Shown here in pieces: positions 1 through 64,000 of a stretch of DNA of 64,000 bases. The position numbers were made by a program, and so were the translations under genes. Source of the DNA: Cerasicoccus arenae (GTDB lineage: Bacteria > Verrucomicrobiota > Verrucomicrobiia > Opitutales > Cerasicoccaceae); the NCBI RefSeq assembly GCF_014651635.1, contig NZ_BMXG01000011.1, forward strand, positions 1 through 64,000. Reading direction: 5' to 3'. The notes beneath the pieces are model-generated. The model had not been told where the DNA came from. It saw only the letters and a program-made list of their open reading frames with translations, and did not search any database. Within the stretch, counting starts at the first letter, position 1. Each line of letters begins with the position of its first letter.

Positions 1-62
1 GACAAACCGGAAGACCAACCTCAGCACAAAGCCCCAACACACCAAGGGATGAACACCCAAAA

Positions 63-90
63 TTGAAATTTTGAAACTTAAACTTGAAAT
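63..90 (+). repeat. Degenerate AT-rich heptad repeat before the VOC gene
   Basis: The stretch reads as four loose 7-base units (TTGAAAT, TTTGAAA, CTTAAAC, TTGAAAT) about 65 bases before the chosen start of the first gene. It resembles in style, though not in sequence, the TTTAACC heptamer arrays elsewhere in this window. No promoter or other feature is clear in positions 1-156. Confidence 0.3.
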
Positions 91-156
91 GCCTTCTCAT
101 GGAAGTCTGTGGTGACAACGCTAACGCCGTGCCACCCTTCAACGTTCGACGATAAA

Positions 157-660
157 ATGAACCAGCATCGAGGTCTTCTACATCATATGACGATCAACGT
201 TTCTTGCGTTGCGCGCTCGTCACCATTTTACAGTGCGATGTTCAAGTATTTCGGGTATGAATTGGCAGATTCCAGCTACGGAAAAGAATACGGGTACGAA
301 GATTGGAAACGGTGGGATCTTGAGACGCCTCATGAAATCAGTATCTGCCAAGTTCGTGAAGGTTTTAAAGATAAAGAATACTGTCGAGGAGCTCTTGGGC
401 ACCATGATCACATAGCATTTAGTGCATCGGATCGCAAGGATGTGGATCGCTTTTACCGAGATGTCTTACTTCCACTTGAAAAAGAAGGGCATTGCAGCAT
501 CCAAGATGCACCCTGTGATTGCCCCGAGTATGGCGAAGGCTATTATGCAACTTTCTTTTTTGACCGTGATGGGTTTAAATATGAATTTGTGGTCAATCCA
601 AACCACCTCCTGAAAATGAACCAACGGAAAGTCGATCAAGGCAGTGGTGGCAAGGGCTAA
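157..660 (+). CDS. VOC (glyoxalase/bleomycin-resistance fold) family protein
   Basis: The 167-residue product looks like a single-domain vicinal-oxygen-chelate protein, a fold that binds a metal in enzymes such as glyoxalase I and ring-cleaving dioxygenases. Visible candidate metal ligands are His in the opening LLHHMTINVS strand, His in the central GHHDHIAFSAS motif and Glu in the C-terminal KYEFVVNP strand, which matches the usual His/His/Glu pattern. The ATG at 157 was chosen over one 48 bases upstream because the VOC strand begins almost at once after it and the extra residues look unstructured. Substrate is unknown; no neighbour on the same strand explains its role. GC content is somewhat lower than in the tetrapyrrole genes. 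Confidence 0.75.
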   Translation: MNQHRGLLHHMTINVSCVARSSPFYSAMFKYFGYELADSSYGKEYGYEDWKRWDLETPHEISICQVREGFKDKEYCRGALGHHDHIAFSASDRKDVDRFYRDVLLPLEKEGHCSIQDAPCDCPEYGEGYYATFFFDRDGFKYEFVVNPNHLLKMNQRKVDQGSGGKG

Positions 661-718
661 AGCCTCGCCGCACTTTTAAGTCCACTAGTCAGTCAGAAGG
701 TGGAAGCTTTTTAAGTGG

Positions 719-1066
719 TTACTCGACTAAGTCTTTGAGGCAGTCGAGGGCGTTGCCCCACTGGTCGGAAACGAAGTTGATGTATTCGTCGATGTCTTTG
801 AAGGGGCCGGGGGTGAGCGCGTAACGGCTTTCGCGGCCTTGGCGTTCGCATTGCACGAGGCCCGCGCCTTCCAGCACACGCAGGTGTTTGGTGATCGCCT
901 GTCGGGAGAGGGACGTGTCCGCGGACAATGTAGACAAAGTCTGCTTGCGCTGGTCACTGAGCCTCATCACCAGCGACAGGCGCGTCTCATCGCCGAGGGC
1001 GGCGAAGATCGGCGCGTATCGGGCGACGTCTTGCGGGCTATCGGTTTTCGGCAGCATAGCGCGCAA
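719..1066 (-). CDS. ArsR-family winged-helix transcriptional regulator
   Basis: This 115-residue protein is a small winged-helix repressor of the ArsR/SmtB type. The core FAALGDETRLSLVMRL, the recognition helix SLSRQAITKHLRVLE and the following wing are all recognisable. I see no Cys-rich metal-sensing motif, so it is more likely one of the non-metal ArsR members paired with a START/AHSA1 protein. Its start lies inside the 3' end of the upstream AHSA1 gene (29-base overlap), so the two are translationally linked and transcribed leftwards together. Two GCAAC-N6-GTTGC palindromes in the shared promoter are the likely autoregulatory sites. The effector is unknown. Confidence 0.88.
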   Translation of the reverse strand: MRAMLPKTDSPQDVARYAPIFAALGDETRLSLVMRLSDQRKQTLSTLSADTSLSRQAITKHLRVLEGAGLVQCERQGRESRYALTPGPFKDIDEYINFVSDQWGNALDCLKDLVE

Positions 1067-1490
1067 TGTTTTCGAGCTGCATTTCCCAGCCGCCGGTGTT
1101 CATGCGGAAAGCTTCGTCGCGGCGATCATCTGGCAGGTGTTCAAAGCCGGATTCGGTGACTTGGAGCAGGGTTCCAGTGGCAATTGGCGTTAGGCGGAAT
1201 TCGACTAGCGTCGCGCGTCCCTGGGCAAAGTCGCGCTTGTCGTCGACGCCGAACGGATGCCAACGATAGGCAAAGTAAGTCTCGGGCTCCATTTTTTCGA
1301 TAATCACTTTCCACTCATGGCTTTCGCAACCGGAGCAGTTAACGCTGCCAGTCGAGGTTCCGCCCACGACAAATGGGCTGTCGATCTTAGCATGGAACCA
1401 CTCGCCAAATTGGCGGTGGTCGGTCAATGCGCGCCAGACCTTGGACACCGGCGCAGCAATTTCGATTTGTTTGATGATGGTGTGTTTCAT
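1038..1490 (-). CDS. SRPBCC / AHSA1-type ligand-binding domain protein
   Basis: The 150-residue product is a helix-grip (SRPBCC, AHSA1 subfamily) protein, a fold with a hydrophobic cavity for lipids or other small molecules. The typical opening is present: KQIEIAAPVSKVWRALTD, followed later by GTLLQVTESGFEHLP and a C-terminal helix. The ATG at 1490 is preferred to a TTG two codons upstream, which lies within the operator. It is first in a two-gene leftward operon with an ArsR regulator. That pairing is common across bacteria, and the AHSA1 protein is usually thought to act in stress or small-molecule response. The ligand cannot be told from sequence. Confidence 0.85.
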   Translation of the reverse strand: MKHTIIKQIEIAAPVSKVWRALTDHRQFGEWFHAKIDSPFVVGGTSTGSVNCSGCESHEWKVIIEKMEPETYFAYRWHPFGVDDKRDFAQGRATLVEFRLTPIATGTLLQVTESGFEHLPDDRRDEAFRMNTGGWEMQLENIARYAAENR

Positions 1491-1492
1491 AG

Positions 1493-1549
1493 GCAACTAA
1501 TTGGTTGCATATTCAGTGGCAAACCCCGAATACGCAACCAAAAAGTTGC
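1493..1549 (-). promoter_or_regulatory. Twin palindromic operators of the ArsR/AHSA1 operon
   Basis: Two inverted repeats share the form GCAAC-N6-GTTGC: 1493-1508 and 1534-1549. Their centres are 41 bases apart, close to four helical turns. On the minus strand a possible promoter (TTGCGT at 1537-1532, 17-base spacer, GAATAT at 1514-1509) lies between and overlaps them. The left site touches the start codon region of the AHSA1 gene. This is the expected architecture for autorepression by the ArsR protein; binding itself is inferred. Confidence 0.65.
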
Positions 1550-1574
1550 ATAAAAACCGATTCCCCCCATTTGT

Positions 1575-1603
1575 CCCCCCCCCTTTGAGCTATCCCGACT
1601 CCA
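1575..1603. repeat. Two long C tracts upstream of hemF
   Basis: A run of nine C (1575-1583) and one of eight C (1596-1603) follow a six-C run at 1563-1568 in the gap between the ArsR operon and hemF. They are part of a wider excess of G/C homopolymers in this window. Confidence 0.85.
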
Positions 1604-1640
1604 TACCCCCCCCTTTCGAGGAGCAGCTACACGCATCTAC

Positions 1641-1668
1641 TTTAACCTTTAACCTTTAACCTTTAACC
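1641..1668 (+). repeat. TTTAACC heptamer array, four exact copies, before hemF
   Basis: Four perfect tandem copies of TTTAACC end 15 bases before the hemF start codon. Related arrays stand before sdhB (35247-35274) and, in the sense direction, before the DUF748 gene (40493-40520), with a two-copy version at 17347-17360. Confidence 0.9.
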
Positions 1669-1683
1669 TCTTTCCTACCCCTC

Positions 1684-2622
1684 ATGCACATCGACCCGGA
1701 CGCCGTTTGCGCCTTTCTCCGCGATTACCAGAATTCCCTCTGCGCGACACTGGAAGCCCTTTCGCTAGGGCAGCCGTTCCGGGCAGACCAATGGGAGCGG
1801 GCAGAGGGCGGCGGCGGCGAATCCCGCGTGCTGGCCGATGGCGAGGTTTTTGAAAAGGCGGGGGTGAACTTCTCCGATGTGCGAGGCAAGTCACTGCCTG
1901 CATCCGCGACCGCGCACCGACCTCAATTGGCAGGGCGTTCGTTCCGCGCAATGGGGGTCTCGGTGGTCATTCACCCGCGTAATCCTTATGCGCCTACGAG
2001 CCACGCCAACGTCCGTTTTTTCGTGGCGGAGAAAGACGGCGAGCCGCCTGTGTGGTGGTTTGGCGGCGGATTTGATCTGACGCCTTACTATGGTTTTACG
2101 GAGGACGCCCAGCTCTGGCACCAGACTGCCCGTCGAGCCTGCCTGCCGTTTGGGACCGGGCTTTACCCGCGCTTTAAAACGTGGTGCGACGAATACTTCC
2201 ACCTGAAGCATCGCGACGAAGCGCGTGGTGTTGGTGGGCTGTTTTTTGACGACTTTAACGAGCACAGTTTCGAGCATGCCTTTGGCTTCATGCGGTCCGT
2301 TGCCTCGGCTTTCCCCGCTGCCTACGCGCCCATTATCAAGCGCCGCAAAGACACCGCCTTCGGTGAATGCGAGCGTCAGTGGCAGCTCTATCGTCGTGGG
2401 CGCTACGTGGAGTTTAATTTGCTCTACGACCGGGGCACTTTGTTTGGCCTGCAAAGCGGTGGACGCACGGAGTCGATCCTAATGTCCCTCCCCCCCCTCG
2501 TCCGCTGGGAATACGACCACCAAACCGCCCCTGGGTCGCGCGAAAGCGCGTTACTGGACTTCATCAAGCCCCGCGATTGGGTCGGCGAAAACGGCGAGCC
2601 GCTGGAGATCGATGTTGAGTGA
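1684..2622 (+). CDS. hemF: Oxygen-dependent coproporphyrinogen III oxidase
   Basis: HemF converts coproporphyrinogen III to protoporphyrinogen IX by two O2-dependent oxidative decarboxylations, in the cytoplasm. The 312-residue protein carries the family hallmarks: [21 protein letters not shown], the [14 protein letters not shown] motif around residues 120-135, [12 protein letters not shown], and the C-terminal [29 protein letters not shown] region. The length is near the usual 300. The gene is first in a rightward tetrapyrrole group with hemE and hemL. Its leader contains the TTTAACC array and C tracts, and a run of eight C occurs in the coding sequence near its end (2490-2497). A HemW homologue is encoded about 51 kb away; that protein is a heme chaperone-type radical SAM enzyme and need not duplicate this activity. 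Confidence 0.97.
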
Positions 2623-2686
2623 CGACCAGCGAGCCGCATTGTTCATCCGCGGCTAATAAATCATCCATCACCATTCTGATTTTTCA

Positions 2687-3721
2687 ATGACATCCAAAGA
2701 ACGATTCCTCGCTGCGGCGAACTGCCAAACGGTTGACCGGCCACCTATCTGGATTATGCGCCAAGCCGGGCGCTATCTGCCTGAGTATCGCAAGCTCAAG
2801 GAGCAGTATGACTTCGTGACGATGGTCAAAACGCCGGAGCTGGCGACCGAAGTCACTCTCCAGCCGCTGAAGCGATTTGCGTTGGATGCGGCGATTGTGT
2901 TTTCCGATATCCTCATTGTGCCGGAAGCGCTTGGGCAGCCTTACTATTTCCGTGAGGAGGGGGGGATAGGGATGGATTTCCGACTCGAAACCGCTGCCGA
3001 TATTGAGAAACTCGCGCCCGCCTCCGTCGTCAGTGAAAAGCTGGCCTACATCGCCGACGCCCTGCGTTTGGTGGACAAAGAAGTCGGGGCCGATAAGGCT
3101 GTGTTGGGCTTCGCGGGGTCACCTTGGACGCTGGCCTGCTACATGGTGGAGGGGGGGAGCTCGAAAGACTTTACCCGGATTAAGGCGCTGTTTTACGAGG
3201 ACCGAAAAGCCTTTGAATCACTGATGACGAAGCTCGCCTCCGCAGTCGCAGAGCTGCTCAAAATGCAACTCGCCGCCGGGGCTGACTGCGTGCAGTTATT
3301 TGATAGCTGGGCCGCCGCCTGCGCCGGGACAGATTACCATGACATGTCGTTGCGGTGGATTCGCCAGATCATTGACGAGCTTCCTGTGGGCGCGCCGATC
3401 ATTCTCTTTGCCAAGGGCATGGCGCATCATGTGGACAGCCTTGCCGCCAGTGGCGCAAAGGTGCTTGGGATGGACTGGACGGTCGATTTGCCGCGTATGC
3501 GAGAGCTTGCTCCGGCGAATATTGCCCTTCAGGGGAACCTTGACCCCACGCTTCTCAGCACGACCCCAGATATCGTCCACCGCGCTGCCAAAGAGCTCCT
3601 TACCTCGATGAATAATGCGCCCGGACACATCGTTAATCTCGGTCATGGCATTCTCCCGAGCGCCCACGTCGAGTGCGTTGAAACGCTGGTGAATACCGTT
3701 GTCGCGGCGAATGGGAATTAG
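2687..3721 (+). CDS. hemE: Uroporphyrinogen decarboxylase
   Basis: HemE removes the four acetate carboxyl groups of uroporphyrinogen III to give coproporphyrinogen III, the substrate of HemF encoded just upstream. The 344-residue protein has the signature PPIWIMRQAGRYLPEYR near the N-terminus, the GFAGSPWTLACYMVEGG segment, and the C-terminal HIVNLGHGILPSAHVECVE. Length matches the family. It follows hemF after 64 bases and probably shares its transcript. Two seven-G runs occur inside the gene (2959-2965 and 3151-3157). Confidence 0.97.
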   Translation: MTSKERFLAAANCQTVDRPPIWIMRQAGRYLPEYRKLKEQYDFVTMVKTPELATEVTLQPLKRFALDAAIVFSDILIVPEALGQPYYFREEGGIGMDFRLETAADIEKLAPASVVSEKLAYIADALRLVDKEVGADKAVLGFAGSPWTLACYMVEGGSSKDFTRIKALFYEDRKAFESLMTKLASAVAELLKMQLAAGADCVQLFDSWAAACAGTDYHDMSLRWIRQIIDELPVGAPIILFAKGMAHHVDSLAASGAKVLGMDWTVDLPRMRELAPANIALQGNLDPTLLSTTPDIVHRAAKELLTSMNNAPGHIVNLGHGILPSAHVECVETLVNTVVAANGN

Positions 3722-3760
3722 GCATTTGCCCTCAGTGATCTTTTCCGTAATGCTTGGATC

Positions 3761-4183
3761 ATGCGTTGTTTGATTCTTCTTTGCCTGTTGTTCTCGACGG
3801 CGGGCTTAATGGCATTGCCTGCAGGCCATCGTCATGGCCCACCAAAGCTTTCAACCGTTAGCCGTTTGGTTGGTCACTGGCATTCGACCTCACTGAGCGG
3901 TGATGGCGTAGGATTGGCGGTAGACAATGTCGTGGTCGAATTCCACGGGAATCGGAAATTTAAGGCTACGGTGAATATGAACATTGGTGGCCCCAGTATT
4001 TACGAGGGTGTTTACCACGCCAAAGAGAAGACCCTCACGCTGCATCCTGTTTCCCAAGACGCGATTCCGTGCACGGTGACCTTTGACGGGACTCGTAAAA
4101 TGACGGTATTGGCGTCTGCTTCGAGCGTGACGGTTGATTTCGATCGTGGGGCTGCGCCGAAGTCATCTGGCGGATGGTTTTGA
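3761..4183 (+). CDS. Small secreted protein of unknown function between hemE and hemL
   Basis: The 140-residue product begins with a signal peptide (hydrophobic stretch about residues 3-18, LILLCLLFSTAGLMALPA) and so is probably exported. The rest is short beta-rich sequence (VVEFHGNRKFKATVNM, YEGVYHAKEKTLTLHPV, TVTFDGTRKMTVLA) that looks like a small beta-barrel or lipocalin-like lid, but I do not recognise a family. It sits in the middle of a tetrapyrrole gene group with gaps of 39 and 55 bases, so co-transcription is plausible. No heme-binding motif such as CxxCH is visible, and a link to heme is not supported beyond position. Confidence 0.7.
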   Translation: MRCLILLCLLFSTAGLMALPAGHRHGPPKLSTVSRLVGHWHSTSLSGDGVGLAVDNVVVEFHGNRKFKATVNMNIGGPSIYEGVYHAKEKTLTLHPVSQDAIPCTVTFDGTRKMTVLASASSVTVDFDRGAAPKSSGGWF

Positions 4184-4238
4184 ATTGAGGTAACTTTTAG
4201 GCTTCAACCGGTGCGCGGTATTGGACAGCGTGGAAGGC

Positions 4239-5540
4239 ATGGCTTTATCAACCGAGTATTTAACCTCTGCCGAATTGTTTGAACGCGCGCTTGAGCTGAT
4301 TCCAGGCGGCGTTAATTCCCCCGTTCGGGCGTTTCGCTCGGTGGGTGGAGCGCCATTTTTTACGCGGTCGGCGCAGGCCAGTCGGTTAACGACGGCTGAT
4401 GGCCAGGAGTTGATTGACTACGTTTGCACGTGGGGGCCAGCCATCCACGGGCATAATCGACTGGAAGTGCGTGAGGCGATTGCGCAGGCGTTGAATCGCG
4501 GGACGAGCTTTGGGACGCCCAACCCCTATGAGGTCGCGATGGCCGAGCGCGTAGTCGAGCTGGTTCCGTCGGTGGAGAAAGTCCGGATGGTCAACAGCGG
4601 GACTGAGGCGACGATGTCTGCAATCCGCCTTGCACGCGGTTACACGAAGCGGAATAAAATTATCAAGTTCGCTGGCTGCTATCATGGGCATGTGGATTCG
4701 CTTCTCGTGGCGGCGGGGTCGGGGGCCTTGACATTGGGCACGCCGGATAGCGCTGGCGTTCCACCAAGTTTTGCGGCGGAAACCATTGTATTGCCCTACA
4801 ACGATGTGGCGGCGCTGGAAGCCGCGTTTGCGGAGCACCCGGATGAAATTGCAGCCATCATTGTAGAGCCTTATCCGGCCAACTGTGGCCTGATCCTGCC
4901 TCTGCCCGGTTATTTGCAGAAGCTCCGTGATGTCTGCACTCAACACGGGACAGTGCTCATTTTTGATGAAGTCATGACTGGCTTCCGTGTGGCCTTGGGC
5001 GGCGTGCAAGAGCGGGAGGGTGTGACGCCAGATTTGACTGCGCTGGGCAAGATCATCGGGGGGGGGCTGCCGGTCGGTGCCTTCGGCGGTAAGGCCGAGA
5101 TCATGGACTTGCTCGCTCCGCTAGGGCCGGTTTATCAAGCAGGCACGCTGAGTGGTAATCCGCTGGCAATGGCGGCTGGTGTTGCCGCGCTCGATCTGCT
5201 GATTACTGAGGATCCTTATACGCGCCTTGAGGCCGCTGGTGCACAGATTCGCGATGCGTTGGAGGGGGTTGCCAAGGAACTTGGTTTGCCTCTGCAAGTG
5301 CCTCAGGTTGGATCAATGTTTGCACTGTTTTTCACCGAGGCACCCGTTACGCAATTTGAAAGCGCGCTGACCAGTGATAAATCGATGTTCAACACGGTGT
5401 TCCATTATGCGTTGGAAAATGGCGTTTACCTGCCTCCTTCGGCCTATGAAACATGCTTCATTAGCACGGCGCACACGAATAGCGACATTGAGCAAACCAT
5501 TGAGGTGCTATGTCATGGAATGAAGGAAATTACGCGATAG
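4239..5540 (+). CDS. hemL: Glutamate-1-semialdehyde 2,1-aminomutase
   Basis: HemL is a PLP enzyme that isomerises glutamate-1-semialdehyde to 5-aminolevulinate in the C5 tetrapyrrole pathway. Hallmarks are [12 protein letters not shown] at the N-terminus, [18 protein letters not shown] (phosphate binding), the [11 protein letters not shown] segment, [11 protein letters not shown], and the PLP-lysine motif [18 protein letters not shown]. The ATG at 4239 was chosen; a TTG six codons upstream is in frame but gives a less family-like start. The product is 433 residues. The use of hemL implies the organism makes ALA from glutamyl-tRNA; hemA is not in the window. A nine-G run (5058-5066) encodes part of the glycine-rich active-site loop. 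Confidence 0.96.
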
Positions 5541-5671
5541 ATTTCGGCTTAAGTTACTGGTATTCATATGCATGTCGTTTTCGCATTGAGGTGTTCACCG
5601 GGCGATTCTTTCTATTGAAAAGCGATATGGCACTTGCAAAGAAAAATTAAAAGAATTACATGTGACCATTA

Positions 5672-7333
5672 GTGTCTTACCTCTACTTTGAGTTGGTGAA
5701 ATCGACTGCCGACTTGTCGACTGCTTTCAACACGGATGGTTTTCATGCCCATTGGCACAACGGTGGCTGGAGCATTTTCCATGGCTGGATGCATATTGTT
5801 TTGGACGCTGTGATCTGGATGTCCTACATCGCAATCCCGCTTACGATTTTCTGGTATCTACGGCATCGCCCGCACGTCGCAAATCGAGGCGTGTTTTACT
5901 TGTTTATAGTATTCATCCTGATGTGTGGTTTGACGTATTTGATGGAAGCCGTGGTCTACTGGTGGCCAGCCTACCGCTTATTGGGCCTGCTGAAAGCACT
6001 GACCGCGATTGTCTCGGTGGCTACCGTTATCAGTTTATTATCATTATTACCCCAGCTATTAAGGGCACCGACAGCCAAGACGTTGGAGGCGGAAATCACC
6101 AAGCGTGAGCTAGCGGAGAAACGCTTGATCGAAAGTGAAGATCAGTTTCGTACAGCCATGACTTATGCGCCAATCGGAAAGGCCTTAGTGTCAGTAGAGG
6201 GGAAATGGATGCAGGTGAACAAGAAAATCTGTGAATTACTGGGCTACACCGAGGAAGAACTCCTGAAAATGGATTTTCAACAGATTACCCATCCAGATGA
6301 CCTAGACTCCGACCTGCAGCTCTTAAAACAAACACTTGTGGGAGAAATTGATGAATATTCCATTGAAAAGCGTTATTTTCGGAAGGATGGCAACATCGTC
6401 TTCGTCCAGCTGAGTGTTTCGCTGATTCGTAAGGAGAATAAGCCCAAGTTTTTCATTTCTCAGATCGTAGACATCAGCGCCCAGAAAAAGCTTCAGCAGC
6501 GGCAGGAGAAATTAATCAGTGAGTTGGAGCAGAAAACAAAAGACCTACAACAGATCGTCTATGTGGCTTCACACGATTTACGTTCGCCACTGGTCAATAT
6601 CATTGGCTTTAGTGGCGAACTCGATTTCTCGATTAAAGAATTGATTGCTGTGCTGGACGAATTTGACGAATTGCCTCCGAAAGTAGAACATATCCTGAAG
6701 AAAGATTTGCCGGAAATTCTGCACTTCATCTCGACGAGTGGCCGGCGAATGGATCGACTGCTAAAGGGCCTGCTACAGTATTCCCGGCTGGGGCGCTATC
6801 CGATGGTCACCCTAGAAATTGACATGGACAAGCTCTTCGGAGACCTGCTTCAGGACTTATCCTATCAACTCGATCAAATCGGGGCTGAGGTAGAGGTTGA
6901 TTCGTTGCCTAAATGTTATGGCGATATAACGATGGTGAGCCAGATCTTCCGCAACCTCATTGACAACGCGATTAAATATCGTTCGACGGATCGGACTCTT
7001 CGTCTGAAAATTCATGCGGAAAAGCTAAAGAATCGTATTCGCTACACGTTGGTGGATAACGGCATGGGGATTGCGGAAAGCCACCAGAAGAAAATATTTG
7101 AGGTTTTCCATCGCCTGAACCCTAAAGATTCAGATGGCGATGGTCTTGGCCTGAGTATTTGCAGTCTTTTAGCTCAGCGTATGGAAGGAAACATCTCGCT
7201 CGAGTCCACTGTAGATAGCGGCTCTAGCTTTCATGTCGAGTTATCCATCGATGATATCTCACTCCACGAGCGGGCGAATGCACTGTCTTCAGCCAGCCTT
7301 AATCAACCATATTTCACACATCAATCGTTATGA
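5672..7333 (+). CDS. Ethylene-receptor-like membrane histidine kinase with PAS domain
   Basis: The 553-residue product is a membrane sensor kinase starting at a GTG. Residues 38-131 hold three membrane segments that align without gaps to the start of the plant/cyanobacterial ethylene-receptor domain. Asp45, Tyr52, Pro56 and Cys85 sit at the spacings of ETR1 Asp25, Tyr32, Pro36 and Cys65, and the third helix LLKALTAIVSVAT also matches. The copper ligand His69 of ETR1 (motif CGATH) is replaced by Tyr89 (CGLTY), so copper and ethylene binding are doubtful. A PAS domain follows (about 155-270), then a HisKA domain with phospho-acceptor His301 (ASHDLRSPL), an N box around Asn432, and G boxes DNGMGI and DGLGLSI. 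It overlaps the next receiver gene by four bases. Confidence 0.9.
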   Translation: MSYLYFELVKSTADLSTAFNTDGFHAHWHNGGWSIFHGWMHIVLDAVIWMSYIAIPLTIFWYLRHRPHVANRGVFYLFIVFILMCGLTYLMEAVVYWWPAYRLLGLLKALTAIVSVATVISLLSLLPQLLRAPTAKTLEAEITKRELAEKRLIESEDQFRTAMTYAPIGKALVSVEGKWMQVNKKICELLGYTEEELLKMDFQQITHPDDLDSDLQLLKQTLVGEIDEYSIEKRYFRKDGNIVFVQLSVSLIRKENKPKFFISQIVDISAQKKLQQRQEKLISELEQKTKDLQQIVYVASHDLRSPLVNIIGFSGELDFSIKELIAVLDEFDELPPKVEHILKKDLPEILHFISTSGRRMDRLLKGLLQYSRLGRYPMVTLEIDMDKLFGDLLQDLSYQLDQIGAEVEVDSLPKCYGDITMVSQIFRNLIDNAIKYRSTDRTLRLKIHAEKLKNRIRYTLVDNGMGIAESHQKKIFEVFHRLNPKDSDGDGLGLSICSLLAQRMEGNISLESTVDSGSSFHVELSIDDISLHERANALSSASLNQPYFTHQSL

Positions 7334-7767
7334 ATAATCAGGAGGTTACCATCATTCTTGCCGACGACGATGTCGGGCACCGAAGCCTCATGCGCCTGAA
7401 CCTCAATCGTTGTAATATAGCCAACAACATTATGGAATTTGAGGATGGGCAGGAGCTTCTCGGTTTTTTCACGAAGTCTTGCAAGGAAAAGTCACTTACT
7501 GACAAAGCGTTTATGATTTTTCTGGATATCCGCATGCCTAAAATGAACGGGATTGAGGTGTTGCAGATTTTAAAAGCCGACAAATATCTCCGACGAATAC
7601 CCATTATCATGGTGACAACGACCGACGATCCGTCGGAAATTGCGCGTTGTCATGAGTTGGGTTGTAGTTATTATGTAACCAAACCAGTGGACTACGAAAA
7701 ATTTATTGGCGCTGTTCGTAATCTTGGATTATTCCTTTCAATAGTCCAAGTGCCTCGACTTGATTAA
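7330..7767 (+). CDS. Stand-alone receiver-domain response regulator (Rcp1-like)
   Basis: This 145-residue protein is a single CheY-like receiver with no output domain. Asp12/Asp13 form the acidic pocket, Asp66 (FLDIRMP) is the likely phospho-acceptor, and Lys118 (YYVTKPVD) is the conserved lysine. The insertion before the phosphorylation strand and the overall sequence resemble the Rcp1 class of small regulators that partner phytochrome-type and other complex kinases. Its start codon overlaps the stop of the upstream kinase gene (ATGA), which argues that the kinase is its donor. It probably relays phosphate to a further protein, such as the hybrid kinase encoded two bases downstream. Confidence 0.93.
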   Translation: MNNQEVTIILADDDVGHRSLMRLNLNRCNIANNIMEFEDGQELLGFFTKSCKEKSLTDKAFMIFLDIRMPKMNGIEVLQILKADKYLRRIPIIMVTTTDDPSEIARCHELGCSYYVTKPVDYEKFIGAVRNLGLFLSIVQVPRLD

Positions 7768-7769
7768 TC

Positions 7770-9755
7770 ATGAATAATACGCAGCACAGAGAGTATCGAA
7801 TACTGCTTATCGAAGACGACTTTGGGTTGCAGCATTTCATCATGCGTCGCATGAGAGCGGATGGCTATCAGGTTATGGCGGTTTCCAGTGGTGCGGAAGC
7901 GATTAAGGAGCTGAGCGATACCCAGCAAGAATACGATCTCGTATTGCTGGATTATAAGCTTCCGGACACCAATGCCGAAGAACTCGTGACTGAGCATTGG
8001 GCCAGCCTTGGCTCACCGCCGTTTATCATGCTGACTGGTTTTGGTGACGAGCGCGTGGCCGTCCAACTGATGAAACTTGGTGCGGAGGATTATATCATCA
8101 AGGAGGCCGATTTTATCGATTACCTCCGGCCCGCGGTCGAACGTACGTTGCGGCATATTAGTCAGCGGGACCAACTTGATGAGGCCCAGCGCCAGCTTAA
8201 GGAAAGCGAAGAGCGCCTGAACCTTGCGCTGCACACGGCGGGCATTGCTGTATGGGATATCAATTTGCCGGAGCAGCATGCATACGTGTGCGAACGGTGG
8301 CGCGAAATAAGTGGTCAGTCACTGCCCAGGGGACCGATTTCGTTGGGGTTATTACATGCGGTTATCCACTCGGAGGATCGTGATTACTTCCAGCGGCGTT
8401 GGAGTAATTTTATACGGCAAACGGACTCGAAGCGGCACTTCGAGGCAGCCTTTCGCATCGTGCATGCAGAGTCTGGCGATCGATGGATTGAAAACCAAGG
8501 TATTGTAGTGCTGCGCGAGCCAGACGGCCGACCACGCCGCATCATTTGCACTTTCAATGACGTAACCGCAAAAATGCGTGTCCGCGAGATGGAAGATCAG
8601 TTGCGGCGGGCTCAGCGTATGGATACTTTGGGTTCCTTGGCTGGAGGGATTGCCCACGACTTTAATAACGTGCTGGCGGCGATTATTGGCTACAATGAAC
8701 TCACGCAACGCGACCCTGAGAATGTTGAATTCGTGTTGAGCAACGCCGATCACATTAGCCGGGCATCGCAACGTGCGCGCGAAATTATCCGCCAGGTTTT
8801 GCTTTTTAGCCGCTTAACGAATCCTGAGATCACCAAGGTGGACTTGGTGGAAGTCGTCAATGAGTCAGTAGATTTTATCCGCGCGGTTGTCGCAGAGCAT
8901 ACGCTCATTGAAACGTATTACGAGCTGGATAAAGCGGTCATTGATGCGGATTCGGGGCAAATCAGCCAAGTCATTACCAATTTGCTCAACAACGCCGCAC
9001 ATGCAGTGAAGGATGTGAGGGGAGTGATCCAAGTGCGCATTCGCGAAACGGTTTCGGATCAGCGAAATGGCTATGACGAGGACAGATACGGCTTTTTTTG
9101 CGTGGAGGTTCAGGACAATGGCAGTGGGATTCCCTTAAATATTCAGGAGCGGATATTTGAGCCATTTTTCAGCACGAAAAGGAAGGGCGAAGGCACAGGG
9201 CTCGGCTTGGCTACATCGCAGGGGATTATTGGCTCACATGGCGGCCGAATGACGGTTACCAGCGAGGTTGGGCACGGCGCGTGCTTCTCAGTGATACTGC
9301 CTAAAGCGCGACATAGCACAGTGGTCAAAGAAAAGAAAAAAACGACGCCCGTAACGCCAAGCGCACTACGTATCCTCTTGGTCGACGACGAGATCGCGTT
9401 GACGGAGGTTACGACGCAATTGTTGATATTACATGGCTTTGAAGTGGATGCCTATCATGACCCGGTTCAGGCTCTGGAATACTGTAAAAGCACGTGCGAG
9501 GAATACGATCTAGCCATTTGCGACTATAACATGCCGCACCTCAATGGCGATAAGCTGATCTCCATTTTACACGAAATGCACCCGCAGCTCCCATGTGTCT
9601 TGGTGACGGGGAACATGGATCAGCAGCAGGCGAAGCTAACAGATATCGCACCGTTCACGAAGCTGCTGCGTAAGCCTTATTCTCATGAAGAACTGATGGA
9701 GGTCATTAGTGAGGCTACGCTCACTGATTTCGTTTCGCAGGAGTTCGCAGAATAA
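7770..9755 (+). CDS. Hybrid sensor kinase: receiver-PAS-HisKA-HATPase-receiver
   Basis: The 661-residue cytoplasmic protein starts with a receiver domain (Asp61 in LLDYKLP, Lys111). It continues through a PAS fold (about 145-265), a HisKA domain with His296 (GGIAHDFNNVLAAI, the HDFNN class) and an HATPase domain (NNAAHAV, DNGSGIP, GEGTGLGLAT). It ends in a second receiver (VDDEIALTE, CDYNMPHLNG, a KPYS lysine motif). No membrane segment is seen. Flanking receivers imply phosphorelay input and output. It is third in the operon with the ethylene-receptor-like kinase and single receiver, so a multi-step relay among the three is likely. No DNA-binding output domain is encoded in this operon. Confidence 0.94.
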   Translation: MNNTQHREYRILLIEDDFGLQHFIMRRMRADGYQVMAVSSGAEAIKELSDTQQEYDLVLLDYKLPDTNAEELVTEHWASLGSPPFIMLTGFGDERVAVQLMKLGAEDYIIKEADFIDYLRPAVERTLRHISQRDQLDEAQRQLKESEERLNLALHTAGIAVWDINLPEQHAYVCERWREISGQSLPRGPISLGLLHAVIHSEDRDYFQRRWSNFIRQTDSKRHFEAAFRIVHAESGDRWIENQGIVVLREPDGRPRRIICTFNDVTAKMRVREMEDQLRRAQRMDTLGSLAGGIAHDFNNVLAAIIGYNELTQRDPENVEFVLSNADHISRASQRAREIIRQVLLFSRLTNPEITKVDLVEVVNESVDFIRAVVAEHTLIETYYELDKAVIDADSGQISQVITNLLNNAAHAVKDVRGVIQVRIRETVSDQRNGYDEDRYGFFCVEVQDNGSGIPLNIQERIFEPFFSTKRKGEGTGLGLATSQGIIGSHGGRMTVTSEVGHGACFSVILPKARHSTVVKEKKKTTPVTPSALRILLVDDEIALTEVTTQLLILHGFEVDAYHDPVQALEYCKSTCEEYDLAICDYNMPHLNGDKLISILHEMHPQLPCVLVTGNMDQQQAKLTDIAPFTKLLRKPYSHEELMEVISEATLTDFVSQEFAE

Positions 9756-9911
9756 CAAGCTTTGCTGTTGTCTCAGCGCCGGCAGTCTTGCCGAATACAC
9801 GCTTAGTTCGATAACTGGCTATCAGTATATTAATTCTAGGGAGGATTGCCAGGAACCGATTCCGGATTTTGTTGCCTAATTGAAATACGCTATGATGATT
9901 GTTGCTGGCTT

Positions 9912-11822
9912 GTGAAAATTTACTGGATACTCGTTGTTGCCGCTCCTGTCGCCCTCGCAGGGGGCTGGTTGATGCGTGGCTCACTTACCCCCCCCACACA
10001 CATGTCGTCGGATTTCAGTCTGACGACCTATTCAGATTCCACTTCGGCGCGCGCCGGCGAGGATTTTGTGGAAGGAACGGACGCTGCGGTTGAAGAGGCT
10101 GCTATTGATGGTCGGGTTCGTCTTCCCCGGAGCTTCGATGAGCGTTTGGCGGTGGTCGATTCAATCGGCGCGGATCCCTCCATGGACAATGTGACCATGG
10201 CCCTGCAAGTAATCATGGCGATGCGCGCAGGAGATTTACGTGCCGCGATGGAGCAGGCGGATAGTAGCTATGCCCGACGATTACTGATGGAGCGTTGGGT
10301 GGAGATCGACCCTGATGGCGTCTTGGCCTACTTGAGCGCCGACGAAAAAAAGAATTATAGTCTGACCCGAGAACTCTTTACTCAATGGGCGGAGACCGAC
10401 ATCGACGGAGCCCTCAAAGCCGTGCAAAGGCTTCCTGAGTCAAAGCAGAGCAGCGCCTATTACCGACTGATCAACTATTTGGGTAAGGAAGATCCCGTTC
10501 GAGCCATGAAGCTGATCAAATCCGGCAAGGTGGGAGGTAATATTGCTTGGCGATATAATGCGCTCATGAAAAATTGGGTGCGGGATGATCCCACTGCTGC
10601 TCGAGCGGCGATTGAGTCTATTTCAGACCGAGGTGAACGGGAGACAGCGTGGCGTGGCTATTTCTCTGGTTTGGCTGAAGATGATCCCAACCTCGCTCTG
10701 AACGAGGCCCAGCAATTGGGTACCTACCACGACCGCAAGCGGATGCTGGAGAGCGTTTACTCTACCTGGTTGAGGAAGGACATGGATATGGCCTTTGCCT
10801 CGCTGGAGCAGATACCGTCTGCGACCATGCGCAGTCAGATTATCGGTGCGCAGAGTTGGAGACTCCCTTTGGACGATCCCGAGTCGCTAATGGGCTATAT
10901 TGATGAATACACAGATGGCCGTCGGCAGGACGATCTCGTGCGAAATATTGTCAACCGACTAGCGAAAAGTGATCCCGTGCGGGCTGCTGCTCTGGTCGAT
11001 CAATTACCCTTCGGTTCCAATTATCGCAATTCTGTCAACAACCTCGTTCGCACCTGGGCGGAAAATGATCCGTTGGCAGCCATGGCGTGGGTGGATACCC
11101 TCCCCCCCGGTAGCGAGAAAACCAATGGTCAGGCCCGAGCGCTTGAGTATTATGCCGAGAATCATCCCGAGGAAGCACTACGTTTCTATTTATCCTTAGG
11201 TTCAGAGGAGCGCACCAATAGACATATGAGCGAACTGAGTGATGGGTTGGCCAAATATAATCCGGACTTTGCTGCGCAGCTTATCGCAGGAGTGAACCAG
11301 GAGGACATCCGCCAGAAGATGGAGGAGGAGTTGACCAAAGATTGGAGCAGGACAGATCCTGAGGGTGCGCTTGCCTATTGGACGGCCCTCGGGGGAGAGC
11401 TGTCCAAGAGCACCACCTCGGATATTGCCTATAACTGGGCTAGGAAAAACCCCGCCCAAGCCGCTGATTGGGCGCAAACATTGGAAGGCGATGCACAGTC
11501 AGATGCGATTGGTCGTATCAGCGAGCAGTGGTTGCGCCATGATAGCTTGGAGGCTTCAGAATGGATTGCGACTCTGGAGGTGAGCCCAGGGCGGGATGCG
11601 GCCATCAGCAATATCGTCAACCAGACATTGCGCAACGATCCCGCCAGTGCCTTTGACTGGGCGACAGGCGTCTCCGACGATAGCATACGCCAGAACCTCA
11701 CCAAGAACAGCTATAATAAATGGAAGGCGAAGGACCCAGCCGCAGCCGAGGCTGCGTTGCGCAAAAGTGATCTACCAGTTGAGGAGATCAATAAGCTCAT
11801 TGGGGAAGGCGATAAGAAATGA
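9912..11822 (+). CDS. Exported alpha-helical repeat protein, paralogue 1
   Basis: The predicted 636-residue protein has an N-terminal membrane segment (IYWILVVAAPVALAGGWLM) followed by a long series of about 32-residue repeats. Each repeat has the pattern DP-x-AA-hydrophobic, a LP turn, then a helix ending in W-A/V (for example WVRDDPTAARAAIESIS and TWAENDPLAAMAWVDTLPPG). The repeats look like paired helices of the TPR/SEL1/HEAT type; I cannot name the family. The GTG at 9912 was chosen over a TTG 66 bases upstream because it puts the hydrophobic segment at the N-terminus, as in the downstream paralogue of almost equal length. It overlaps that gene by four bases, so the two are coupled. It may be a periplasmic scaffold anchored in the inner membrane. 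An eight-C run lies at 9988-9995. Confidence 0.8.
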   Translation: MKIYWILVVAAPVALAGGWLMRGSLTPPTHMSSDFSLTTYSDSTSARAGEDFVEGTDAAVEEAAIDGRVRLPRSFDERLAVVDSIGADPSMDNVTMALQVIMAMRAGDLRAAMEQADSSYARRLLMERWVEIDPDGVLAYLSADEKKNYSLTRELFTQWAETDIDGALKAVQRLPESKQSSAYYRLINYLGKEDPVRAMKLIKSGKVGGNIAWRYNALMKNWVRDDPTAARAAIESISDRGERETAWRGYFSGLAEDDPNLALNEAQQLGTYHDRKRMLESVYSTWLRKDMDMAFASLEQIPSATMRSQIIGAQSWRLPLDDPESLMGYIDEYTDGRRQDDLVRNIVNRLAKSDPVRAAALVDQLPFGSNYRNSVNNLVRTWAENDPLAAMAWVDTLPPGSEKTNGQARALEYYAENHPEEALRFYLSLGSEERTNRHMSELSDGLAKYNPDFAAQLIAGVNQEDIRQKMEEELTKDWSRTDPEGALAYWTALGGELSKSTTSDIAYNWARKNPAQAADWAQTLEGDAQSDAIGRISEQWLRHDSLEASEWIATLEVSPGRDAAISNIVNQTLRNDPASAFDWATGVSDDSIRQNLTKNSYNKWKAKDPAAAEAALRKSDLPVEEINKLIGEGDKK

Positions 11823-13726
11823 AGTACGCCTTCAGCATTATCCTCCTCGCCATTGCTTTTGCCTTGGGTTGGTTTCTGAACGCACCCAATGCACGCCCGC
11901 AGTTTGATGAGGATCTCGACCCCATTCAGTTGGTTGACGCCTCCCCTGAGTGGCAGGCCAAAACCAAGGGAAAGTCGACCCGCGAAGTCGCGGAAGCCAT
12001 TTACCATGAAGCAATGTCGGTCAGCTTTGAGGAGAAATACCAACTGCTAGGCGGTATTCTGAAAAAGGACAGTACTGCCAGTAAGCTGAATGCCCGCATG
12101 ATCGTGATGTCCATGTCTGAGGATGAGCTCGTGCGCGCCATTGGGCAAGCTCGGGCAGAAGATGCTGATCGCAGCACGATGAACTTACTCTACGGGCGTT
12201 GGGTCGACGTCAACCGTGACGCGGCCTATGCGTATTTCCTCGAGCAGCCTGACCCTGACGATGTCTCCACCCTTGGTTATTTCATATTCAAGAACTGGGT
12301 GCTGGAAGACCAAGCTGGGGCGATGATCGCTTGGGCACAGCTTGACACCAATACCCAAAGTAAGCGCCTACGCACCATGGTCTATTCCTTGGCCGAAGTT
12401 GATCTCGCCCAGGCCCTTACTCTCCAGCTTACTTACGGTAAGGCGGATGGAAATGGCCCGAAAAACTACGCCCATATCATTGATCTATGGGCCAAGCAGG
12501 ACATTGAGTCCGCCAAAGAAGCGCTCGAACTGGTCCCTCGCGGTGATGCCTATGAACAGGCTCTCAAGGCCTATTTTAATGTTTTGATGGACGAAAACCG
12601 CGATTTGGCAATGACGGAGGCCAGAGAGTTGGCCAGCAACGCCGATCAGAAAAGCGTCCTGCGAAGCATCTACGAGCGCTGGATCAACGATGACGTTGAG
12701 GGCGCTTTGGGGGCACTGGCTCTGGAAAAAGATCCTCAGCAATACATGAGTGCATGGCGTGCTGCCGATAAAGATCCGGTGTTAGTGATGGACTGGGCCC
12801 ATGCCAATTTAGACGGCGCAGTGCAGGACGAATTTATCTCCACTGCCATCAACCGTATGGTGCGCAAAGACCCGCAAATGGCCCTCAGCTACATCGATAG
12901 TCTGCCCTACGGAGAGGCCTATACTCGCGCTCTGTCTAATCTATCCTACAACTGGGCGCGACAGGACCCAGAAGCTGCAATTGCGTGGTTTGAGGCGATG
13001 CCTGAAGGAGAGGATAGAAACAACGCCATGCGTAATGTCCTCTCCGAATACGTTAATAAGGACCCCGAAGCGGCCAAAGCCTACTTTTTGAGTATGGACG
13101 GGGAGATGCAGGGAAGCGCGGTTTCGAATTTAGCTAATAGGCTAGTTCAGAATGACCCACAACAGGCCCTCGCCTGGATCAATTCACTCCCGGACCCCGA
13201 CCTGCAGTCGCGTCTGATCAAGGAGACCTACAGCAGTTGGGCGCGGGAAGACGGTTCGACGCTTTTTGCGCACCTTGGAGCCGATGGTTTTGCTAAGCTA
13301 GACACGAACGAACAGCGAAACCTCATGCGTAGCTGGGCCGACTACAGTCCCCGGGAGGCCGCTGATTGGCTGGAAAACGCCCCTGAAGATCAGCAAAAAA
13401 TGCTGACCGATCGGGTGTCACGCGAATGGTTGGACCACGATACCTATGAGGCCTCTATTTGGATTTCTGAGCTGCCTGAGGGGGAGAGCCGTGAGGCTGC
13501 CGTTAAGAATCTCGTGAACTCCATTAGCAGTAGTGATCCTATCTCTGCGCTCGATTGGGTCGTAGATATTAAGGATGATGGAGATCGCAACCGCAGCGCG
13601 GCAAATATTTTGAGGCAATGGAAAGACAAAGCTGCCGCCAGAGATGCTTTGCTTGCCAGTAGTTTGTCCGATGACGAAGTCACGAAGTTGCTCGCGGATG
13701 TCTTTAATGAAAAGTCGGGGAGCTAA
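11819..13726 (+). CDS. Exported alpha-helical repeat protein, paralogue 2
   Basis: The 635-residue protein begins with a hydrophobic signal anchor (residues 3-20) and continues with the same 32-residue DP...LP...W repeats as the gene before it. Clear units are KDPQMALSYIDSLPYGEAY, RQDPEAAIAWFEAMPEGED, NKDPEAAKAYFLSM and QNDPQQALAWINSLPDPD, each followed by a helix. Conservation of length, anchor and repeat order shows a tandem duplication, while sequence divergence suggests it is old. The start overlaps the stop of paralogue 1 (ATGA). Function is unknown; superhelical repeats of this kind usually bind other proteins. A G8 run and a GGGGG-N8-CCCCC hairpin (13738-13755) follow the stop and may end the transcript, although no T tract follows. 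Confidence 0.82.
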   Translation: MKYAFSIILLAIAFALGWFLNAPNARPQFDEDLDPIQLVDASPEWQAKTKGKSTREVAEAIYHEAMSVSFEEKYQLLGGILKKDSTASKLNARMIVMSMSEDELVRAIGQARAEDADRSTMNLLYGRWVDVNRDAAYAYFLEQPDPDDVSTLGYFIFKNWVLEDQAGAMIAWAQLDTNTQSKRLRTMVYSLAEVDLAQALTLQLTYGKADGNGPKNYAHIIDLWAKQDIESAKEALELVPRGDAYEQALKAYFNVLMDENRDLAMTEARELASNADQKSVLRSIYERWINDDVEGALGALALEKDPQQYMSAWRAADKDPVLVMDWAHANLDGAVQDEFISTAINRMVRKDPQMALSYIDSLPYGEAYTRALSNLSYNWARQDPEAAIAWFEAMPEGEDRNNAMRNVLSEYVNKDPEAAKAYFLSMDGEMQGSAVSNLANRLVQNDPQQALAWINSLPDPDLQSRLIKETYSSWAREDGSTLFAHLGADGFAKLDTNEQRNLMRSWADYSPREAADWLENAPEDQQKMLTDRVSREWLDHDTYEASIWISELPEGESREAAVKNLVNSISSSDPISALDWVVDIKDDGDRNRSAANILRQWKDKAAARDALLASSLSDDEVTKLLADVFNEKSGS

Positions 13727-13883
13727 AGGGGGGGGTAGGGGGTGATTTATCCCCCGGAAATGGCCTCCGAGACCAATTGCTAAGGGGATTGAGGGCCGAT
13801 TTCGTTGTTTTTGGGAACTGATACTTTTATGCTCTTTTTTAGCCTAAAATGCCTCAGAAATGGAAACTACAGCAAAGTTTTAC

Positions 13884-13919
13884 TTTGGGGTGTGGCCAAA
13901 AAATGCGTTTTGGGGCGTG
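13884..13919 (+). promoter_or_regulatory. Direct repeat TTTGGGGYGTG before a small exported protein gene
   Basis: TTTGGGGTGTG (13884-13894) and TTTGGGGCGTG (13909-13919) are 25 bases apart, 53-88 bases upstream of the next start codon. Their position suggests a regulator site, but no matching regulator is evident. The whole gap 13727-13971 holds only this and the G-rich hairpin. Confidence 0.3.
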
Positions 13920-13971
13920 CAAACAAGGAGGAAGGGGTTGCAGGCGGGATGATCATTGTTAACCTATTTGT

Positions 13972-14385
13972 ATGAAATCAGTCCGTCTGTTCTTACTCGT
14001 GAGTCTGCTCGCGGCCCGCGTTTTCGCGTTGGACCCCAATGACGTCGTTTCGTTTGACCGCTATGACATCGATCCATCGGAGCTGTTCTTCGAGGAAGAC
14101 ACCCGCATCGTGCCTGATCGCACCTATGTGCTCCTGCGCAATTTCCGACCCATGAGCACGCCCTCGGGCGATCGTTATGCCATGATAACACTGGAAAACC
14201 AGCTCAGCAGCCGCCAAATCCTTGACCCTGAGGAGTTCGTGGGCATTTTCGCCGACGGCACTCGCCGTTACCCGAAAGATTTCTCGGTCCGGATGGAGCC
14301 TGGGCGCACGCGGACGATTGTCGTGAAGTTCGGCACGCATTCCTTCCCGCTGGTCAAAATTATCATCGACAACGGGGCCAACTGA
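13972..14385 (+). CDS. Small exported protein of unknown function
   Basis: The 137-residue product carries a typical signal peptide (MKSVRLFLLVSLLAARVFA, cleavage probably after residue 19) and a beta-rich mature part. Segments such as TYVLLRNFRP, DRYAMITLENQLSS, VGIFADGTRRYPKDFSV and RTIVVKFGTHSFPLVKIII look like an immunoglobulin-like or other small beta-sandwich domain. I do not recognise the family. An AGGAGG-type sequence (aggaggaagg) occurs about 40 bases upstream, too far to be its ribosome site. The gene stands alone between the repeat-protein pair and rpmF. Confidence 0.7.
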   Translation: MKSVRLFLLVSLLAARVFALDPNDVVSFDRYDIDPSELFFEEDTRIVPDRTYVLLRNFRPMSTPSGDRYAMITLENQLSSRQILDPEEFVGIFADGTRRYPKDFSVRMEPGRTRTIVVKFGTHSFPLVKIIIDNGAN

Positions 14386-14504
14386 GGCAAATTCTCACGG
14401 TTTGCGAGGATCAATATTTCCCAATAAATACCCTTGACGCACATCGCGTGGGCGTCCATTTTCTCCCTTTTTCCAAATGTCGGAACCACCAAACACCTTT
14501 AGTC

Positions 14505-14684
14505 ATGGCCCAACCCAAACGTAAGCAATCCAAGCAGCGCAGCCGCCTTCGCCGTGGCGCGAACCGTTTCAAGGCACCTTTGCTCGCCAAGGACAGCACG
14601 GACGGCACAGCCTTCCGCCCGCACCACGTCAACCCAACCAATGGGATGTATCGCGGTCGCCAAGTGCTTGAAGTCGAACTGTAA
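14505..14684 (+). CDS. rpmF: 50S ribosomal protein bL32
   Basis: The 59-residue basic protein begins MAQPKRKQSKQRSRLRRGA, the standard N-terminus of bL32, a component of the large ribosomal subunit near the peptidyl transferase centre. It has none of the paired Cys of the zinc-binding form, so it belongs to the zinc-independent type. The start was set to this methionine; upstream in-frame sequence is not ribosomal-protein-like. A weak promoter candidate (TTGACG at 14434, 17-base spacer, CATTTT) lies upstream, and a strong Rho-independent terminator follows. In many bacteria rpmF is followed by plsX and fabH; here it is monocistronic. Confidence 0.93.
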   Translation: MAQPKRKQSKQRSRLRRGANRFKAPLLAKDSTDGTAFRPHHVNPTNGMYRGRQVLEVEL

Positions 14685-14710
14685 GCCAGTTACACGACCT
14701 GTTTCTCTGA

Positions 14711-14738
14711 CCCGGCTATTATTGGCCGGGTTTTTTTT
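14711..14738 (+). terminator. Rho-independent terminator of rpmF
   Basis: CCCGGC (14711-14716) pairs with GCCGGG (14725-14730) around an eight-base loop, followed directly by eight T. It is 26 bases after the rpmF stop codon. Confidence 0.93.
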
Positions 14739-14881
14739 ATGCCCACGCCTAAGGTCGCGCGGAGTATCTGCGCCATTGCTAGGCATGGGTTTGTTCCGTG
14801 GGACATGGGGGTGCTCCGTGGGGCAGTGCTACCTTGAAATGACGGATTGAGTAGCGACGGGGTGTGCTGCCAGTACAATGA

Positions 14882-14910
14882 AACTGCCCGATGGGTGGCA
14901 TCGGGCAGTT
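14882..14910. terminator. Perfect 11-bp hairpin between rpmF and the GH4 gene
   Basis: AACTGCCCGAT (14882-14892) and ATCGGGCAGTT (14900-14910) form a perfect stem with a seven-base loop. On the plus strand CGTTTTAAG follows; it also lies about 65 bases beyond the stop of the leftward GH4 gene, so it probably ends that transcript. The T tract is weak on both sides. The preceding segment contains a loose direct repeat (TTCCGTGGGACA and CTCCGTGGGGCA) of unknown meaning. Confidence 0.6.
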
Positions 14911-14976
14911 CGTTTTAAGTCAGTCGTCGGTTGATGCGGAATACTTCGCCGACGGCACACGCGGGTGCGTGCTTGT

Positions 14977-16401
14977 TTAATATAGCTGGGGCCCAGCGCT
15001 TGCGGCGGCGAGCTCAGGTGTGGGCGTGGATTCTTCGCTGTTGTCCCAATCGCCGAACAGCTCGGCTTGCGCGATGAATAGTTCGTCGATGACGACCTTG
15101 GCCGTGGCGATTGAGTTGACGAGCGGATCCATTGCGAGGGCGCGGACCAGCAGGTTTTTGTCGCGCTTCATGATGGCTTCGATCGTGAGTTCGTGCACGT
15201 CGAGGATGAGCATTTGTTGGGCACGGAGACCCATCGGGAACTCGCCAACTGGGAGGGGACGTGGGCCATTGCTGTCGAGCGTGCATTCCAGTTCGAGGAA
15301 GGCGTCGTCGGGTAAATTACCGACTGGGCGAACGTTGGTGTCGCGGTTGAAGTTGGGCAGATTGATGAAATAATTGCGCCCGTCTTCCACGACCATGGTG
15401 TTGATGATGTCCGTGGCATGGTCGGCTCCGAGTTTTTCGTGGAACTCGGTCATCGGCTTTTCTCCAGCAAGGTAGGCGTCGATGGTGCTCCACATTTCCG
15501 CGGTTTTTTCGGCACGTTCATCACAGTCGAATACCGACAGCGGCGGAATCGCCTCTTGGATTGCGCTGCGGCCCTGATAATACGGCACGTATTCCTTGGT
15601 GTGGCCGGTGCAGGTTGGCACAGCTCCAAAGACATCGGCCAGATGGGCAGTGATGTAGTTATTGAAACGGCTCTTGGCGTAGCCCTCGTCTTTTTCGTCT
15701 TTAGCCAGGGTGTGAAAAGCGCTGTGGATGTCGGGTAATACGTCGCGGTCTTGGTAGGTTGCGCTGAGCATCCAGGTGAAGTGGTTCACGCCGGCAATGC
15801 GCATGTCGAAATCGGCTTCTTTGGATTTATCAATGCCTATCATTTCCATGTAGCCAAGTTTCTTGTGCGGCAGGTGGTGCGTGTCGCAGAGCGCAAAACT
15901 TTTGGCCTTGGAGTGGCGCATGAGGCCGATGCCCATCACGGCGGACGGGTTGATGTAGTTGATCAGCCAAGCGTTCGGGCAAAGCTCCTCGACGGCATGG
16001 GCGATTTCGAGAATCGCAGGAAACTCGCGCATGGCGCGGAAAACACCGCCGGGCCCAATGGTGTCACCCGAGCACATGCGGATGCCGTACTTGGCCGAAA
16101 TCTCGCAATCAATTTTGCGGAAATGCGCGTTGCGGTCGGAAAAGCTGAGGACGACATAGTCTGCGCCTGGGAGTGCTTCGCGGTAATCGGCAGTGCCCGT
16201 TACGGTCGAGCCAGAGCCCGAGGTTTCGGCGGCGAGCTTGGCCAAGCGCACCATGCGGTCGAGGTTGTCCGGGTCGGTATCAACCAAGACCAAGTGGCCG
16301 CCCTTGAGGCCACCGAGGTGGTTCATGGACCAGATTGCCTTCTGTCCGAAAAACAGACTGCCCGCACCGATAATAACAATTGTAGGTTTCAAGTTGCTCA
16401 T
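14977..16401 (-). CDS. Glycoside hydrolase family 4 (NAD/Mn-dependent alpha-glycosidase-like)
   Basis: GH4 enzymes cleave glycosides by an unusual NAD+-dependent redox-elimination mechanism with a divalent metal. The 474-residue protein has the N-terminal dinucleotide-binding loop IVIIGAGSLFFG, the LINYINPSAV motif, and the likely metal ligands Cys in FALCDTHHLPHK and His in AGVNHFTWML. A C-terminal Ala/Pro-rich tail follows. The CDTHH and NHFTW forms resemble the alpha-galactosidase/alpha-glucosidase/alpha-glucuronidase branch rather than the 6-phospho-glycosidases, but the substrate cannot be fixed from sequence. It is transcribed divergently from an AraC-type regulator whose start is 64 bases away, a classic arrangement for sugar-inducible control. 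No transporter or signal peptide is seen, so it acts in the cytoplasm. Confidence 0.9.
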   Translation of the reverse strand: MSNLKPTIVIIGAGSLFFGQKAIWSMNHLGGLKGGHLVLVDTDPDNLDRMVRLAKLAAETSGSGSTVTGTADYREALPGADYVVLSFSDRNAHFRKIDCEISAKYGIRMCSGDTIGPGGVFRAMREFPAILEIAHAVEELCPNAWLINYINPSAVMGIGLMRHSKAKSFALCDTHHLPHKKLGYMEMIGIDKSKEADFDMRIAGVNHFTWMLSATYQDRDVLPDIHSAFHTLAKDEKDEGYAKSRFNNYITAHLADVFGAVPTCTGHTKEYVPYYQGRSAIQEAIPPLSVFDCDERAEKTAEMWSTIDAYLAGEKPMTEFHEKLGADHATDIINTMVVEDGRNYFINLPNFNRDTNVRPVGNLPDDAFLELECTLDSNGPRPLPVGEFPMGLRAQQMLILDVHELTIEAIMKRDKNLLVRALAMDPLVNSIATAKVVIDELFIAQAELFGDWDNSEESTPTPELAAASAGPQLY

Positions 16402-16424
16402 TCCAATAAAGATAGCGCCAATGT

Positions 16425-16451
16425 TTGTCGTTGCTGATAGGAAAGTTGTCG
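16425..16451. promoter_or_regulatory. TTGTCG direct repeats, 21 bases apart, between GH4 and AraC genes
   Basis: TTGTCG occurs at 16425-16430 and again at 16446-16451 within the 64-base divergent promoter region. A 21-base spacing (two helical turns) is typical of AraC-family direct-repeat operators. The match outside the hexamer is loose (a few shared positions), so this is a candidate only. Confidence 0.4.
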
Positions 16452-16465
16452 CTAATCTAGCATTT

Positions 16466-17275
16466 ATGTTGCGAGAGCAGAAACGTTTGGTGGTTTACCG
16501 TTCGGCGACGCCTGCCGCGCCAGTGCTCCCCCTGCGCGTGCGTTCGGTTGGCCGTTATGAGCTGGATCGGGATTGGGTCGAGGAGCCCCGGCAGAAGTGG
16601 TTTGTCGAGCTGTTTTGGGGTATCTCTGGTCGGGGGGAATTCTACACTGGGGAGGATTGGGTGACCCTTGAGCCTGAGTGGATTTTCCTCTATCGCCCAG
16701 GTGACCACCATTGGCTGCGTGTGCTTACGGAAAGTTGGCGTTATTGCTGGGTGACCTTTGATCACGCCTCCGCTGAGGAATGGATCAATGGCTTTGGCCT
16801 CCATGAGCGCACCTGCCGTGCTGGCGCTTGCCCAGAGGCGTTGTTTCTGGAAATTGCCGAGGCGCTTCATCGCTCGACGGTTCAAGGGGAAATTCACGCT
16901 GCCAATATCGGGCATCAAATCCTTGCGGAGGCCTCAGTCCAGGTGACGCATCCACCTGCTGACTCGATCGCGAGTCGGGCCAAGGCAATTATTGATAAGC
17001 ATTTTATGGACCCGCAATTCGGGGTCGCCGCGCTCTCCGATGAGTTGGCAATTCACCGGAGCACATTATTCCGCCAATTTGCTGCGGCGCACGGGCTGAA
17101 CCCCTCGTCTTACTTGCAAAATCTACGCCTTCAGCGCGGACTGAATCTCCTGCGGGAAACCGTAACGCCGATCCAGGAAATCGCGTTAACTGCTGGCTTT
17201 ACTGACCCGAATTACTTTGCCCGTGCCGTTCGCGATGCTACTGGCATGAGTCCCCGTGCCTTGCGGCGAAGCTAA
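16466..17275 (+). CDS. AraC-family transcriptional regulator
   Basis: The 269-residue protein has an N-terminal cupin-like sensing region (GRGEFYTGEDWVTLEPEW, then FLYRPGDHHWLRV) and a C-terminal double helix-turn-helix of the AraC type. The latter contains FGVAALSDELAIHRSTLFRQF and the signature IQEIALTAGFTDPNYFARAVRDATGMSPRALRR. The ATG at 16466 was chosen; the open frame extends far upstream into the divergent gene, which cannot be coding on both strands. It most likely controls the GH4 glycosidase in response to a sugar, by analogy with AraC, MelR and similar regulators. The gene ends convergent to the M32 peptidase gene. Confidence 0.92.
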   Translation: MLREQKRLVVYRSATPAAPVLPLRVRSVGRYELDRDWVEEPRQKWFVELFWGISGRGEFYTGEDWVTLEPEWIFLYRPGDHHWLRVLTESWRYCWVTFDHASAEEWINGFGLHERTCRAGACPEALFLEIAEALHRSTVQGEIHAANIGHQILAEASVQVTHPPADSIASRAKAIIDKHFMDPQFGVAALSDELAIHRSTLFRQFAAAHGLNPSSYLQNLRLQRGLNLLRETVTPIQEIALTAGFTDPNYFARAVRDATGMSPRALRRS

Positions 17276-17301
17276 GGCGTTGGGGCGTTGTCCAAGGTAG
17301 T

Positions 17302-17323
17302 GCAGGCGCGTCCCCGCGCCTGC
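17302..17323. repeat. Perfect GC-rich hairpin between convergent genes
   Basis: GCAGGCGCG (17302-17310) and CGCGCCTGC (17315-17323) flank a TCCC loop. No T tract follows closely. It may stop both the rightward AraC and leftward M32 transcripts, or be one copy of a dispersed palindromic element; no second copy was found in the window. Confidence 0.6.
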
Positions 17324-17346
17324 GCGACCTTTACACGGGATTTTTC

Positions 17347-17360
17347 TTTAACCTTTAACC
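17347..17360 (+). repeat. Two copies of the TTTAACC heptamer
   Basis: Two tandem TTTAACC units followed by TC lie immediately before the stop codon position of the leftward M32 gene. Unlike the other arrays in the window, this one is not in front of a start codon. Confidence 0.8.
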
Positions 17361-18854
17361 TCAAACCCCATACAACACGCTATAGCGTTCGCGGAGGTAG
17401 TTGATCAGCGGGGCAGGGGAGATTTCTTCGCCCGTGGCTTGGCGAACTAGTTCGCGGGTGCCAAAACGTTTGCCGTGGCGGTGGACGTTTTTCTGGAGCC
17501 AGCCAAGCAGGCTGCTGAAGTTGCCGCAGGCGATCTCGTCTTGCAGCTTGGGCAGGGCGGTGTTTGCGGCGGACCAGAGTTGTGCGGCGAGGACATTGCC
17601 CAAGGAGTAGCTTGGGAAGTAGCCGAAGAAGCCTTCGGACCAGTGGACATCTTGCAGACAGCCCATCGCAAACGACTCTGGTGTGAGGCCGAGAAGTTCT
17701 TTGCTCAGTTCGTTCCAGGCCGCAGGCACGCCCGCGACATCGAGCTCACCCGAGAACAGCGCGCGCTCGATCTGAAAGCGGAGAATGACATGGAGGTTGT
17801 AGGTTACCTCGTCGGCGTCGACACGGATGGGTTGGCGTTGCACGGCGTTGATCGCGAGGCGCAGGTCTGCCGAGGAAACGCCCTTGAGCTGAGTCGGGAA
17901 AGCGTCCCGGTAGCGTGGCTCATAAAAGGCCCAAAAGGCTTCGCTGCGGGCAACTTGGTTTTCCCAGAGACGGCTCTGCGATTCATGGACGCCCATGCCA
18001 ACGGAGTTGGCCAGTGGGAGTCCGAAGCTTTTGCGATTACCAATGCGGAGGCCTTGCTCATACATGCCATGGCCAGCTTCGTGAATCGCGCTGAAGAGTG
18101 AATCGAGGGGGTTGTCTGGCGCAAAACGGGTCGTCAGGCGGGTGTCCCAGCCATTACCACCGCAGAAGGGGTGCACCGCAACATCCAGCCGGCCGTAGTT
18201 GAAATCGAAGCCAATGCGGGTTAGCACTTCGCGGAGAAACGACTCCTGCGCGTCAACGGGGAAGCCCTTGAAAATGGAAATGTCGGCCTTGCGTGGCGCG
18301 GTGAGAACGGCCTCGGACAAGTCACGCAATGGGTCGCGCAACTCGTCAAACAGGGAAGCAAAGACGCCCGCTGACATGCCTGGGTCGAAGCGGTCGATCC
18401 AATAATCGTAGACGTTCTCGCTACAACCAAGATAGCCTGCTTCCTCGTGGGCGAGGGTAATCTGCCTCTGGAGCATGGGCGAAAAGGCGGAAAAATCGCT
18501 CTTTTTGCGAGCTTCAGTCCAAGCGTGATAGCCCTCGCTGGCGGCTTCCGTTTTGCGGCGAACAAAGTCTGCGGGAAGCTTGACGGCGCGATCGTACTCA
18601 CGGCGGGATTCCCGGACGATGCAAGCGGCGTCCGCGCTGAGTTCGGTCGATTCGAGCTCGGTGATCCACTCTCCGATTTCAGGGCGGGTAAAGGCGTGGT
18701 GGACGACTTCGGCCACGGCAGCATTTTGCTGGGCGCGAAGCGAGGCAGAGCTAGGGGGGAGATTGACTTGCTCATCCCATCCCAGCACGGCGGAGACGGA
18801 ATCTAGCAGGCCGATGCGTTTGAGGGCGGCGGTGAGTCGGTTAAAAGTGTCCAT
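17361..18854 (-). CDS. M32 family metallo-carboxypeptidase (thermostable carboxypeptidase 1 type)
   Basis: M32 enzymes are cytoplasmic zinc or cobalt carboxypeptidases that trim a broad range of C-terminal residues. The 497-residue product has the expected length, all-helical composition and the catalytic HEXXH motif as FSAIHEAGHGMYEQGL. The preceding DTRLTTRF and downstream VGMGVHESQSRLWENQVARS, which supplies the third metal-ligand Glu, are also family hallmarks. The start at 18854 gives a normal N-terminus. It is followed downstream by the small GC-rich hairpin and by the convergent AraC gene. A role in peptide recycling is assumed from the family. Confidence 0.94.
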   Translation of the reverse strand: MDTFNRLTAALKRIGLLDSVSAVLGWDEQVNLPPSSASLRAQQNAAVAEVVHHAFTRPEIGEWITELESTELSADAACIVRESRREYDRAVKLPADFVRRKTEAASEGYHAWTEARKKSDFSAFSPMLQRQITLAHEEAGYLGCSENVYDYWIDRFDPGMSAGVFASLFDELRDPLRDLSEAVLTAPRKADISIFKGFPVDAQESFLREVLTRIGFDFNYGRLDVAVHPFCGGNGWDTRLTTRFAPDNPLDSLFSAIHEAGHGMYEQGLRIGNRKSFGLPLANSVGMGVHESQSRLWENQVARSEAFWAFYEPRYRDAFPTQLKGVSSADLRLAINAVQRQPIRVDADEVTYNLHVILRFQIERALFSGELDVAGVPAAWNELSKELLGLTPESFAMGCLQDVHWSEGFFGYFPSYSLGNVLAAQLWSAANTALPKLQDEIACGNFSSLLGWLQKNVHRHGKRFGTRELVRQATGEEISPAPLINYLRERYSVLYGV

Positions 18855-18910
18855 GGGTCCTATGACGTTTGTCTTGAGTCAGAATGAGTGGCGGTCTGGC
18901 TTATTCCGCG

Positions 18911-19432
18911 CTAATCTACATACTCCTCGATTTCGTAAACTTGGGGATCTTTGTGTGGGCCTTTAAAGCGGCGAAAAAGTTTTTTGCGAGAGCCTTCTGC
19001 GGCAGCCATAGGGTCCATTGCAAGATCGTCGCCATATTCATCCTCTAGTTTTTCAGCGTCTTCGCCGAGCTCAAGGCGGCGGGCCATTTCCTGCATGGCG
19101 GGGGGGAGGGAACTGCCAGTGATCTCTCCGACACGGCGCATGAGGCTACCGAGCTCGCGTGAATCGAGGTTATTTTCGTCCATGCCCTGGAATTCACGTT
19201 CGAGCTCATTGATGGCCTGTTCGTAGCGCGGGTCATCGTATTTGGAGTCGTCGAGCGCGGGGTCTCCTTCGATACCAAATGCCTTAACGAATGAAAACTG
19301 GGAGACCTGCTTTTGGAGGGGAAACTTTGGATTGTCCGGGCAGCGCGGGGTCTTGCCAGCATGTTTGAGACTACGTGCGTAAAAGGTGTAAACGGTGTTA
19401 TTTTTGGGACAATAGAACTCGTAAAATGGCAT
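18911..19432 (-). CDS. FmdB-like small protein with acidic C-terminal part
   Basis: The 173-residue product opens with MPFYEFYCPKNNTVYTFYARS and RCPDNPKF, which resembles the N-terminal zinc-ribbon of FmdB-type proteins (MPxYEYxCxxC...). Only one Cys remains in each half (about Cys8 and Cys31), so a normal zinc ribbon cannot form. The remainder is acidic and helical (MRRVGEITGSSLPPAMQEMARRLE, then EDAEKLEDEYGDDLA) and ends with a basic/acidic mix. Function is unknown. It is 56 bases upstream of the M32 gene on the same strand and may share its transcript. Confidence 0.72.
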   Translation of the reverse strand: MPFYEFYCPKNNTVYTFYARSLKHAGKTPRCPDNPKFPLQKQVSQFSFVKAFGIEGDPALDDSKYDDPRYEQAINELEREFQGMDENNLDSRELGSLMRRVGEITGSSLPPAMQEMARRLELGEDAEKLEDEYGDDLAMDPMAAAEGSRKKLFRRFKGPHKDPQVYEIEEYVD

Positions 19433-19532
19433 GGTGAGGTTTTCTTAGCAAATTTGCCTTCGCTGTTGCGAGTGGGAAACGAATCAGCAAGGCTACGATC
19501 GCGGTTGATACAAGCTGAATCGCTCGCTCTAC

Positions 19533-20015
19533 ATGATCTTACGCTCCCGCATCGATATATCGCTGCCGCCAGACAAAGTCTGGGAGATGCTGCGTTATGC
19601 GGAATATATGGAGCTGTGGAACCCGAAATGCGTCTCCTGCCCGAGTTTGGGGCGAGAATTACAGGTCGGCGATACTTTCTCCGCCACGTTCAAGCTCACC
19701 AAGGAAGGCGTGAGCGACTGCGAGGTCTTGGCGCTGGAGCCTTGCCAGCGGATAACCATCCGGCACCGCCCGCGGGAGATGAAGGGCTATGTCGACGAGA
19801 CTTACCACCTGCTGCCGCGCAAAAATGGTCAAACTACGCGTGTTGAGCAAGTGCTCGACGTGACGCATTCCAGCATCCCTCGTTGGGCGCAGGCATTAAT
19901 GTATTTCCTCAACCGTTTTGGCCGAAAAATGGGCGACGGCCCATTGGAAGGTTTGCGAGATGCGGCGATTGCCCAGGCGGGGATGCGTTCCGGCCAACGT
20001 GGAGGCTATGCATGA
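19533..20015 (+). CDS. SRPBCC family (polyketide cyclase/START-like) protein
   Basis: The 160-residue protein has the helix-grip fold signature from its first residues (LRSRIDISLPPDKVWEMLRYAEYMELWNP), then paired strands (GDTFSATFKL, ITIRHRPREMKGYVDETYHLLP) and a long C-terminal helix. This fold binds hydrophobic small molecules. It is unrelated in sequence detail to the AHSA1 protein near position 1200. The end overlaps by ten bases the 3' end of the convergent gene on the other strand. Ligand and role are unknown. Confidence 0.78.
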   Translation: MILRSRIDISLPPDKVWEMLRYAEYMELWNPKCVSCPSLGRELQVGDTFSATFKLTKEGVSDCEVLALEPCQRITIRHRPREMKGYVDETYHLLPRKNGQTTRVEQVLDVTHSSIPRWAQALMYFLNRFGRKMGDGPLEGLRDAAIAQAGMRSGQRGGYA

Positions 20016-20572
20016 CTGGAGTGCGAAGCAGGTAAGTCATTGTCATATGCCGACTGGTTGGACTCTTTCTCGCTTTTAGGTTGGAACTTAGAGACGAGAA
20101 GAGCTACAAATGCCAGAACTAGAAAAGCAGTTCTCAGCTTTTCATAGCGCCTGATCGGTGCCGCTGCGCGATCGCCTTCAGCGCGCTTCTGAACGACCTT
20201 TTGTTGAGATTCGCGCATGCGGTCTTTTAAGTCTGTTCGGGTCAGTAGCTCTCCGGTATCGATATTCATCGTTTCTTTCTCATTTTGCATGCGATGGTAC
20301 ATATCAGCATTCTCTTTGTGCTCTAGGATTTCATGATTTAGATCAGCCAGTGCAATCGCCTTCTCTATCTTCTTCATCGAAAACCAAAGGCATAGAAGTA
20401 GCAGGCACAATGCAACAGGCTCAAGCAATCCCAGCCCGCAATTAACTCCCCTCCATTCAAATTGCTGAACCGAATATGCAAACGTGGTTCCGACTAGACC
20501 TGCGATAAAGTAATCAAACTTCTGCTCAGATTGCTTAATACTTTGAAATAAACTGAATCGAATTTCTTTCAT
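20006..20572 (-). CDS. Membrane protein of unknown function with central coiled coil
   Basis: The 188-residue product has two N-terminal hydrophobic segments (about 24-40 and 49-66), a charged helical stretch rich in Glu, Lys, Met and Asn (about 70-140) likely to be coiled coil, and a third hydrophobic segment near the C-terminus (FLVLAFVALLVSKF). I do not recognise a family. Codon use and base composition are AT-rich (about 37-47 percent GC in sampled stretches) compared with flanking genes. It is the last of three small leftward genes in this low-GC patch. Confidence 0.62.
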   Translation of the reverse strand: MKEIRFSLFQSIKQSEQKFDYFIAGLVGTTFAYSVQQFEWRGVNCGLGLLEPVALCLLLLCLWFSMKKIEKAIALADLNHEILEHKENADMYHRMQNEKETMNIDTGELLTRTDLKDRMRESQQKVVQKRAEGDRAAAPIRRYEKLRTAFLVLAFVALLVSKFQPKSEKESNQSAYDNDLPASHSSHA

Positions 20573-20678
20573 ACATTATTCTGGTCGAATGTAAAAAGTA
20601 TGGCGGGGCCTTAGCGTTTGTGACCACAGATTTGTTCGGTTTGTGGCTGAGATTGGATTATGCTGCGTGAGCGTGATT

Positions 20679-21056
20679 CTACTGTATTGAAACTTTTCGC
20701 TCATCAACTGTAATCGTAGCATTAGGAGGCACTTCCAAGAGTGCTTGGTTAGGCTCTTCCGTATGATTTATTTCTATTATCGAAGCGGTGTTTTGCAAGT
20801 TAATCCAAAACGGTGCGTGGCTGACTCCCATTAGCTCGACTTTCGCCCAGGCTGGTAAATGTAATTCCAGAATTCTCACCGATATGGGTCCATCTAGTTT
20901 TACTATTGAGCCATCAACGTTTAGGTTCCAATAGCCGCCTGGGCCTGTAATAGCGTATGTTTGGCCGGTCTCAATTGGCCCCACGCTCTCCGTGTGAGAA
21001 CACCCCGTGAGTAGGAGAAGTCCAATTGTCGTTAGAAACCTAGATAGGACTCTCAT
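20679..21056 (-). CDS. Small predicted lipoprotein
   Basis: The 125-residue product begins MRVLSRFLTTIGLLLLTGCSH, a textbook lipoprotein signal with lipobox LTGC, so the mature protein should start at that Cys and be membrane-anchored. The rest is beta-rich (TYAITGPGGYWNLNVDG, ISVRILELHLPAWAKVEL) and ends with NATITVDERKVSIQ. No family is recognised. The ATG at 21056 was chosen because an upstream in-frame ATG would bury the signal peptide. It belongs to the low-GC patch with its two neighbours. Confidence 0.65.
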   Translation of the reverse strand: MRVLSRFLTTIGLLLLTGCSHTESVGPIETGQTYAITGPGGYWNLNVDGSIVKLDGPISVRILELHLPAWAKVELMGVSHAPFWINLQNTASIIEINHTEEPNQALLEVPPNATITVDERKVSIQ

Positions 21057-21125
21057 TTTGTTGCATATCGTCAAAGGTGGACATGCCCTTTTTTTGAACA
21101 CAATCTAGGAATTTTCTCCAATGAT

Positions 21126-21626
21126 TTATTCTATTTTTGGTTTTATTTCGCTCAGGTGGTGAATCGTTTGATACCTTTCACCGCTTCGCTTTTCTTGTGA
21201 GTGAGGATTGAACCAAAATGCTTGGAATCCCGCAGATGTTGAAGTGGCTACATCGCTTTCAAATGAATCTCCAATGACCAGGATATTGTCTGGTGCCTCT
21301 TGAAGGTCTGATTCGATGAATTTCCAAAACTCAATTTCGCTCTTTTTCATGCCGATGGTCTTACCGGTGAAAATGCTTGATATGTAATTTCCAAGATTTA
21401 CGCGGTTCAGAGCCTTCATGACCATCTCTGCATCTGACTCGGTAGCATTTGTTGCGACGGAAAGAATGTAGTGATCAGACAATTCCTTTAATGCGGTTTC
21501 GGCTCCATCTACTGCACATACTTCAGGCCACAAATACATCGCTTGGTTTCTGGATGCATCATCCTTCATGAGCGTGTCTCCCCAATCGAAGATAATATGC
21601 CTAATGTTGTTGCTCATTGCATCCAT
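21126..21626 (-). CDS. HAD-superfamily hydrolase
   Basis: The 166-residue protein is a compact haloacid-dehalogenase-type phosphatase. Motif I is HIIFDWGDTLMKDD with the nucleophile Asp and general-acid Asp two residues on, motif II includes SVATNATESDAEMV, a Lys follows in GKTIGMKKSE, and motif IV is ILVIGDSFESDVATSTSAG. The small helical cap suggests a small-molecule phosphatase; substrate is unknown. An alternative start three codons in (21617) is possible. Its start lies only ten bases beyond the hpf terminator, leaving no room for a separate promoter after the hairpin, so it may be expressed by readthrough. Base composition is AT-rich. Confidence 0.85.
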   Translation of the reverse strand: MDAMSNNIRHIIFDWGDTLMKDDASRNQAMYLWPEVCAVDGAETALKELSDHYILSVATNATESDAEMVMKALNRVNLGNYISSIFTGKTIGMKKSEIEFWKFIESDLQEAPDNILVIGDSFESDVATSTSAGFQAFWFNPHSQEKRSGERYQTIHHLSEIKPKIE

Positions 21627-21636
21627 AGAGAGAAAA

Positions 21637-21661
21637 GGCCCGCCGAATAAAACGGCGGGCC
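21637..21661 (-). terminator. Terminator hairpin of hpf, abutting the HAD gene
   Basis: Perfect nine-base stem GGCCCGCCG/CGGCGGGCC with a seven-base loop; on the minus strand it is followed by TTTTCTCTC. It ends the hpf transcript 27 bases after the stop codon. Confidence 0.88.
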
Positions 21662-21688
21662 AAGCAATAGTAGGAATGATTGCGCAGG

Positions 21689-22060
21689 CTAGGCGACTTC
21701 CACCTTGGGAAGATCGGCGGGGATGTCGACCTCGTGCGTGTGCTTGCGTTTCACCTTGATGAGGCGAGCGCGGCGGCGCAGTTTGCGGTCGAGTTTGTTA
21801 ATCATACCGTCGATTGACTTGTAGAGATCGTCACTCTTATCAGAGACGACCATCGACGGGCCGTTAATGTCTATGTGTCCTTTCGCAATGAATTCATCTT
21901 GGCTGCCCTTGTGACTACTATTGGTCTCGAGCTCCACTCGAAGTCGGATAATACGTTCTTCATGGTTAAATAGTTTTTCCGCTTTCTCCCGGACCATTCG
22001 CTTGAGCGAGTCCGTAAGATCGAGGTGAACGCCGCTTATGATGACTTCTTTGGTATTCAT
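21689..22060 (-). CDS. hpf: Ribosome hibernation promoting factor, short form (HPF/YfiA family)
   Basis: HPF-family proteins bind the 30S decoding site and inactivate ribosomes during stationary phase or starvation. The 123-residue product has the beta-alpha-beta-beta-beta-alpha layout: VIISGVHLDLTDSLKRMVREK, then RIIRLRVELETN, DEFIAKGHIDINGPSMVVSDKSDDLYKSIDGMI, and the basic helix KLDRKLRRRARLIKVKR that contacts rRNA. It lacks the C-terminal dimerisation domain of long HPF. ATG 22060 is preferred over ATG 22066 and a further one upstream; the choice between the first two is uncertain. A strong terminator follows. Confidence 0.9.
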   Translation of the reverse strand: MNTKEVIISGVHLDLTDSLKRMVREKAEKLFNHEERIIRLRVELETNSSHKGSQDEFIAKGHIDINGPSMVVSDKSDDLYKSIDGMINKLDRKLRRRARLIKVKRKHTHEVDIPADLPKVEVA

Positions 22061-22182
22061 TGGCATTTTCCGTTTGTGGTTCTTTGGTTTTCGCTCCAAT
22101 AAAGGAGCAACTCAGTTTTAGATCACGCTAATTAGGACGCGTCTTATTTCTTAGACGCTTCCGAGAACGCAAGGTTCCATGC

Positions 22183-22995
22183 ATGAACAACGATAGCTTA
22201 TCCCGTGCCGTACAAAAATATACCGCCGTTATTGTAACGGGCGGTTCTTCTGGAATTGGACGCGGTCTCATCGCTGCAATTTCAAAGTTAAACCCGTCTG
22301 CGAAGATATGCAACATTTCTCGGTCGGAACCTCAATTTAATTTACCCGATGGCGTGCTCACGCACATTGCCGGTGATCTTTCGCAGGCCTCGGCTGTGGC
22401 AGATGTTGGCACCAAAGTCATTAATTGGCTCAAATTAAACGGCGGCGCTGGAGAAGTGCTTCTTGTAAACAATTCGGGGGTAGGGGCTTACGGATTTAGC
22501 CAAGATATCGAATTGGATAAGCAGCTCGCCGTGATCGACTTGAATGTCCGTGCCGTTGTCCAATTGACCGGTATTGTGTTGCCTCAGTTGCTTGAGCGCG
22601 GCGGCACGGTGATGACGATTTCTTCGACGGCCTCCTTCCAGCCGACGCCTGTGTTATCCGTATACGGTGCCACGAAGTCGTTTGTGTTTAATTGGAGCCT
22701 CGCGCTGGGTAATGACCTGAAGGGAACTAAAGTGAATACGATCGTTATTTGCCCTGGTCCTACTGACACTGGTTTCTTTGAAGCAGCTGGATTTACGGGC
22801 AAACCGCCCGGCGTGGTCAAAACCGAACAGGTCATCGATACTTGTCTTGAGGCCATTGCGAAGCAGAAAAAACACGATATCTGCGGCTTTATGAATAAGC
22901 TGATGTGCTTTTTCTCCCAGCACCTGCCGCGGACGTTCCTCACCAACGAGGCGGGCAAGCTGATGCGTAAAATTCGCCATCCGGACAGGAAATAG
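22183..22995 (+). CDS. Short-chain dehydrogenase/reductase
   Basis: This 270-residue Rossmann-fold oxidoreductase has the cofactor motif VTGGSSGIGRGLIA, the LLVNNSGVGAYG strand, catalytic Ser in MTISSTASF and the YGATK motif of the classical SDR active site. The C-terminal part after PGPTDTGFF is family-typical, with a basic C-terminus. Substrate and cofactor preference are uncertain; the region after the second strand (NISRSEP) suggests NADP(H). It is followed after only six bases by the YjbQ gene, so they are co-transcribed. Confidence 0.9.
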   Translation: MNNDSLSRAVQKYTAVIVTGGSSGIGRGLIAAISKLNPSAKICNISRSEPQFNLPDGVLTHIAGDLSQASAVADVGTKVINWLKLNGGAGEVLLVNNSGVGAYGFSQDIELDKQLAVIDLNVRAVVQLTGIVLPQLLERGGTVMTISSTASFQPTPVLSVYGATKSFVFNWSLALGNDLKGTKVNTIVICPGPTDTGFFEAAGFTGKPPGVVKTEQVIDTCLEAIAKQKKHDICGFMNKLMCFFSQHLPRTFLTNEAGKLMRKIRHPDRK

Positions 22996-23001
22996 GCGAT
23001 A

Positions 23002-23421
23002 ATGGCCAATTATACCCAGACGCTCTCGATTACGACCCACGGGCGCGGAACCTACGAAATTACTGGGCAAATTAAATCGGCGCTCACGGATTCCGGTCTA
23101 AAGGCCGGCACGGTCACGGTTTTTTGCCAGCACACGAGCTGTAGCCTTGTTATCATGGAGAATGCAGACCCGACCGCGCGGGCGGATCTGCATTACTTTA
23201 TGGACAAGCTCGTCCCCGAGGACGACCCGAACTACCGTCACACGATGGAGGGGCCGGACGACATGACCAGCCACATCAAAATGGCGTTGACCCGTACTTC
23301 GGAGGTGATCCCCTTCGTGGCCAGGCGTGTCTGTCTAGGCACCTGGCAAGGGGTCTATCTCTGGGAGCACCGGGACGCCCCGCACACCCGTCGCATCGTA
23401 CTCTCGTTCAACGGCGAGTAG
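23002..23421 (+). CDS. YjbQ family protein (UPF0047)
   Basis: The 139-residue product matches the YjbQ/UPF0047 family: an N-terminal ITTHGRGTYEITGQI, the conserved VFCQHTSCSLVIMENADP segment, a His in MEGPDDMTSHIKMALT, and the C-terminal LGTWQGVYLWEHR. Members of this family have been reported to have weak thiamin-phosphate synthase activity; the physiological role is unclear. It overlaps no neighbour but follows the SDR gene by six bases and precedes the acyltransferase gene by 57. Confidence 0.92.
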   Translation: MANYTQTLSITTHGRGTYEITGQIKSALTDSGLKAGTVTVFCQHTSCSLVIMENADPTARADLHYFMDKLVPEDDPNYRHTMEGPDDMTSHIKMALTRTSEVIPFVARRVCLGTWQGVYLWEHRDAPHTRRIVLSFNGE

Positions 23422-23478
23422 GCTCATTTCTTCGAGAGAGAGCCTTGCTTCGGCGGCTGGAGCGCTCATCTTGAATAC

Positions 23479-24180
23479 ATGGTGATGACGGAATCCAAAA
23501 GCGCTTGGCGGTCGGCCTTACTGGCGGCGTATTTGCGTTGGAAATACCGTCAGCGTTTCTATTCCGTGCGGGTGGGCGGTTTTGCGGGGTGGCAGGATTG
23601 GCTGGCCTCAGAGGCCCCGTATCCGTTGGTGTTCTTTGGCAATCATCAGAGCTGGTGGGACGGCTTGCTCGACTTCTCGCTGACGCGCCATTTCGGCATG
23701 GATAACCGACTGATGATGGAGGCCAAGAACTTGGCGCAATTTTCATTTTTCCAAAAATGCGGGGTGTTCGGGGTTGATTTAGACTCCGCCCGTGGTCGTG
23801 GGGCTGGTCTCCTGCACGCGGTGCGCCTGCTCCAAGAGCCATCCACCCGGCGATGCCTGATCCTCTACCCGCAAGGGCGATTAGTGCCAGATTGGGAGGA
23901 TGTGCCCCTACAAGAAGGCTTGGAGATCATTTTGCGCAAGGCTCCTGGAGTGACTGCATTACCGGTGTGGCGACGTCTTCATTTGGGCAAACACGAATTG
24001 CCCGAGGCGGAAATCGAAATTGGCGAGCCGCTCTCTCCGGGGGGGGGGCGCACCACTGCGCAGCTAGCCAATGCACTCAATGCGACGAAAATGGCATTGG
24101 AAACGCGATTAAGTGTTAAAAATGACAAACAAATTATTTACATATCGAAAGGGATAAATACCCTACGAGGTGGGGCATAA
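23479..24180 (+). CDS. Lysophospholipid acyltransferase-like protein (PlsC family)
   Basis: The 233-residue protein has the acyltransferase HX4D motif as FFGNHQSWWDGLLDF (residues about 52-66) and a downstream glycerophosphate-binding-type segment LILYPQGRLVPDW in place of the usual EGTRS. The family transfers acyl chains to lysophospholipids or related glycerol-bearing lipids. The ATG at 23479 starts MVMTESK; a second ATG two codons later is equally possible. A ten-G run (24039-24048) encodes part of the C-terminal region. The substrate may be a non-standard lipid because the second motif is atypical. Confidence 0.82.
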   Translation: MVMTESKSAWRSALLAAYLRWKYRQRFYSVRVGGFAGWQDWLASEAPYPLVFFGNHQSWWDGLLDFSLTRHFGMDNRLMMEAKNLAQFSFFQKCGVFGVDLDSARGRGAGLLHAVRLLQEPSTRRCLILYPQGRLVPDWEDVPLQEGLEIILRKAPGVTALPVWRRLHLGKHELPEAEIEIGEPLSPGGGRTTAQLANALNATKMALETRLSVKNDKQIIYISKGINTLRGGA

Positions 24181-24275
24181 TATATGTAGGGACATGGCCT
24201 GTCAGTTGGTGAGGTTTGTGCTTTACCTTTTCTGATGATCTAACGATGATCCAGAGTTGAACTCGTATAGAACCA

Positions 24276-25424
24276 ATGGCTGAAAAATCAACTCTCGTAG
24301 AAAAACTTCCACCTCTAGCTAAGGCAGAAAGCCCAGTGGCTGCTGCGCCAACGCCCCCCCCTGCAAAGCCTGTTGTCAAGACGCCCATCAAGCCAGTGGC
24401 CCCTGTCGCCAAGACTAACGAAAAGGCGGACACGAAGACGGTTGCTTCCAAGCCTGTTGCAGAAAAGAAGGAAGAACCAGTCGCTGCAGTCACGGTTGAG
24501 GAGACAACGCCTCCGGCACAGGTCACGGCTACCGCAACGGAGTATGCGACGTATTATTCCTTTTTGGGCGACGCGGTTATCTGGGGTTGCATGGGCCTGT
24601 TTCTCTTTGGCAAAGCCTTTAAAGATAAGAAAAAAGTGCGCTTCGTCTCCATGGCGACCTACGGCGGCCTGTTGATCGCGATCGCGTTCATGTTTTTTAT
24701 CTATAGTAAGACCTATGCGAGCTTCCTTCGCGGAGAAACGGGGCAACCCACGCTTGCAATGCGTGGCTTCTGTTGGGCAGTCTTTGCGCCAGTCCTCTTC
24801 TACATTCTTTCGCGTGTCATCAAGGTGCCGGCTCAGGATAAGAAACTTTACCTGACTATGTTTGGGCTAGGCTCGGGGATTTTCCTCTTTATCGGCCTGT
24901 CAAATTTGGTTTCCGGACGCCTTGAGCAACTCGGATTATCCGTTTTCCCGTTCCTTTTCTCTGGGAGCCTTACGCTGCTCTTGTTCTACACTTTAGGTAG
25001 GGGGGCGAGTGCACTTCAAGGTAAGCTTAAGCAGGGCGTGTCGGTTATCGTATTCGTTATTATTGGCGGCTGGTTTTTGTATCCAGTGATTAATCTGCTG
25101 TCGCACCTGACGAATAGCATAACGCTCTTTAGTCTGGCGTTGAACCTCGTGGATCTGGTGCTGCTTTCGGGCATCACCTTCGGTTTGTGGGAAAGTGTTT
25201 CTACCCGCACCGACCGCATTCTTTTCAAACCGTCCTTTGGCAAGGCCAAGCGCGCTTCGGCTTCACCGTTTACTGATCGTGTTCCTGCTGGTGCGCCTGC
25301 CGTGACCGCTAAAGTGTCGAGAGGGCTTGATGGTAAGGATTCTTCTGCTAGCGGTAGTAGCGATGTTGACGACGGTAAAGCCAAGCCCGCCTTTAAACGC
25401 CCAAAGAACTTCACGAATAATTAG
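24276..25424 (+). CDS. Polytopic membrane protein with Pro/Lys-rich N-terminal tail
   Basis: The 382-residue protein starts with about 80 residues rich in Ala, Pro, Val, Lys and Thr (low complexity, probably cytoplasmic). Seven or so hydrophobic segments follow between residues 88 and 300, for example DAVIWGCMGLFLFGKAF, YGGLLIAIAFMFFIY, GFCWAVFAPVLFYILS and VIVFVIIGGWFLYPV. The C-terminus is again polar and Ser/Asp/Lys-rich. I recognise no domain. An eight-C run (24354-24361) codes for prolines of the N-terminal tail. It precedes a SDR gene on the same strand by 37 bases. Confidence 0.7.
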   Translation: MAEKSTLVEKLPPLAKAESPVAAAPTPPPAKPVVKTPIKPVAPVAKTNEKADTKTVASKPVAEKKEEPVAAVTVEETTPPAQVTATATEYATYYSFLGDAVIWGCMGLFLFGKAFKDKKKVRFVSMATYGGLLIAIAFMFFIYSKTYASFLRGETGQPTLAMRGFCWAVFAPVLFYILSRVIKVPAQDKKLYLTMFGLGSGIFLFIGLSNLVSGRLEQLGLSVFPFLFSGSLTLLLFYTLGRGASALQGKLKQGVSVIVFVIIGGWFLYPVINLLSHLTNSITLFSLALNLVDLVLLSGITFGLWESVSTRTDRILFKPSFGKAKRASASPFTDRVPAGAPAVTAKVSRGLDGKDSSASGSSDVDDGKAKPAFKRPKNFTNN

Positions 25425-25461
25425 TTGCCTCCTTCTACGCATTGCATTCGCGTAGGAGGGA

Positions 25462-26370
25462 ATGACGACAACGTATAATTTCGCAGACCGCCCAGTGCTG
25501 ATTTTGGGCAGTGGATACGTGGGAAATGCTGTTGGCCAAGCTCTGGCCTCGGTTGGTGCCCGTGTAACGACACTTACCCGCAATTCCGAACGCGCTCAGG
25601 AAGCCTCTGCATTCGCGGAAAAAGTTGTTCAGTGCGACTTGGACGCCTCTGATTGGCACGATCAAGTCGATCTTCGGCAGGACTTCGTGCTGAACTGCGT
25701 TAGCTCTGCTGGCAATGGGATGGATGGCTACCGTAAGTCTTACCTTGGCGGCATGGAGTCTATCATCACTTGGGCTAGACGAGCCACCGTGGGGACGTTC
25801 GTCTACACCAGCGCAACAAGCGTTTATCCACAAAGCGATGGTGAGTTGGTTACCGAAATCGATGTGCCTGCGGAGCTGTCTGCCTCTGGTGGCTTATTGC
25901 GTGAATCGGAGCAACTGGCTCAGAGTGCAACTGGGTGCTGGGATCGGGCATTTATTCTTCGATTGGGCGCGATTTACGGGCCAACTCGTCACCATCTGCT
26001 TGATGCCCTCAAGCGTGGGGAAACAACTTTTGCTGGGTCGGGCGACTTCATTCTCAATTACATTCACTGCGAAGACATCGTGGCGGCTATTTTGGCGGCG
26101 TTTGCGTCGGCGGATTCATCTGGCGGCGTTTTCAACGTGGTTGATGGAGCCTACCCGACGAAGCGCGAGGTTGTCGAATGGCTTGCTGAGCAAGTGAGCG
26201 CGGAGAAGCCGGTCTTTGATCCGAATGCTGCCACTCGCCGTGGCGCTGCGCGAACAAATGCCACTGGCAGTCTGCCGCATCGCCGCGTGTCCAATGAACG
26301 CCTCCGCAGTGAGCTTGGTTGGGCACCGATCTACACGGATTATCGCGCAGGTTACGCTGCACTGATTTAG
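25462..26370 (+). CDS. NAD(P)-dependent epimerase/dehydratase-like extended SDR
   Basis: The 302-residue protein has an extended-SDR Rossmann motif VLILGSGYVGNAVGQAL at the N-terminus, a TLTRNSERAQE cofactor-selecting strand, the FVYTSATSVYPQ strand with catalytic Ser/Tyr region, FILRLGAIYGP, and YIHCEDIVAAILAA. The GSGYVGxxV form resembles the YeeZ-type subgroup of putative sugar-nucleotide dehydrogenases rather than GalE itself. The substrate is unknown. It lies immediately upstream of ybaB-recR; whether it shares their transcript is not clear. Confidence 0.85.
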   Translation: MTTTYNFADRPVLILGSGYVGNAVGQALASVGARVTTLTRNSERAQEASAFAEKVVQCDLDASDWHDQVDLRQDFVLNCVSSAGNGMDGYRKSYLGGMESIITWARRATVGTFVYTSATSVYPQSDGELVTEIDVPAELSASGGLLRESEQLAQSATGCWDRAFILRLGAIYGPTRHHLLDALKRGETTFAGSGDFILNYIHCEDIVAAILAAFASADSSGGVFNVVDGAYPTKREVVEWLAEQVSAEKPVFDPNAATRRGAARTNATGSLPHRRVSNERLRSELGWAPIYTDYRAGYAALI

Positions 26371-26413
26371 TATCTGCGCTTGACTCGTCGCGTTGAACGC
26401 AGACGCTATTGTC

Positions 26414-26722
26414 ATGGCCGGAGTCGGTAAACTTTTAAAACAAGCACAGAAAATGCAGCGTCGTATTGAGACGCTGCAGGAAGAACTCGCTGCAACTGAG
26501 CTGGATATATCCAGCGGTGGCGGAGCGATCCAAATCAAGATCAACGGACAGGGCGAGTTTCTCTCCCTCAAGCTTGACCCTGAATTCCTCAAGGAGGATG
26601 CGGAGTTTGTGCAGGACACCCTGCTCGAAGCCGTTAAGGAGGCCGCCGTCAAGGCAAAGGCCTTTAATGAGGAAAAGATGGGCGACGCAACCTCGGGCTT
26701 TCAGTTCCCGGGGATGATGTAA
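26414..26722 (+). CDS. ybaB: Nucleoid-associated protein, YbaB/EbfC family
   Basis: The 102-residue product fits YbaB: an N-terminal helix GVGKLLKQAQKMQRRIETLQEEL, the beta segment GAIQIKINGQGEFLSLKLDPEFL, and the C-terminal helix EAVKEAAVKAKAFNEEKM. YbaB dimers bind DNA and associate with the nucleoid. The ATG at 26414 is chosen; a TTG seven codons upstream is in frame. It lies 31 bases upstream of recR, the widely conserved ybaB-recR arrangement (dnaX, often upstream, is absent here). Confidence 0.94.
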   Translation: MAGVGKLLKQAQKMQRRIETLQEELAATELDISSGGGAIQIKINGQGEFLSLKLDPEFLKEDAEFVQDTLLEAVKEAAVKAKAFNEEKMGDATSGFQFPGMM

Positions 26723-26753
26723 CGCGCCGTGCCGCGCGCCAACACTGTTACCC

Positions 26754-27350
26754 GTGTCGCCGGCCTTTGACAAAGTCCATCAGTTGCTCAAGCAACTACC
26801 AGGCCTCGGCCACCGCTCAGCTGAGCGTGTGGCGATGCACCTTATTGTCGAAAAACCTGAGCGCCTAGAGCCGCTTTGCTCTGCGCTTCGGGAGGCGGCT
26901 GAAAAACTGCACCGCTGCCCAGTGACCGGCAATCTGACCGAGGGTGAATTTTGCGAAATCTATGCCGATATTGCTCGCCGTAAGGAGATTGTTTGCGTGG
27001 TGGAAACAGTGCCCGATCTGATGGCGATCGAGCGTTCCGGTGCGTATCGCGGCGTTTATCATGTCCTGCATGGCAAGCTTTCGCCCCTGCATGGCGTCGG
27101 GCCCAATGACCTGAACTTCATGCCGTTGGCCACCCGCATTGAAAATGGCGAAGTCAATGAGCTGATTTTGGCCCTATCCAATGACATCGAGGGCGAGGCG
27201 ACTTGCCATTACATTCAGGACGAATTGCTCGCTGGGCGCGATGATATCTCGATCAGTCGTATTGGTTTCGGCCTGCCTAGCGGTGGGGGGATTGTCTTTG
27301 CCGACGCCGCCACCTTGAGGAACGCTCTCGAAGGACGGAAGAAATTTTAG
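26754..27350 (+). CDS. recR: Recombination mediator protein RecR, degenerate zinc finger
   Basis: RecR works with RecO/RecF to load RecA at gaps. The 198-residue protein (GTG start) has the helix-hairpin-helix LLKQLPGLGHRSAERVAMHL, a Toprim domain from about 79 (EIVCVVETVPDLMAIE) and the ending typical of the family (GLPSGGGIVFADAATLRNAL). The four-Cys zinc finger is degenerate: Cys55-P-V-Thr58 and Cys67-E-I-Tyr70 stand where two CxxC pairs are expected at the same spacing. Zinc binding by the usual site is therefore doubtful. The gene follows ybaB as in most bacteria and ends convergent to rpe. Confidence 0.94.
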   Translation: MSPAFDKVHQLLKQLPGLGHRSAERVAMHLIVEKPERLEPLCSALREAAEKLHRCPVTGNLTEGEFCEIYADIARRKEIVCVVETVPDLMAIERSGAYRGVYHVLHGKLSPLHGVGPNDLNFMPLATRIENGEVNELILALSNDIEGEATCHYIQDELLAGRDDISISRIGFGLPSGGGIVFADAATLRNALEGRKKF

Positions 27351-27381
27351 TCGGCCATAGGCGCAATCGCCAGTTAGCGGA

Positions 27382-28032
27382 TTAGTCCTGCAGTTCGGCG
27401 ACGAAGGCTGCCTTATCTGGGTTTTTAAAGAAGGCGGAACCGGAAACATACGTATCGGCACCCGCAGCCCGACATTGTGGGCCAGTGATGGCATCCACGC
27501 CGCCGTCGACTTCGATACGCCATGAGTAGCCGCGCTCAGCACGCCACTTGGCGACGGTCTCGATCTTGGGGAGTACATCTTCGCGGAAAGATTGGCCGCC
27601 GAAGCCGGGCTGGACAGTCATCAGTAAAATCAAATCCACCTCGTCGAGGTAGGGGAGCAGATCGTTGACTGGTGTGCCGGGATTGATGCAGATGCCGCAC
27701 GTTGCGCCGAGTTCACGGATGCGCGCCAAGGTGGCGTGGTGGTCATACGATGGCTCGGTGTGGATCGTCACGTTCTGCGCGCCAGCCTGGATGAAGGGCT
27801 CGATATATTGGTCGGGTCGAGCGAGCATTAGGTGGACGTCGAAGAATAACTGACTGCCGGGGCGCAGGTCCTTTACTGTTTGCGGGCCAAAGGTCAGGTT
27901 GGGCACGAAATGCCCGTCCATGATATCAATATGCACCCATTCTACGCCGGGTGTGGCCTCTACGACGGCTAGGCTGTCGGCGAGGCATGCGTGATTTCCG
28001 GCAAGGATGGATGGCGCAATCAGTCGTTTCAT
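27382..28032 (-). CDS. rpe: Ribulose-phosphate 3-epimerase
   Basis: Rpe interconverts ribulose-5-phosphate and xylulose-5-phosphate in the pentose phosphate pathway and Calvin cycle. The 216-residue TIM-barrel protein has all expected motifs: APSILAGNHACLADSL, VHIDIMDGHFVPNLTFGP (metal-binding His and catalytic Asp), FFDVHLMLARPDQYI, LMTVQPGFGGQSF and IEVDGGVDA. It starts at ATG 28032 and is probably transcribed together with, or after, the NTF2-like gene 25 bases upstream. A short hairpin GGCG-CAAT-CGCC lies between it and recR. Confidence 0.97.
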   Translation of the reverse strand: MKRLIAPSILAGNHACLADSLAVVEATPGVEWVHIDIMDGHFVPNLTFGPQTVKDLRPGSQLFFDVHLMLARPDQYIEPFIQAGAQNVTIHTEPSYDHHATLARIRELGATCGICINPGTPVNDLLPYLDEVDLILLMTVQPGFGGQSFREDVLPKIETVAKWRAERGYSWRIEVDGGVDAITGPQCRAAGADTYVSGSAFFKNPDKAAFVAELQD

Positions 28033-28057
28033 GAAATAGCTTTGTACGACAAAGCGA

Positions 28058-28531
28058 TTATTTCTCCATCAAAAAAGGAAGCAAGTCGACATGGTGCGAA
28101 ATCATTTTCCATTCGCCCTTCTCTTTGCGGAAGACGTTTGTGGCGCGGATTTTGACTTCCAGCTTGTTGCCATCCTTGTCGAGGTTTTGGCCAATTTCGT
28201 AGTTTTGCACGACGGCGAGCATATGGCCGGGGATGGTATGGATGTCGGCGGGCTCTACTGTGCCGCCAAGTTTGTAGTCGGCCTGCTTTTTCCATTCTGC
28301 GCCGATTCCTTTCCAGCCGACCACGTAAACGCCATCGGGTCCCATGTAGGTAGCGTCATCTGCGTGCGACCAGACGGTATTCATCGGCTCGACCTCGCCC
28401 TTAAACATGGCATTGAGTGCGGCGTAAAATTGATCGTTGGCGGCGAGAATTGAATTTTCTTCAGTATTCATAGCAGAAGCACTTTGGGTAAGTGTGAGTA
28501 AAACGATGGAAGTGAGGAGTAGTATTTTCAT
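28058..28531 (-). CDS. Exported SnoaL/NTF2-like domain protein (DUF4440 type)
   Basis: The 157-residue product has a cleavable signal peptide (MKILLLTSIVLLTLTQSASA) followed by a single NTF2-like domain: ENSILAANDQFYAALNAMFKGEVEPM, then HADDATYMGPDGVYVVGW, and strands KVEIRATNVFRKEKGEWKMISHHVDLLP. Proteins with this domain bind small molecules or act as isomerases or hydrolases; substrate here is unknown. The ATG at 28531 gives the clean signal peptide. It lies 25 bases upstream of rpe on the same strand. Confidence 0.82.
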   Translation of the reverse strand: MKILLLTSIVLLTLTQSASAMNTEENSILAANDQFYAALNAMFKGEVEPMNTVWSHADDATYMGPDGVYVVGWKGIGAEWKKQADYKLGGTVEPADIHTIPGHMLAVVQNYEIGQNLDKDGNKLEVKIRATNVFRKEKGEWKMISHHVDLLPFLMEK

Positions 28532-28733
28532 ATTAGTTGGTGGATATGCCACTATTTAAAATGATTTCGGGAAAAGCGTAAACAGCAAAATTTAATAAAA
28601 ACAATTAGAAAATGCATTCGAATTAATGTAATGTCTCGGTCATTGATCCTGTAGTTCTCGGCGGCCTTTTTTAGCGTTGAGAGACGTAGGTCCCAAAATG
28701 CTAACCAACAGCCTCGTGCTGATCCGCATGAAG

Positions 28734-29357
28734 CTACCCGATTAGCAGCAGGATGCCCACTTGGACGAGGCCCACGATGAAGCCCAATACGCCGCCGAGT
28801 ATTTCGATCAGCTTGAATTCATTGGAGGCAATTCGGCGCACGAGCTCCTCCAGCTTTTCCATTTCAAAAGTGAGGATGCGGTCGCGCACGATGTCACGGA
28901 CTTGCAATCTCGTTTCGAGGTCGGTCGCGATGCGATTGCGCAGAGGTTCGATTTCCTCGTGGATAGAGTCCAGCGCCATTTTTTCGAGCATGCTCAGGGT
29001 GGAGTCGTTGATCATGCTGCCTACCAGTGGAATGCCACGTAGTTTTACGCCCAAGCGCTCGCGGACTAATCGGCGGACAAATTCATCGACGTAGCTGTGC
29101 ACGTCCAGATGCGCGAGCTGTTCGCGGATTAAATGCTGGCTGAGAAATTCCTGTTCGACGACCTCAGCCACGCGATCAGCGATTTCCACTTGGCGGCGTG
29201 GAATTAGGCCTTGGAACTTTATGCCTAGGAAATTTAGCGGCTGCCGTGGCCGGAACAGCATTTGGATGGCCAGCCAGTTGGTGATCCAACCGATGAAGGC
29301 GGTTACGAAGGGGATCCACGCTAGGCGAATCAATGCATCTACGGTGTCAGGAGTCAT
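28734..29357 (-). CDS. DUF445 family membrane protein
   Basis: The 207-residue protein has the DUF445 layout: an N-terminal membrane segment followed by WITNWLAIQMLFRPRQPLNFLGIKFQGLIPRRQVEIADRVAEVVEQEFL, which contains the conserved RP...G.KFQGL.PRR signature, then a helical segment and a C-terminal hydrophobic helix (GVLGFIVGLVQVGILLLIG). The function of DUF445 proteins is not established. ATG 29357 was chosen because the upstream in-frame ATG adds a poorly conserved tail. It is divergent from the GH57 gene across 265 bases, in which I see no clear motif. Confidence 0.86.
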   Translation of the reverse strand: MTPDTVDALIRLAWIPFVTAFIGWITNWLAIQMLFRPRQPLNFLGIKFQGLIPRRQVEIADRVAEVVEQEFLSQHLIREQLAHLDVHSYVDEFVRRLVRERLGVKLRGIPLVGSMINDSTLSMLEKMALDSIHEEIEPLRNRIATDLETRLQVRDIVRDRILTFEMEKLEELVRRIASNEFKLIEILGGVLGFIVGLVQVGILLLIG

Positions 29358-29622
29358 TGGACAAAGGCTCACTATTGCATACAGTGTCGGCTGACTCACA
29401 ACGAAAATCGTGTTCCGCCTAATGACCATTTTCGTGTCAATGCTGGTTCGGCAATTAAGAAATCTAATTGTATGCGGGATTTTTTTCTAAGCATCTTTGA
29501 AGTCTGATTGTCGGATGAATTTTGTTTATGAAACAAATGTGAGTCATTCGTGGATTACGTGAACTCGGGGCTTCCTCTCGCGCGTATTGGCGTTAAGTTA
29601 TTGGGCACCTAAGTTACGATTC

Positions 29623-31710
29623 ATGAGCACGCTAAAAATCTTTAATTCGATCACCGCTACCAGCATACCAAGCGAGTTGATGGCTGACGCGGAGACCCGG
29701 CGAAGCCCGGCCGCGATGTTATCCTTTACGGCAGATGGCTCGACGCCGTTTCCGCAAATCATCGTTCGCGGCCCGTCTGGCCCGATCGTTTTCAGCGGAG
29801 AGGAACTGGACCGCGACGACGTTAATGGCGTCTATTCGATTGAGATACCTGCCGGCAAGCTCGGCATTGGCCGTTACGAAGTTCAATTTGAAGGTTGCCG
29901 CAAGACCAACTGGCGCAAAGCCAATGGTGACGATTGGGTAAAGGCTTTTGGGAGCTTCGAGGTAAAGGCCGCCCCGCGCCTTCACGTATTCAAGGGTAAT
30001 TCATCGGCGGTCAAAATTTACTACGGCATCCACAAGCACATGCACCAGCCCTACTATGACGCCGCAAACCCTGATTATTGGGATGGCGAGAAGGGCGAAA
30101 TATTTGGCACGCGCCGCGGCGCATACTCCAGCTTTATTCCGACGGCGATTCGGCACTACGTAAACGGTGGCCTGCCGCACGCTGGCTTGTCAACCAGTTG
30201 GAGCGGTTCTCTGATCGAGCAGATGAATGGCAAGGGCGGCTTCCCCGGATGGGCAGACCAACTTCGCTGGGCGGCGCAGGAAAAGACGACGCTCGGCAAC
30301 CCGCGTTGCGATTTTTCTGCCTTTGGTTTTTTCCATCCACTGATGGCCCTCATCCCTGGGCGCAATATCGTCAAACACATTGAGTGGCATCGCGGGATTA
30401 TTGAGAGCACGTTCGGCGCACCAGCCAGCGACGTCCTTTTCCCGCCTGAAACTGCGTTCCACGTGCGCATGATTCCGGCGCTGAACGAGGCCGGCATACA
30501 GGCGGTCATTTACGACAGCATTCACCGCTTCCGCGCTTGCAAGGAGTACCCTTACGCAGGCTTTGAGGAGGGCATGCTCCCGCCGAATCGATCCGAGCAA
30601 GTCAACGCACCAGCCGATGATTGGCTACAACTGCATAACATTTGGGCCGCAAGTAAAATCAGCCCATCCATGCTGCGCCCTGAGTGGATTGTCTATACGG
30701 ATCCAGAAGGCAAGGAACACAAGATCATCGGCGTACCAGCTGAACGCTATATCGGCAACGAAGATGCGCGTGGCGGTTTTGGCGCGTTGCAATACCCGTC
30801 GATCCTCGGCCAGATTCATGATCAGATGATTGAAACCGGCACGTATGACGCCAAGCATCCGCCGTTCTTCCTGCTGCATAGCGATGGAGACAACTATGGC
30901 GGCGGCACGGATGGCTATTACGACCACAACACGCGGCAGATGGTTGAGTGGCTCCAGAGTGATCCACGCTTTGAATTGTGCACAGTTAAAGATTATCTGG
31001 AGCAGTTTCCACCGGACCCGAAGCACGCGGTTCACGTCGAGCCTGGTAGTTGGGCTGGGGCCGACAATGGCGACCCGCAGTTCATGAAATGGTTCAGCCG
31101 TTACGATCAGGCTTACTCGCCCGACCTTAACAGCTGGGCCGTGCTCACCGCTCTGCAAAACTGCGTACATTCGCTGGAAGACTTTCAATCGGACAACGTA
31201 AAACTTGGTGACGCTCAACGCCTCATGCTGACCGCCGAAACCAGTTGCTATTGGTATTGGACGGGACAGCAAAATTGGGATCAGCAGGTGACTAATGCCG
31301 CCAACAAGGCGCTACATCTCATCGGCGGTGATTTGGATTTGGTATGGCAACATGATAAGACCGGGCCAACGATTTTTGCGCCTTGGGTGACACCGGAAAA
31401 TCCGGGTGGCAAGACCTGGGGCAATCATTGCCTCAAGGACGCCCCACGTGAGGCGACAGTCCAGACGTTTGTTTATGACATTTCAGGCCTCAAGGAGGTC
31501 ACGCTTACTTTGCGCACAAAGAAGGGCAAAAAAGTCCTCAAGCCCGTTTCGCAGACACCGTATCCCTCGCAGACCGGTCCCGCCCGTACGGCGGATTATG
31601 TGGTCTTCAACTTGCCAATTGGCGCGGGCGATTGTCGCTACTTCATTACCGCAGTTGATGAAAAAGGTAATGTGAGCACATCAGCCTTGGAACGCGTTTA
31701 CCTCGCTTAA
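29623..31710 (+). CDS. Glycoside hydrolase family 57-like protein
   Basis: The 695-residue protein contains the GH57-type N-terminal catalytic barrel. The strand KIYYGIHKHMHQPYY matches the HxHQP motif, DVLFPPETAFHVRMIP carries a likely catalytic Glu, and FFLLHSDGDNYGGGTDGYYDHNTRQMVEWL holds a likely Asp and the Asn/Asp-rich loop. An N-terminal beta-rich domain of about 110 residues and a C-terminal beta domain (EVTLTLRTKKGKKVLK) flank it. GH57 includes alpha-amylases, amylopullulanases and branching enzymes; the exact reaction is not determinable. No signal peptide is visible. ATG 29623 was chosen over an upstream one. The kinase gene follows after two bases. Confidence 0.85.
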   Translation: MSTLKIFNSITATSIPSELMADAETRRSPAAMLSFTADGSTPFPQIIVRGPSGPIVFSGEELDRDDVNGVYSIEIPAGKLGIGRYEVQFEGCRKTNWRKANGDDWVKAFGSFEVKAAPRLHVFKGNSSAVKIYYGIHKHMHQPYYDAANPDYWDGEKGEIFGTRRGAYSSFIPTAIRHYVNGGLPHAGLSTSWSGSLIEQMNGKGGFPGWADQLRWAAQEKTTLGNPRCDFSAFGFFHPLMALIPGRNIVKHIEWHRGIIESTFGAPASDVLFPPETAFHVRMIPALNEAGIQAVIYDSIHRFRACKEYPYAGFEEGMLPPNRSEQVNAPADDWLQLHNIWAASKISPSMLRPEWIVYTDPEGKEHKIIGVPAERYIGNEDARGGFGALQYPSILGQIHDQMIETGTYDAKHPPFFLLHSDGDNYGGGTDGYYDHNTRQMVEWLQSDPRFELCTVKDYLEQFPPDPKHAVHVEPGSWAGADNGDPQFMKWFSRYDQAYSPDLNSWAVLTALQNCVHSLEDFQSDNVKLGDAQRLMLTAETSCYWYWTGQQNWDQQVTNAANKALHLIGGDLDLVWQHDKTGPTIFAPWVTPENPGGKTWGNHCLKDAPREATVQTFVYDISGLKEVTLTLRTKKGKKVLKPVSQTPYPSQTGPARTADYVVFNLPIGAGDCRYFITAVDEKGNVSTSALERVYLA

Positions 31711-31712
31711 CC

Positions 31713-32246
31713 GTGCGACCAGCACTTATCATTGGCGGCGTCTGCTTGACTGGCAAAACCACGCTGGCGCACGTCATCCAGAAACAGGCAAATTTTCGGG
31801 TAGAAGTCATCGAAGGCGATGAACTCCACACCGCAGTTGCTATTGCGAAGATGCGCGCGGGACTGCCGCTTAATGAGGACGATCGTGAGGCTTGGCGTTC
31901 GCGCATTGGAGTGCGTATTGCCCAGCGCCCATCAGACCGTTTGCGCGTGATTACCTGCTCGGCGTTGACGCGTTTTACGCGCGACACGCTCCGCAGCCAT
32001 GGTGATTGTCAGTTCGTTTTCCTGACGATTCCTCGGGCCTTGGCGGAGCTTCGCGCGACCTATCGGCTAATGGCTGAAGACGAACATTTCTTTCAGCCCG
32101 CAAAGTATGCTTCGCTGCTTGACGGACAATATCGTGATCTGCAAATTCCCAATGAGACCGAGACAGATTGCCAGGTATTCGACGCTGAAGCAATAGACGC
32201 TGACACGATTGCTTCGCTTTGTTTACAGGATTTACGATCGGATTAA
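31713..32246 (+). CDS. Gluconokinase-like P-loop kinase
   Basis: The 177-residue protein starts at a GTG and has a Walker A motif GVCLTGKTTLAH, then EGDELHTAVAIAKMRAGLPLNEDDREAW, which mirrors the DxxH...NxxKMxxGxPLxDxDRxxW substrate region of GntK-type gluconokinases. The strand RVITCSALTRFTRDTLR and the FVFLTIPRALAELRATYR region also fit. Substitutions (Ala-Val for the canonical Asn before KM) and its adjacency to a GH57-like gene raise the possibility of another sugar as substrate. The gap to that gene is two bases, so they are translationally coupled. Confidence 0.78.
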   Translation: MRPALIIGGVCLTGKTTLAHVIQKQANFRVEVIEGDELHTAVAIAKMRAGLPLNEDDREAWRSRIGVRIAQRPSDRLRVITCSALTRFTRDTLRSHGDCQFVFLTIPRALAELRATYRLMAEDEHFFQPAKYASLLDGQYRDLQIPNETETDCQVFDAEAIDADTIASLCLQDLRSD

Positions 32247-32457
32247 TTGGCACCAATAAACAAACGCCAAGCGCCCAATAGCGAACGTGTCTCATTATCA
32301 AAAATATTAATTAATGAGTGAGATTGTTGATGCTAATAACCGGCCAAATCGATGGCCAAGGCATTGATCTTTACTGACCGCACGGCAAACTCTTGCATAA
32401 GCACTGTTTATGGGCTAACCGCTAAGCAAGTTTTTATTAAAAAGTCCCTACACCGCT

Positions 32458-33237
32458 ATGAGCGCAACTGAATCTTGTCGTATACCTTCACTGGTTAAAA
32501 AATATTTAATGGCTATCTCCGGGCTAGTCCTGGTGCTCTTCATTGTCGGGCATATGCTGGGTAATCTCCAGTTTTTCATTGGTCCCGAGGTGATTAACGC
32601 ATACGCCTTCCATTTGCATCACTTGCCCGGTGCCCCGGTTTCGCTTTGGCTGATCCGCAGTTCTCTGCTCGGTGCGCTCGTGGTTCACGTTTGGATGGCC
32701 ATCTTGCTAACCAAAGAAAATCGCGCTGCCCGCCCGGAAGATTACCTGGGTCAGAAAACACGCGTCGCCACTTATGCTGCGCGCACGATGCCAGTTACTG
32801 GTGTGCTGATCCTCGCGTTCGTAGTGTTCCACATCTTGCAATATACCACGCGCGTCGTGCCGGTTGATTACAACCAGACCATCGGGCAGTCCGCGATTGA
32901 AGTTGGTCATGTGGAGCTCGAATACTTCGACGTGTTTGCGATGATGGTCAGCGGTTTTTCGAGCCCGCTGATTTCGTTTTTTTATATCGTGACGATGGGG
33001 CTGCTCTGTATGCACCTGAGCCACGGTGTTGCTTCGATGTTCCAATCCGTTGGTCTGCGCAACGAATCGTGGCGTCCTAAGCTCAAGTGCGCCGCGGCGA
33101 TCTTCGGCTGGGTCATTTTCCTCGGCTTTGCGTCGATTCCCGCCTCGGTCCTTGCTGGTTACGGCGAGCCTTACTTGAGCGCCAAAGAAACGGCTTGGGC
33201 TAACGCTCCGGTTACCCCCCCCCCCTCCAGCCACTAA
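32458..33237 (+). CDS. sdhC: Succinate dehydrogenase cytochrome b subunit (type B)
   Basis: The 259-residue protein has five hydrophobic helices and the scattered His residues (His34, His51/53/54, His77, His124, His181 region) of the di-heme cytochrome b subunit of type-B succinate:quinone oxidoreductases, in which a single subunit anchors SdhA and SdhB. The helix [17 protein letters not shown] and the segment [18 protein letters not shown] are typical. It is first of the sdhCAB operon. Near the stop codon an 11-C run (33215-33225) encodes prolines. A single added C, or a ribosome slipping back one base there, would skip the stop and read in frame into sdhA 24 bases on. Confidence 0.93.
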
Positions 33238-33260
33238 TTTTCCCAACTCCGCAAATCGCC

Positions 33261-35240
<1,980 letters not shown>

Positions 35241-35246
35241 GAGAAC

Positions 35247-35274
35247 CTTAATTCTTAATCTTTAATTTTTAACC
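35247..35274 (+). repeat. Degenerate TTTAACC-type heptamer array before sdhB
   Basis: Four tandem heptamers (CTTAATT, CTTAATC, TTTAATT, TTTAACC) fill the space between the sdhA stop and the sdhB start, ending three bases before the ATG. Its last unit is identical to the repeat before hemF. Confidence 0.75.
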
Positions 35275-35277
35275 TCC

Positions 35278-36039
35278 ATGCACCTACACCTTAAAATCTG
35301 GAGACAGAAAAACGGCGATCAGCCAGGCAAATTTGTCAGCTACGAATTGCCCGAAGTGGACGAAGGTTCCTCCTTCCTCGAAATGCTCGACATCATGAAT
35401 GAGCAGATGGTCAGCAAAGGCGAAGAGCCGGTGGCTTTTGACCACGACTGTCGGGAAGGCATTTGTGGAATGTGCTCGCTGGTGATCAATGGCGAGGCCC
35501 ACGGCCCCCAACGCGCCACGACTGCCTGTCAGCTTCATATGCGTCACTTTAAGGACGGCGACACGATCACCATCGAGCCTTGGCGCGCCAAGGCGTTTCC
35601 GGTGGTCAAGGATCTAGTTGTTGACCGCACCGCATTTGACAAGGTCATTCAGGCTGGTGGCTTTATCACTGCACGAACGGGTTCAGCGCAGGATGCCAAC
35701 GAAGTTCCAATCCCTAAGCCCGTTGCTGATAAAGCGATGGACGCCGCTGCTTGCATTGGTTGTGGCGCTTGCGTGGCGGCTTGTCCGAACGGCTCGGCCA
35801 TGCTCTTCACTTCTGCTAAAGCGGGCCATCTCAACCTATTGCCTCAGGGCAAGGCCGAGAAGGACGAGCGCACGCTGAAGATGGTCGAAGCGATGGACAA
35901 GGCGGGCTTCGGCAACTGCACCAATTATGGCGAATGCCAAGCGGTTTGCCCAAAGGAGATTACGCTGGATTTCATTGCCAAGATGAATCGTGATTACGCC
36001 ACAGCACGTGTCCGGAAATTCTTCAGCAAGGCATGCTAA
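35278..36039 (+). CDS. sdhB: Succinate dehydrogenase iron-sulfur subunit
   Basis: SdhB carries electrons from the flavin to the quinone site. The 253-residue protein contains the [2Fe-2S] ligands in [19 protein letters not shown] and the later CQLHMR, then the ferredoxin-like motifs [15 protein letters not shown] and [15 protein letters not shown] for the [4Fe-4S] and [3Fe-4S] clusters. The sequence style ([21 protein letters not shown] at the start) is that of type-B enzymes. It closes the sdhCAB operon and is followed by a strong terminator. The leader contains only heptamer repeats and no visible Shine-Dalgarno. Confidence 0.96.
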
Positions 36040-36063
36040 GTTTCCCTGATTAGACAATTTCTA

Positions 36064-36097
36064 ACGCCCGGCAATCATCAATTGGCGGGCGTTTTTT
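36064..36097 (+). terminator. Rho-independent terminator after sdhB
   Basis: ACGCCCG-G-CAAT pairs with ATTG-G-CGGGCGT around a five-base loop (one G-G mismatch), followed by a T6 tract. It is 24 bases beyond sdhB, before the convergent methyltransferase gene. Confidence 0.9.
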
Positions 36098-36118
36098 ATA
36101 GCCGATTTAAGACAGTTC

Positions 36119-37396
36119 CTAGGCTTGGGCGTCTTTGCTGTCGTCAGGGTTAGGTGAGCTCGACGTATCAATGGAATCAGCGGCTTCGGCGATTTGTTCG
36201 TCGATAGGCTTTGCTTCTTCGTCAGGCTTAGGCTCACGAGGTGGTTTGGGCGCGGGGATGTCGTAGGCGAAGAGCTTGCATTCGAGTGCGCCGTTGAAGA
36301 GCTTCCACTTCTGTTTGACCGGCAGGCCAACATAAACAGCGGCTTCCATTGCGGCGGTGATCATCGCTGCGCGGCCTTCCGGCGCAGTGGCTTTCAGGAA
36401 TTGGCCGAGGTCGCGATAAACGCCGTTGAGGTCGTCTGGGCGCAGCCGCACGCCATAAGGCGGATTGGTGATGATCTGCGAGCCCGGCAGCCGTAGGCCA
36501 GCATCTTGGAAATTCTTGGGATGCAGCGAGAAGGCACCCTGTGGGAAATGCCGCTGTGCAATGCGTTGCAGGGTGTTAAAGGTCTTCGTGTCGGTCTCGT
36601 AGCCGATGAACTGCACCTTAGGCCCAGCTTGGCGTTCGAGGGAACGAAGCGCTTCCTTGGCGCGCCGATAGGCGGGCAAGCTGTAGTTTTCCCAGCGCTG
36701 GAAAGCGAAGTCGCGGTCAATGTTTGGAGCGATGCGATTGGCCAGCAGATAGCCTTCAAAAAGCAGGGTGCCCGCACCGCAAAGCGGGTCGATAAGGGTC
36801 GTGGAGCCGTCCCAACCAACAAGCTGAAGCATACCAGCGGCAAGGTCTTCCTTGAGCGGGGCCTCGCCGTGCTCATAGCGGTAGCCACGCTTGAATAGCG
36901 GTTCGCCGGAACCATCCATATAGAGCGTCACTTCGTCCTTGGTTGCAAAGGCGACAATATGGACATCGGGGTCGCGCGTGGCGATTGAGGGGCGCTCGCC
37001 GCAGAGCTTGTTGAAGGTGTCGACGATCGCGTCCTTAACGCGATAGAGCGCAAAGCGTTGATTACCGAGATTTCCCCAGTCGCCCTTGAGGTCGATTTTC
37101 ATCGTGCAGTTTGGCGTAAACAACTGATGCCAGTTTACCTTGCGCGACTGGAAATAGAGCATGTCCATGTTGCGCGCCTTGAAGCGGCGGAGCGGCTTGA
37201 GGATGGAGAGCGCGGTGCGCAGGCCCATGTTGGCCTTATAAAAATCCTCTTCTTCGCCGCGGAAAGCGACCATGCGGTTGCCGGAAAACGCAATTTCCAG
37301 GCCCCAAGCTTTGAGCTCGGCTTCGACGACGGGCTCCAGCCCCGCCCGGCAAATGGCGACGTAATAATCGGGTTGTGGAAGTGCGGTTTCCTTCAT
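36119..37396 (-). CDS. THUMP-domain RNA methyltransferase (RlmL/YpsC-like)
   Basis: The 425-residue protein contains an N-terminal THUMP-type RNA-binding region (YVAICRAGLEPVVEAELKAWG, typical of RlmL/TrmN-like proteins) and a C-terminal Rossmann methyltransferase. The methyltransferase motifs are IDPLCGAGTLLFEGYLLA (SAM binding), FIGYETDTKTFNTLQ and the catalytic IITNPPYGVRL motif, which marks N2-guanine methyltransferases. It most probably modifies 23S rRNA guanine, as do RlmL and YpsC. The C-terminal tail after about residue 390 is acidic and low in complexity. It faces sdhB convergently. Confidence 0.9.
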   Translation of the reverse strand: MKETALPQPDYYVAICRAGLEPVVEAELKAWGLEIAFSGNRMVAFRGEEEDFYKANMGLRTALSILKPLRRFKARNMDMLYFQSRKVNWHQLFTPNCTMKIDLKGDWGNLGNQRFALYRVKDAIVDTFNKLCGERPSIATRDPDVHIVAFATKDEVTLYMDGSGEPLFKRGYRYEHGEAPLKEDLAAGMLQLVGWDGSTTLIDPLCGAGTLLFEGYLLANRIAPNIDRDFAFQRWENYSLPAYRRAKEALRSLERQAGPKVQFIGYETDTKTFNTLQRIAQRHFPQGAFSLHPKNFQDAGLRLPGSQIITNPPYGVRLRPDDLNGVYRDLGQFLKATAPEGRAAMITAAMEAAVYVGLPVKQKWKLFNGALECKLFAYDIPAPKPPREPKPDEEAKPIDEQIAEAADSIDTSSSPNPDDSKDAQA

Positions 37397-37441
37397 GAGC
37401 CGCGCAGTTGAGCAGGATTTCTCGTCTTGGGCGAGGGAAAG

Positions 37442-40400
37442 TTACTCATTCAAGTTGGCTTTCGCGCCGAAGATGACTTTGGGGCCGTCTTGATTGTAGG
37501 GTGTGTCTTCGGAAGTCGCCAAGCGGTCGGCGTCGAGGCCGGGGGTGGCCAACATGGTGGTGCGGACGGCGGCGATTCGGGCCTGGGCGAGGGTGGTAAA
37601 GTCGGTCGTGGTTATTTCAATGTTTTTGCGAATGCGCTCCTGCTGCTGTTCAAGAGTAAGGTCTTCGTCGGGGGCATTGTCTGGTTTAGGCAAGGCGTCG
37701 AAAAGTGTTTCCGTGGCGTCTTCGGCATCGTCGTTATCCTCGGCCATTTTGGCTGTGAGCATCGCGTCAAACTTTTGGGTGCGGAGGGCTTCGGCGTCGG
37801 CCTCTGGATCGATTGAGGGCGTGAGCGTGGCGATCATGGCTGGGCGATCGATGAGAAATTGAGCCAAGTCCGCCAAGCCTTTGGTGGTTTCTGCATCAAG
37901 TGTGGTGAGACCGGGCTGGAACGGCACGTAGGTCGGGGAGTCTACTCCACCGCCGGGCAGGATCGAACCCAAGGCAGAGAATGGCGCGGTGACGAGCTTT
38001 TCGAGCACGTTGCCGATGGCGTATTGAATCATATGGGCCAAGGTGAATTCCGGGCTGTTGACGTCACCCTTGATCGGGATGTCGATGTGCATCACACCGT
38101 CGCCGTCTTCCAAAATCGCGACGCCTAAGTCGAGGGGCAAGTCAGGCGCATCGATTCCCTCTGGGCGTTTGCCAAAGCGGACCTTGTTGATCTGCATTTT
38201 GTTGTCTCCTGTGATGGCACCCGTCGTGATGCTGTAGGCTAGCGTTGCACTGAGCTGGCCGCCGACTGGTGGTTGGCCAATGACGGGCACGGCGTAGGGC
38301 GCAAATGGCGCGAGGGTGACGTTGGAGGTGCGGACCTTAAACTCTGTGGCCGAGAATGGCTCAAGCGGGCTGAGCGCACCATCCACGTTGACTTTGCCCG
38401 TGGGGCCATTGGCTAAAACAAATTGCAGCGCCAGTGTCATCGGCTGGATATCCGGCGCGGCGAATGGCGCGGCGCGGAAGTCAATTTCCGTGACGGAAAA
38501 GGCGAACGCTGGGCTGACGGATTGGTCCTGCACATTGACGTGCCCTTGGTCAATGATTAGCTCGTCGACCTGCAAGGAATATGGTTTGGCAGTTGGCGAA
38601 GGGGGGGGGGCGCTGGTGGGCGTGGGCGTTGTCTCGGGAGCTTTGGTTGGGGGGAGGGGGAGGCGGATGGAGCCATCTGCGAGTCGCTCGATGTTGATTT
38701 TGGGGGCGGTCAGGGTGACTTGGCTGGCGAGGGCGGACATGGGCTGCGTGCCGATGGCCCCGCCTGCCAATGAGAGCTTCTGCCAAGATAGGAACGGGCC
38801 TGCGGGCTCAGCCCACTCTAGAGCAAAGTCATTTAGCTGTGCCTCAACTTCTGCGGAGAGCTCCGGGAGGCCTTTGTTTGGGAAGGCGATCTCGGACTTG
38901 CCGGATGCGCTGAGTGCGCCAGAGGTCAGCCGGACGGGGGCGAGGCTGTCCAGATAGGGGGAGAGGGGGGGGAGGGGGAGGTCCGTGACCTTGAGGGTAA
39001 ATGCGCTTGCTGCAGGGGTTGGCGTGAATGTCCCTTGCAGGGCGATTTGGCCCGTATCATTCATGGTGAGACCAAGGTCGAACGGGAACGGCGCTGTGCC
39101 GTTGGTCAGGTTGGTTGCGCTCAGGGCAATATCGGTCCAGCGCAGTTCTGCGGGGCGGGCCAGAAATTCGTCCCGCCAAATGAGGTCCACTTTGGAGATA
39201 TTTACTTTGCCAACGGCGAGGTCCCACTTGAGGCCGACTAGCTCCTGAACCTGCTCCCAAGCAGAGGTCAGGGCGACACCCAAGTCTTGATCTGCGGAGA
39301 CGACTCCCAGGCGGATTTCTCGCGCTGTGGCTTGCTTGGCGACGGCTTCTTGCTGGGCGGCACTGGCAATGGCGGCTTGACGCTCGGGGGGGGTGATGTA
39401 GCGGATAAGGTTCAGCACGCCGTCGCTGTCCCGCACCACGCGGAGCATGGCGTCGTCCAAGGTGAAGGAGTCGATATTGATCTCGTCTTTGAGGACGTCG
39501 ATACCGAGGCCTTGAATTTCCATGTGAGCAATGGTCTCAAAAGGCTCGGTCTCGCCCTTGGGCAGCAGGGAGAGGTCCTGGAGCAACACATGACCGTTTT
39601 CCAGAGCTAGGCGTGGTGTTTTACCCAAGGGCATAAATGTGTAATCAATTGATAGATTAAAGGTGCCGCTGTTCATCTCAATTCCGAATTGGTCGCCTGC
39701 GAAAACGAGGAAATCCTTTAAGTGAAGTTGCTCGATGGAGAACGAGCCGGACGAACTAAGCGGATCGAGCTTCAGGTTGCCTTTCACGTCAATGTGTTCG
39801 CCTTTGCTGGTCTCAAGTTGGAAGGCGTAGGGGTTGTCGTGTTCAGAATTGGTGCGGACGCCCGCCATGACGAATGACAGGTTGTTCACCTCTCGGAGGA
39901 ACGGCTGGCCAAAGGAATCGATTTGCGCGCGAAAACCAGCGTTGACCACTTTGAAGCTGTCGATGCGGATAGCAGGGATGACGAATGGCTCCGCGTCAGG
40001 CTCGGCGGCGACTTCGGCCTGATGGGCCTGGATGTCTTCAACGTGCTCCTGTAATCGCCCGAGCGCCGAGGCGATATTGATATTACCGTTTTCGTCGATG
40101 ACGAGGTTGAGGAAGGGCTGGTCGAGGTAGATTTCCAGAATCACCCATTCATCGCCGAAGTAAGAGGTTGGCTGGATGTTCACCCGAAATTCATTGAAAT
40201 GCAGATCTTTGGCTCCGTCGGGCGTATAGCCGGAAAAATGCTCCAGCTTGAGCTGGAATGTGAAGGGGTTGAAGCGGATGGCCTCTATCTCGCCATGGCC
40301 AGCGACTTGCTCATTGAATTTGGCCAGTAGGACATGGCGAATGATCAACGGGACGCCCCAGAAGCCAATGATTATATAGAGGGCAAACAATATGCCCGCG

Positions 40401-40447
40401 GTTATACCCAGTCGCTTGCCCCAACGTTTGCATTTATTCATCGCCAT
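37442..40447 (-). CDS. Large DUF748 / AsmA-like envelope protein
   Basis: The 1001-residue protein has an N-terminal membrane helix (LGITAGILFALYIIIGFWGVP) and a very long, regular beta-strand-rich body of the DUF748 type (FSGYTPDGAKDLHFNEFRVNIQPTS, DKLSVNLP-like repeats). A Pro-rich linker lies at about 615-640, and a helical C-terminal region ends LNE. Such proteins resemble AsmA-family bridge proteins that span the periplasm and move lipids between membranes; that role is inference. ATG 40447 was chosen: the open frame upstream reads through tandem repeats and is clearly non-coding. A ten-G run (38601-38610, minus strand C) codes for prolines of the linker. Confidence 0.85.
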   Translation of the reverse strand: MAMNKCKRWGKRLGITAGILFALYIIIGFWGVPLIIRHVLLAKFNEQVAGHGEIEAIRFNPFTFQLKLEHFSGYTPDGAKDLHFNEFRVNIQPTSYFGDEWVILEIYLDQPFLNLVIDENGNINIASALGRLQEHVEDIQAHQAEVAAEPDAEPFVIPAIRIDSFKVVNAGFRAQIDSFGQPFLREVNNLSFVMAGVRTNSEHDNPYAFQLETSKGEHIDVKGNLKLDPLSSSGSFSIEQLHLKDFLVFAGDQFGIEMNSGTFNLSIDYTFMPLGKTPRLALENGHVLLQDLSLLPKGETEPFETIAHMEIQGLGIDVLKDEINIDSFTLDDAMLRVVRDSDGVLNLIRYITPPERQAAIASAAQQEAVAKQATAREIRLGVVSADQDLGVALTSAWEQVQELVGLKWDLAVGKVNISKVDLIWRDEFLARPAELRWTDIALSATNLTNGTAPFPFDLGLTMNDTGQIALQGTFTPTPAASAFTLKVTDLPLPPLSPYLDSLAPVRLTSGALSASGKSEIAFPNKGLPELSAEVEAQLNDFALEWAEPAGPFLSWQKLSLAGGAIGTQPMSALASQVTLTAPKINIERLADGSIRLPLPPTKAPETTPTPTSAPPPSPTAKPYSLQVDELIIDQGHVNVQDQSVSPAFAFSVTEIDFRAAPFAAPDIQPMTLALQFVLANGPTGKVNVDGALSPLEPFSATEFKVRTSNVTLAPFAPYAVPVIGQPPVGGQLSATLAYSITTGAITGDNKMQINKVRFGKRPEGIDAPDLPLDLGVAILEDGDGVMHIDIPIKGDVNSPEFTLAHMIQYAIGNVLEKLVTAPFSALGSILPGGGVDSPTYVPFQPGLTTLDAETTKGLADLAQFLIDRPAMIATLTPSIDPEADAEALRTQKFDAMLTAKMAEDNDDAEDATETLFDALPKPDNAPDEDLTLEQQQERIRKNIEITTTDFTTLAQARIAAVRTTMLATPGLDADRLATSEDTPYNQDGPKVIFGAKANLNE

Positions 40448-40492
40448 TTTCGGGAGCCTATTAAAGCCCTTCCGAAGCGCAAACAGGAACAA

Positions 40493-40520
40493 GGTTAAAG
40501 TTTGGAGGTTAAAGGTTAAA
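40493..40520 (-). repeat. TTTAACC heptamer array before the DUF748 gene
   Basis: Read on the minus strand, three TTTAACC units with one degenerate unit (TCCAAAC) lie 46-73 bases before the ATG at 40447. On the plus strand they are GGTTAAA at 40493, 40507 and 40514. Confidence 0.85.
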
Positions 40521-40528
40521 GTGGGGGA

Positions 40529-40565
40529 AAGACTGGGGACTGAGAGACTAAGACTGGGGACTGAG
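40529..40565. repeat. 16-bp direct repeat between miaA and the DUF748 gene
   Basis: AAGACTGGGGACTGAG occurs twice (40529-40544 and 40550-40565), 21 bases apart, next to the TTTAACC array. The whole 156-base gap is made of repeats. Confidence 0.85.
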
Positions 40566-40603
40566 GATAGGTAGATGTAAAGCAAGTGATTGCTACGCGG
40601 TTT

Positions 40604-41533
40604 CTATTGAAAGACGGTCAATGCCGAGGCGTCGGCGTCGCCCTCGATGATGAGATCGGGCGTGAACTGATTGCGGAACCACTTACGCTGCTTGGCGATC
40701 AAGCGGCGGGTGGAGAGTTGGATGGCTTCGGATAACTCGTCGTGCTGCGCTTCGCCGGCATCGAGCCAAGCGAGGGTTTCGCGGTAGCCAATAGAGCTTC
40801 CGGCGGCGGGATTTTCCTCCAGCCAGCTCTTTAGACGGCGAACCTCGTCCACCAATCCAGCATCGAGCATGCCTTTGGTGCGGGCCGTAACGCGCGCGTG
40901 GAGGTCGTCATTCCCGCGCAGCAGCAGCACGCTTCGCTTCACGTAGGCGTCGAATGGGCCAGGCTTGGCTGCGAAATCAGTTTCTAGCGCAGCAAGGGTT
41001 TGGCCGGAGATCAGACATCGCTCCAAGGCGCGGGCAACACGACGTGGGTTATTCCGATCCAGTTGGCGAGTGCCTTCAGGATTGAGCGTATCGAGTCGAT
41101 CAAGCATTGCGGTTAGTCCGCCTTGGGCCTCCAGTTGTTGAACTTCGGCGCGAATGGTTGGGCTTGGCTCTAAGTCGTCTACAACGGGCGCGAAATAGCT
41201 ACGCAGGTAAAAGCCACTGCCTCCTACGATGAGCACTTTTTTGTCGCGCCGGATGATGTCCGCCACGGCGGCTTGGGCGTCGGTGACGTATTCCTTGATC
41301 GAATAGGACTGGTGCACAGGACGGATGTTGATCAGCCAATGCGGGACGCGGGCCAGTTCTTCGGGAGATGGCTTGGCCGTGCCAATATCCATCCCACGGT
41401 AGAAAAGGAGGGCGTCGGCGTTGACGATTTCTGCGCCATGGGCCGTTGCCCACTCCAGCGCTAGAGCGGTTTTACCGACTGCGGTCGGTCCCGCGAGTAT
41501 GTTAATTATGTGTGACACAGGCCCTATGTGCAT
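40604..41533 (-). CDS. miaA: tRNA dimethylallyltransferase
   Basis: MiaA transfers a dimethylallyl group to N6 of A37 in tRNAs reading UNN codons. The 309-residue protein has the P-loop ILAGPTAVGKTALALEWA, the NADALLFYRGMDIGTAKP motif (DSxQ-like switch with Asp as in the family), VGGSGFYLRSY, the RNP-like GTRQLDRNNPRRVARALER, and the C-terminal TRRLIAKQRKWFRNQF. Length is typical. Start is set at 41533; a GTG-like alternative is not required. Together with the 45-base space to the divergent glycosyltransferase gene, it may share a divergent promoter. Confidence 0.95.
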   Translation of the reverse strand: MHIGPVSHIINILAGPTAVGKTALALEWATAHGAEIVNADALLFYRGMDIGTAKPSPEELARVPHWLINIRPVHQSYSIKEYVTDAQAAVADIIRRDKKVLIVGGSGFYLRSYFAPVVDDLEPSPTIRAEVQQLEAQGGLTAMLDRLDTLNPEGTRQLDRNNPRRVARALERCLISGQTLAALETDFAAKPGPFDAYVKRSVLLLRGNDDLHARVTARTKGMLDAGLVDEVRRLKSWLEENPAAGSSIGYRETLAWLDAGEAQHDELSEAIQLSTRRLIAKQRKWFRNQFTPDLIIEGDADASALTVFQ

Positions 41534-41583
41534 GACAAACTCTCAAGCATAGCCTAGTCACGCTTTTTCTTTAAGTAGTGCCG

Positions 41584-42714
41584 ATGAAGCTCGTCCTTGT
41601 TACTGAAACGTATCCACCCGAGGTAAATGGCGTCGCAATGACGCTGGAGCGGTTGGTGCGAAACCTAATCAAGCTAGGGCACGACGTTGAGTTGGTCCGG
41701 CCTAAACAGAAGGCGGATAGTGGCTCGCCCAGCGAGCCGTATCCCGTTCACTTGGTTGGCGCGATCCCCATTCCCGGTTATGCGGGCATGCAGTTTGGTT
41801 GGTTTGCCGGTTCGATGCTCAAGAAGCTCTGGACGGCGAATCGCCCGGACGTAGTGCACATTGCCACTGAGGGGCCGTTGGGCCTTTCCGCGTTAAACAT
41901 TGCCCGCAAGCTGGGGATTCCCGTTGTCACGAGCTTCCACACGAATTTCCACAGCTACGGCGACCACTACAACTACAAGTTCCTGGCCAACACCCTCCTC
42001 GGCTATTTTCGTTGGTTTCACAATCGTACGCTGGCGACTTTTGTGCCGTCGCGAGACGTGGTACGTGACTTGGAAAAGTTTGGCTTTAAAAACGTCAAAA
42101 TTTTCAGCCGAGGCGTCGACACCGAGCTTTTTGGCAAACACCGCCGCCAAGACGCGCTTCGCCAAAGCTGGGGCGCGCAGAACGGCGACCCAATCGTGGT
42201 TTACGTGGGGCGAGTCGCGGCAGAGAAAAATATCCCGCTGACGATTGCTGCCTATGAGCGTCTGAAAAAGCGTCTGCCCGCCGCCAAGCTAGTCGTCGTG
42301 GGGGATGGCCCGGAGCGCGTGGGCCTGGAAAAGAAACATCCGGAAATCATCTTTGCGGGAATGCAGCGTGGGGAAGACCTTGCGGCGCATTACGCTTCGG
42401 CGGATTTTTTCCTGTTCGCTAGCACCACAGAAACGTTTGGTAACGTCTTAACGGAAGCCATGGCAAGTGAGCTTGTGGTTTTGGGTTATGATTACGCCGC
42501 CGCGAATCACCACGTGATCGACGGTGAAAACGGCTTCAAGGTGCCCTTTAAGGATGAAGCGGCGTTCCTCAGTTCAGTCGACCGTCTGTTGGATGATCAG
42601 GCGAATTGGCCCGCCATCCGGCAGGCTGCCCGCGCGAAAGCTGAGTCGCTTTCCTGGGCGTCGATCATTGGCGATTATGCGAGTCAAGTAGAGCAGCTTG
42701 CTGGGCTGAAGTAA
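41584..42714 (+). CDS. GT4 glycosyltransferase, Agt-like lipid glycosyltransferase candidate
   Basis: The 376-residue protein is a GT-B fold retaining glycosyltransferase: VLVTETYPPEVNGVAMTLERLV at the N-terminus, HIATEGPLGLSALNIARKLGIPVVTSFHTNFHSYG, SRGVDTELFGKHRR, VVYVGRVAAEKN and the donor-binding EX7E motif ETFGNVLTEAMASE. It is closest in style to mannosyl/glucosyltransferases that glycosylate diacylglycerol or other membrane lipids. Its neighbour 264 bases downstream is a metallophosphoesterase resembling PlcP, and Agt-PlcP pairs make phosphorus-free glycolipids under phosphate starvation in some bacteria. That function is inferred from the pairing. A GTG two codons upstream is an alternative start. 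Confidence 0.85.
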   Translation: MKLVLVTETYPPEVNGVAMTLERLVRNLIKLGHDVELVRPKQKADSGSPSEPYPVHLVGAIPIPGYAGMQFGWFAGSMLKKLWTANRPDVVHIATEGPLGLSALNIARKLGIPVVTSFHTNFHSYGDHYNYKFLANTLLGYFRWFHNRTLATFVPSRDVVRDLEKFGFKNVKIFSRGVDTELFGKHRRQDALRQSWGAQNGDPIVVYVGRVAAEKNIPLTIAAYERLKKRLPAAKLVVVGDGPERVGLEKKHPEIIFAGMQRGEDLAAHYASADFFLFASTTETFGNVLTEAMASELVVLGYDYAAANHHVIDGENGFKVPFKDEAAFLSSVDRLLDDQANWPAIRQAARAKAESLSWASIIGDYASQVEQLAGLK

Positions 42715-42876
42715 TCGCAAAAAAGACTGAATTTCTCCCTTGAGAGTGTGTTTAGGGAATAAGTATTGCCTAGTGAATAAGTCATTTTGTACTCCCAAAC
42801 GTCGCGCAAATGCCGCCCAGCATCCTGATGGTTGTGACATAACTTGCACTTTTGTGCCGAATGCACGGCAGTCGAG

Positions 42877-42934
42877 TCACAGTTCCGTTAACTCACAAGT
42901 TGTTCACCAATTGGGTTTTGACGCGGTTATTCAC
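42877..42934. promoter_or_regulatory. Cluster of TCAC-type repeats upstream of the PlcP-like gene
   Basis: The motif TCAC(A/C)NNTT occurs at 42877, 42893, 42904 and 42931; the middle pair (ACTCACAAGTT, GTTCACCAATT) is an 11-base direct repeat, the spacing of Pho boxes. The core differs from the classical TGTCA, so this is only a candidate operator. The rest of the 263-base gap is AT-rich without a clear gene. Confidence 0.3.
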
Positions 42935-42977
42935 AGTTATTAACATTCGGGACCATACTCGCTAGCTGACTCACGCC

Positions 42978-43874
42978 ATGAAAAAACCAGTTCTCAAATT
43001 CAAAACAATCGTCCTGTCGGACGTCCACCTTGGCACTGCGGACTGCAAGGACGAGGAAGTGAATTTCTTCCTGAAGCACACCCGTTGCGACAAATTAATC
43101 CTCAACGGCGATATCGTGGACGGCTGGAGCCTGAAGCGAAAATTGCACTGGGAAAAGAGCCATACGTGGTTTATTCGGCGCGTGTTGAAAATAGCAGAAA
43201 AGCGCAAGTCGGAGGTCATTTATTTACGGGGCAATCATGACGACTTTTTGGCGGGTTATTTGCCGCTGATGTTCGATCGTTTGCAGATTGTCGAGGAATA
43301 CGTTCATCACGGCAAAAAAGGCGATTATCTGGTTGTTCACGGAGATTGTTTCGATGCCGTGACCACGCATTCCAAATTTATCTCCATTGCGGGGGACATT
43401 GGCTACCAGCAGCTTTTGCGCATCAATCGGCTTTACAACAAATGGCGCGCGATGCGGGGCAAGGAGTATTATTCGCTGAGCAAGGCGATCAAAGCCAAGG
43501 TGAAACAGGCTGTGAACCACATTTGCGACTTCGAGCAGCATTTGCAGGCGCTTGCCGCCAAGCGCGGTTGCGTGGGCATCATTTGTGGACACATTCACAC
43601 GCCCGAAGACAAGATGATCGGGGATACGCATTACCTGAACTCCGGCGACTGGGTCGAGTCATTGACTGCACTGGTGGAGGACAAAGAAGGGAACTGGGAA
43701 GTGCTTGAGTATGGCGAATTCTGCATCCGGCTGCATGAACAGGCGGCTATACGGCAATTAGAGACGCCCTTGCCGCCTGTTCGTAATGGTGAGGCGGTTG
43801 CGGTTGCTCAAGAGGACTCCAATGTGATTTGGCTCGACGAGTTGGACGAAGAAGAACTCACGGCTCATAGTTGA
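42978..43874 (+). CDS. Metallophosphoesterase, PlcP/LpxH-like
   Basis: The 298-residue protein is a calcineurin-fold phosphoesterase with all metal motifs: VLSDVHLGTADC, LNGDIVDGWSLKR, LRGNHDDFLA, VHGDCFDAVTTHS and GIICGHIHTPE. The sequence around YSLSKAIKAKVKQAVNHICDFEQ and YLNSGDWVESLTALVE resembles bacterial PlcP phospholipase C more than LpxH UDP-diacylglucosamine hydrolase, which acts in lipid A synthesis. PlcP releases diacylglycerol from phospholipids for glycolipid synthesis. The adjoining GT4 gene supports that reading. An LpxH-like activity cannot be excluded. The C-terminus has an extra acidic tail (LDELDEEEL). Confidence 0.82.
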   Translation: MKKPVLKFKTIVLSDVHLGTADCKDEEVNFFLKHTRCDKLILNGDIVDGWSLKRKLHWEKSHTWFIRRVLKIAEKRKSEVIYLRGNHDDFLAGYLPLMFDRLQIVEEYVHHGKKGDYLVVHGDCFDAVTTHSKFISIAGDIGYQQLLRINRLYNKWRAMRGKEYYSLSKAIKAKVKQAVNHICDFEQHLQALAAKRGCVGIICGHIHTPEDKMIGDTHYLNSGDWVESLTALVEDKEGNWEVLEYGEFCIRLHEQAAIRQLETPLPPVRNGEAVAVAQEDSNVIWLDELDEEELTAHS

Positions 43875-44176
43875 GGGTAGGGGAGTGACTTGTATACATT
43901 GAAGCTTTTATGCTTAATGAGGCTGAGACCCTGGGATTAATTTGGTAGGGCTAACAGACCCCATGTTTTCAGGGGGGCATGGCCCTTTAGTTTTAGGCAT
44001 TTATTTACTAAAAAAGCGTCAAAAAAGAAGACTTGGGGTCGATTGTGGTGGATGTTTGGTTATTTTACCTTTCCATTTATTGAATACTCCAGTTATATTA
44101 CACTGATTCAGCGCAAACGTAAGTTTCGGGCGATCAAGCCACTATTCACTCCCAAAAACACCAATCACGTATCGGC
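43875..44176. other. 302-base gap after the PlcP-like gene: possible terminator and promoter
   Basis: Two weak signals are visible. AGGG/CCATG (43947-43965) can pair with CATGG/CCCT (43978-43986) with a bulge, followed by TTAGTTTTAG, a possible terminator of the upstream gene. TTCCAT (44071-44076), 17 bases, TATATT (44094-44099) may be the promoter of the LuxR-type regulator. No open frame or RNA gene is supported. Confidence 0.35.
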
Positions 44177-44845
44177 ATGAAGACTGTAGCCATTATTGAA
44201 GACCAGACCGCCGTGCGCGAAATGATCGCGGACATCATCCGTTCTACGCCCGGCTTTGAAGTCATTGCCGAATCAGGCGAGGGGCAAGAAGCATTAGCCA
44301 TCTGCCTAGAGCAGAAGCCTGATTTTATCGTGCTGGACATCATGCTTCCAGGTCTTAACGGGGCAGAGGTCCTCCGCCGTATTGCCAAGCAATTGCGGAA
44401 CACTCGCGTGCTCGTATTTTCCGGTTACCAGAATCCATCGCTGGTTCGTGAGCTCTTGCAGGCTGGTGCCCATGGTTTTGTCGAGAAATCGGCCCCGCTC
44501 TCTGAATTACGCAAGGGCATTGACATCGTTGCCAACGGTGGGAGCTATTTTGGCCCGGAAGTCGCGCAAATGCTGCGTGAAGCCGTGCTCAACCCAAGCG
44601 CCAATTCCAAGAAGGGTGTCGAAGTATTGACTGCCCGTGAACGCGAAATTCTTCAGCTCATTGCCGAAAGCTACAGCACGAAGGAAGTCGCTCAAAAACT
44701 AAGCATTAGTGTGAAGACGGCGGAAAATCACCGCACGAACCTCATGAAGAAGCTCGATTTGCACGATGTCGCCAGCCTGACCCGTTTCGCCATTCAGCAC
44801 GGTTTGGTTGAGGGCATGGTCCGCTCGCCGCAGCAAGCAGTCTAA
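44177..44845 (+). CDS. NarL/LuxR-family response regulator
   Basis: The 222-residue protein has an N-terminal receiver (Asp8/9 in IIEDQTAV, phospho-acceptor Asp54 in [12 protein letters not shown], Lys about 103 in GFVEKSAP). A C-terminal LuxR-type helix-turn-helix ([43 protein letters not shown]) binds DNA. No partner kinase is adjacent; the ethylene-receptor-like kinase is 37 kb away. The target genes are unknown, but nothing obvious in the immediate surroundings suggests a pathway-specific regulator. It starts at ATG 44177. Confidence 0.94.
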
Positions 44846-44890
44846 TTCTTCCAGCATCCGGCTGGATCGTTGGGTTCGCGTTGTGGGTCT

Positions 44891-45739
44891 TTAAGAGACC
44901 ATGGCGCGTTCAGCCAGAATTTCTTCAATGAGCGGATGCTCGCCCAGAGTCTCTGTTCGGTGACATGCTAAGCCGTTCGCATTAGATTCGGCCTTGGCGC
45001 AAATTTCTGCAATGTCGCCTCCGTCGCCCGCATGACGGCCTGCACTGAGAAACATCAGGGCGACAATAACGGGCCCCGTAAGGTCTGGTTGACGTAGCAA
45101 GCGCTCAAGCAGCGGTTCGTTAAAATCATACTCCGCTCCTTCACGTCGCTCCATCGAGGCGACTGAAATCACGCTGACCCTCCCCCCCAGCAACCCACGC
45201 AATTGCTCCCCCACCGCATTACGGACTTGGTTCACGGCGGGTTCCGGGCTGCCATGGTCGACCAGAGCGACGGCGGGTTGATGAAGTTGACGCCGAGCAA
45301 TAACGGAGTCCACTCGCTCCGCTAAGGCGCGCGCCAAACGGTCATCAGGATTTGCCAAATCAAAGAGCGGTGCAGCGATTTCTACGTTTAAATCGCGCCA
45401 ATCGGGGTTTTCTGCCCGCAAAACGGTGATCTTTCCGGGAATATAATCCGTCAATGCACGGCTGGGGCCAAAGAAAAACGGTAGCAAGCGAAAGTGCCGC
45501 TGACCCGCATGTAATCGACGCCTTAGGGCGGGGACCAGTGTCTCAGCGGGCATTTCGTCGAGCAGGGCGGGTGGAACCTTGCTGGAATGGAGGACTGAGA
45601 CGGGTTCGACCAGTCGACCAAGGCGAGATGTCAGGTTTTCGGCCACTCGTCGGAGGGTTAATGTGGCATTTGGGCGCAAGGAGCCGTTATCAACGAGTAA
45701 GAGCGATAGTTCGGTCACGGATTTTTTTATGGAAGGCAT
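44891..45739 (-). CDS. CbiX/SirB-like two-domain chelatase
   Basis: The 282-residue product has two chelatase-like halves, as in CbiX or CbiK-type sirohydrochlorin cobalt/ferro-chelatases. The C-terminal half carries ALVDHGSPEPAVNQVRN with the HGS signature and a second conserved His in LMFLSAGRHAGDGGD. The N-terminal half keeps the fold but reads LLVDNGSLRPNA, with Asn replacing His, so it is probably inactive and the protein has a single catalytic site. It could insert metal into sirohydrochlorin for siroheme or cobalamin. No other cobalamin genes are in the window. Start is ATG 45739, divergent from the OmpA-like gene. Confidence 0.83.
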   Translation of the reverse strand: MPSIKKSVTELSLLLVDNGSLRPNATLTLRRVAENLTSRLGRLVEPVSVLHSSKVPPALLDEMPAETLVPALRRRLHAGQRHFRLLPFFFGPSRALTDYIPGKITVLRAENPDWRDLNVEIAAPLFDLANPDDRLARALAERVDSVIARRQLHQPAVALVDHGSPEPAVNQVRNAVGEQLRGLLGGRVSVISVASMERREGAEYDFNEPLLERLLRQPDLTGPVIVALMFLSAGRHAGDGGDIAEICAKAESNANGLACHRTETLGEHPLIEEILAERAMVS

Positions 45740-45784
45740 GGAAATAACTTGCGCCCTAAATGACGCATGCAAAACTATGTCGGC

Positions 45785-46390
45785 ATGTTCCGCGTTTTCA
45801 ACTTCGCCTTTATCTCTTTCGCATTTGTCCTCTTATTCTCCGGTTGCTCCGACACCGAGCCTAAGCCGGGCGATACTGTTTTGGGTTCGCCTAAACGTCC
45901 AGGTGATGGGGGTATCCCGATTAATTATGAGGACATCGGTGGCGGCCCCGGCGGCGGCTACACCGGTGGTGATCTTGATTTAACTCAGCGCGATACTTCA
46001 TTTAACACCAGCCCAGATAGCATGGGCGGTATCGACGGTCTGGGCGGCGGACAGAACGTCATGGACTCGGTTTACTTTGGTTTCGACCAGTCAAGCGTCC
46101 CCCCCGCTGAACGCTACAAAGTGGATGCAGCTGCGGATTATCTGCGCAGTAACCCCGGTGCCAAGCTGATCGCCGAAGGGCATACGGACGCAGTTGGCAC
46201 GACGGAATACAATAATGGCCTGAGCGACCGCCGCGCCAACAGCGTGAAGACTTACTTGGAACAGCTCGGTATCCCCGGCGATCGCGTCGAAGTGCTCGCC
46301 ATGGGTGAGATCGGAGCCAATGAGTCCGCCGCTAAAGGTAGCCCGGAATCGGCCCACGACCGCCGCGTCGACTTGATTCAGGTCAAGTAA
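45785..46390 (+). CDS. OmpA-like lipoprotein (Pal type)
   Basis: The 201-residue product has a lipoprotein signal (FISFAFVLLFSGC, lipobox FSGC) and so is likely anchored to the outer membrane. After a Gly/Asp-rich linker it has a C-terminal OmpA domain: VYFGFDQSSVPPAERYKVDAAADYL, the EGHTDAVGTTEYN motif and LSDRRANSVKTYL, which binds the peptidoglycan diaminopimelate. It resembles Pal, but no tolA/tolB genes are nearby, so I do not assign pal. ATG 45785 gives the better signal peptide; an upstream ATG at 45767 is in frame. Confidence 0.85.
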   Translation: MFRVFNFAFISFAFVLLFSGCSDTEPKPGDTVLGSPKRPGDGGIPINYEDIGGGPGGGYTGGDLDLTQRDTSFNTSPDSMGGIDGLGGGQNVMDSVYFGFDQSSVPPAERYKVDAAADYLRSNPGAKLIAEGHTDAVGTTEYNNGLSDRRANSVKTYLEQLGIPGDRVEVLAMGEIGANESAAKGSPESAHDRRVDLIQVK

Positions 46391-46486
46391 CACGTCCTAT
46401 TTGGCGCTTGGCAGGGTATTGGTTCGCAAAACGGGAGTTGCGCAGCGGACTTTTTGTGCTAATTTTCTAGGTTCGTTAAGTTCCAG

Positions 46487-47464
46487 ATGAGTGACCCATT
46501 ATCCAGCATCGACCCGATTAAGGCTGCGCCAACCGCGAAGCCTCGGGTTCACTATGATCCGCATTTCAAGGTGACACCCGCTTACCGCGAGTCCTTACCC
46601 GACATGCAAAACGCTGACAGCGCTGATATTCATGGCGCTAATGTGCCGATTATGCAGGTGGGCATTTCCAATTTCCGTTTGCCACTGGTCTTTCTGACGG
46701 GAGATCAGCGCCAAATTACGCTGGAAACCTCGGTTACGGGCACCGTTTCGCTCGCTGCTGACTCCAAAGGGATTAACATGTCCCGGATCATGCGTGTGTT
46801 CTACGATTTTCAGGACCGCGTGTTCGATTTGGAACTGCTCGAGGAAATCCTTCTGCGCTACAAGCAGGAGCTGGGCAGCAGCCGTGCCCGCCTCAAGCTG
46901 GGCTTCAGTTATCCGATTCTCAAGCCTAGCCTCCGCAGTAATCTTGAGGGCTGGCAGTATTATGAGGTGTCGTTTGAAGGTTTCCTCGACGACCTGAATC
47001 GCTTCCGCAAGGTCATCCATTTTGATTTCGTCTACTCGTCAGCCTGCCCATGCTCTTCAGAGCTGTCGGAGCATGCCCGCGAAGCGCGCAACATCTATGG
47101 CATTCCGCACTCGCAGCGCAGCAAGGCGCGTGTGTCGCTGGAAGTCCGCCAAGGCGAGCTGATTAGCCTGGAAGAAATCCAACTCCTTTGCCTCAACGCG
47201 ATCAAAACTGAGACGCAAGTCATGGTGAAGCGTGAGGACGAGCAAGCCTTTGCCGAGCTCAACGGTGCTTACGTAAAATTTGTCGAGGACGCAGCTCGCC
47301 TGCTCTACGAACAGTTTGACGCCGAGCCGCGCATTCGTGATTTCCAAATCGCCTGCGCACACTTGGAGTCCTTGCATTCACACGATGCGGTGGCCGTGAT
47401 CAATAAAGGTCGCGAAGGTGGTTTTTCAGCTGACTTCAGCGATTTCAAAGATCTCGTTTGCTAA
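46487..47464 (+). CDS. folE2: GTP cyclohydrolase IB
   Basis: FolE2 converts GTP to 7,8-dihydroneopterin triphosphate, the first step of folate and queuosine synthesis, with a metal other than zinc being tolerated. The 325-residue protein has the FolE2 hallmarks: [32 protein letters not shown], and the metal-binding Cys motif [16 protein letters not shown] followed by the [14 protein letters not shown] segment. No FolE1 is in the window. It is separated by 96 bases from the OmpA-like gene and faces the polymerase gene convergently. Confidence 0.95.
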
Positions 47465-47486
47465 TTCAGCATAGCCGCTGGGCTTG

Positions 47487-48734
47487 TTAATCCTCGGCCA
47501 ATAGATCATCGGCTTCGGTGGAGAGGTCCGGGATGTGAGAGAACGCGATGCGCATGGGGGCCTCGTCACGGCCATTATGCGCACCCGCATAGTAGAGAGT
47601 CCGTGAGCCAAAACGTTTGTTGAGCGAATCCATGGCCTGATCGAGCTTCACGTTGCGCGGGTTGTTCATCTCGGTAAAGAGCGGATTGGTGTAGTTTTGT
47701 GCCGAAACAAGATCGCCAAGGACCATGCTGACTTTGCAGGGCTCGGGCGTGTCGGGCGGAATTTTTGCCCAAAGCTCACGCAAGGCGCGTAGGAAAATTC
47801 GACTTTCTTGAGTGGGGAAAAATCGCGCTTCCATGCCCCACCGATTATCAAAGCCCAGACGTACGCCGAGGGACAGGCTACCGGCATAGTGGTCGAGCTT
47901 GCGTAGGCGCATGGCAGCCTTTTGTGTGAGGCGGTGGATGACAGCGAACGCGTCTTCCCGATTTCGACATTGAGGGGGGAGCACGTGGGAATGGCTCACT
48001 TGGCGACGGACCGTTTCGGCGTGCTCAATGATTTCCCCTCGCAACTCGGCGTAAAGACGATCGCCCCCGACGCCACCCCAGATCGAGTGAAGCTTTGCGC
48101 GACTGCATGCATAAAGGTCGGAAACGGTCCGCACGCCCCGTCGCATAAGCCGGGTGTGCATCCGCCTGCCGATGCCGTAGATGTCACGTAGCTCCAATGT
48201 GGCAAGTGGGCCGGGGAGGTCGTTCGAGCGGATCAGCGTCAATCCGCGAGGCTTGTTCATGCCGCTGGCGATTTTGCTCAAGAAAACATTGGGCCCGATG
48301 CCAATGGAGCAGCCGATGTATTCACCGGCGCATTTGGTGATGGTGCGGCGCATGCGATCAGCGAGTGCGCGGGCGTCTTTTTCGTTGCGCCAGTTGGGGG
48401 GGATTTCGGCGCTAAATTCGTCAATCGACCGCACGGTGACGGCTGGCAGGCAGTTTTCCTGAATCCCATCAATAACTTGCTGATGGATTTTCACGTAGTC
48501 AGCGTGCCCAGCGATCACGAACTGGATTTGCGGACACAGCCAACGCGCCTCACGGACTGTCGTGCCGGTCTTTACACCATAGGCTTTGGCTTCGTAACTG
48601 GCGGCAATGCAGCACGTCGTCTCTGCCTGCATCGGGATTACGCCGATTGGCTGGCCACGCAACTTGGGGTTGCGCTGCTGTTCGCACGAGGCGAAGTAAG
48701 AATCCAGATCGACAAATATAAATCGGAGGGACAT
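47487..48734 (-). CDS. Y-family DNA polymerase (DinB/UmuC type)
   Basis: The 415-residue protein is a translesion polymerase. Catalytic carboxylates are visible in FIFVDLDSYFASCEQQ (first Asp) and SIDEFSAEI (Asp and Glu). The palm, thumb (IYGIGRRMHTRLMRRGV helix-hairpin-helix) and little-finger region (GSLSLGVRLGFDNRW, then a long beta segment) are in place. It shares UmuC-like elements (ASCEQQRNPKLRGQP, ASYEAKAYGVKTGT) and DinB-like elements, so I do not assign a symbol. It starts at ATG 48734; the 166-base region before it is AT-rich with no recognisable SOS box. No recA, lexA or umuD gene is nearby. Confidence 0.88.
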   Translation of the reverse strand: MSLRFIFVDLDSYFASCEQQRNPKLRGQPIGVIPMQAETTCCIAASYEAKAYGVKTGTTVREARWLCPQIQFVIAGHADYVKIHQQVIDGIQENCLPAVTVRSIDEFSAEIPPNWRNEKDARALADRMRRTITKCAGEYIGCSIGIGPNVFLSKIASGMNKPRGLTLIRSNDLPGPLATLELRDIYGIGRRMHTRLMRRGVRTVSDLYACSRAKLHSIWGGVGGDRLYAELRGEIIEHAETVRRQVSHSHVLPPQCRNREDAFAVIHRLTQKAAMRLRKLDHYAGSLSLGVRLGFDNRWGMEARFFPTQESRIFLRALRELWAKIPPDTPEPCKVSMVLGDLVSAQNYTNPLFTEMNNPRNVKLDQAMDSLNKRFGSRTLYYAGAHNGRDEAPMRIAFSHIPDLSTEADDLLAED

Positions 48735-48847
48735 GGCTGCAAAAGCATTGCCTCTCAATTTATTGATCTACGGATTAATTGCAAATTATTTTACTGGAAA
48801 TTTGTTTACTATTTTGGAAATTCTTTGCCCTTAACTAGCTGAACCTT

Positions 48848-48863
48848 AGACCATTTTTGGTCT
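48848..48863. repeat. Perfect inverted repeat AGACCA-TTTT-TGGTCT
   Basis: A perfect 6-base inverted repeat with a four-T loop lies between the polymerase gene and the YcfL-like gene, 38 bases beyond the latter's stop. No T tract follows on the minus strand, so it may be a weak terminator or a protein site. Confidence 0.4.
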
Positions 48864-48900
48864 GCCTCTGTTGTCGCCGAGAGAAGAACTCTCTCCGCTC

Positions 48901-49356
48901 TTACCTACGAGGGCCGTGCCCGCCACCAACGGTGGCATTGTAGGTTTCGCGGGCGAGGAGCTTTAGTCGGAAGTCGACGACGCGTGGGTTCGGGGCAATG
49001 CCCGACAGATAAATGCGTTCGCGGCCCAGGATGAAGCCGGGCTTCCAGAGGGCAGGGGGGGATTGCACTTCGAAGCCGTCTTTTTCGACCCAGGTAAATT
49101 GGTAATTAAAGTCCTCAGGGCCGTAATTCATGTTTTCCAGCTCCACTTGGACGCGGATCAGGTCACCAGCCTTGCCTTCGTTCACGTTTTGAACAGACAC
49201 CTTGCGGGCCAATGCGGGATCGGTCTCCACCTTTTGAATCGCAATCAGGTTGGGCTCAGCCTTGGGATTGGCGGGCTCCACGGTGTTGACAGAGTCGCAT
49301 CCGGCAAGGAATGCAATGAGGACAAGAGCGAGGAGGCTATAGCAGTCGCGTTTCAT
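48901..49356 (-). CDS. YcfL-like lipoprotein (DUF1425 type)
   Basis: The 151-residue product has a lipoprotein signal (SLLALVLIAFLAGCDS) and a beta-sandwich body typical of YcfL: VQVELENMNYGPEDFNYQFTWVEKDGFEV, then LGRERIYLSGIAPNPRVVDFRLKLLAR. YcfL family proteins occur with the COG3014 protein and the PBP1B activator LpoB, and are thought to act on peptidoglycan synthesis. The ATG at 49356 is inside the end of the upstream COG3014 gene (20-base overlap), so the two are translationally coupled. LpoB is not found next to them. Confidence 0.83.
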   Translation of the reverse strand: MKRDCYSLLALVLIAFLAGCDSVNTVEPANPKAEPNLIAIQKVETDPALARKVSVQNVNEGKAGDLIRVQVELENMNYGPEDFNYQFTWVEKDGFEVQSPPALWKPGFILGRERIYLSGIAPNPRVVDFRLKLLARETYNATVGGGHGPRR

Positions 49357-50839
49357 GCGTGGTAGGTTCGAATTTAAGGACGAATTGAGTGACCCGCAAT
49401 GGGGCAGTAGTACTGTTGCTTTTAACGTATATGACGTTGATAACGCCGGGCTCCAGCGTGACATTAATCATCTCCGGACGGCCGGGCGGGGTCAACGTCA
49501 ATTTCCGACTAGGCGGCGTGGGAAAACGGGCAAACTGAATTTCCTTGGGCAACGTGACCCAACTGCGCAGATCGGCCTGGTTGAGCGCGGCTTGGTAGAT
49601 GGCTCCAGCAATGAGCACCGCCGTGCCCAGACTGCCCTGATCCTTGGTCGCCTCATAGAGCCCATAGGTGATCGCGGCCTTGGCTCCGGCGCTGATGAGC
49701 GTCTTGGTCACGATAATGGGCAGCTCGTTGTCAAACTCTTGCGCAATGACGCTGTCCATGTTGCAGAGTGTTGCGGTGCGGTATTGCTGCGCTCCAGCGG
49801 CGACATTCAGATAGGGCACGTAATTACCCTGCGGGCGCAGGCGCGGGAAGGCTGCGCCGACATATGGCACGCCGCGGGCACCAAAAAGAAACACTGGGAT
49901 GTCGATGCGGGTTTCCTCGCGACTAGCCGCCATGCCCGTCTCAAAGAAAATATAGGTCGTCGGTTCCATGGGCTGTCCGGAAAGTAAGCGATGCACAGCG
50001 ACTTCGTCCCCGGCCAAGTATGGATTGGGGCCGATCATGGACGCGGTGCGTTGGAAGTCCTGCAAGGCGCGTTCGAGGTCGGGCAGGTCCTCCGCTGTCG
50101 CCAGATGGAACACACCGTCGAGGTAGACGGTAAACGGGTTAACATAGGGCGCGTAGGCCTTGAGCGCGTCGAGGTATCCATAGACCGAGGCGATGCTACT
50201 TTGGAAACGCGGGTCGCGATTGGCACGGTCGACGTCGTAATTTTGCGGCGCGCCCTGTTGCTGGTAGCGGGAATTGTAGGCTGACTTGGCGCTGGCGGAG
50301 GACTCTCGTGCGGCGTCAGCGGCGGCATTGATACGCTCGGCATTGATGCGAACAGCCTCTCGCTGGCGTTCCAATGCGCGGTTGAGCGCGACGCGTGCGG
50401 CGTCAGTGTTCCCCAACTGCAAATAGTTCAACGCCTGATAGGTGTTGAGCATGATTTTGTCGTAGGCCGTGCCGGTATAGGGCAGGAAACTTTGATTCGT
50501 CAAGGTGGCACCCGCCTCAGCGGCTAGACGGATTTCCGCCCCAGCGTCGAATTGCTTCATTTCCTCGTCTGCCTCGGCAAAAGCTATGAGGCTACCCGTG
50601 TAGTTACCCGCTGCGCGCAGGGCCGCCCCCTCTTCGAGGCGGAAGACGATCTGGTCGACGCCGTTGTCTTTATCAGCAGCGCCCTCAGCAGCAAGCTGGG
50701 CGGCGTATTGATCATCTCCGGAGATCCAAGCGCGGCGCAGGGCCTGAGTTTCGTCCTTATAGCTGGCACAGCCCGTCAACACACAAGCCAGCGTCAACAG
50801 GGCGAGATGAATTCGGCGACTGGCAGTTTGCTTGCTCAC
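49337..50839 (-). CDS. COG3014-type envelope lipoprotein
   Basis: The 500-residue product has a lipoprotein signal (LALLTLACVLTGCASYKDE) and a long helical then mixed body with DKIMLNTYQALNYLQLGNTDAARVALNRALERQREA, PYVNPFTVYLDGVFHLATAED and RIDIPVFLFGARGVPYVGAAFPRLR, as in the COG3014 family. The GTG at 50839 was chosen because the longer in-frame ATG lies inside the preceding transcription terminator. Its 3' end overlaps the YcfL-like start. In Proteobacteria this pair accompanies LpoB; a role in wall assembly is inferred by analogy. Confidence 0.8.
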   Translation of the reverse strand: MSKQTASRRIHLALLTLACVLTGCASYKDETQALRRAWISGDDQYAAQLAAEGAADKDNGVDQIVFRLEEGAALRAAGNYTGSLIAFAEADEEMKQFDAGAEIRLAAEAGATLTNQSFLPYTGTAYDKIMLNTYQALNYLQLGNTDAARVALNRALERQREAVRINAERINAAADAARESSASAKSAYNSRYQQQGAPQNYDVDRANRDPRFQSSIASVYGYLDALKAYAPYVNPFTVYLDGVFHLATAEDLPDLERALQDFQRTASMIGPNPYLAGDEVAVHRLLSGQPMEPTTYIFFETGMAASREETRIDIPVFLFGARGVPYVGAAFPRLRPQGNYVPYLNVAAGAQQYRTATLCNMDSVIAQEFDNELPIIVTKTLISAGAKAAITYGLYEATKDQGSLGTAVLIAGAIYQAALNQADLRSWVTLPKEIQFARFPTPPSRKLTLTPPGRPEMINVTLEPGVINVIYVKSNSTTAPLRVTQFVLKFEPTTHETRLL

Positions 50840-50881
50840 AGAACGACCATCATGCGGGTTTCTGTTCGAATGAAAAACAAA

Positions 50882-50909
50882 AAGCCCGGCCACTCATGCG
50901 ACCGGGCTT
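50882..50909 (-). terminator. Terminator after the YceI gene
   Basis: AAGCCCGG and CCGGGCTT form an eight-base stem with a twelve-base loop; on the minus strand TTTTTGTTTTT follows. It lies between the YceI stop and the COG3014 start. Confidence 0.87.
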
Positions 50910-50927
50910 GGAAAGTTTTACGGGGCC

Positions 50928-51503
50928 TTACTTTTTGCGATGGCCTTGGACGGAGACGGAGATTTCCACGTCGTCACCAACAATCGGGCCGCCAGCATCA
51001 AGACCCCATTCGGAGCGCTTGATCTTCGTGCCGCCCTTGAAGCCAATGATTTCCATGCCGGAATAGTGGCCTGTACCGTCGACTTTGCCCAAGAAATCCA
51101 CGTCCATCGTGACAGGCTTGGTGACGCCAAGGATGGTTAGGTTGCCAGTGACCTTGTAGGTGTCGCCACTGACTTTTTCCCACTTGGTGGACTCAAAGGT
51201 CATCTCGGGGAACTTCGCTACAGCAAAATAGTCGTCCGTTTGAAGGTGGCCGTCGCGCTTGCCGTTGTTGGTGTCAACGCTCTTGGTCTTGATAGTGGCC
51301 TTGGTGCTGGACTTCGTCATGTCCGCAGTGTCCACGGTGACGGTGCCGTCAAATTCGCCGAAGCTGCCATTGACGTCGTTGACGAAGTGGCGAACAGCGA
51401 AATTAACGCCGGAGTGTGCAGGATCGATGTCATAGGTGACGGTTTCCGCAGATAAACTTAGTGCGGAGAACAGTCCCAGTGTGAAGAGGATGGCTTTTTT
51501 CAT
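50928..51503 (-). CDS. YceI-family periplasmic lipid-binding protein
   Basis: The 191-residue product has a signal peptide (MKKAILFTLGLFSALSLSA) and the YceI lipocalin-like barrel: TYDIDPAHSGVNFAVRHFV, FGEFDGTVTVD, KFPEMTFESTKWE, NLTILGVTKPVTMDV, SEWGLDAGGPIVGDDVEISVSVQ. YceI proteins bind isoprenoid or fatty chains in the periplasm and are linked to acid or osmotic response in some bacteria. ATG 51503 yields the signal peptide; a longer frame exists upstream but has no signal. The gene is alone and ends at a strong terminator. Confidence 0.93.
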   Translation of the reverse strand: MKKAILFTLGLFSALSLSAETVTYDIDPAHSGVNFAVRHFVNDVNGSFGEFDGTVTVDTADMTKSSTKATIKTKSVDTNNGKRDGHLQTDDYFAVAKFPEMTFESTKWEKVSGDTYKVTGNLTILGVTKPVTMDVDFLGKVDGTGHYSGMEIIGFKGGTKIKRSEWGLDAGGPIVGDDVEISVSVQGHRKK

Positions 51504-51610
51504 AAGTAGGAAGATTGATAATTTAATGTCTTCATGTCGAGATAAGTTCATGATCCGAATATTTGCAACTTCCGGAAGCATTTTTTTGGGATTTTTATGC
51601 CCCCCCCTCG

Positions 51611-53284
51611 CTATTTCCGCGCGTTTTTCAAAATTTCGCGTTCGGGCGGCAGAAGATCGTCTGGGTTGACGCCATTCATGATGTATTGGGACTCCTTGTC
51701 GTGCCCGTTAGCGGCGAGAATAGCGGCGTAAATGGCGCGCCAACCGGGCCGTACCTCTGACCAGTCAATGGCCAGCGGATATAGCTGCTCTAAAGCGAGA
51801 TCGCTTCTGCCCGCCTGATAATGAGCGAGGGCGAGCGTCATAAGGTTGGCCAAGTAGGGGCGCTCAGACTCTTGCAGGAGGCGATACGCGGTCTCAGCCG
51901 AGGCCTCGATATCTTCTCCCATTAGGAGGTTGGTGTAGGCCAGATCGTTGGCAACGCTGACGTCGTTTGGATATTTTTTGGCCATGCGGCGAAGGGCGTC
52001 ACGCATTGCAGTCATATCGCCCGTGCTCTGATCAAGTTCGATTATCTTTTCGTAGGCTTTGCGTTGGGCCATGGGCAACAGGGCCAATCGTTCCAGCACG
52101 TCGCGCGCTTTCTCATTCCAGTTGAGCTTACTGGCGTAATCGTAAGCGAATGTCAGCTTATGGACATCCTCTTTGGCGGCGAGAATGGCCTGCCCCCAGA
52201 TGAGATTACTGACTCGGTCATTGCCTAATTCATCCTGAATACGTGCGCGGAACAGCACGATGGTAAAGGGATCCAGTGGCAGTCGAGGACGCTCGATGAT
52301 TTGTTGAAGTGCCTCCCATTGACCGCTGTAGGCCATGGAGTCCACCCAGACCAGAAAAAGGTCTCGCCGACTAATGGCAGTCTCAAAATCAACCAACGCG
52401 AGGAAGTCGCTGGAGCGTCTCTGAAGATTAAGCCAACGCCCGAGCTCGACCAGCTCTGCTGGATCGTCGAGGGTAAACAAGGCTTGGGCATCGGCCAGAA
52501 GCTCTTCCATGGATTGCTCGCCAGTGCTGCGGCGGATGACAATTTCCGTCAACATGTCTTCGCGCTCGGCGAGTGGGTGATTGGCGAGCTTTTCAGCAGC
52601 TTCAATGAGTTGGTCGCGCGAGGTGTTTGGAGCCTTGAGAAGCCAGCGGGCAGCCTTGAGGCCCGTTGAATCCGAGCGCTGTGCCATTTGGCGTAGCCAG
52701 ACAAGGCCTGCCTCGCGGACCTCGGCGTCACTGCTTCGTTGGCTGATCTGGACATACGCAAACTGGATGTCAGCCGAGGCGTCAGCTGCTTGGGCAGCTT
52801 GCTGAGAGAGCTGAATACCTTCCTCCAATTGACCATGGATGATTGCACTTTGTGCCCGTCGATGCAGTGCTTCTGATGCGTCAGGCAAATCGGTTGCGAG
52901 TCGTTCAGTCATACGGGCTAGGTCAGCTTTATTCTCGAGCCGCATGACGCTGTCGAACCACGCCAGTAGGTCTGCTTTCTCGCCCGAAAGCTCGTAAATG
53001 CCTTCCCAGAGGGCAGGTGCCTTATTCGGCTCGGCAAGGTCGACGATGTTTGCCAGAGTGCGGGCGACTTCGATATTCTTGGGATCGAGCGCATAGGCTG
53101 CTTTGGCGGCTTCCCAGGCGGCACCATATTCTTCATCCTCCAAGAGAATACGTGCGTCCTCAGCCAAGTTGATTGCCCGCTGTTGCTTGAATTCCCGCCA
53201 AGCAAAGGGAGTCGCCACGAGTAGCACCGTCAGCACTGCGCCGCCGATGATCAGCCTTCGTTTTGCTTGGGGACTCATCGTCAT
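51611..53284 (-). CDS. Membrane-anchored TPR-like repeat protein
   Basis: The 557-residue product has an N-terminal membrane segment (RLIIGGAVLTVLLVATPFAW) and then a chain of paired helices that resemble TPRs: EEYGAAWEAAKAAYALDPKNIEVARTLANI, GQLEEGIQLSQQAAQAADASADIQFAYVQIS, KYPNDVSVANDLAYTNLLMGEDIEASAETAYRLLQES. It is likely in the periplasm and may act as a scaffold. No enzymatic domain is seen. It starts at ATG 53284 (an alternative ATG two codons later) and is the gene downstream of hemW. An eight-C run (51600-51607) lies just beyond its stop codon. Confidence 0.8.
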   Translation of the reverse strand: MTMSPQAKRRLIIGGAVLTVLLVATPFAWREFKQQRAINLAEDARILLEDEEYGAAWEAAKAAYALDPKNIEVARTLANIVDLAEPNKAPALWEGIYELSGEKADLLAWFDSVMRLENKADLARMTERLATDLPDASEALHRRAQSAIIHGQLEEGIQLSQQAAQAADASADIQFAYVQISQRSSDAEVREAGLVWLRQMAQRSDSTGLKAARWLLKAPNTSRDQLIEAAEKLANHPLAEREDMLTEIVIRRSTGEQSMEELLADAQALFTLDDPAELVELGRWLNLQRRSSDFLALVDFETAISRRDLFLVWVDSMAYSGQWEALQQIIERPRLPLDPFTIVLFRARIQDELGNDRVSNLIWGQAILAAKEDVHKLTFAYDYASKLNWNEKARDVLERLALLPMAQRKAYEKIIELDQSTGDMTAMRDALRRMAKKYPNDVSVANDLAYTNLLMGEDIEASAETAYRLLQESERPYLANLMTLALAHYQAGRSDLALEQLYPLAIDWSEVRPGWRAIYAAILAANGHDKESQYIMNGVNPDDLLPPEREILKNARK

Positions 53285-53322
53285 AATTAAAGATAATAGA
53301 GATGAAGGCCTTGGCCGCCAAG

Positions 53323-54570
53323 TTAAACCTCGGCCTCAAGAATTCGTCCGGCCACGGCGTCAGCCAGCAAACGGCCCTCACCGGTCAATTGAATGCAGTC
53401 GCCGTTGCGAGTCAGAGCACCTTCATCGATCAATTGTTCCCAGAGGGTTGCGTAAAGTTCCCAGTTCACGTTTGGGAAACGCGCCTGTAAAGCGCCTAAC
53501 TGGACCCCTGTGTTGAGCCGCAAGCCGAAGATTAAGGCATCAGCCGCCAAAAGCTCGGGCGTAAGCGGCACGATCTCTTGGGCGGCGCTAGGGAGCTCTC
53601 CAGCGCGCCAGCCATCCAGACCGTCGAGCCAGGCGTTGAGGTCACTCGGGTTGGCCCAGCGCCAACGCTGCCATTGGCTTGCCGCCGACGGGCCGACCCC
53701 GCGCCATGCCCCCATCCGCCAAGTGGACAAGTTATGCTCGCAGGCAAAGCCCGGCTTGGCGAAGTTGGAAATCTCATACTGCGGGTAGCCCGCCTCAGCC
53801 AGTGTTTCCCAGGTAAACTGGTAGAGTTCAGCTTCTTGAACGACATCACGCCGAAATTCGCCTCGGGAGAGCTTCACCCAAAGCTTGGTGTCCTCTTCAA
53901 AGGTCAGGCAGTAGGTGGAGATGTGCTCTGGGGCCAGTTCAATGGTCCGTCGCAGGTCTTCGGCGCATTGGCCACGGGTCTGCCCCGGTACGGCGAAGAT
54001 AAGGTCAAGGTTGACGTTCTCACAGCCGCCAGCGCGCAGGGTTTCATAGGCGCGTAAGACTTGGGCGGGGTTGTGCCGTCGGCCAAGCTTTTCCAATAGG
54101 GCTTCGTCAAAGCTTTGTACGCCCATAGAAACTCGGTTTACGCCGGCTTCACGCATTGCGACAACTTTATCAGCTTTTACGGTGGAGGGGGCCATTTCCA
54201 CGGTCCATTCGGAGATGGGGCCTGGGGCGCGGTCGCGTACTGCTTGGCAAAGTCTCCCAAGATCTTCAGCGGAGAGCAGGCCGGGGGTCCCCCCCCCAAA
54301 GAAGACCGTTAGCCCAGCTTGGGCGTCAAGCGCTGGTAAAAAACCACTGGTGTCGTTTGCTCTAGCAGCGGCGTCCCATTCAGCCTGCCATTGGTCTAGT
54401 TCACGCTCAATGCCTTCAAGATACCGCAGTAAGTCTGCCCGGCGGGGTGCTTCCTGATAAAAGGCACAAAAATCGCATGTGCTCGCGCAAAATGGCACAT
54501 GGAGGTAAAGTCCGCCACGAAATGAGGCAGTATTATGAACATTGGCGGGTTTTGCTTGCGAAACTAGCAC
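53323..54570 (-). CDS. hemW: HemW-like radical SAM protein
   Basis: HemW proteins are radical-SAM relatives of HemN that bind heme and act in heme transfer rather than coproporphyrinogen oxidation. The 415-residue product (GTG start) has the cluster motif LYLHVPFCASTCDFCAFYQ, the SAM-binding FFGGGTPGLLS segment, EMAPSTVKADKVVAMREAGVNRVSMGVQSF and the LDLIFAVPGQTRG strand, plus a C-terminal HemN-like domain. The Cys spacing CxxxCxxC is intact. I cannot separate HemW from oxygen-independent HemN by sequence alone, but absence of the N-terminal HemN extension favours HemW. A nine-C run (54289-54297, plus strand) lies in the gene. Confidence 0.9.
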   Translation of the reverse strand: MLVSQAKPANVHNTASFRGGLYLHVPFCASTCDFCAFYQEAPRRADLLRYLEGIERELDQWQAEWDAAARANDTSGFLPALDAQAGLTVFFGGGTPGLLSAEDLGRLCQAVRDRAPGPISEWTVEMAPSTVKADKVVAMREAGVNRVSMGVQSFDEALLEKLGRRHNPAQVLRAYETLRAGGCENVNLDLIFAVPGQTRGQCAEDLRRTIELAPEHISTYCLTFEEDTKLWVKLSRGEFRRDVVQEAELYQFTWETLAEAGYPQYEISNFAKPGFACEHNLSTWRMGAWRGVGPSAASQWQRWRWANPSDLNAWLDGLDGWRAGELPSAAQEIVPLTPELLAADALIFGLRLNTGVQLGALQARFPNVNWELYATLWEQLIDEGALTRNGDCIQLTGEGRLLADAVAGRILEAEV

Positions 54571-54599
54571 GGACTTTGTTTGTCTAGGTTGATCTTAGG

Positions 54600-55583
54600 A
54601 TGAAAGCAAAATTTTACGTGATTCTCACGGCCGCCGCCGCATTACTTACAGGTTGCGGGCCGTCCATTAATAATCTCACCAGCTCTCGCGTGCCCCAAAA
54701 CGCTTCGGGCATTTATACCTTGAGCATGACGGTGAGCAAGGAGGACGGCTATGTCTCTGACTCCTCGTACGGCCCCAAGGTGGTCATCGATGGTGTTGTT
54801 CGAGACATGGTGATGAGCGATGTGGGCAAAAATATCTTCGAATATGATTATGTTATGCCTGAAGGGCGGTCAGAAGCACGTTATTATTACCTGCTCAATT
54901 ATCAGCGTGAAAATGACCACGAAATTTCCTCCAGCATTTATGACCTTGAAATCACGGATCGCTATGTGCTGACCATTGAGTCTGTCCGTGGTCCGGTGGG
55001 TGCCGAAATTCCTGTGGTTGGGAGCGGCTTTACCGATTTTGACAAAGTCGTGATCGGTGGGTTCGAAGCTGACACCAACTACCAGTCTCCGACTTCCCTG
55101 ACCTTCATCGTGCCCGCACTCGCCCCCAATCAGTCATATCGTGCTGAACTCGTGAGCGGCGAAGGCGTCAAGAGCCTCGGCCAATTTCATGTGGATGCTT
55201 CCAAGCTGACGGTGTTGCCGAATCCGATCTCTTTGCGGCCCGGCGAATTGACCTCAGTTGCCTTTGGCACTGAATATTCCACCTCTGGCGTTGGCCTGCC
55301 GATTAGCGTGATGACGGATATTCCGAACAGTATCATCATGCCCGAAGTGATCATTCCAGCGGGTGCACGTTCGCGGAATATTCCTATTGAGGGTGGCAAG
55401 CCGGGCAAGGGCTTCCTCTATATTTCAGCTCCAGGTTACAACGAGTTAAAGGTGCCAATCTATGTGGGCAACCCATCTGGCTCGGAAACCAATTGGAATT
55501 ACCCACCTAAAGGCAGTGGGATTAATGGTGGCGGGCCAACTACAATAGTAGAAGAGACGACGATCGTTGAGATCTACGAGTAA
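54600..55583 (+). CDS. Predicted lipoprotein with IPT/TIG-like domain
   Basis: The 327-residue product has a lipoprotein signal (MKAKFYVILTAAAALLTGCG). The N-terminal half is a mixed beta region (GIYTLSMTVSKEDGYVSD, NIFEYDYVMPEGRSEARYYYLLNYQ). The second half has an IPT/TIG-like immunoglobulin fold (LTIESVRGPVGAEIPVVGSGFTDFDKVVIGGFEADT) and another beta domain (LPNPISLRPGELTSVAFGTEYSTSGVG). It is probably surface or periplasmic and structural. I do not recognise a named family. It diverges from hemW with 29 bases between starts and faces the nuclease-like gene convergently. Confidence 0.75.
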   Translation: MKAKFYVILTAAAALLTGCGPSINNLTSSRVPQNASGIYTLSMTVSKEDGYVSDSSYGPKVVIDGVVRDMVMSDVGKNIFEYDYVMPEGRSEARYYYLLNYQRENDHEISSSIYDLEITDRYVLTIESVRGPVGAEIPVVGSGFTDFDKVVIGGFEADTNYQSPTSLTFIVPALAPNQSYRAELVSGEGVKSLGQFHVDASKLTVLPNPISLRPGELTSVAFGTEYSTSGVGLPISVMTDIPNSIIMPEVIIPAGARSRNIPIEGGKPGKGFLYISAPGYNELKVPIYVGNPSGSETNWNYPPKGSGINGGGPTTIVEETTIVEIYE

Positions 55584-55585
55584 GA

Positions 55586-56467
55586 TTATAGATTAAGATC
55601 GATGTAAATTAGTCGGTGGTCACTCGCTAGGCTGGTTTCCGGTTGCCCGTCGTAGATGACTGCTCTTTCGCCTTTTATCGCTGGCGTCAATGCGGGGGAG
55701 GCTAAGATGAAATCTACACGCTCGTAAAGGTCTTCCCGGCGGTAATGAAAAGTCCATGTTTCGCCGCGGGAGTCAGCGGCAGGCGTCAACAGCGTCAGTT
55801 TGTTATCTCCACTTTCGAGAAAACGGCGCACAGGTGCACTGCGTTTGGCGTCGTTAAAATCCCCCACGACCAAGTAGCGTGGGGCATCGTTTGGCGGGAA
55901 TTCATTTTTGATGTAATCCCGGGCAGCTTGGGCCTCTCCGGTGCGTCGTTTGATTGATTTTGGGTCGTCTTTTCGATCAGTCCAACGGCTCTTTAGGTGG
56001 ACCACAAAGAGAGTCCAAGCATGTTCGTCCTCACCAAATGAGAGTTCAAGAAGGCCGCGTTTTATGACTTCGCGTTCGTCAAAGTACTTGAAATCCAAAT
56101 CGGTGTGACTCTTGGCCTCGAAGGGAATTTTGGATAACACCGCGATGAGCCGCTTCTCATCTGGGCCAGATAGGCACTTCGCGTAGGGGTAGTTGAGTCC
56201 TTCGCTTTTCAGGTCCTTTTGTAGTTCGGCCAAATGCAGTGGACCGCCGATTTCCTGCAAGGCCAAGATGTCCGGTTGGGTAGTGAGGATGACTTTGCGG
56301 ACAGCGTCTTTTTCGACTTCAGGCTTGGGATAATCAGTGCGGTAGTGCCCCTCTACCCAGCGATTGGTGTCTAGGTAGTTGTAGAGATTATAGCTGGCTA
56401 CGCGAACGGTCTTGGCCAGACCCCAACTGGGGATCAGCAATACGCAAATAACAAGCAGGCCTCGCAT
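55586..56467 (-). CDS. Exported endonuclease/exonuclease/phosphatase-family protein
   Basis: The 293-residue product has a signal peptide (MRGLLVICVLLIPSWGLAK) and an EEP-fold enzyme: RVASYNLYNYLDTN (Asn ligand), QPDILALQEIGG (catalytic Glu), FVVHLKSRWTDRKDD, PRYLVVGDFNDAKRSAP (Asp/Asn) and TSLASDHRLIYIDLNL (terminal Asp-His). Members hydrolyse phosphodiesters in nucleic acids, lipids or inositides; secretion and the chemistry suggest periplasmic phosphate or nucleic-acid scavenging, but the substrate is unknown. It lies 64 bases after the M48 peptidase gene on the same strand and may be part of that operon. Confidence 0.9.
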   Translation of the reverse strand: MRGLLVICVLLIPSWGLAKTVRVASYNLYNYLDTNRWVEGHYRTDYPKPEVEKDAVRKVILTTQPDILALQEIGGPLHLAELQKDLKSEGLNYPYAKCLSGPDEKRLIAVLSKIPFEAKSHTDLDFKYFDEREVIKRGLLELSFGEDEHAWTLFVVHLKSRWTDRKDDPKSIKRRTGEAQAARDYIKNEFPPNDAPRYLVVGDFNDAKRSAPVRRFLESGDNKLTLLTPAADSRGETWTFHYRREDLYERVDFILASPALTPAIKGERAVIYDGQPETSLASDHRLIYIDLNL

Positions 56468-56531
56468 GTAAACTTAGTTTCTAGTGACGCCATGCTGAGA
56501 GGGAAGCCGATTCTCGCAGTCTCCCGATAAA

Positions 56532-57794
56532 CTATGATTCCGCGGGTTCTTGGCGTAAGGCGGCTTCGCGCTCCAGTAAGGTCGGGTGCGAGTAGTAGAA
56601 ATTACTGAATTTTGGATGCGGCGTGAAGTTGCTCAGGTTCTTTTCATACATTTTGTGCAGACTCTTAATGAGGGGCATCGGGTCGTCTTGCATCGTTTTG
56701 CGCGCAAAGGCGTCGGCTTCGTATTCGTGCTTACGTGACATACGGTTGCTGAGGGGGGAGAGCCAGAAGGTGAAGAGTCCGCTGATGAGCATGAAGAGCA
56801 AGAGTACGGGAGCCATGCCGGAGTGGGGGTCGAAGCCGAAGTTGGTGTAAAACCAGTCTTGCGTGGCCAACCAGCCCATAACCGCAAAACCGCCGAGACC
56901 GGTAAAGAAGCCAATGAGGAGTGTTTTGGGGATGTGGCCCTTCTTGTAATGGCCGATTTCGTGCGCGAGCACGGACTCCAGTTCGATGGGCTCAAGTTGC
57001 TCGATCAAGGTATCATAGAGCACGATTTTGCGGAATTTGCCAAAGCCAGTGAAAAAGGCGTTGGAGTGCGAGGAGCGCTTGCTGCCATCCATGACTAGGA
57101 TTGTCTGTGCGGAGAAGCCGGTGCGCTCGCCAAGTGCCAGTAAGCGGTCACGTAAGGGGCCATCCTCAAGTGGGCTGAGCTTGTTAAACAGCGGCATGAT
57201 CAGGCGCGGATACAGCACCATGAGCAGCAGTTGCAAAATGAAGAAGGTGAAGAAGCCCCAGAACCACCAACTAACGGGCAGCCAGTTAAAAATGCTCAGC
57301 AAAAGTGCTAAAACAGGGATACCGAGTATCGCGCCGAGAACGAAGCCCTTAATCTTATCGGTGATCCACAGCCCAATGGTTGATTTATTAAAGCCAAACT
57401 TTGCCTCTAGCTTGAACGTGCTCCACCAGTCCATGGGAATGGAGGGGAGGCCAATGATGATCAGCACCAAAAACAGCACCACAGACTGGCCCCAAACACC
57501 TTCGCCGAGGACTGCCGTTAGTGAATTATAAAGCCAGGCGAGGAAACCCGTGCACACAATCAGCGCCAGCACGATGGCTTCGTAAAAGGTGTCGATCTTG
57601 CCCAGTGCATTTTTGGCCAAAGTGTAGTCGACAGATTTACGGTAGGTCTCGTCGTCCACGACGTCGCGGTAAACTGCAGGCACGGCGTCTTTGTTGGCTA
57701 GAACCTCTTTACGGTTCAGGGATGACAAGCGTCGCTCCATCGCGGTCTTGGCGATGAGCAGGATGAGGAAAACGATGACTGGAGTCGTGAGCAT
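56532..57794 (-). CDS. M48 family (Ste24/CAAX-prenyl-protease-like) membrane metalloprotease
   Basis: The 420-residue polytopic protein has several membrane segments (LTTPVIVFLILLIAKT, FYEAIVLALIVCTGFLAWLYN, FVLGAILGIPVLALLLSIF, VSWWFWGFFTFFILQLLLMVLY, and a pair near the C-terminus) and the zinc-binding HEXXH motif LAHEIGHYKKGH, with downstream KHEYEADAFARK supplying the third ligand. It resembles Ste24 more than HtpX because of its length and NAFFTGFGKFRKIVLYDTL. Functions in the family include protein quality control and removal of C-terminal residues. It is the last of a four-gene unit with oleA and oleB homologues, spaced four bases from oleB. Confidence 0.92.
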   Translation of the reverse strand: MLTTPVIVFLILLIAKTAMERRLSSLNRKEVLANKDAVPAVYRDVVDDETYRKSVDYTLAKNALGKIDTFYEAIVLALIVCTGFLAWLYNSLTAVLGEGVWGQSVVLFLVLIIIGLPSIPMDWWSTFKLEAKFGFNKSTIGLWITDKIKGFVLGAILGIPVLALLLSIFNWLPVSWWFWGFFTFFILQLLLMVLYPRLIMPLFNKLSPLEDGPLRDRLLALGERTGFSAQTILVMDGSKRSSHSNAFFTGFGKFRKIVLYDTLIEQLEPIELESVLAHEIGHYKKGHIPKTLLIGFFTGLGGFAVMGWLATQDWFYTNFGFDPHSGMAPVLLLFMLISGLFTFWLSPLSNRMSRKHEYEADAFARKTMQDDPMPLIKSLHKMYEKNLSNFTPHPKFSNFYYSHPTLLEREAALRQEPAES

Positions 57795-57798
57795 AATC

Positions 57799-58668
57799 TT
57801 AGTCGTTTAAAAATTGAGTAATGGCCGTGCGGGCCTCGGTGCCAGCGTCTTCCAAGACATAGTGGCCAGCATTGGGGAAAAGTTTCGTTGCAGCTTGGGG
57901 GAAGCGCTTGCGCCATTCGGCAAGGAAGTGGTCGTTGAAACAGAAATCGCGCTGCCCCCAGACGATCAACATCGGGCGTTCCTGAAACTGCGCAAGACCT
58001 TCTTCTACGCGGAGGAGCGCCGCGTAGCTTGGGTGTTCGGGCTTGAGCGGTATATCTGCCACGAAGCGGTGCGTGGCGATGCGGTTCGCCCAACTGTCGT
58101 AGGGGAATAAAAATCCTGCCTTGACGGGGGGGGGGAGGGGGGTGCTCACCGACATCTTCGCCGCCGGGCCCGCAAAGGCGTTTAAACCGCGGACAATCCA
58201 TTCGCCAAAAACGGGGACCTTGCACGCCGCAATGCGCAGCGGGATGCGCTGTGAGCGGAAAGCGGCGGTGTTCAGGATGACGAAGCGCTTGACTTTGCTG
58301 GGCAATGCCTCGGCGAGGCCCATGCCAATTGCGCCGCCCCAGTCGTGCACGACGAGGGAAAACGACTCCAGCCCGAGGGAATTCACCAGCGCCACGACAT
58401 TATCAATGTGGTCTTGGAGTCGGTAAGTCCAATCCTGCGGTTTATCAGAGAGGCCGCAGCCAATGTGGTCTGGGGCAATGCAGCGATGTGTCCCGCGGAG
58501 GTCTTTAATCAAGTCGCGGTAGAAAAAGGACCAGGTTGGGTTGCCGTGGAGCATAATCACGGCTTTTCCCTGACCCTCGTCCACGTAGTGCAGTCGCCCG
58601 GCGGGGATGTCCAACCAATGGGATTTAAAGGGATACAGGGCGCGGATTTCGGCGGGTAAATCAGCCAT
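57799..58668 (-). CDS. oleB: OleB-like alpha/beta hydrolase (haloalkane-dehalogenase fold)
   Basis: The 289-residue alpha/beta hydrolase has the haloalkane-dehalogenase-type Asp nucleophile in LVVHDWGGAIGMG (Asp109 with Trp110), oxyanion-hole HGNPTWSFFYRDL (Asn43), acid Asp241 near VWGQRD and catalytic His269 in NAGHYVLED. OleB is a dehalogenase-fold enzyme that decarboxylates beta-lactones to cis-olefins in the ole pathway. The identity is supported by the nearby oleA-like gene; by itself a haloalkane dehalogenase or epoxide hydrolase is possible. A ten-C run on the coding strand (58126-58135 of the plus strand) occurs in the middle of the gene. It overlaps the upstream GNAT gene by eight bases. 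Confidence 0.82.
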   Translation of the reverse strand: MADLPAEIRALYPFKSHWLDIPAGRLHYVDEGQGKAVIMLHGNPTWSFFYRDLIKDLRGTHRCIAPDHIGCGLSDKPQDWTYRLQDHIDNVVALVNSLGLESFSLVVHDWGGAIGMGLAEALPSKVKRFVILNTAAFRSQRIPLRIAACKVPVFGEWIVRGLNAFAGPAAKMSVSTPLPPPVKAGFLFPYDSWANRIATHRFVADIPLKPEHPSYAALLRVEEGLAQFQERPMLIVWGQRDFCFNDHFLAEWRKRFPQAATKLFPNAGHYVLEDAGTEARTAITQFLND

Positions 58669-59113
58669 GAGGGGCCTCCGTTGCAGCCAACTGCTTGCGC
58701 ATTACCTTATGGCGAATTTCGTCCCAGAGAAGCGGGCCTTCGCCCATTGTTTCGTAGCCATTGCGGGCATAAAAACCAACGGCATGTTCGCGGGCATTGA
58801 GCATGATAGAGGTGAAGCCGCGCTCACGGCCACCGGCTTCCAGACCATTCAGAATCTGTGTGCCAACGCCTCGGCCGGAAAAATCTTCGTGGACGGCCAT
58901 GTAGCGGATCTGGCCTTCGGTTGGCGAAATTGGATGCAGGCGTCCGACACCAACTACGGTGTCGTCCTCAATGGCGGTGAGGTGGAATGCAGTGTCTTCG
59001 AATTCGTCGAGTTCGGAGCCGTTGGGCTCGCCCCAAGGGCGGCGCAGCACGGCGTAGCGTAGGGCATAATAGGCGGCAAATTCGGGATCGGTGACTGGGG
59101 GGCGGACAATCAT
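58661..59113 (-). CDS. GNAT-family N-acetyltransferase
   Basis: The 150-residue protein has a GNAT fold. Strands include FHLTAIEDDTVVGVGRLHP and QIRYMAVHEDFSGRGVGTQILNGLEAGGRERG, with the acetyl-CoA-binding R/Q-x-x-G-x-G/A motif as RGVGTQ, and FTSIMLNAREHAVGFYARNGYETMG. The substrate is unknown. It lies between oleA and oleB: two bases after the oleA stop and overlapping the oleB start by eight. ATG 59113 was chosen. A GNAT between oleA and oleB is not part of the classical ole cluster, so a link to modification of the product or of a partner protein is speculative. Confidence 0.85.
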   Translation of the reverse strand: MIVRPPVTDPEFAAYYALRYAVLRRPWGEPNGSELDEFEDTAFHLTAIEDDTVVGVGRLHPISPTEGQIRYMAVHEDFSGRGVGTQILNGLEAGGRERGFTSIMLNAREHAVGFYARNGYETMGEGPLLWDEIRHKVMRKQLAATEAPHG

Positions 59114-59115
59114 GG

Positions 59116-60150
59116 CTAACATTCCAGGGCGAGCATTGCGCAAACGAGACCGCTGCCAATGCCGAGCAGGGCGGCCTTGGAGCCGAGGGGGAGGGCACCG
59201 GTTTCACGGGCCTTGGCGAGGGTTAGGGGGAGGGAGACGGAGCCGACATTGCCCCATTGTTCAAAGGTGGAGAAATCCTTGTCCAGTGGTAGGCCAAGTG
59301 CCTCAAAGAGGGCACGCTGGTGGCGTCGGCCGACTTGGTGGCAGATGATGCGGTCGGGCGTTTGGGCGTCCCAGCCAGTGTGAGACTCAAAGCGGCTCCA
59401 GGTGGCGCGGGCAAGGCCGACACCGGCTTCGAGGAGGGCCTCGGAGTCGGTTTGCATGTCCAGTTCGCCGCCGGAGGAATCCCCTTGGCAAAGGCGATTG
59501 GCGGAGGAATCGCTGCCGCTGACGCCGCCGATAATTCGGGGGGAGGGGGGGGGGGCTTCGTCGGTTCGGCAGAGAATTGCAGCCACGGCACCAGCGCCGA
59601 TGGTGAGGTTGGCAAAGTAAGGTTTCACGCTTTGGCGCGTGTGATCGCCTTCGAGGAGCAGGCGGAGGGTGTGCTCCAGCAGGGGGCGTCCATTTTCGCC
59701 GGAAACCAGCATGACGCGTCGGGCCTGGCCGCTTTCGATTAGCCCGCCTGCCACAATGAGGCCGTTGATAAAGCCCAGGCAGGCGTTGGACAAATCAAAG
59801 AGCTGGCAATGCTGGCCCAAGCCAAGGGCGGCGTGGACGGCGCTTGCGGTGGCAGGCTCCAGCCGATCGCGGCAAACTGCGCAGTGGATGAGCAGGTCAA
59901 TGTCTTCCGGGGCAAACTGGGACTGGGCGAGCGCACGTTCACCAGCCTCAGCGGAGGCGGCGGACGGGGCATGATCAGTGGGCCAAAAGCGTCGTTCGTG
60001 GATGCCAGTCATTAGCTCCAGGCGACCGGCGGGCAGCTTGATTCGCTCGTAGAGGGGGGCCAGACGCGCCTCAATCGCGTCCGAAGTCCAGACTTCGGGC
60101 GGTTCGGCGTAGGCCAGCGATTCAATCGCCAACTGTGAAAACGTGAACAT
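59116..60150 (-). CDS. oleA: OleA-like thiolase-fold condensing enzyme
   Basis: OleA joins two acyl-CoA chains head to head to give 2-alkyl-3-ketoacyl products, the first step to long-chain olefins or beta-lactones. The 344-residue protein (ATG 60150) has catalytic Cys124 in DLSNACLGFING, Glu98 in CRDRLEPATAS (the OleA-type catalytic base, not present in FabH), His271 in ICHQVGRRHQ and Asn301 in EQWGNVGSVS, and it ends with LLGIGSGLVCAMLALE. Length matches OleA (about 340). FabH-like enzymes share the fold, but the Glu favours OleA. An eleven-C run (59545-59555, plus-strand G) next to a six-C run codes for a Pro-rich stretch. oleC and oleD are not in the window. Confidence 0.83.
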   Translation of the reverse strand: MFTFSQLAIESLAYAEPPEVWTSDAIEARLAPLYERIKLPAGRLELMTGIHERRFWPTDHAPSAASAEAGERALAQSQFAPEDIDLLIHCAVCRDRLEPATASAVHAALGLGQHCQLFDLSNACLGFINGLIVAGGLIESGQARRVMLVSGENGRPLLEHTLRLLLEGDHTRQSVKPYFANLTIGAGAVAAILCRTDEAPPPSPRIIGGVSGSDSSANRLCQGDSSGGELDMQTDSEALLEAGVGLARATWSRFESHTGWDAQTPDRIICHQVGRRHQRALFEALGLPLDKDFSTFEQWGNVGSVSLPLTLAKARETGALPLGSKAALLGIGSGLVCAMLALEC

Positions 60151-60465
60151 GGGGAAACGGTGAGTTCTGGGGAATAACGCCCCTAGGGGCAAGCCAGTTT
60201 GTCAATGGGTAGAGGATGAGATTAATGAGTGGAGATTGTCTGGGGCGTGGGATATTTGGGGTGTGGATGAATGAATCCTTGCTAAAGCCTATATTCTGAC
60301 ATGGTAATGAGAGTGAACAAGAATATAATGAAAATATTATCACTAGTATTCGTTAGTAATCCACACTGGAGATCAACGGCTTGCGTGGTCATACTTTTTT
60401 GACACGCTCTTAATACGTATACATCCCTCGCTTTCTCGCAAATTCAGGTTATATAAAAGTTCACC
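60151..60465. other. 315-base gap before the small membrane protein gene
   Basis: The gap is AT-rich and carries a GAATATAATGAAAATATTATC imperfect palindrome around 60320-60345 and TTGACA at 60399, which has no well-spaced -10 box. I see no RNA gene or open frame. It separates the leftward oleA promoter region from a rightward gene. Confidence 0.3.
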
Positions 60466-60849
60466 ATGCCCTCCATTTTAACTCACGTTGATAAGAAGAA
60501 AAGTATCTGGAGAAAGGATCGCTTGGCTAATCGGTGGTTTGGGCGCATCTTTTTGCCAGTTTTCTTACTCGTAGCGGGCGTCTTTGTTATCTGGCAGGCG
60601 ATTAGCGGGCTGTTTTTCGGGAAGGCAATTATGCTGTGGCGCTTGGGCGGCCCGCACCACTTTACTGGGGTGAACGCGACCCTGATTGGCTTGGCCTATC
60701 TGTGCGTAGTTCTGTTTTTCGGCTCATTTATGCTGAAAAGTCAGATTCAAAGGCTGAGGCTTGAGATGTTCCACAAGCTGTTTCTCGTGGCCGTGGCGCT
60801 GATATTCCTGATTTCGCTGGGTGGCGGCATTTATCGCGAAGCTTTTTAG
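60466..60849 (+). CDS. Small membrane protein of unknown function
   Basis: The 127-residue protein has three hydrophobic segments (IFLPVFLLVAGVFVIWQAISGLFF, ATLIGLAYLCVVLFFGSFML, FLVAVALIFLISLGGGIY) and a basic N-terminus. I recognise no family. It lies 8 bases from the end of the convergent scpB gene. No promoter feature is strong; a TTGACA box stands 66 bases upstream. Confidence 0.65.
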   Translation: MPSILTHVDKKKSIWRKDRLANRWFGRIFLPVFLLVAGVFVIWQAISGLFFGKAIMLWRLGGPHHFTGVNATLIGLAYLCVVLFFGSFMLKSQIQRLRLEMFHKLFLVAVALIFLISLGGGIYREAF

Positions 60850-60856
60850 AGAAAGA

Positions 60857-61696
60857 CTACGCAAGCGGCGGTGTTTCGTCGTCCTCGTCCTCTTCTTCGG
60901 CTGGCTCAGGTTCGTCTTGTGCTGCGGGTTCGGCGTCGAACTCGGGGTCTTCGGTGGGCAGTTCCGGCTGGCTATTTTCCTCGGTGGGTAGGCCAACTTC
61001 TTCCTCGGAAACATCCTGATCGCCCTGAGTGGCTTGGCGAATCCATTCGCTGATCTGGCTGGGCGAAAGGACATCGGAGGCGGGCAACTCTTCGATCGAT
61101 TGAATGCCAATGAATTCTAGAAATTTGTCCGTTGTGCCATATTGGATGGGGCGACCGGGCAGCTCTGCGCGGCCGATAATCACGACCAGTTCGTGCTCAA
61201 GGAGTCGGTTGATGGCCCCATCGGCGGAGACGCCACGAATGGCCTCCAGCTCTGCGCGGGTAACGGGTTGGCGGTAGGCGACGATGGCCAGGGTTTCCAT
61301 TGCGGCTTGAGACAGGCGCATTGGTCGGGCTTCGTTGCGCAGCAGGCGAACCCAGTCCGAGTAGTCGGGAGCCGTGGTGATGCGGTAGCCCGCAGGTCCT
61401 TGGATGACGCGGTAAACTTCACGCTTTTCGATGAGTTCGGTAGAAATGGCGTCCATGGCATCACGAATCTGGGTGGCGGTCAGGAGTGCTGGTGCCTGGT
61501 CCATAATGTCGTTGAGCTCGCTTTGTTCTGGCTCATAGGGCGGTCGCGAGCCGGGGGCAGGGGCGCTGGCCTCCTCGGGTTCGTCAGTGGCCTGCTGATG
61601 ATAGCGGGTTATCACTGCCTGGATGTCACGGATGGACAGCGGTTCGGAAGTCGAAAGCAATAAGGCGCGCAGGATTTTCTTTAAATTAAAGACCAT
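60857..61696 (-). CDS. scpB: Segregation and condensation protein B
   Basis: ScpB partners SMC and ScpA in chromosome condensation. The 279-residue protein has the two winged-helix region: NLKKILRALLLSTSEPLSIRDIQAVI, RVIQGPAGYRITTAPDYSDWVRLLR, SQAAMETLAIVAYRQPVTRAELEAIRGVSADGAINRLLEHEL and the VIIGRAELPGRPIQYGTTDKFLEFIGI motif typical of ScpB. It ends in a long acidic tail (PEPAEEEDEDDETPPLA). An N-terminal insertion of low complexity (about 35-75) is unusual. ATG 61696 was chosen. scpA is not in the window. Confidence 0.93.
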   Translation of the reverse strand: MVFNLKKILRALLLSTSEPLSIRDIQAVITRYHQQATDEPEEASAPAPGSRPPYEPEQSELNDIMDQAPALLTATQIRDAMDAISTELIEKREVYRVIQGPAGYRITTAPDYSDWVRLLRNEARPMRLSQAAMETLAIVAYRQPVTRAELEAIRGVSADGAINRLLEHELVVIIGRAELPGRPIQYGTTDKFLEFIGIQSIEELPASDVLSPSQISEWIRQATQGDQDVSEEEVGLPTEENSQPELPTEDPEFDAEPAAQDEPEPAEEEDEDDETPPLA

Positions 61697-62010
61697 GGAA
61701 TAAATTGCTGATTCAGACGTATCCACGATCGAATTTCAAGCCCAAGCCGCCTTTTGCTGGAAGCGGGGTAGGAAATTCATTTCCCCGTCTTTTTAGGTGC
61801 TTTGAGTTTGGATTTGTGCTTTTGAAGGACTCGCCTGCGCTACCTTCTGAGAGGTAGTGATGTTGCGAAATGCTGTGTCAGCGCCAGCTCATTAGGCGTT
61901 TATTGAGGGGCAAATGACTCCCGGTTTTGTATACAGGTTTTACCTGAGTGCGCAATATGAGGTTTTGGTAATCTTGACTCATTAAGGCTTTGGTGGGAGA
62001 GTTGCCGCTA
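61697..62010. other. 314-base gap between scpB and a small membrane protein gene
   Basis: The gap contains a terminator-like element on the plus strand: CGGGG (61764-61768) and CCCCG (61783-61787) with a TCTTTTT tail, which could end a short transcript but has no gene in front of it. Nothing else is recognised. Confidence 0.3.
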
Positions 62011-62220
62011 GTGAATGCTGACCTGCAACAATATATTCCGGTGATTGCGGTCATCGGCGGGGTGATCGCTGTTGGCCTATTCGTCAAAAAGACGGGATGG
62101 GTAGGCGTTGTAATTGTGGGAGTGTTGGCGGCGGTGTGGATCATGCGCACCAATCCGCAGTGGTTCGACAAACTCGACGGCACTATGGAGCGCATTGTTG
62201 AGGTGAACCGTGGCGATTAA
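62011..62220 (+). CDS. Very small membrane protein
   Basis: The 69-residue product (GTG start) has two hydrophobic segments (IPVIAVIGGVIAVGLFV and WVGVVIVGVLAAVWIM) joined by a short KKTG turn, and a polar tail with a helix (TNPQWFDKLDGTMERIVEVN). A GGTGGGAGAG Shine-Dalgarno-like sequence lies about 10 bases before the GTG. It resembles hypothetical small hairpin membrane proteins, but no family is assigned. Function is unknown. Confidence 0.55.
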   Translation: MNADLQQYIPVIAVIGGVIAVGLFVKKTGWVGVVIVGVLAAVWIMRTNPQWFDKLDGTMERIVEVNRGD

Positions 62221-62290
62221 TGCTGCCTCAGTGAAGTGATGCGGCTCGCGGTATCGATGCACCCACGTTCAAGAATTCGGTGTGTCTCGC

Positions 62291-64000
62291 TCAAAAGAAA
62301 GCCATGAAGCTCTGGCTAACGTATGCCCGTGGGTCCTGACTGTAGTCATAGGCGCGTGGTTGCGGATCAAATCCGAGCTGTGTGCGCACCCGACAAATGA
62401 TTAAGTGTAATTGCCAGCCATGATCTTGACTGGTGTCCACCCCGTAATCATTGGGTAGGGTTAATTGGTTTTCGTTGCGAATTTTTCGGGCAATGGATCT
62501 GGATGGCATCTGCTGTGCATCCGGAATTTCGTAGGCGATCAAATTGTCGAGCAGCTCCAGAGATTCCGAGGTACTGATGGCCTTTCGTTGTGCGAGACGC
62601 TCGACCGTCAAGGCAATGGATGTACGGACGTTAAGCGGGATTTCCGGCTCCAGGGCGCATGTACGCAATGCAGGCAAACAGGCATTGCTACCACAGCAAC
62701 GAAGCATCACGACCGCAATGAGCCAGAAAGGAACATCAATTTCCTGACCGTAAGCGCCTTGGTTTTCCAACGGGTCCACTGCGCCGTTTTCACGGCCAAC
62801 CAATGCCTCAATCAAGCGAGGTTCCGCAATCGGGTCGGCCCACATAGCCAAGACACAGGCGGCGTAAAAACTGGCCTTCGAATTTTGTGAATGAAGGACG
62901 TTTCGTACTTCTTCGTTGTATCGACTGCGATCTTGCGACACCCGCCAAAGTGCGATGCCGGAGCGCCCTTGTTTCAGCGAATCAATGGGGTTGCATACGA
63001 CTTCATTGGCATGGTTGGTGGAGTCCGTATTTTCAATTCTGTGGTGGAGGACATCGTTGTCTTCGGAACGTGCGGCGGTGAGCCCCTTCATCGCGATGTT
63101 GGCAGCGGATGCGCCAGCGACTGCGCCGATGTGTTGCATGTCGCGTTGCATTCGGATCGCGTAGAATGCGTTGTTACTCATGCCAGCGGCACGGCAGGCA
63201 ATCCAGACGTTGTGCAAGCCCTTGGGCAACAGCATGCGATACGGTAGCTGGGTATGCAGCGGGTGACGAAAAAGTCGGCAGGCCCAGTAATAAAAAACCA
63301 TCTCATCATCTTCGAACTCAAAGTCAACGGAGTGAGAATCGGCGTGGCAACTTGCTTCGCCAATGCAGTCTTCGAAGCGTCGCTGAGCGACCAAGTCATC
63401 GAGCTGCAAAATGTAGTCCGTCTGAATGTGACGTGATTGTCGAATGCCCAGCAGCGGAGCAATCATCAGCAATTTATTTTTCTGAATAGCGGTTGATTCA
63501 TGATACTGCTGGATGCCTACTAGTCGCGCGCGAGACAAGTCTTCTGGGTCGTTTGGGTCAAGCCAGCCCGCGTCGAAGTTGATCGCCTTGAGCTTGGGCC
63601 GATGGTCCTCGTAATTAATTGTTAGCGCGGCTTGTGAGTAAGCGAGCGTTCGCCCGTCACCACTACGCCCGGTTTTATATGCTGCGCCCGCAAAGGCGCA
63701 GAGATCACCGTCACCGGTGCTATCAATATAGGTGCTGGCCTTGAGTCGCACCAGCTTGTCTCCAAAGGCAACCAAGGCTGCATTGACTTGGCCTTGATGA
63801 GACTCTACGCCAAACAATAATCCGTTGCCATAAAAGCTAACGCCGAGTTCATCGAAGAGCTGCATGATCGCCAATTTCTTGGCTTCATGATGCCAGGCGT
63901 CTTTATCGGGAGACTCGCCAATGAGCAGAATATTGATCTCATCAGTGAGCGCATCAATGCTTTCCATTTCTTTACTGCCGATGCCGAAAAAATAGCCCGT
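62291..64000 (-). CDS. FAD-dependent oxidoreductase, N-terminus cut by the window end
   Basis: This open frame continues to the window end; at least 569 residues are seen. It matches the later part of large FAD-dependent oxidoreductases (FAD_oxidored, GlcD/phytoene-type group): an RLKASTYIDSTGDGDLCAFAGAAYKTGR segment typical for the FAD-binding domain, IDFDAGWLD-like strands, and IAPLLGIRQSRHIQTDYILQLDDL. The C-terminal third is helical and repeat-like (GIALWRVSQDRSRYNEEV, NVLHSQNSKASFYAACVLA), suggesting HEAT-type repeats. The GxGxxG start lies beyond 64000. Proteins of this type often accompany sugar or heparin catabolism; nothing here confirms a substrate. The frame shift-free extension upstream of the in-frame ATG at 63967 shows that ATG is not the start. 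Confidence 0.8.
   Translation of the reverse strand, partial: TGYFFGIGSKEMESIDALTDEINILLIGESPDKDAWHHEAKKLAIMQLFDELGVSFYGNGLLFGVESHQGQVNAALVAFGDKLVRLKASTYIDSTGDGDLCAFAGAAYKTGRSGDGRTLAYSQAALTINYEDHRPKLKAINFDAGWLDPNDPEDLSRARLVGIQQYHESTAIQKNKLLMIAPLLGIRQSRHIQTDYILQLDDLVAQRRFEDCIGEASCHADSHSVDFEFEDDEMVFYYWACRLFRHPLHTQLPYRMLLPKGLHNVWIACRAAGMSNNAFYAIRMQRDMQHIGAVAGASAANIAMKGLTAARSEDNDVLHHRIENTDSTNHANEVVCNPIDSLKQGRSGIALWRVSQDRSRYNEEVRNVLHSQNSKASFYAACVLAMWADPIAEPRLIEALVGRENGAVDPLENQGAYGQEIDVPFWLIAVVMLRCCGSNACLPALRTCALEPEIPLNVRTSIALTVERLAQRKAISTSESLELLDNLIAYEIPDAQQMPSRSIARKIRNENQLTLPNDYGVDTSQDHGWQLHLIICRVRTQLGFDPQPRAYDYSQDPRAYVSQSFMAFF

Follow-up and report, generated by a model that had tools for sequence, protein, structure and literature searches.

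An ethylene-receptor-like kinase in a conserved signaling operon

We analyzed a stretch of 64,000 nucleotides from the genome of Cerasicoccus arenae, a marine bacterium of the Verrucomicrobiota (contig NZ_BMXG01000011.1, positions 1 to 64,000), which we call the window. An open reading frame at 5672..7333 (+) begins with a GTG start codon and encodes a sensor histidine kinase of 553 aa, with the architecture ETR1_N-PAS-HisKA-HATPase_c. A sequence-only reading of this gene had likened its product to ethylene receptors, and a profile search bears out the likeness: the ETR1_N family (PF25487) matches at 105.6 bits (E=1.7e-30; cut-off 27 bits), and PAS, HisKA and HATPase_c are further Pfam matches. 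In a search of the genome, the ETR1_N domain scored 110 bits and spanned residues 37-131 (5780..6064, +). AlphaFold2 predicts three transmembrane helices for this membrane domain, at residues 35-65, 72-94 and 101-131, with pLDDT values of ~90-98. The profile score and the three predicted helices assign the protein to the ETR1_N family. A profile search of PDB sequences did not turn up a solved ETR1 membrane domain, and Foldseek returned no PDB match for the membrane domain at E<=0.001.

The kinase boxes are all present: SHDLR, with the phospho-acceptor H301, NLIDNA (N), DNGMG (G1) and GDGLGL (G2). Overlapping the kinase stop codon is a gene for a stand-alone receiver-domain response regulator of 145 aa (7330..7767, +; Pfam Response_reg). 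The HisKA histidine, the N, G1 and G2 boxes and the linked regulator together identify a two-component sensor kinase. The third gene of the operon encodes a hybrid kinase of 661 aa with Pfam architecture REC-PAS-HisKA-HATPase-REC (7770..9755, +). Upstream lies a hemL-like gene (4221..5540, +), named by sequence similarity as a putative glutamate-1-semialdehyde aminotransferase.

This arrangement is conserved. All 4/4 Cerasicoccus genomes share one gene order (hemL, ETR-like kinase, response regulator, hybrid kinase), and the hemL-like gene, syntenic upstream in each of them, is ~80-82% identical across the genus. In a genome from another genus of the same family (G009), the three signaling genes occur together without hemL. 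Orthologues of the response regulator and the hybrid kinase are present in 5/5 operons, and these two genes and the kinase motifs are retained in every operon compared, including those whose ethylene-binding sites are damaged. Downstream of the operon, the window also encodes two consecutive large proteins of 658 and 635 aa (9846-11822 and 11819-13726) with repeated DP-x-A-x-x-W-like units. Neither has a Pfam match, and their relatives adjoin the hemL/kinase operon in the other Cerasicoccus genomes.

The copper/ethylene site lacks one ligand

Alanine scanning has defined seven residues required for ethylene binding, including His69 of ETR1 (PMC11819568, PMC6682694), and modeling suggests that D25 positions H69 for copper coordination (PMC11819568). 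Aligned to Arabidopsis ETR1, the window kinase keeps six of the seven, with D25, Y32, I35, P36, I62 and C65 corresponding to Asp45, Tyr52, Ile55, Pro56, Ile82 and Cys85. The alignment between D25 and C65 is free of gaps, as the sequence-only reading had described, and the distance is 40 residues in both proteins. The copper ligand Cys65 is thus kept as Cys85 (5924..5926, +), and the equivalent of K91 is kept as Lys108. The exception is His69: the ligand motif reads CGLTY in place of CGATH, and both the alignment and the TAT codon at 5936..5938 (+) confirm the proposed tyrosine, Tyr89, at this position. None of the alignments places a histidine at Cys85+4 through a gap. Elsewhere in the domain, His41 is a conserved residue, and there are rare substitutions, among them S24L and a Phe-to-Tyr change close to the site.

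To place this change we surveyed 169 distinct bacterial ETR1_N proteins, not counting Arabidopsis ETR1. They were drawn from Pfam searches of genomes from the window's family, class and phylum, from Bacteroidota, from plasmids and from a genome-contig scan based on a four-sequence alignment, whose patterns leave out positions 65-69. The sample is non-random and leans toward Verrucomicrobiota, Planctomycetota and Bacteroidota, with cyanobacteria and proteobacteria thinly covered. Within it, 163 proteins have His69 and only the window protein has tyrosine, which excludes a chance match. The five other proteins without the histidine each retain at most three of the seven binding residues. All seven are found in 138/169, and the window protein alone has the other six without His69, so it falls short of the seven-residue pattern predicted for a functional bacterial ethylene receptor.

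Other proteins in the survey have also departed from the canonical site. L062:903-2954(-) and L063:912-2963(+) have phenylalanine at His69 (CGLLF/CGLIF), carry Y32F, I35M and P36A and are without the N-terminal cysteine described below; judged by these sequences, their lineage is a separate loss of the site. Three very divergent ETR1_N-like sensors (L066, L067 and L068) have almost no ethylene residues left, which suggests that further lineages also retain the fold without a copper site.

A cysteine before the first helix accompanies the copper ligands

The survey revealed a second difference, which the sequence-only reading had missed. Each of the 138 intact-site proteins has a cysteine ahead of the first transmembrane helix, in the motif RWxCGxW or PHGxCYxW. 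It lies 15 residues before Asp25 in 133 of them and 16-18 residues before it in the five others, which carry small insertions. The window protein has Asn30 (AAC; 5759..5761, +) here, and so it departs from the putative intact-site pattern at this position as well.

Across the whole sample, the cysteine is present in 155/159 proteins that keep both C65 and H69 and in 0/10 that are missing either one. The ten ligand-lacking proteins represent about six lineages on the domain tree, so the association does not reflect one event. The Fisher value of 3e-12 ignores shared ancestry, and the pattern was noticed post hoc. In cyanobacterial receptors, the single cysteine in this region has been suggested to substitute for the dimer disulfide formed by Cys4/Cys6 of ETR1 (PMC6682694). 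The distribution suggests that the N-terminal cysteine goes together with the copper ligands, and it may serve in dimerization or in copper delivery.

A second receptor-like protein is also damaged

Also missed was the only other ETR1_N protein in this genome, L002 (G000:C5:99054-99341), a hybrid kinase of 540 aa with a C-terminal receiver. It carries D25N and K91L, which are common to its paralogues in the genus. In ETR1, the D25N mutant is still functional and binds ethylene, with ~100-fold lower affinity (PMC13012798). Additionally, L002 has changes of its own, namely P36S, a His21-to-Ser substitution and loss of the N-terminal cysteine; the paralogues in the genus (L013 and L014) retain both P36 and the cysteine. 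Thus, neither of the two receptor-like proteins in the window genome has the canonical pattern, compared to one each in C. frondis (G001) and in G002.

Site losses among orthologues in Cerasicoccaceae

The sequence-only reading had asked whether the tyrosine is a clade-wide feature. We rejected this, because the orthologues in congeners have histidine. The syntenic orthologues in C. frondis (L006) and G002 (L007), which are ~58-62% identical to the window kinase over their full length, have all seven binding residues and the cysteine. Two other orthologues in the family have different lesions: Y32F, I35V, P36A and C65S in another Cerasicoccus species (G003), and D25N, Y32F and P36G in G009.

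We built a tree from the cytosolic region, the response regulator, the hybrid kinase and hemL. In this tree C. frondis, with its intact receptor, pairs with the damaged G003 with a support of 99. The window branches outside the G001-G003 group. Given this grouping and the intact outgroups, the best reading is that the window, G003 and G009 lost their site residues independently.

Rates of change in the membrane domain differ between the intact and damaged proteins. Between the intact orthologues of C. frondis and G002, the membrane domain is 71% identical, compared to 59-66% for PAS, HisKA and HATPase. The G003 membrane domain is only 32-36% identical to those of the three other Cerasicoccus proteins, compared to ~49-68% in the cytosolic domains. 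The window protein, whose membrane domain is 62% identical to that of C. frondis, is less extreme. The ratio of membrane to cytosolic terminal branch lengths is 0.16 for G001, 1.13 for G002, 2.17 for the window, 3.41 for G003 and 3.59 for G009. For the window branch, a simulation under proportional rates gave P=0.04 for acceleration, but relative-rate counts that used distant outgroups were not significant, and we downgraded the claim of a clear acceleration because the two tests conflict. Orthologues with ~60% amino-acid identity are too divergent for dN/dS. Overall, decay seems early or mild in the window protein and clear in G003 and G009.

Explanations for the altered site

With His69 lost, the canonical Cu(I)/ethylene site is predicted to be absent. 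We consider it probable that the window protein is the relic of a receptor, blind to copper and ethylene, and that its cytosolic kinase module continues to signal. Without the histidine ligand and the cysteine, the domain would neither hold Cu(I) in the canonical way nor bind ethylene, and it may remain as an anchor and dimerization element. Output of the phosphorelay to the CheY-like regulator would then be set by the PAS domain or by a fixed basal kinase activity, with the PAS-kinase module, the regulator and the hybrid kinase either responding to a PAS signal or working at a basal level. Mutant receptors bear on this point. The AzoEtr1 substitutions D35A and C75A, equivalent to D25 and C65 and predicted to prevent binding, leave the receptor non-functional, as do comparable mutations in SynEtr1; plant receptors, by contrast, stay on (PMC11819568). 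Since bacterial copper-site mutants are dead and not constitutive, retention of the operon needs another input or a basal role. The best reading of the comparisons within Cerasicoccaceae is that the membrane sensor decays repeatedly, and repeated decay of ethylene sensing fits the pattern better than one adaptive His-to-Tyr switch. Against a relic stand the domain score of 110 bits, the six binding residues kept along with the Lys91 equivalent, and the weak support for acceleration on the window branch.

The kept residues also favor the main rival, in which the sensor was re-purposed and Tyr89, Cys85, Asp45 and Lys108 form a new pocket to regulate the same kinase, one that is copper-free or suited to a different metal or small ligand. 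The confidently predicted fold, the domain identity to the intact C. frondis protein and the rare substitutions near the site are also in its favor. However, the tyrosine occurs in one species, with no conserved tyrosine clade to indicate selection, orthologues decay through other lesions, and the N-terminal cysteine is gone too. We regard re-purposing as unlikely. A bolder version, in which the Cys85-x3-Tyr89 pocket is a working non-ethylene sensor and the remodeling of the operon reflects Cerasicoccaceae receptors re-tuned to new signals with the relay kept, strikes us as more doubtful still. The sequence-only reading had suggested a new ligand or a metal-free sensor. It was right that the receptor fold is conserved and a copper ligand is lost, but the further step has no advantage over plain loss, because the change is confined to a single species, the cysteine is gone, and orthologues in related species show other lesions and strongly accelerated membrane domains. 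For a new ligand, though possible, we found no support.

It is improbable that the protein is still an ethylene receptor, binding weakly through Cu(I) held by Cys85 and another donor such as His41, Asp45 or Tyr89. Phenolate is a poor ligand for Cu(I), the cysteine has been lost as well, and no other protein among the 169 combines a missing histidine with an otherwise intact site. Cys85, Asp45 and the conserved His41 would allow such binding, and the reduced but measurable affinity of ETR1 D25N is a precedent. His69 of ETR1 has been described as only 'putatively' copper-interacting (PMC6586836), yet it is among the seven residues required in the alanine scans. Finally, a sequencing or assembly error is very improbable: although a single transition separates TAT from a true CAT (His) codon and the sequence comes from one assembly of the species, the correction would leave the window as the only intact-site protein (1/139) without the N-terminal cysteine, turning the Asn30 codon AAC into a cysteine codon would take at least two changes, and the paralogue L002 in the same genome is damaged too.

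Comparison with known receptors

Among known systems, a close parallel to the window system is AzoEtr1-AzoRRetr1 of Azospirillum brasilense (PMC11819568), which also combines a membrane ethylene-binding domain, a PAS domain and a histidine kinase with a small response regulator gene immediately after. AzoEtr1 (Azospirillum locus L193) has all seven residues and the N-terminal cysteine and binds ethylene, whereas in the window protein both His69 and the cysteine are missing, and its operon has the hybrid kinase as an additional third gene. SynEtr1 of Synechocystis (PMC6682694) is likewise a bacterial ETR1_N sensor kinase, but it contains a cyanobacteriochrome domain and binds ethylene. Arabidopsis ETR1 shares with the window protein the three-helix membrane domain, six of the seven binding residues and the histidine-kinase core; its His69 and Cys4/Cys6 have no counterpart here, and unlike the window protein it contains GAF and receiver domains within one protein. 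The Cerasicoccus orthologues L006 and L007 lie in the same operon beside hemL and differ in having the complete site and the cysteine.

The case offers a natural experiment on the fate of a bacterial ethylene receptor after loss of its copper site. The survey also suggests a link between the copper ligands and the N-terminal cysteine, for which a dimer disulfide is the one role proposed to date: among the 169 proteins, it occurs in every intact-site protein and never without both ligands. Receptors engineered to lack the copper site are non-functional in bacteria and signal constitutively in plants, and here at least three lineages have a damaged site and still retain the operon.
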